The notes under the pieces were generated by a model. That model made no database searches. It was not told where the DNA came from and saw nothing but the letters and a program-made list of their open reading frames with translations. A program made the position numbers and the translations under genes. Shown piece by piece: positions 1 to 13,159 of a stretch of 13,159 nt of DNA. Within the stretch, counting starts at the first letter, position 1; the number at the start of each line of letters is the position of its first letter. The stretch spans positions 1-13,159 of the forward strand of contig MCBC01000005.1 of the NCBI GenBank assembly GCA_001723855.1. The letters are read 5' to 3'. This stretch comes from Candidatus Altarchaeales archaeon WOR_SM1_86-2. Lineage in GTDB: Archaea; Altiarchaeota; Altiarchaeia; IMC4; MCBC01.

Positions 1-87
1 ACATACATGTCAGTACTTTCCACATTCACAAGCAGTGGGGAAATTCAAACAAAACTGAACCAGTTTGGTAGAGATACCATCCCTTAG
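1..87 (+). CDS. Possible C-terminal end of an unidentified protein (5' end outside window)
   Basis: Frame 1 is open from the first base to a TAG at 85-87, giving 28 residues with a reasonably protein-like composition (for example LSTFTSSGEIQTKLNQFG). The frame would enter from the left of the window. No family can be named from so little, and 28 open codons can occur by chance. The next gene is on the opposite strand and ends at 101, so this would be a convergent arrangement with a gap of only 13 bases. Confidence 0.3.
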   Translation, partial: TYMSVLSTFTSSGEIQTKLNQFGRDTIP

Positions 88-100
88 TCAACATAAGGAT

Positions 101-706
101 TTATCTTTTTGATAATTTGATTAGTACGAGTACTATGACAATTATAGCTATGCATGCTATAATTATATTCCTCCATCTGTGATCATCTTTTACATAAACA
201 TTGATACTTGCTTCATTATTACTTTCATTTGACTCTTTTATTTGGTCAAAAGGATCTGCTTTTATTGTTATTTCATGATGTCCAGGTAAAGGTTCCCATA
301 TAAACTTAACACGCTTTTCATCTTTAGAATGCACATCAAAATATTTTTTCTTTACTAACATACCTACAACAACACATGATTCGCTTTCACAAGGAGTTGG
401 TCCTTCATTTACTAACATCGTGATATCTTCTTTTAGTTTACCATCAACAAAGAATCCTAATGTAACATTGTTGGCATCTCTTTCACCACGGTTTTTTATC
501 AAACATGATATGCTAATATTATCTTCCCCACTCTCGTTCATATGCTCTATCATATAATTTATTCTTTCTTCATTAATATCCTCCACAGTTATGTCTGGTA
601 GTGAAGAGGCAAAACTCTCATCCTCTTCATCTTCATATCCAGCGACCCCGCTGGATAGTAATACAACTAGCGCAAGTCCTATTATTATTTTACTTTTATT
701 TTCCAT
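101..706 (-). CDS. Secreted CARDB-domain protein with C-terminal membrane anchor
   Basis: A 201-residue protein of likely extracellular location. It opens with a signal peptide (residues 1-23: Lys-containing start, hydrophobic core LALVVLL, small residues VAG before an acidic stretch). The middle (about 38-172) looks like one CARDB domain, a beta-sandwich adhesion module of archaeal and bacterial surface proteins. Typical features are 'IKNRGERDANNVTLGFFVDGK' near the start and 'IKESNESNNEASINVYV' at the end. A hydrophobic helix at about 178-197, followed by LSKR, should anchor it with the CARDB domain outside. The start at 704-706 is the one that gives the complete signal peptide. It is the last gene of a minus-strand series and is separated from the nuclease gene before it by two hairpins. 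Two Cys about six residues apart (in the CESESC stretch) could form a disulfide. The ligand is unknown. Confidence 0.75.
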   Translation of the reverse strand: MENKSKIIIGLALVVLLSSGVAGYEDEEDESFASSLPDITVEDINEERINYMIEHMNESGEDNISISCLIKNRGERDANNVTLGFFVDGKLKEDITMLVNEGPTPCESESCVVVGMLVKKKYFDVHSKDEKRVKFIWEPLPGHHEITIKADPFDQIKESNESNNEASINVYVKDDHRWRNIIIACIAIIVIVLVLIKLSKR

Positions 707-722
707 TTACTTTTGATTTTAT

Positions 723-762
723 TCGGCACCCCGTGCCGATCTGCAAGTGCCCTCGCACTTGC
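723..762. repeat. Two adjacent perfect hairpins between nuclease and CARDB genes
   Basis: The first palindrome has 7-bp arms TCGGCAC/GTGCCGA (723-729, 733-739) around a CCC loop. The second has 8-bp arms GCAAGTGC/GCACTTGC (743-750, 755-762) around CCTC. Both are perfect, GC-rich and unlike the AT-rich surroundings, and they lie in the 70-bp gap between two minus-strand genes. They could form RNA stem-loops acting as a terminator, processing or stability element, or be a small mobile repeat. Neither arm is followed by a long T run, so a classical intrinsic terminator is not clear. Confidence 0.7.
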
Positions 763-776
763 ATTGCCCTACATCT

Positions 777-1856
777 TCATCCTTCTTCATCATTATTTTT
801 TTCCATTAACTTATCAGGTAGTTTCATTCTTTCCAGCCGCTGCTGGATAAGTTTTTTATCCGGAAGTTTGGTCTGATATGCAGAAATCCTTACCTGATCG
901 TGGGTTTTACTTAAAGTTAGGCGAACAATGCTTTCTTTTTTTGAGCGGCAGAGAATCAAACCGATTGATGGTTTTTCATCAGGAAGTTTTATTTGCTCGT
1001 CAAGAACCCCTAAATAAAACTGCATTTTTCCCACATACCCTGGTTTGAAGTCGCCTATTTTGAGTTCAACGGGCACAAGGCATTTAAGTTCCCTGTGGAA
1101 AAATAATAAGTCAATTCTGAATGTCTCATTGTCAACTACCAACGGATATTCTTCACCGACGAAAGTTAAGTTTTTTCCAAATTCAAGAAAGAACACCCTG
1201 AGGTTTTCAAGGATTGCTCTCATTAGTTCTTTTTCAGAGAAAGTCTCTGAAAGGTCTAAAAATTCTAAAATGTATTCGTCTTTTAAGTGGCGGTGAATGT
1301 CATTTATTGGAATTGCGAGTTTATTCTGCTCTATTTCCATCAGTTTATCAGCATCTTGGGATAACATGAATCTTTCAAAATAAGCAGAGTCAATCTGGCG
1401 TTTGAGTTCTCTCTTACTCCACCTTTCTTTTAAGCACATTTTGATATAAAACTCTTTCTCTTCAATGGTTTTTGTATAATTAAGCAGGATTAAATTATTG
1501 GTCCAACTAATTTCTGCGACCAGTGGTCGCAGTTTTGCATATTCCCCATAAATAAGATAAAATCGCTTACAATCCCATAAATTCCTTGCTGAAAATCCAC
1601 TCATGTCGGGATACTCCATCCTTAAATCCGTAGATAATTTTTCAACCAATCCGTCGCCCCATTTGCTTTTCTCCTGCAGATCTACAATTCTTTCGCCAAT
1701 AAACCAGTAAAGTTCAATCAATAATTTATTTACTTTAGTGATTGCTTTATGTTTACTGTCCTCAACCTTCTTTATGATAAAGGACAATGATTTTTCGTAA
1801 TCCTGCTCTTGTACACGCGTTATTTCAATATCTGTTCCTGTTTTATTCATCATCAT
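777..1856 (-). CDS. YhcG/DUF1016 family PDDEXK nuclease
   Basis: A 359-residue protein with the two-part architecture of the DUF1016 (YhcG) family. The N-terminal domain (about 20-165) contains the family-typical 'YWFIGERIV', 'WGDGLVEKL' and 'SGFSARNLWDCKRFY' stretches. The C-terminal PDDEXK nuclease-fold domain (about 195-335) has Asp249 in 'FRIDLLFF', the E264-x-K266 pair in 'VPVELKIG', and Gln279 and Tyr281 in 'MQFYLGVLD'. The metal-binding nuclease core therefore looks intact. Such proteins are often found in mobile or defence-associated regions, but their biological role is not settled. Three Met codons in a row open the gene and any could be the start; the first is given. The gene overlaps the end of the preceding membrane-protein gene by 14 bases, which suggests translational coupling. 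Confidence 0.88.
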   Translation of the reverse strand: MMMNKTGTDIEITRVQEQDYEKSLSFIIKKVEDSKHKAITKVNKLLIELYWFIGERIVDLQEKSKWGDGLVEKLSTDLRMEYPDMSGFSARNLWDCKRFYLIYGEYAKLRPLVAEISWTNNLILLNYTKTIEEKEFYIKMCLKERWSKRELKRQIDSAYFERFMLSQDADKLMEIEQNKLAIPINDIHRHLKDEYILEFLDLSETFSEKELMRAILENLRVFFLEFGKNLTFVGEEYPLVVDNETFRIDLLFFHRELKCLVPVELKIGDFKPGYVGKMQFYLGVLDEQIKLPDEKPSIGLILCRSKKESIVRLTLSKTHDQVRISAYQTKLPDKKLIQQRLERMKLPDKLMEKNNDEEG

Positions 1857-2784
1857 TTGCTTTTTTATCCTTTAGAGCTTTAGAGAGATAATTCAAAATA
1901 AAATAACAGAATAAAAACGAAAATACAATCACTAAGACAGTAAATATGAAAGGGGGTAAAGTAAGCAATATCGGATAATGTGACTCACGATAACTCTCAA
2001 ATAATAATAAAGTTAATTTTGTCACATAATAAGTTCCGATAAAAAGATAAAGGAGTTCAATTGCGCGTTCTAAACTTATCATTTCTTTTATTCCTTTTTC
2101 AGTCATTTGCTGTGTGATATGTTGGTGCAATAAATTTGCGGTATCAGAGGATGTTTTAATTGCAGTTTTTAGTCCATATAGTTTATTATAGTCAATCTCT
2201 CTCAACAACGAATTAAAAACACCATTGTGTCTCTCCTTCCTTGATAATTCCTTTAGATATTTCAACCTCATCTCATCTTGTCTTAAAAGAGGAAGGATCC
2301 ATTCATTCTTTTTAAAAAGATTGTCCAATGGTTTTAATTTTGGAGATTTCCCTTTTTCTACCTTTTTCTTCTCTACATACACCTTTTTTATAAGTTCTTC
2401 ATATTCTGCCCGTGTCTTTTTCAGATGTTCTGTTTCTAAATTCAGTGTTGTTTCTAATGATTCGGATATATCTTTCTCAAAATATTCTCTAAATCTTTTA
2501 TTTTCTTTTTTTCCAAAAATAAAAAATCTATTTTCAATTCTTGCTAAAGATACATCATCAAAAGTTGAATTAATTTGTGAAAACTCTCTTAAATTGTTTT
2601 CAGAAATCTCAGTAGATACAATAATGGTTTTATGATCTTCGGATACTTCTTTTTTTAATTCGCTAATGCTTTCAACAGAACCTATTCCTGCAGGATTTGG
2701 ATTTAATTCAATCCACCCATCATCAGTTAAGTTCTGTTTATATGCCGTTTCTACTATTGTTATTTTATTTTTATGTGTCATCAT
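1843..2784 (-). CDS. Two-TM membrane protein with long coiled-coil-like cytoplasmic part, unknown function
   Basis: No family recognised. The 313 residues divide into a soluble N-terminal part (1-105), a highly charged helical region rich in Lys and Glu (about 100-185) that could be coiled coil, and two C-terminal hydrophobic segments (about 242-262 and 272-299) ending in a charged tail, KALKDKKANDDE. This predicts a protein anchored by a C-terminal helical hairpin with the bulk on one side of the membrane. The start is well supported: AGGAG lies 4 bases before the first of two adjacent ATG codons (7 before the second). The start overlaps the stop of the TPR gene (2781) and the end overlaps the start of the nuclease gene, so the three genes form a tightly coupled unit. 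Confidence 0.72.
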   Translation of the reverse strand: MMTHKNKITIVETAYKQNLTDDGWIELNPNPAGIGSVESISELKKEVSEDHKTIIVSTEISENNLREFSQINSTFDDVSLARIENRFFIFGKKENKRFREYFEKDISESLETTLNLETEHLKKTRAEYEELIKKVYVEKKKVEKGKSPKLKPLDNLFKKNEWILPLLRQDEMRLKYLKELSRKERHNGVFNSLLREIDYNKLYGLKTAIKTSSDTANLLHQHITQQMTEKGIKEMISLERAIELLYLFIGTYYVTKLTLLLFESYRESHYPILLTLPPFIFTVLVIVFSFLFCYFILNYLSKALKDKKANDDE

Positions 2785-3735
2785 CTCACTCCTTTAAAAT
2801 ATGTAAAGGCGCCCTCTATTTCTTCTTCTGTAAGTTTCCATTCAATTAATTTATCAGCAATTTCTAAAAACTTCCTGCCATTTTTATAATCTTCAAACTT
2901 CTTTCCTGCAACGGGATCTATAATTCCCATTTCTTCTATTAATCTCTTTGCTTTTTCACCAATTTGCTTTTTATCCTTATCAATAGAGATTAAACAAATA
3001 TTTAAGAGAACTATAATCTCATGGTATTTGTCGCTAATCTCTTCAACAATATCTAACGCATCCGCATAATACTCATACGCGTCTTCCAGTTTATTCTGTT
3101 TGCGATAAACATCGCCCAAATCGATATAGGAACTGTATTCTCCGGTTTTGTAACCAATTTCTTTATCAATTTTCAGGGATTTCTCATGGAATTCAATCGC
3201 TTTCTTAAAATCATTTAAACCACAATAAGATTTACCAAAACCACTATAACACTCAGATTCAGCTACTCTTGCACATGTTTCTTTTATCAACTTTAGAGCG
3301 GATTTGTAACTTTCAATTGCATCTTTAAAATTTTCTTTGTTGCAGAAGGCATTACCTAAATTTGTATAACATTTAGATTCACCTGACAGGTCACCAATAT
3401 CTTTATTAATTTTCAGAGATTTCTCATGATATTCAATCGCTTTCTTAAAATCCCCTAACTATCATAAGCATTACCTAAATTTGTATAACATGCAGATTCA
3501 CCTGGCAGGTCTTTATTTTGAATGAAATAATCAAGTGCGTGTTCCCATAATGCTAAAGCGGGTTTGAAATAAGAAACATTAGCAAACATAAGTCCGAAAC
3601 TCAAAAATAAATTTCCTTTCTCATTATCGGGGTATTTAATTTTTCAGATAAATTCTCCATTACATTAATAAATTCCTCGGGGTTATCTTTACATTTCCCT
3701 GCTAATTGTAAGATAATTTTTTCTGTTTCATCCAT
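2781..3735 (-). pseudogene. TPR-repeat protein gene broken by two single-base deletions
   Basis: The gene should encode about 318 residues starting at the ATG at 3733-3735, but is split into three frames. The first frame (MDETEKII...ENLSEKL) is lost at about 3638-3645. The second (YPDNEKGN...YTNLGNAYDS) meets a stop at about 3457. The third runs open to the TGA at 2781. One added base at each point restores one continuous protein of 40-residue TPR units, such as 'LGDFKKAIEYHEKSLKI' and 'CYTNLGNAFCNKENFKDAI'. The longest single-frame piece can be read from a TTG at 3288-3290, but its coding frame continues upstream of that, so the TTG is not a natural start. TPR proteins are protein-binding scaffolds. 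Its end overlaps the membrane-protein gene. The breaks may be true decay or read errors beside A/T runs; the rest of the sequence is well preserved, which favours recent damage or error. Confidence 0.8.
3181..3512. repeat. 120-bp internal direct repeats encoding TPR units
   Basis: Near-identical stretches recur at the spacing of one 40-residue TPR unit. The 32 bases from 3181 and from 3421 differ at two positions and are exactly 240 bases apart. The stretch beginning GCATTACCTAAATTTG at 3349 recurs at 3468, 119 bases later. The one-base shortfall falls where the reading frame breaks, which confirms the missing base near 3457. Such repeats allow gain or loss of TPR units by recombination. Confidence 0.8.
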
Positions 3736-3765
3736 TTTTTGAATTATAATCGCTATATTTTGCGA

Positions 3766-4254
3766 TCAGATATGAAACATGTCTTCAGGTATTTTTTCAT
3801 CTGAGAGTACCAATATACGGTTAGTTTTACGGTGAATAAAAATCCCAAATTCATCCAATATATCCCTACCTAAAAGTGATGGAATCCCCTGATATAACAC
3901 TCTCAACCTTTCTTTTTCTTTCTGTGGAATTTCATCAGGAATCTTATTCTTCATAACTAAAATATTTATCCGATCAATATGCTCTGCTGACAACTTAATT
4001 ATTGCTTCAGTTTCATAAGTTTCTACACTACCGCCAATGCCACATAGATCTTTGTTGGTTTTCTTTAGTTTGTCATAGCCAATTCTGAGTCGCGATACAT
4101 CTTTTTCTGAAATTGCGGTTCTATCTGCTCCAGTATCTACTAAGAACCAGATATAATCAGTTGTGTTTAATTCAGGGAAGGATATCTCCGCCGATACAAA
4201 TGGATGATAGAATCCGCCTTCTTTAAAATATCCCCCTCTAATAATCATTTTCAT
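3766..4254 (-). CDS. Retropepsin-like aspartic protease
   Basis: A 162-residue single-domain protein of the retroviral-type aspartic protease fold (clan AA). The active-site motif is D40-T41-G42-A43 in 'FLVDTGADRTAIS'. The second hallmark, a hydrophobic-Leu-Gly-Arg-Asp stretch ('SLLGRDILDEFGIFI', about 124-138), stands where the family has its ILGRD/LLGRD motif. Proteins of this size work as homodimers, each subunit giving one Asp. No signal peptide or membrane segment is seen, so a cytoplasmic location is likely. The substrate is unknown. The start overlaps the stop of the preceding 83-residue gene by ATGA, so the two are translationally coupled. Met3 is an alternative start. Confidence 0.82.
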   Translation of the reverse strand: MKMIIRGGYFKEGGFYHPFVSAEISFPELNTTDYIWFLVDTGADRTAISEKDVSRLRIGYDKLKKTNKDLCGIGGSVETYETEAIIKLSAEHIDRINILVMKNKIPDEIPQKEKERLRVLYQGIPSLLGRDILDEFGIFIHRKTNRILVLSDEKIPEDMFHI

Positions 4255-4502
4255 AAAATCATAATGGTCTCCTTTGTAGAGAGATACTCAACCACTGCTT
4301 TTCCGGGAGATATTCCATGTTTCGCTAAATCACCTATTAATGTATTTAAATCCTTATTTACACCCACAACCCTGTGATGATATATGCCCACCCAGTTGTT
4401 TGGATACTTTTCTGTTAGTTCATCTTTATGATCTATGAAGTATTTAACATCCTCCCTAAAATCCTTCAATGCCCCTTCATGAATATTCAAATAAGATTCC
4501 AT
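4251..4502 (-). CDS. Small DUF5678-like protein paired with aspartic protease
   Basis: An 83-residue soluble protein. The central 'NNWVGIYHHRVVGVNKDLNTLIGDLAKHGISPGKAVVEYLS' resembles the small archaeal/bacterial DUF5678-type family: a short beta hairpin ('this is what I carry, here is when I use it' pattern of xVAVxxxxVVGxxxD), a helix, then a 'G-hydrophobic-x-P' turn and a final strand. That family is, to my knowledge, often found next to retropepsin-like proteases, as here (ATGA overlap with the protease gene). Its role is unknown; a regulator, inhibitor or substrate-presenting partner of the protease is a guess. A TATA-like element sits about 30 bases upstream, so this gene probably begins the transcript. 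Confidence 0.65.
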   Translation of the reverse strand: MESYLNIHEGALKDFREDVKYFIDHKDELTEKYPNNWVGIYHHRVVGVNKDLNTLIGDLAKHGISPGKAVVEYLSTKETIMIL

Positions 4503-4585
4503 TTTACTAATTATTATTAATTGGATTTGATTATAAAAGTATAATTTTGTTTTCTTTTGAATTAAATTTTTTCTTGTTTGTCATC
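4503..4585 (-). promoter_or_regulatory. Probable archaeal promoter for the DUF5678-protease pair
   Basis: On the minus strand TTTTATAA (plus-strand 4531-4538) lies 29-36 bases before the ATG at 4502, preceded by an A-rich stretch that could hold a BRE. The spacing fits transcription starting a few bases from the ATG. No Shine-Dalgarno sequence is seen. The rest of this 83-bp gap is AT-rich with no visible structure. Confidence 0.4.
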
Positions 4586-5590
4586 TTATACAACCTTCCC
4601 TTTTAACTCCTCAACCTTTACGGATGCGGTTAAAAACATCGCTATCTCAAATTCCGCAATAAACTGGTCCAGGTATTCACGAACCCCTTTTCTTCCGTCC
4701 TTTGCCCACGCCCTGAGTATGGGCAGTGCCATACCGACGCAGTCTGCCCCCAGGGCGATGGCCTTTGCAGCGTCAACTCCGGTTCTGATCCCCCCGGAGG
4801 CAATTACCGGCGTGCTTCCATTCGATAATTCCTTTACGCACCGGGCGGTAGGAATCCCCCAGTCGGCAAACAATTTCCCGGTTTTTCTGTGCCGCTTATC
4901 CCCCCTGTAGCTTTCGACAAGAGCCCATGATGTTCCCCCCACCCCTGCGGCATCAACCGCATCAACCCCCAGTCTGCGGGCAATATCATAGGAAATCCCT
5001 GAGCCAACACCCTTCACAATGACCTTTATGCTGTCATCTCTCAATTCCTTCGCGATTTCATTAATCTTCTCTACAAGCCCGGAAAAGTTCCCCTCCCCCT
5101 CTATCTGGACCACCTCCTGCAGCGGATTTATATGCAGGGCTAAAGCATCGGCGTTAATCATCTCAACCGCCTGCTTACATTCCTTAACGCCGTAACCGTA
5201 ATTAAACTGCACTGCTCCGAGATTCCCGAGCAGCAATATATCGGGAGCGACATCCCTCACCTTGTAAGTGTAAGCCGTCCTGGGGTCTTCGATTGCCGCC
5301 CGCTGGCTTCCAACACCCATCCCGATGTTCAACCCCTGGGCGACAAAAGCCAGATCCTTGTTTATCTTTTCGGCATCATGCGCACCGCCGGTCATGCCCT
5401 CTATGATTACCGGATAACTTAACCTCTTGTTAAAAAATTCTATTTCCGTGTTAATTTCATCAAAATCAATCTCCGGGCAGGAATGATGAGCCAGTTTCAC
5501 TTCCTCAAACCCCGCACTGCCTGATTCAACATCCTTTTCAATACAAATCTTTAAGTGCTCAAGTTTCCTGTTGTTGATATTAATCGCCAT
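4586..5590 (-). CDS. fni: Type 2 isopentenyl-diphosphate delta-isomerase (FMN-dependent)
   Basis: This enzyme interconverts isopentenyl and dimethylallyl diphosphate at the end of the mevalonate pathway, feeding archaeal isoprenoid lipid synthesis. It is a cytosolic flavoprotein needing reduced FMN and Mg2+. The 334 residues have the normal length and motif order of the TIM-barrel family: 'GMTGGAHDA' near residue 65, 'GMGVGSQRAAIEDP' (about 91-104), 'LGNLGAVQ' (about 121-128), 'LHINPLQEVVQIEGEGNF' (about 152-169) with the Gln/Glu positions expected to bind diphosphate and metal, 'VKGVGSGIS', 'AAGVGGTSWALVE' and the phosphate-binding 'ASGGIRTG'. The start at 5588-5590 places the usual short N-terminal extension before 'RKLEHLKIC'. 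It is divergent from the QueD-like gene with 44 bases between starts. Base composition is higher in GC than in the accessory genes downstream. Confidence 0.95.
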   Translation of the reverse strand: MAININNRKLEHLKICIEKDVESGSAGFEEVKLAHHSCPEIDFDEINTEIEFFNKRLSYPVIIEGMTGGAHDAEKINKDLAFVAQGLNIGMGVGSQRAAIEDPRTAYTYKVRDVAPDILLLGNLGAVQFNYGYGVKECKQAVEMINADALALHINPLQEVVQIEGEGNFSGLVEKINEIAKELRDDSIKVIVKGVGSGISYDIARRLGVDAVDAAGVGGTSWALVESYRGDKRHRKTGKLFADWGIPTARCVKELSNGSTPVIASGGIRTGVDAAKAIALGADCVGMALPILRAWAKDGRKGVREYLDQFIAEFEIAMFLTASVKVEELKGKVV

Positions 5591-5634
5591 TATTTTTAAT
5601 TTAACTCAAAAACGGATAAATAAATAAAGTAGAA
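5591..5634. promoter_or_regulatory. Divergent promoter region between fni and queD-like gene
   Basis: All 44 bases between the two starts are AT-rich. For fni (minus strand) a TTTATTTATTTA element lies about 26-38 bases before its ATG. For the plus-strand gene TATTTTTAATTTA (5591-5603) lies about 31-44 bases before its ATG. The two elements are crowded, so shared control of both genes is possible. Neither start has a Shine-Dalgarno sequence. The assignment is by position and composition only. Confidence 0.4.
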
Positions 5635-6099
5635 ATGAAAATTGAAATACATAACATGGAATTTAGCGCAGCACACTTTTTGATTGAGCACGATAAATGC
5701 TCCCGCATGCACGGGCATAACTGGAGATTGAGCGTCGTGGGGGAGGGGGAGATTGATAAGAATGGGTTTGTGATGGATTTCAGCGAGTTCAAGAGGGTTG
5801 TAAGAGGGGTTGTTGTGAAGTACGATCGCAGGATTTTGATCCCAACGGAGAATGAACAGATAAAGATCAAAGAAATCGATAGCGAACTTGAATTGTCTGT
5901 GGGGGATAAGAGCTACGTTTTTCCAAAAAGAGATTGTTTGCTTCTGCCATTGAGCAATGTGACCTGTGAAGAACTTGCCGTTCTGTTCTGGAATGAAATC
6001 AGAAATAAACTGGGGAGGGTGTTTGAAAGCATGGAGGTTCTCATTGAAGAGAAGAAAGGGCAGGGTGCGAGATACAAGAAGATGGTACGGGGGATCTAA
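5635..6099 (+). CDS. QueD / 6-pyruvoyl-tetrahydropterin synthase family protein
   Basis: A 154-residue T-fold enzyme acting on dihydroneopterin triphosphate. Archaeal members usually make 6-carboxytetrahydropterin for preQ0/archaeosine, or another pterin. Zinc ligands are visible: His14 in 'FSAAHF' and His26 and His28 in 'CSRMHGH', with Cys22 as the catalytic Cys. 'FVMDFSEFK' (45-53), 'NVTCEELAVLFWNEI' and the late Glu in 'MEVLIEE' also fit the family. One key position differs. Where the family has Asp-His of the catalytic triad ('LDHxxL'), this protein has Asp64-Arg65 in 'KYDRRILIP', and the Arg codon CGC is one transition from CAC. The family-typical region after it is also longer (about 72-95). 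The reaction is therefore uncertain. The stop codon touches the end of a decayed metF fragment on the other strand. Confidence 0.82.
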   Translation: MKIEIHNMEFSAAHFLIEHDKCSRMHGHNWRLSVVGEGEIDKNGFVMDFSEFKRVVRGVVVKYDRRILIPTENEQIKIKEIDSELELSVGDKSYVFPKRDCLLLPLSNVTCEELAVLFWNEIRNKLGRVFESMEVLIEEKKGQGARYKKMVRGI

Positions 6100-6206
6100 A
6101 ATGTCGACGACCGCCTTAAGCGCTCTGGCATTCCCACCGGGCATGATGCAGACCCCTTTACTCAAAGGTCTTTTATCTCATCCATGAGGTCAATACATGG
6201 ATTAAT
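6098..6206 (-). pseudogene. Remnant of the 3' end of a second metF gene
   Basis: The minus strand here reads, with one stop and one lost base, 'NPCIDLMDEIKDL', a TGA, then 'KGVCIMPGGNARALKAVVDIL'. This matches the last 37 residues of the intact metF in this window ('NLCIDLVDEIKGLGMKGVHIMPVGNVRALKAIVDRL'). The DNA also aligns with about 7927-8036, with a one-base gap in a C/G run and roughly three quarters of bases equal by eye, so it comes from a diverged paralogue rather than a fresh copy. It begins at the stop codon of hdrB and ends at the stop codon of the queD-like gene, so both neighbours abut the scar. It suggests that a metF once lay directly downstream of hdrB and was lost. Confidence 0.82.
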
Positions 6207-7086
6207 CATCTTTTGTTATTCTATCTATTTTTTCAATCAATCTGTCTGTTTTTACCCTGTTCATCCAGAATCCGAGATCATCCGCGTTAAAGCCCATCGC
6301 CAGCCCTAGCAGCTGCGGATAATAAAGCACAGGAATGTCATAGTCTTCACCAAACACAGAATTAATTTTTCGTTGGTTTGCATCATACATAATGCCGCAG
6401 AAAGGGCAGATTAATGCAATTCCATCAGCCCCTGCATTTTTTATGCAATCCAGCTTTTCCCGGGACATGGTTAAAGCAATATTCTCATCTATGCTAAGAA
6501 TCCCGCCTCCGCAGCATTGCTTTTTATTCATATAGTTAACGGACTCTGCACCGGTTATTTCAATTAGTTTGTCAAGGCTTTCCGGATCTTCAGGATTATC
6601 AAGGTTATGTATATACGAGGGTTTCAAATAATGACAGCCGTAGTGCGGAGCAATTTTTAAATTGGTCAGCGGCTTTACGATATGCCCTTTAATTTTACCG
6701 ATATTTTCATACAATACTCTTGCGAAATGTTTTACCTCAACAGAACCGTTGTACTCAAATCCTATTTCTTTTAGTTTTGCATTAATATTGCCCCTGAATT
6801 CGACATTTTCTTTCATCTCCTTATTAACCTCTGCAAGCACACCCGTGCACGCGCTGCATAATGTGCAGATATCCAGACCTTTTTTCTCCGCCTGCGCGAG
6901 GTTCACTGCGGCAGTTAATGCAAACGCCTCACGATTCACTGACTTGATGGGAAATCCGCAGCATTCGAACTCAATATCGATTAGATCAATACCCATTTTT
7001 TCAGCTACCTTGCGAACGGATATTTCATAGTTCATTGCCCTTACAGGGATCGTGCAGCCAATGAACAGCGCGTATTTATTGCTCAT
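6202..7086 (-). CDS. hdrB: Heterodisulfide reductase subunit B homologue (HdrB)
   Basis: HdrB holds two noncubane [4Fe-4S] clusters that reduce or form the CoM-S-S-CoB disulfide in methanogens; homologues also serve other electron-transfer complexes. The 294 residues have both CCG domains with all ten cysteines. The first set is C11, C42-C43, C77 and C80. The second is C151, C191-C192, C227 and C230 ('HYGCHYLKPS', 'QCCGGG', 'CPFCG'). The C-terminal 'VLYYPQLLGLAMGF' is also typical. No membrane segment, so cytosolic. The start overlaps the end of hdrC by 11 bases, indicating coupled translation and an HdrBC unit. HdrA is not encoded next to it. The physiological substrate cannot be read from sequence: a complex with MetF/MetV is suggested by the neighbourhood. 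The metF remnant begins at its stop codon. Confidence 0.92.
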   Translation of the reverse strand: MSNKYALFIGCTIPVRAMNYEISVRKVAEKMGIDLIDIEFECCGFPIKSVNREAFALTAAVNLAQAEKKGLDICTLCSACTGVLAEVNKEMKENVEFRGNINAKLKEIGFEYNGSVEVKHFARVLYENIGKIKGHIVKPLTNLKIAPHYGCHYLKPSYIHNLDNPEDPESLDKLIEITGAESVNYMNKKQCCGGGILSIDENIALTMSREKLDCIKNAGADGIALICPFCGIMYDANQRKINSVFGEDYDIPVLYYPQLLGLAMGFNADDLGFWMNRVKTDRLIEKIDRITKDD

Positions 7087-7579
7087 CTTTACCTAACAAC
7101 TTATTTAGTTTTGAAATTTTGAATATACACTGAATATTTTTGTTATCCATATGTATCTCGGGCAATCCCCCCCTCATTCTCTTTTTATTATCAAACTCAC
7201 CTACCGCATACAACCTGCCATGCTCCCCAAGTAGTTCAATTTGTTTTTTAAGTGAGCCATGAATATACCCCCTTTCAACTGCCATATTCTTCAGGGCGTC
7301 CATCACTTCCGTTAATTTGACATCCTGCGGACATCTCTCATAGCAGGTGTAGCATGTGCTGCACAGCCATATGAAATCTTCATCAAGCACATCAACGCCA
7401 AGAAGCATCATCCTCACTATCTTTCTTGGATTATATTTATTGTCAATTCTCATTACAGGGCAGCTGGCCGTACATGTCCCGCAGCCAAAACACTTGAGTA
7501 TGTCGCCCTTTGTTCTCTGGATTAGATCTTTTCTTAGTTCCTCATGATGGGGTGATCTAATTGTTTCTTCCTTCTTCAT
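7076..7579 (-). CDS. hdrC: Heterodisulfide reductase subunit C homologue (HdrC), two [4Fe-4S] clusters
   Basis: A 167-residue iron-sulfur protein that relays electrons to HdrB. Two complete CxxCxxCxxxCP motifs are present: C30, C33, C36, C40 ('CFGCGTCTASCPV') and C73, C76, C79, C83 ('CSTCYTCYERCPQD'). The helical region between and after them, and a C-terminus of about 80 residues, match the soluble HdrC size class. There are no membrane helices, so it is not the HdrE/DsrM type. Overlap with hdrB by 11 bases makes an hdrCB pair. The start at 7577-7579 follows an AT-rich stretch with only a weak purine run. The 347 bases separating it from metF are decayed sequence, so it may have its own promoter rather than read-through from metF. 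Confidence 0.93.
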   Translation of the reverse strand: MKKEETIRSPHHEELRKDLIQRTKGDILKCFGCGTCTASCPVMRIDNKYNPRKIVRMMLLGVDVLDEDFIWLCSTCYTCYERCPQDVKLTEVMDALKNMAVERGYIHGSLKKQIELLGEHGRLYAVGEFDNKKRMRGGLPEIHMDNKNIQCIFKISKLNKLLGKDEQ

Positions 7580-7926
7580 CTTATCTTATTATTAAAGTTA
7601 AAAAACAATGATAAATCAAAATTTTCTTGTTTATTCCCAAATCCGCAGAATTTCATATGTTTTTCAGGTGTTTGTAGCGGAACCATTATCCTTGTTACAC
7701 TGTACAAGGAACCGATTAATTTTTTCCTCATACCAAGGAAATGCGCCAGGGATGATATATCCATGGATCTCATTTAAATCCTTGATAGCTTCTATATGCC
7801 TTCGCTGTTTAATTATCATTGGACATAACCGGATTATCAAATAATTCAGCAATCATTTTCCGGATGCCTAAACCCCAGGCATGCGAGTTTCCACTCATGC
7901 AGAACTCAAATTCCTGATACCCGAAT
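7580..7926 (-). pseudogene. Decayed coding remnant(s) between metF and hdrC, origin unknown
   Basis: This 347-bp stretch has no intact gene. Minus-strand pieces look protein-like but are broken. One frame overlapping the metF stop reads 'YQEFEFCMSGNSHAWGLGI' and 'RKMIAELFDNPVMSNDN' before a stop at about 7818. A second, shifted frame reads 'RRHIEAIKDLNEIHGYII' and 'PGAFPWYEEKINRFL' (about 7694-7800) and stops. A third gives 'MVPLQTPEKHMKFCGFGNK' nearer hdrC. The succession of overlapping frames in one direction suggests one or two genes with frameshifts and stops. I do not recognise the family. The 7580-7610 part is AT-rich and could hold an hdrC promoter. Confidence 0.45.
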
Positions 7927-8847
7927 TTATAACCTGTCAACAATAGCCTTCAATGCCCTCACATTCCCTACCGGCATGATATGAACCCCCTTCATCCCAA
8001 GACCTTTTATTTCATCCACCAGATCAATGCATAGATTTATGCCAGCGTCCTCGATTAGTCCTTTCCTGCCCGTTCTTTTCTGCTCATCACTTGCTTCTTT
8101 TACAGAGTTTACGATCTTATCTTTAATTACAACCCCCGGCATTGTTAACAAATACTGCATCATCCCATAACTTCTTATCGGCACAATCCCGACAAGTGTT
8201 TTGCTCGCTATATCCCCCCCTATTAATCTATCATAGAGATTCAGGAAATCCCGCATTGGCTCTATGTCAAAAATCCCCTGCGTCTGGAAGAAATCCGCTC
8301 CGGCATCAAGTTTGCGTTTTGTTTTATAAACCTCGCCGTCAAGCGGCGAAGATGTCGGACCGATTGCCGCACCAATAAAAAAATTCGTTTTCCCGTTCAT
8401 ATCCTGGCCGTTCAGCATCTTTCCATCATTCAGCATCTTCATTGTTTTTATCAAAGTTGCAGAATCGAGATCATATACAGGCTTTGCCCCCTTATGATCG
8501 GATGCCATACACGCTGGATGGTCTCCCGTAAGCGAGAGAATATTTTCAATTCCAAATGCAGCCCCTGCAATAAGGTCCGCCTGCAGTGCAGCCATATTTC
8601 TGTCCCTCACAACCATCTGAAATATCGGCTCAACTCCTTTTTGTAGCATATAAATACTTGCTCCAAGAGAACTCATAAGCACTCTTGCCCCTGGGAGATC
8701 AACAACGTTCACGCCCTCTATCTTATCCATTAAATGCTTCATCTCTTCCACTTCATGGGCGTATTCAGTCATATCCGGCCCGGGCGGAGGGGAGGCTTCC
8801 CCGGTTGCTATAAACTTTTTTCCGAAATTATCCCTTAATTGGCTCAT
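7927..8847 (-). CDS. metF: MetF-type methylene-tetrahydropterin (folate/methanopterin) reductase
   Basis: MetF interconverts methylene- and methyl-tetrahydrofolate; in archaea lacking Mer it is proposed to act on tetrahydromethanopterin. The 306-residue TIM-barrel flavoprotein shows Glu17 in 'ATGEASPP' (the catalytic Glu of the family), 'VVRDRN' (residues 79-84, usually TCRDRN), 'LSLTGDHP' (104-111, with the Asp that contacts the pterin), 'FFIGAAIGP' and 'DFFQTQGIFD'. It has no C-terminal regulatory domain, as in short prokaryotic MetF proteins that pair with MetV. MetV is encoded 313 bases upstream on the same strand with a small gene between. No Shine-Dalgarno is seen; a TATAAAAT (8865-8872, minus) 18-25 bases before the ATG suggests a leaderless transcript. 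An NADH dependence cannot be judged by eye; pairing with MetV and HdrBC favours an iron-sulfur electron donor. Confidence 0.92.
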   Translation of the reverse strand: MSQLRDNFGKKFIATGEASPPPGPDMTEYAHEVEEMKHLMDKIEGVNVVDLPGARVLMSSLGASIYMLQKGVEPIFQMVVRDRNMAALQADLIAGAAFGIENILSLTGDHPACMASDHKGAKPVYDLDSATLIKTMKMLNDGKMLNGQDMNGKTNFFIGAAIGPTSSPLDGEVYKTKRKLDAGADFFQTQGIFDIEPMRDFLNLYDRLIGGDIASKTLVGIVPIRSYGMMQYLLTMPGVVIKDKIVNSVKEASDEQKRTGRKGLIEDAGINLCIDLVDEIKGLGMKGVHIMPVGNVRALKAIVDRL

Positions 8848-8917
8848 TTTTAATTTTTTTGTTTATTTTATATTTGAATTTTTTAACTGTCATATAAAGT
8901 ATGCTTTTTAGATCCCT
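8848..8917 (-). promoter_or_regulatory. Possible promoter for metF
   Basis: The 70-bp gap before metF is very AT-rich. On the minus strand TATAAAAT (plus 8865-8872) ends 18 bases before the start codon, and a second TATA-like CTTTATATG lies about 20 bases further up. The first would place transcription start at or next to the ATG. metF could equally be expressed by read-through from metV. Confidence 0.35.
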
Positions 8918-9130
8918 TTATGATTTTAATTTCTCAAGATTAACTTCAAATTCATCGTCACTCAAACATCCACGAAGAATGCTTGAAACAACATCCCCTG
9001 GATCAATACCAAGATTAGCAAAAACACTTTCGGATATTTTAATTTCTTTTAAAATATGATTATTAATATCCCTAACTATAATATTTATTTCTCTCCCACC
9101 TGGATGGTTTACTTCGATATATTTTGTCAT
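8918..9130 (-). CDS. Small unknown protein encoded between metV and metF
   Basis: A 70-residue acidic soluble protein with no cysteines except Cys55, no signal peptide and no membrane segment. I do not recognise a family. The N-terminal half is strand-like ('REINIIVRDINNHILKEIKI'), the second half helical ('SVFANLGIDPGDVVSSIL', then an acidic tail). The reading frame is credible because the start has the best Shine-Dalgarno in the redox cluster: AGGAG (plus-strand 9137-9141 as CTCCT) with six bases to the ATG. It begins 29 bases after the metV stop, so it is likely translated from the metV transcript. Position suggests an accessory, assembly or regulatory role for MetVF, but that is inference. 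Confidence 0.65.
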   Translation of the reverse strand: MTKYIEVNHPGGREINIIVRDINNHILKEIKISESVFANLGIDPGDVVSSILRGCLSDDEFEVNLEKLKS

Positions 9131-9159
9131 TTTAATCTCCTACATTTTTTTAATTATTT

Positions 9160-9723
9160 TTATCTATTGGCTTTTGGCATTCTTGTTTCCATGAATTTAT
9201 TAGATTCGTTATTTGCAACCATTCGCATGCAGATTTCATTCCATCCGCACTTTATTTCTTTTTTGGAAGTAGATAATTCGCACAAACCATCATGCACCCC
9301 TGCACAGGGTCCATTGAGTAGCGATTTTTCGCATCGTGCTTTTGGGCATATACTCCCGGTTTCGTCAATCATGCAGTCCCCGCATGCAATGCAGTACTTT
9401 GAAATGCTCCCGTCTTCATTTTTAACCCCGATTCCCATGGTGTCTGCAACCGGGACGACGGTTTTGTTCAATGCGTCCCCCACGACCTGAACACCGGCAC
9501 CGCATGCCAGTACAAAAATTGTTCCATCAGCGCCTATGTTTACCTCAGGTCTGTTGCACATCGTAGGTATTTTAACAACTTCGGCATTTAATTCATTTCC
9601 CAATTCTTCAATTTCATCTTTTGAAAAGTTCCAATTACCGCACAGTGTGCAAACAACAAGTTTGTTGTTGCCTTTACCCCATGCCTTCAATTTCTCTTTG
9701 TTCTTTATCTGCAAAATTATCAT
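9160..9723 (-). CDS. metV: MetV, zinc/iron-sulfur partner of MetF (MTHFR C-terminal family)
   Basis: MetV forms the complex with short MetF proteins in acetogens such as Moorella and links the flavin to iron-sulfur partners. The 187 residues contain an N-terminal domain with cysteines C25 and C28 in 'VVCTLCGNW', another in 'TMCNRPEV', and 'FVLACGAGVQVV' (about 90-101). The C-terminal MTHFR_C domain is rich in Cys: 'YCIACGDCMIDE', 'GSICPKARCEKS', 'GPCAGVHDGLCEL' and 'IKCGWNEICMRM'. These should ligate an iron-sulfur cluster and/or zinc. The length is slightly shorter than typical MetV. It is the first gene of the redox cluster. The start at 9721-9723 lies about 30 bases after a TATA-like element and has no Shine-Dalgarno, so it is probably leaderless. 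Confidence 0.9.
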   Translation of the reverse strand: MIILQIKNKEKLKAWGKGNNKLVVCTLCGNWNFSKDEIEELGNELNAEVVKIPTMCNRPEVNIGADGTIFVLACGAGVQVVGDALNKTVVPVADTMGIGVKNEDGSISKYCIACGDCMIDETGSICPKARCEKSLLNGPCAGVHDGLCELSTSKKEIKCGWNEICMRMVANNESNKFMETRMPKANR

Positions 9724-9762
9724 TTTATTTTTTTAATTATTAATTATTTAAAAATATAAGTT
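9724..9762 (-). promoter_or_regulatory. Probable promoter for metV operon
   Basis: The minus strand carries TTATATTT (plus 9752-9759) 29-36 bases before the metV ATG, within a stretch of almost pure A/T. That spacing implies a 5' leader of only a few bases and fits the lack of a ribosome binding site. No operator is obvious apart from the inverted repeat at 9782-9807 just upstream. Confidence 0.45.
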
Positions 9763-9781
9763 AAAATCGGGCATGTTCCAT

Positions 9782-9807
9782 AATCAGAATACTTATGTTT
9801 TCTGATT
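9782..9807. repeat. Perfect 8-bp inverted repeat upstream of metV
   Basis: AATCAGAA (9782-9789) and TTCTGATT (9800-9807) are exact reverse complements separated by 10 bases. The repeat lies about 25-30 bases upstream of the metV TATA-like element. Symmetry with one helical turn between half sites suits a dimeric regulator binding site. A transcription-ending stem-loop for the hps-rraA gene, which stops 123 bases away on the same strand, is the alternative. Confidence 0.5.
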
Positions 9808-9828
9808 GTTACGGCAGCATAACCGCGT

Positions 9829-9906
9829 GGAAATAAAATAGAGAATACCGCGGCATTTGACGAATGGTTTAAAAAAGTTAAAGGCGTTAAAGCGTTACCC
9901 GGGTGA
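9829..9906 (+). pseudogene. Possible scrap of a RelE/HigB-like toxin gene
   Basis: From 9841 to the TGA at 9904-9906 the plus strand reads 'ENTAAFDEWFKKVKGVKALPG'. The 'xFDEWFKKVK' pattern is close to the N-terminus of HigB/RelE-type (Gp49-like) toxins. A GTG at 9828-9830 begins 'VEIK' in another frame, as such proteins often start, so the start and body seem separated by a small insertion. Only about 25 residues remain. It could be chance resemblance. It lies in the 206-bp gap between metV and hps-rraA, which otherwise holds only the promoter and inverted repeat. Confidence 0.3.
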
Positions 9907-9929
9907 GGATAATGAGGCAGAAATGAACT

Positions 9930-11213
9930 TCAAACCTTCTCCCACTTTTTAAGGCGGCAAACCTCACTCAGCGTGGAACCCTCCCGGATTTCGCCCCTTA
10001 TCCTGTTCTCTTTCTCTAGGACATCCATCGCCCTGTTTGCAGCCTCCACAACATCTTCCCTCGGGATTATAACAACCCCGTCGTTGTCCCCCGTTATCCA
10101 GTCCCCGTTCCTTATCATTGCCCCGTCGATTTCTATCGGAGTTCCGATTTCACCAAAGCCCCTGGGTTCGCCGGCATTTGGAGTGATAATTTTCGCAAAA
10201 ACCGGGAACTTGAGTTTTTTGATTTCCTCCGTATCCCTGACGGCCCCGTTTATCACCGCACCGGAGATTCCTTTTTTTACGCAGCTCTCGGATGCCAGCT
10301 CGCCCCACACCGCGGGCTCCATACCGCCGGCGTCAATAACAATCACATCCCCCTCCTTTGCCAGATCAATTGCTTCAACAGGTTTAGCCCAGTCCCCGGG
10401 GTAAGTTCTTACGGTGATCGCTTTCCCCACCATTTTGACGTCAGGCGTAACCGTTTTCATGTCCTTTAAAGCCCTCTGGCGGTGCAGCGCATCCGAAATA
10501 TTGGCGCAGGAGACCACCCCGAATATCTTCCTTATCTCCTCCTCAGTGCTTATCCGTTTAAACAATTCTGTTTTAACCTTTTTCCCTGTCAGCATCGCCC
10601 CCTTAATATCCCTTGCCGCTTTTTTTGCATCCTTTGCTTTGATTATAGCCCCCCCAACCACGATTATATCGGCACCTGCTTCTACTGCATCCGCCGCGCT
10701 TTCGGAATTTACCCCGCCCGCTACAGCCAGGGGAACCCTTACTTGGTCCCTCAATTTTTTTAATTCATCCACAAATCTCATCCCCTTCATTTGCTGGTCG
10801 ATAGAAACATGAACACAGATGTAATTTACACCCATTTCTTCCAACTCCAGCGCTCTCTTAACAATGTCTTTTGAGCCTATAAGATCAACCATTATCTCAC
10901 ACCCGTAATTTTTTGCCGCCTTTACGCACTCCTCAATCGTGGAATCATCCGCTACTCCTAAAACAATTACTATATCCGCCCCTGCTTTAGCAGCCGCCTC
11001 AACCTCCACCCTTCCGGTATCGACGGTCTTCATATCAGCAAGTATCCTCTTTTTCCCGAACCTTTTCTTGACGGCCCTCACCGCATCCAGGCCTTCACTC
11101 TTGATCAACGGCGTTCCCACTTCCACCCAATCCACATCTTCCTCTGTTTCCTGCGCAACCTTAATCGCGCGGTGCAGATCGACAAAATCAAGGGCTAACT
11201 GAAGTACTTTCAT
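9930..11213 (-). CDS. Fused 3-hexulose-6-phosphate synthase / RraA-like protein
   Basis: Bifunctional architecture known from archaea. The N-terminal Hps domain (residues 1-210) belongs to the OMP decarboxylase superfamily. It shows 'LALDFVD' (Asp9), the D60-x-K62-x-x-D65 motif in 'ADMKTVDTG', and phosphate-binding 'AVAGGVNSE' and 'IIVVGGAI'. It joins formaldehyde to ribulose 5-phosphate, or runs in reverse to supply ribulose 5-phosphate in archaea lacking the oxidative pentose pathway. The C-terminal domain (about 218-420) is RraA-like: 'VVSCANISDALHR', 'GKAITVRTYPGD', 'IDAGGMEPAVWGE', 'GISGAVINGAVRD' and 'GVVIIPRE'. In other proteins that fold is an oxaloacetate decarboxylase/HMG aldolase or an RNase E regulator; its role in the fusion is not established. 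The length of 427 matches other fused archaeal proteins. It is divergent from ileS. Confidence 0.92.
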   Translation of the reverse strand: MKVLQLALDFVDLHRAIKVAQETEEDVDWVEVGTPLIKSEGLDAVRAVKKRFGKKRILADMKTVDTGRVEVEAAAKAGADIVIVLGVADDSTIEECVKAAKNYGCEIMVDLIGSKDIVKRALELEEMGVNYICVHVSIDQQMKGMRFVDELKKLRDQVRVPLAVAGGVNSESAADAVEAGADIIVVGGAIIKAKDAKKAARDIKGAMLTGKKVKTELFKRISTEEEIRKIFGVVSCANISDALHRQRALKDMKTVTPDVKMVGKAITVRTYPGDWAKPVEAIDLAKEGDVIVIDAGGMEPAVWGELASESCVKKGISGAVINGAVRDTEEIKKLKFPVFAKIITPNAGEPRGFGEIGTPIEIDGAMIRNGDWITGDNDGVVIIPREDVVEAANRAMDVLEKENRIRGEIREGSTLSEVCRLKKWEKV

Positions 11214-11264
11214 CGTTTTATCTTTGCCTTTATTTAATTAAAAATAAATTAATAACCAAAAAAC
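11214..11264. promoter_or_regulatory. Divergent promoter region between hps-rraA and ileS
   Basis: The 51 bases between the two start codons are nearly all A/T. TATTTAATTAAAAATAAATT (11231-11250) sits 15-34 bases before the ileS ATG, and its complement lies 18-37 bases before the hps-rraA ATG, so the same A/T block may serve both strands. ileS has no Shine-Dalgarno (the bases before ATG are CCAAAAAAC). For the minus gene a lone AAAGG is too far (about 14 bases) to be convincing. Confidence 0.45.
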
Positions 11265-13159
11265 ATGACCAAGCAATTAAACCTGCCGGAAATAGAAGAG
11301 GAAGTTCAGAGATACTGGGAGGAAAACAGCATATTCCAGCGCCTGTGCGAGATGAGAAAAGCGGGAAAAAAATATTATTTCTGCCAGGGACCCCCATTCA
11401 CGACGGGGTATGCGCATATAGGTCATGCATGGAACCACACAATCAAGGATTTAGTTATCCGCTACAAAACAATGCAGGGCTGCGATGTTTTTAGAAGAGC
11501 GGGCTGGGACATGCACGGGCTCCCCATTGAAGTTAAAGTTGAGCAAGAAGTGCTGAAGAGCAGGAGCAAGAAGGAAATTGAAGAGTACGGGATCGATAAT
11601 TTTATCCGCGAGTGTAAAAAATTTGCAATCCAGAATATGCATGCAATGACCCGGCAGATTAAAAGGCTTGGAATATGGCTCGACTGGGATGACCCCTATA
11701 TGACAATTGATAAAAGGTATATGGAGGGCGTGTGGTTTGGAATAAAAAAAGCACATGAGCAGGATTTGCTCTACACCGACCGCAGGGTCATTCACTGGTG
11801 CCCAAGATGCGAGACAGCGATGGCAGGGTACGAGGTAAGGGACGAATACAGGGATGTTACGGACCCCTCAATTTTTGTTAAGGCAAAATTGGCAGATAGA
11901 GAAGAGTTTATATTGATATGGACGACAACACCATGGACGCTGCCGGCGAATGTCGCGATAGCGGTTCATCCCGGATATGGTTATGTCAGAGTCAGGGTTG
12001 GCGGCGAGATATTAATTTTAGCGGAAGAGCTTATTGAGGTACTTGAAAAAACCGGGCGGGAATATGAAGTCCTAAGTAAATTTAAGGGCAGCGAACTTGA
12101 AGAACTGAAATATGAACCGATGCTGAACATTCCGATACAGCGGGATTTTGAGCATAAGGTTGTTTTAGCGGCGGAACTTGTAACACTTGAGGAAGGAACG
12201 GGATGCGTTCACATCGCTCCGGGTCACGGCGTGGAAGATGAAGCAGTCGGAGTTAAATATGATCTAAAGAAATTGTCGCCGGTGGATGCATCCGGCAGAT
12301 TTACGATCGAACCCTACAGGGAGATTTATGTCAGGAATGCAAACAAGATCATAATTAACGATCTGGAAAACTCAGGGAAATTATTTAAAGAGGAAACCGT
12401 CTTTCACCGCTATCCGCACTGCTGGAGATGCAAAACGCCGTTGATCCTGAGAACAACAAACCAGTGGTTTTTAGCGGTTTCAAAAATAAAAGAAAAATTA
12501 TTGGAAAAGAATGAGGAAATTCAATGGGTGCCCGAGTGGATCGGATCGGGGGGGGACAGCAGGTTTGGGAACTGGCTTTTAAACGCCGAGGACTGGTGCA
12601 TCTCAAGGCAGCGCTACTGGAACACCCCGCTGCCGGTATGGAAATGTGAATGCGGAAACATTGAGGTGATCGGAACCATTGATGAATTGGTTGAAAAGGC
12701 GGCCCAGGATATTGATATTGAAACCCTTGACCTGCACAGGCCGGCGATTGATAGGATAACATTAAAATGTGAATGCGGAAAAGAAATGCATAGAGTAAAG
12801 GATGTAATGGACGTATGGCTTGACTCGGGATGCGCGTCATGGGCAAATTTAGGATACCCCTATAAAAAAGAAAATTTTAATGCATTATTCCCCGTTGACT
12901 TTATTACGGAAGGCAGCGACCAGACACGGGGCTGGTTTTATTCGTTGCTTGTAAGTTCCGTGATCTCATTTGACAGCATTGCATATAAACAGGTGCTGTA
13001 TCACGGCTTTACGCTGGACTCAGAGGGCAGGAAAATGTCGAAGTCACTTGGAAATGTGATTGATCCGTTGGAGATGGTTGATAAATACGGCGCAGATACA
13101 TTCAGGTTCTACATGCTGTGGACAACCGCTCCCTGGGAAGACCTCCGTTTTTCAGAAGA
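11265..13159 (+). CDS. ileS: Isoleucyl-tRNA synthetase, first 631 residues (3' end outside window)
   Basis: Class I aminoacyl-tRNA synthetase that charges tRNA-Ile with isoleucine. The frame is open from the ATG at 11265 to the window edge with no interruption. Landmarks in order: 'GPPFTTGYAHIGHAW' with the HIGH motif at 51-54; 'WCPRCETAMAGYEV', a zinc-knuckle-like region; the CP1 editing domain with 'WTTTPWTLPANVAIAV' and 'GTGCVHIAPGHGVEDE'; 'HCWRCKTPLI'; 'WCISRQRYWNTPLPVW'; 'DVWLDSGCASWA'; 'FITEGSDQTRGWFYS'; and KMSKS at 590-594. The 'DQTRGWFYS' form and overall spacing agree with the archaeal/eukaryotic-type enzyme, normally about 1,000 residues or more, so roughly the last 400 are missing. 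Apart from divergent hps-rraA, no functional link to neighbours is apparent. Confidence 0.96.
   Translation, partial: MTKQLNLPEIEEEVQRYWEENSIFQRLCEMRKAGKKYYFCQGPPFTTGYAHIGHAWNHTIKDLVIRYKTMQGCDVFRRAGWDMHGLPIEVKVEQEVLKSRSKKEIEEYGIDNFIRECKKFAIQNMHAMTRQIKRLGIWLDWDDPYMTIDKRYMEGVWFGIKKAHEQDLLYTDRRVIHWCPRCETAMAGYEVRDEYRDVTDPSIFVKAKLADREEFILIWTTTPWTLPANVAIAVHPGYGYVRVRVGGEILILAEELIEVLEKTGREYEVLSKFKGSELEELKYEPMLNIPIQRDFEHKVVLAAELVTLEEGTGCVHIAPGHGVEDEAVGVKYDLKKLSPVDASGRFTIEPYREIYVRNANKIIINDLENSGKLFKEETVFHRYPHCWRCKTPLILRTTNQWFLAVSKIKEKLLEKNEEIQWVPEWIGSGGDSRFGNWLLNAEDWCISRQRYWNTPLPVWKCECGNIEVIGTIDELVEKAAQDIDIETLDLHRPAIDRITLKCECGKEMHRVKDVMDVWLDSGCASWANLGYPYKKENFNALFPVDFITEGSDQTRGWFYSLLVSSVISFDSIAYKQVLYHGFTLDSEGRKMSKSLGNVIDPLEMVDKYGADTFRFYMLWTTAPWEDLRFSE

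Follow-up and report, generated by a model that had tools for sequence, protein, structure and literature searches.

A metV-metF-hdrC-hdrB gene cluster of the Altiarchaeales as a candidate Fe-S-wired methylene-H4MPT reductase

Results

The window, by which we mean the whole stretch of 13,159 bases analysed here, carries four minus-strand genes, which follow one another as metV (9160..9723, 187 aa), metF (7927..8847, 306 aa), hdrC (7076..7579, 167 aa) and hdrB (6202..7086, 294 aa), the last two overlapping by 11 bases. Both ends of this operon fall inside the window: upstream, and outside the module as counted, lies a hexulose-6-phosphate synthase/RraA fusion (9930..11213, minus strand), and on the 3' side of hdrB there is no same-strand gene before a convergent neighbour of the 6-pyruvoyl-tetrahydropterin synthase family (QueD-like; 5635..6099, plus strand). 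Co-transcription of the four genes is likely but not certain, because a 70-aa orphan ORF (8918..9130, minus strand), whose sole database match is itself, splits metV from metF, and 347 bases (7580..7926, minus strand), containing a 65-aa frame with no match in Pfam, part metF from hdrC. The start of the 70-aa ORF is preceded by a GGAG resembling a ribosome-binding site. No HdrA, MvhD or FrhB domain was found among the 16 window ORFs scanned with Pfam; a mechanical ORF list holds 35 frames and one open-ended frame, of which those outside the scan are mostly overlapping or antisense. The gene order, the intact cluster cysteines and the lack of hdrA, mvhD and frhB in the window given in a preliminary description of this DNA are borne out here.

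Pfam assigned families to MetV (PF12225, 80.6 bits, cut-off 23), MetF (PF02219, 95.7 bits, cut-off 24) and HdrB (PF02754, 90.8 bits, cut-off 20.6), with HdrC falling into the 4Fe-4S dicluster families; MetV has no NCBIfam match. HdrC carries two four-cysteine sites (30/33/36/40 and 73/76/79/83), and HdrB retains all ten noncubane-cluster cysteines (11/42/43/77/80 and 151/191/192/227/230), with both CCG motifs complete. These align with cysteines of a solved methanogen HdrB, and residues 5-290 align with a methanogen HdrB that reduces heterodisulfide. Of the features expected of a CoM-S-S-CoB heterodisulfide reductase the noncubane cysteines are thus present, whereas the scores lie under the equivalog cut-offs both for HdrB (CoB_CoM_SS_B, 291.3 against 345.15 bits) and for HdrC (CoB_CoM_SS_C, 109.2 against 160 bits), and McrA, of the enzyme that would make the heterodisulfide, was found in none of the 29 Altiarchaeota genomes searched. 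In MetF, Glu17, Asp109 and Gln190 align with Glu28, Asp120 and Gln183 of the E. coli enzyme, and a Leu at the position of E. coli Phe223 does not discriminate between Fe-S proteins and NAD(P)H as electron donor. MetV has 12 cysteines that are invariant across all 12 aligned MetVs: four (25/28/56/74) lie in an N-terminal domain of the short archaeal type (residues 1-106), and eight in a C-terminal domain (residues 107-187) that carries PF12225. No relative of MetV with a solved structure was found. The MetF barrel keeps its catalytic Glu and has next to it a MetV that carries PF12225 together with cluster cysteines, which marks the pair as a probable reductase of the MetVF type.

The window MetF is 86% identical to that of WOR_SM1_SCG, and by its sequence the source organism is an Altiarchaeale, neither ANME-1 nor Syntrophoarchaeum. 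The setting among the latter two from which the earlier proposal started is not supported: McrA was found in none of 29 Altiarchaeota genomes, relatives of the window's species (2 of the 14 genomes used as controls exceeded the cut-off). Mer (TIGR03555) was likewise found in 0/29 (over cut-off in two of the 14 controls and under it in eight more), and a relative of MetF is present in 25/29, which favours the earlier suggestion that MetVF stands in for Mer. Replacement of the F420-dependent reductase in Altiarchaeum has been published before; NAD(P)H-dependent replacements have been ascribed to this organism (PMC4500143).

Linkage of metF with hdrBC, which the preliminary description had made a condition of its proposal, recurs among the relatives. 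Of the 12 Altiarchaeota genomes that contain both MetF and an HdrB-like gene, four have the two no more than 10 kb apart (one HdrB copy, in G018, being broken), against a chance expectation of 0.30 genomes if each is given a single MetF (P 3e-4) or 0.41 with second MetF copies counted (P 8e-4); omission of the broken copy leaves 3/12 (P 0.004-0.008). Counted by locus, MetV lies within 3 kb of MetF at 21/30 (short MetVs included), 9/30 have an MtdB homologue at most 2 kb away (PF09176 was found on both homologues tested), 5/30, in the four genomes mentioned, have HdrB within 10 kb, and FwdA with FwdC adjoin MetF at 2/30. HdrB was not found at the other 25 loci in the available sequence, many of those contigs being short. 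The HdrBs linked to MetF are of two types, unrelated to each other; the G012 copy and the remnant in G018, which is flanked by mtdB and metF, both place close to the window's type.

The other type is represented in sister Altiarchaeales, where an Altiarchaeal MetV (G004, G007), in G004 together with MetF, is linked to HdrBC as in the window, the G003 cluster being seen up to hdrB; MetF was not found in G007. These sisters differ from the window in gene order, in a longer, bacterial-like MetV N-domain, in their HdrB (28.7-29.7% identical to the window's) and HdrC (42.7-44.2%), and in having HdrA next door: a fusion of HdrA with a C-terminal MvhD domain precedes hdrC-hdrB-metV in G004 and G007, and hdrC-hdrB, at a contig end, in G003. 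HdrA is encoded somewhere in each of the 13 genomes that carry a free-standing HdrB, and HdrABC with MvhD has been reported in 39.1% of Altiarchaeota (PMC8407392). The absence of HdrA on which the earlier proposal was built therefore holds for the window operon and fails for the lineage. Since fusions adjoin hdrCB in the sisters and HdrA occurs in 13/13, an HdrA encoded in trans is the simpler and most likely expectation, extrapolated from related genomes; G011, in which an hdrC-hdrB pair has no adjoining HdrA and HdrA is on a different contig, offers a precedent. An HdrA-free complex is the less likely alternative.

The two domains of MetV appear to differ in their relationships. The window's HdrCB and MetV N-domain are unlike those of its nearest relative, whose MetF-adjacent HdrB is only 29% identical to the window's, whereas MetF and, with moderate support, the MetV C-domain match that relative. 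With groups that were named after the first trees had been inspected, topology tests rejected grouping of the window's N-domain with G001/G004/G005/G007 (p-AU 3e-7) and of its C-domain with the G015-type set (p-AU 0.025). Support was 94/92 for the C-domain grouping and 87/87 for the N-domain grouping, neither being starred, and C-domain identities to the window make G001 (47/81) barely closer than G015 (42/77) or G020 (43/77).

Discussion

We consider it somewhat better than an even chance (a probability of roughly 0.58) that these genes encode an Fe-S-wired methylene-H4MPT reductase serving the Wood-Ljungdahl pathway of the Altiarchaeales, with HdrA most likely supplied in trans. The flavin barrel of MetF would reduce methylene-H4MPT to methyl-H4MPT, the Fe-S clusters of MetV would hand electrons to the MetF flavin, and HdrC-HdrB would form with MetVF a complex in which they act as the electron-delivery module ahead of it; HdrA, the flavin part, would be reduced by H2, ferredoxin or NAD(P)H. 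The 12 conserved MetV cysteines, together with the recurrent linkage to HdrBC, favour Fe-S input over NAD(P)H in this clade, and analogy with published MetVs suggests the same, the Clostridium ljungdahlii MetFV being reported to use ferredoxin, not NAD(P)H, as its donor (PMC8515935). How electrons are handled at the methylene/methyl step in archaea that lack Mer is described as an important open question for ANME-1 (PMC9012536).

A close parallel is known from Moorella thermoacetica and Sporomusa ovata, whose Hdr-type methylene-THF reductase has six subunits (MetVF-HdrABC-MvhD; PMC9430772, PMC8515935). There MetV, MetF, HdrB and HdrC are encoded together, as here, with Fe-S wiring to MetF; the window operon differs in having no hdrA or mvhD, in its archaeal, probably H4MPT-based, setting and in the short type of its MetV N-domain. 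The order metV-metF-hdrC-hdrB recurs in a Hakuba actinobacterium, where hdrA-mvhD, absent from the window, lies upstream and the pathway is the bacterial, folate-based one (PMC7325909); one Actinomycetota HdrB, which may not be the Hakuba gene, is 61% identical to the window's. MetF has also been proposed to replace Mer in Ca. Syntrophoarchaeum (MetFV-HdrA-MvhD) and ANME-1, with MetV beside MetF as in the window, although these are a different archaeal lineage and ANME-1 has Mcr; in that survey no genome of ANME-1 had MetF in a cluster with HdrA (PMC9012536). The two-subunit MetFV of C. ljungdahlii shares the core formed by MetF and a MetV that bears Fe-S clusters, and differs in its folate substrate, its bacterial MetV and the lack of an Hdr link in that account (PMC8515935). 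Pull-downs in S. ovata bear on complex formation in both directions: HdrB and HdrA each recovered MetF, and MetV recovered HdrA and MetF and not HdrB, which counts against our main reading (PMC9430772). The 347-base gap ahead of hdrC and the 25/30 MetF loci at which no HdrB was found also weigh against it.

A competing explanation, which we regard as unlikely, is that MetVF-HdrCB is by itself the complete enzyme and, without flavin bifurcation, transfers electrons between methylene/methyl-H4MPT on one side and ferredoxin or an HdrB-bound thiol/disulfide on the other. This would suit an operon that lacks HdrA with both ends in view, the ten cluster cysteines and methanogen-like alignment of its HdrB, and a MetV N-domain that is not of the type adjoining HdrA in the sisters. 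The potential of methylene-H4MPT lies near -320 mV, so that bifurcation at the methylene step would bring little gain. For methylene-H4F, a value of -200 mV is given (PMC9430772). Against this explanation stand the HdrA genes of all 13 genomes with free-standing HdrB, the 39.1% of Altiarchaeota with HdrABC and MvhD (PMC8407392), and hdrA-mvhD directly upstream of the same gene order in the Hakuba actinobacterium (PMC7325909); the short N-domain, moreover, is also present in genomes in which MetV was not seen to have an Hdr neighbour.

As part of our main reading, the sequence relationships suggest that different Hdr modules were recruited independently to one MetVF, with MetV as a putative two-domain adapter whose C-domain would stay with MetF and whose N-domain would vary with the electron partner. 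A bolder version is tentative, and we would sooner bet against it: the C-domain binds and is inherited with MetF, recombination at the domain boundary exchanges the N-domain along with its feeding Hdr module, and HdrCB alone supplies the window's MetVF, with neither HdrA nor bifurcation. If true, the same methyl-branch step would use bifurcation-type hardware in one Altiarchaeale and not in its sister. Sisters with and without HdrA-MvhD beside related MetVFs offer a natural comparison for the contribution of HdrA, and the unlike histories of the MetV domains provide a testable docking map for this subunit.

That HdrCB adjoins MetVF but serves another function, as partner of an HdrA-hydrogenase or of an Fwd complex, with MetVF drawing directly on ferredoxin, seems to us rather improbable. 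The gap between metF and hdrC would fit such an arrangement, as would the ferredoxin-dependent activity of C. ljungdahlii MetFV alone (PMC8515935) and the company kept by other Altiarchaeota HdrBCs, which adjoin HdrA and [NiFe]-hydrogenase subunits at 7/9 loci of that kind and, at locus L133, sit with FwdA, FwdC and HdrA. A bystander would not, however, be expected to become linked to MetF with two unrelated HdrB types, nor to reappear in a form near the window's type in G012 and, between mtdB and metF, in G018.

A MetF that works anabolically on tetrahydrofolate to supply methionine synthesis, a role reported in Methanosarcinaceae, would agree with the folate-enzyme names in Pfam and NCBIfam and is very hard to square with the H4MPT-branch neighbours (an MtdB homologue at 9/30 MetF loci, FwdA and FwdC at 2/30) and with Mer having been found in none of the 29 genomes. 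Least credible of all is an assembly chimera in which metVF and hdrCB come from different organisms: the HdrB shares just 29% identity with the MetF-adjacent copy of the nearest relative and the longest contig listed for MetF is, at 13,159 bases, the same as the window, yet G012 and G018 also show linkage of MetF to an HdrB of related type, and HdrB was counted on eight contigs and the 70-aa ORF on six, the longest being 13,691 bases for both, which hints at a second contig spanning the two.

MetVF-HdrBC module and its lineage setting

The metV-metF-hdrC-hdrB row is a real module, recurring in kind, in which a MetVF reductase (MetV and MetF) has HdrBC (HdrB and HdrC) alongside, and it varies upon the known Hdr-type MetVF reductase. 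Two features are new: HdrBC pairs of two unrelated types stand beside closely related MetFs, and the N- and C-terminal domains of MetV have differing histories. The gene order given in the preliminary description, metV (9160-9723), metF (7927-8847), hdrC (7076-7579) and hdrB (6202-7086), all on the minus strand, is borne out by the ORF coordinates; an 11-base overlap joins hdrC to hdrB, and 347 bases lie between metF and hdrC. Between metV and metF is a 70-aa ORF (8918-9130, minus), its start preceded by the ribosome-binding-site-like motif GGAG; database searches matched it to itself alone, on 6 contigs, and to no other homologue. The row also includes an HPS/RraA fusion (9930-11213, minus), with a convergent QueD-like gene (5635-6099) at one end and, at the other, a divergent gene from 11265 onward for a class I tRNA synthetase that looks isoleucyl by eye. 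As first described, no HdrA, MvhD or FrhB domain was found by Pfam among the 16 window ORFs scanned, and since both ends of the row fall within the window, HdrA is absent from this operon. Elsewhere in the window are genes for a DUF1016/YhcG family nuclease (777-1856), a homologue of which (33%) also lies upstream of metF in genome G018 (L051:4540-5541), and for a retroviral-type aspartyl protease domain (3766-4254); small protease-like genes (by eye) occur just before hdrC in G001 (L001:234-641) and G004 (L034:1794-2123).

The cluster cysteines, described earlier as intact, are so: two sites of four cysteines each are present in HdrC, and HdrB retains all ten cysteines of both noncubane clusters, aligned with those of solved methanogen HdrB (best 8rvu_b, E 1e-74). 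MetV has 12 cysteines, invariant in all 12 aligned Altiarchaeal MetVs, with four in the N-domain (25, 28, 56, 74) and eight in the C-domain, a set that would accommodate two [4Fe-4S] clusters plus a zinc site, judging by PMC8515935 and PMC9430772. MetF residues Glu17, Asp109 and Gln190 correspond to E. coli Glu28, Asp120 and Gln183, designated positions A, D and C in PMC11094777; where E. coli has Phe223 the window's MetF has Leu, as does the hMfr of that paper, a residue that leaves the electron donor undecided.

The closest MetF (86%) comes from Candidatus Altiarchaeales WOR_SM1_SCG, which is G001 among the 29 Altiarchaeota genomes compared (completeness not given). MetF relatives, distant ones counted (E <= 0.001), occur in 25 of these, while Mer and McrA were each found in 0/29 and scored above cut-off in 2/14 controls. 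PMC4975002 counts a 5,10-methylenetetrahydrofolate reductase among the core genes of Altiarchaeales, and PMC8407392 gives HdrABC and MvhD as present in 39.1% of Altiarchaeota; no statement on MetF-HdrBC linkage in Altiarchaeota was found in the literature searched, with subscription papers and supplements outside the search.

Linkage and diversity of HdrB in relatives

Many contigs end near metF, and linkage counts are therefore lower bounds: MetV, short forms counted, lies within 3 kb of MetF at no fewer than 21 of 30 MetF loci, an MtdB homologue within 2 kb at nine, HdrB within 10 kb at five (G001 twice, G004, G012, G018) and HdrA within 10 kb at two (G004 and the second G001 locus). The preliminary description had proposed comparing the gene order of metVF and hdrCB across ANME-1 and Syntrophoarchaeales. 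In Altiarchaeota, MetF and an HdrB-like gene were found within 10 kb in four of the 12 genomes having both (0.30 to 0.41 expected; P 0.004-0.008 without the broken G018 copy), a count weakened by a second G001 MetF that is only distantly related (28%) and lies 5.5 kb away from its HdrABC, by a G012 HdrB that runs off its contig, and by the G018 copy being a broken remnant. This remnant (L051:8582-8779) lies between mtdB and metF and reaches 88% over 41 aa in matches to window-like HdrBs. In G004 (L034:7707-8576) and G005 (L035:585-1451), metV and metF are separated by a gene that looks ThyX-like by eye.

HdrBs of several kinds were distinguished. The first adjoins MetV in G001 and G007, lies 2.9 kb before it in G004 and sits at a contig end in G003; an HdrA with a C-terminal MvhD domain (open frames of 1159-1190 aa; Pfam assignment run on the G007 frame) is found upstream of hdrC in G003, G004 and G007, and the G001 contig starts shortly before hdrC, so that it would miss an HdrA further upstream. 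No MetF was found in the G007 genome, and its metV-start frame beside HdrA-HdrC-HdrB (L134:10701-12689) crosses a masked stretch into transposase-like sequence (by eye). The second kind occurs in nine genomes, seven of which (G008, G009, G010, G012, G014, G015, G019) have it together with HdrA and subunits of [NiFe]-hydrogenase, which were identified by eye or through a match to a subunit identified that way; G016 has HdrA without hydrogenase subunits, and in G011 hdrC-hdrB has neither alongside, HdrA being on another contig. A third kind accompanies FwdA, FwdC and HdrA at L133 (G015), with a similar HdrB and HdrA at L138 (G012). L133:2329-8988 reads FwdA-FwdC-HdrA-ferredoxin-like-HdrC-HdrB on one strand, an arrangement suggestive of a formylmethanofuran dehydrogenase fed by Hdr in Altiarchaeota, and L138 holds HdrA, HdrC and HdrB together. 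The window's own kind groups with P0122 and P0123 from outside the 29 genomes (100/99), within a mixed bacterial and archaeal set that includes the G012 copy from metF-mtdB-fwdA-fwdC-hdrC-hdrB and whose neighbourhood the G018 remnant matches. Between the window and G001, the HdrBs beside MetF are 29% identical, compared with 86% for the MetFs.

HdrA probably in trans or possibly absent

Strong HdrA matches (E below 1e-50) occur in all 13 genomes with free-standing HdrB, and for this reason the window's genome is expected to encode an HdrA at some other site; the other three of 16 HdrB-positive genomes (G018, G020, G028) have a remnant, a fragment or open frames of 439-451 aa, the last perhaps of a fused type. 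G011 exemplifies an hdrC-hdrB pair separate from its HdrA. Alternatively, as the methylene-H4MPT couple lies ~120 mV below that of methylene-H4F, bifurcation at this step would gain little, and HdrA might not be needed, an argument from potential that keeps an HdrA-free reading alive. In the Hakuba actinobacterium, hdrA-mvhD-metVF-hdrCB form one cluster according to PMC7325909, whereas the window operon lacks hdrA. In S. ovata, PMC9430772 has both HdrB and HdrA binding MetF, and MetV binding HdrA, not HdrB, which leaves the surface taking up electrons undecided.

Differing histories of the MetV domains

The MetF tree (27/30 rows, three fragments dropped) pairs the window with G001 (89/81), nested in a clade with G002, G004 and G005 (100/100), while a 100/100 split in the MetV tree (16/20 rows, four short ones dropped) separates the window from G001, G004, G005 and G007. 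Identity of the window's N-domain is 12/66 to G001 versus 30/66 to G015, and that of its C-domain hardly differs (47/81 to G001, 42/77 to G015, 43/77 to G020). Grouping of the window with the G001 clade is rejected by the N-domain data (p-AU 3e-7), and its grouping with the G015-type set by the C-domain data (p-AU 0.025), the latter a moderate result because the groups were picked after the first trees and the C-domain alignment has 83 columns. In the C-domain tree the window joins the MetF-matching clade (94/92, not starred). Furthermore, a VGGE stretch that the G001-type N-domain has in common with a bacterial MetV (Acetoanaerobium) is absent from the N-domain of the window. The C-domain may thus have remained with MetF, and the N-domain may have arrived with the Hdr module; since hdrB lies directly upstream of metV in G001 (63 bases) and G007 (26 bases), a single crossover within metV could import the upstream hdr genes together with the N-domain.

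A C-domain-like mini-MetV of 66-79 aa stands alone before MetF at seven loci (L043, L044, L045, L046, L047, L049, L057). Four of these have just four cysteines, two have one or two more and one has eight; Fe-S input to MetF may accordingly be lost where there are only four, and most mini-MetV loci probably lack the Fe-S wire.
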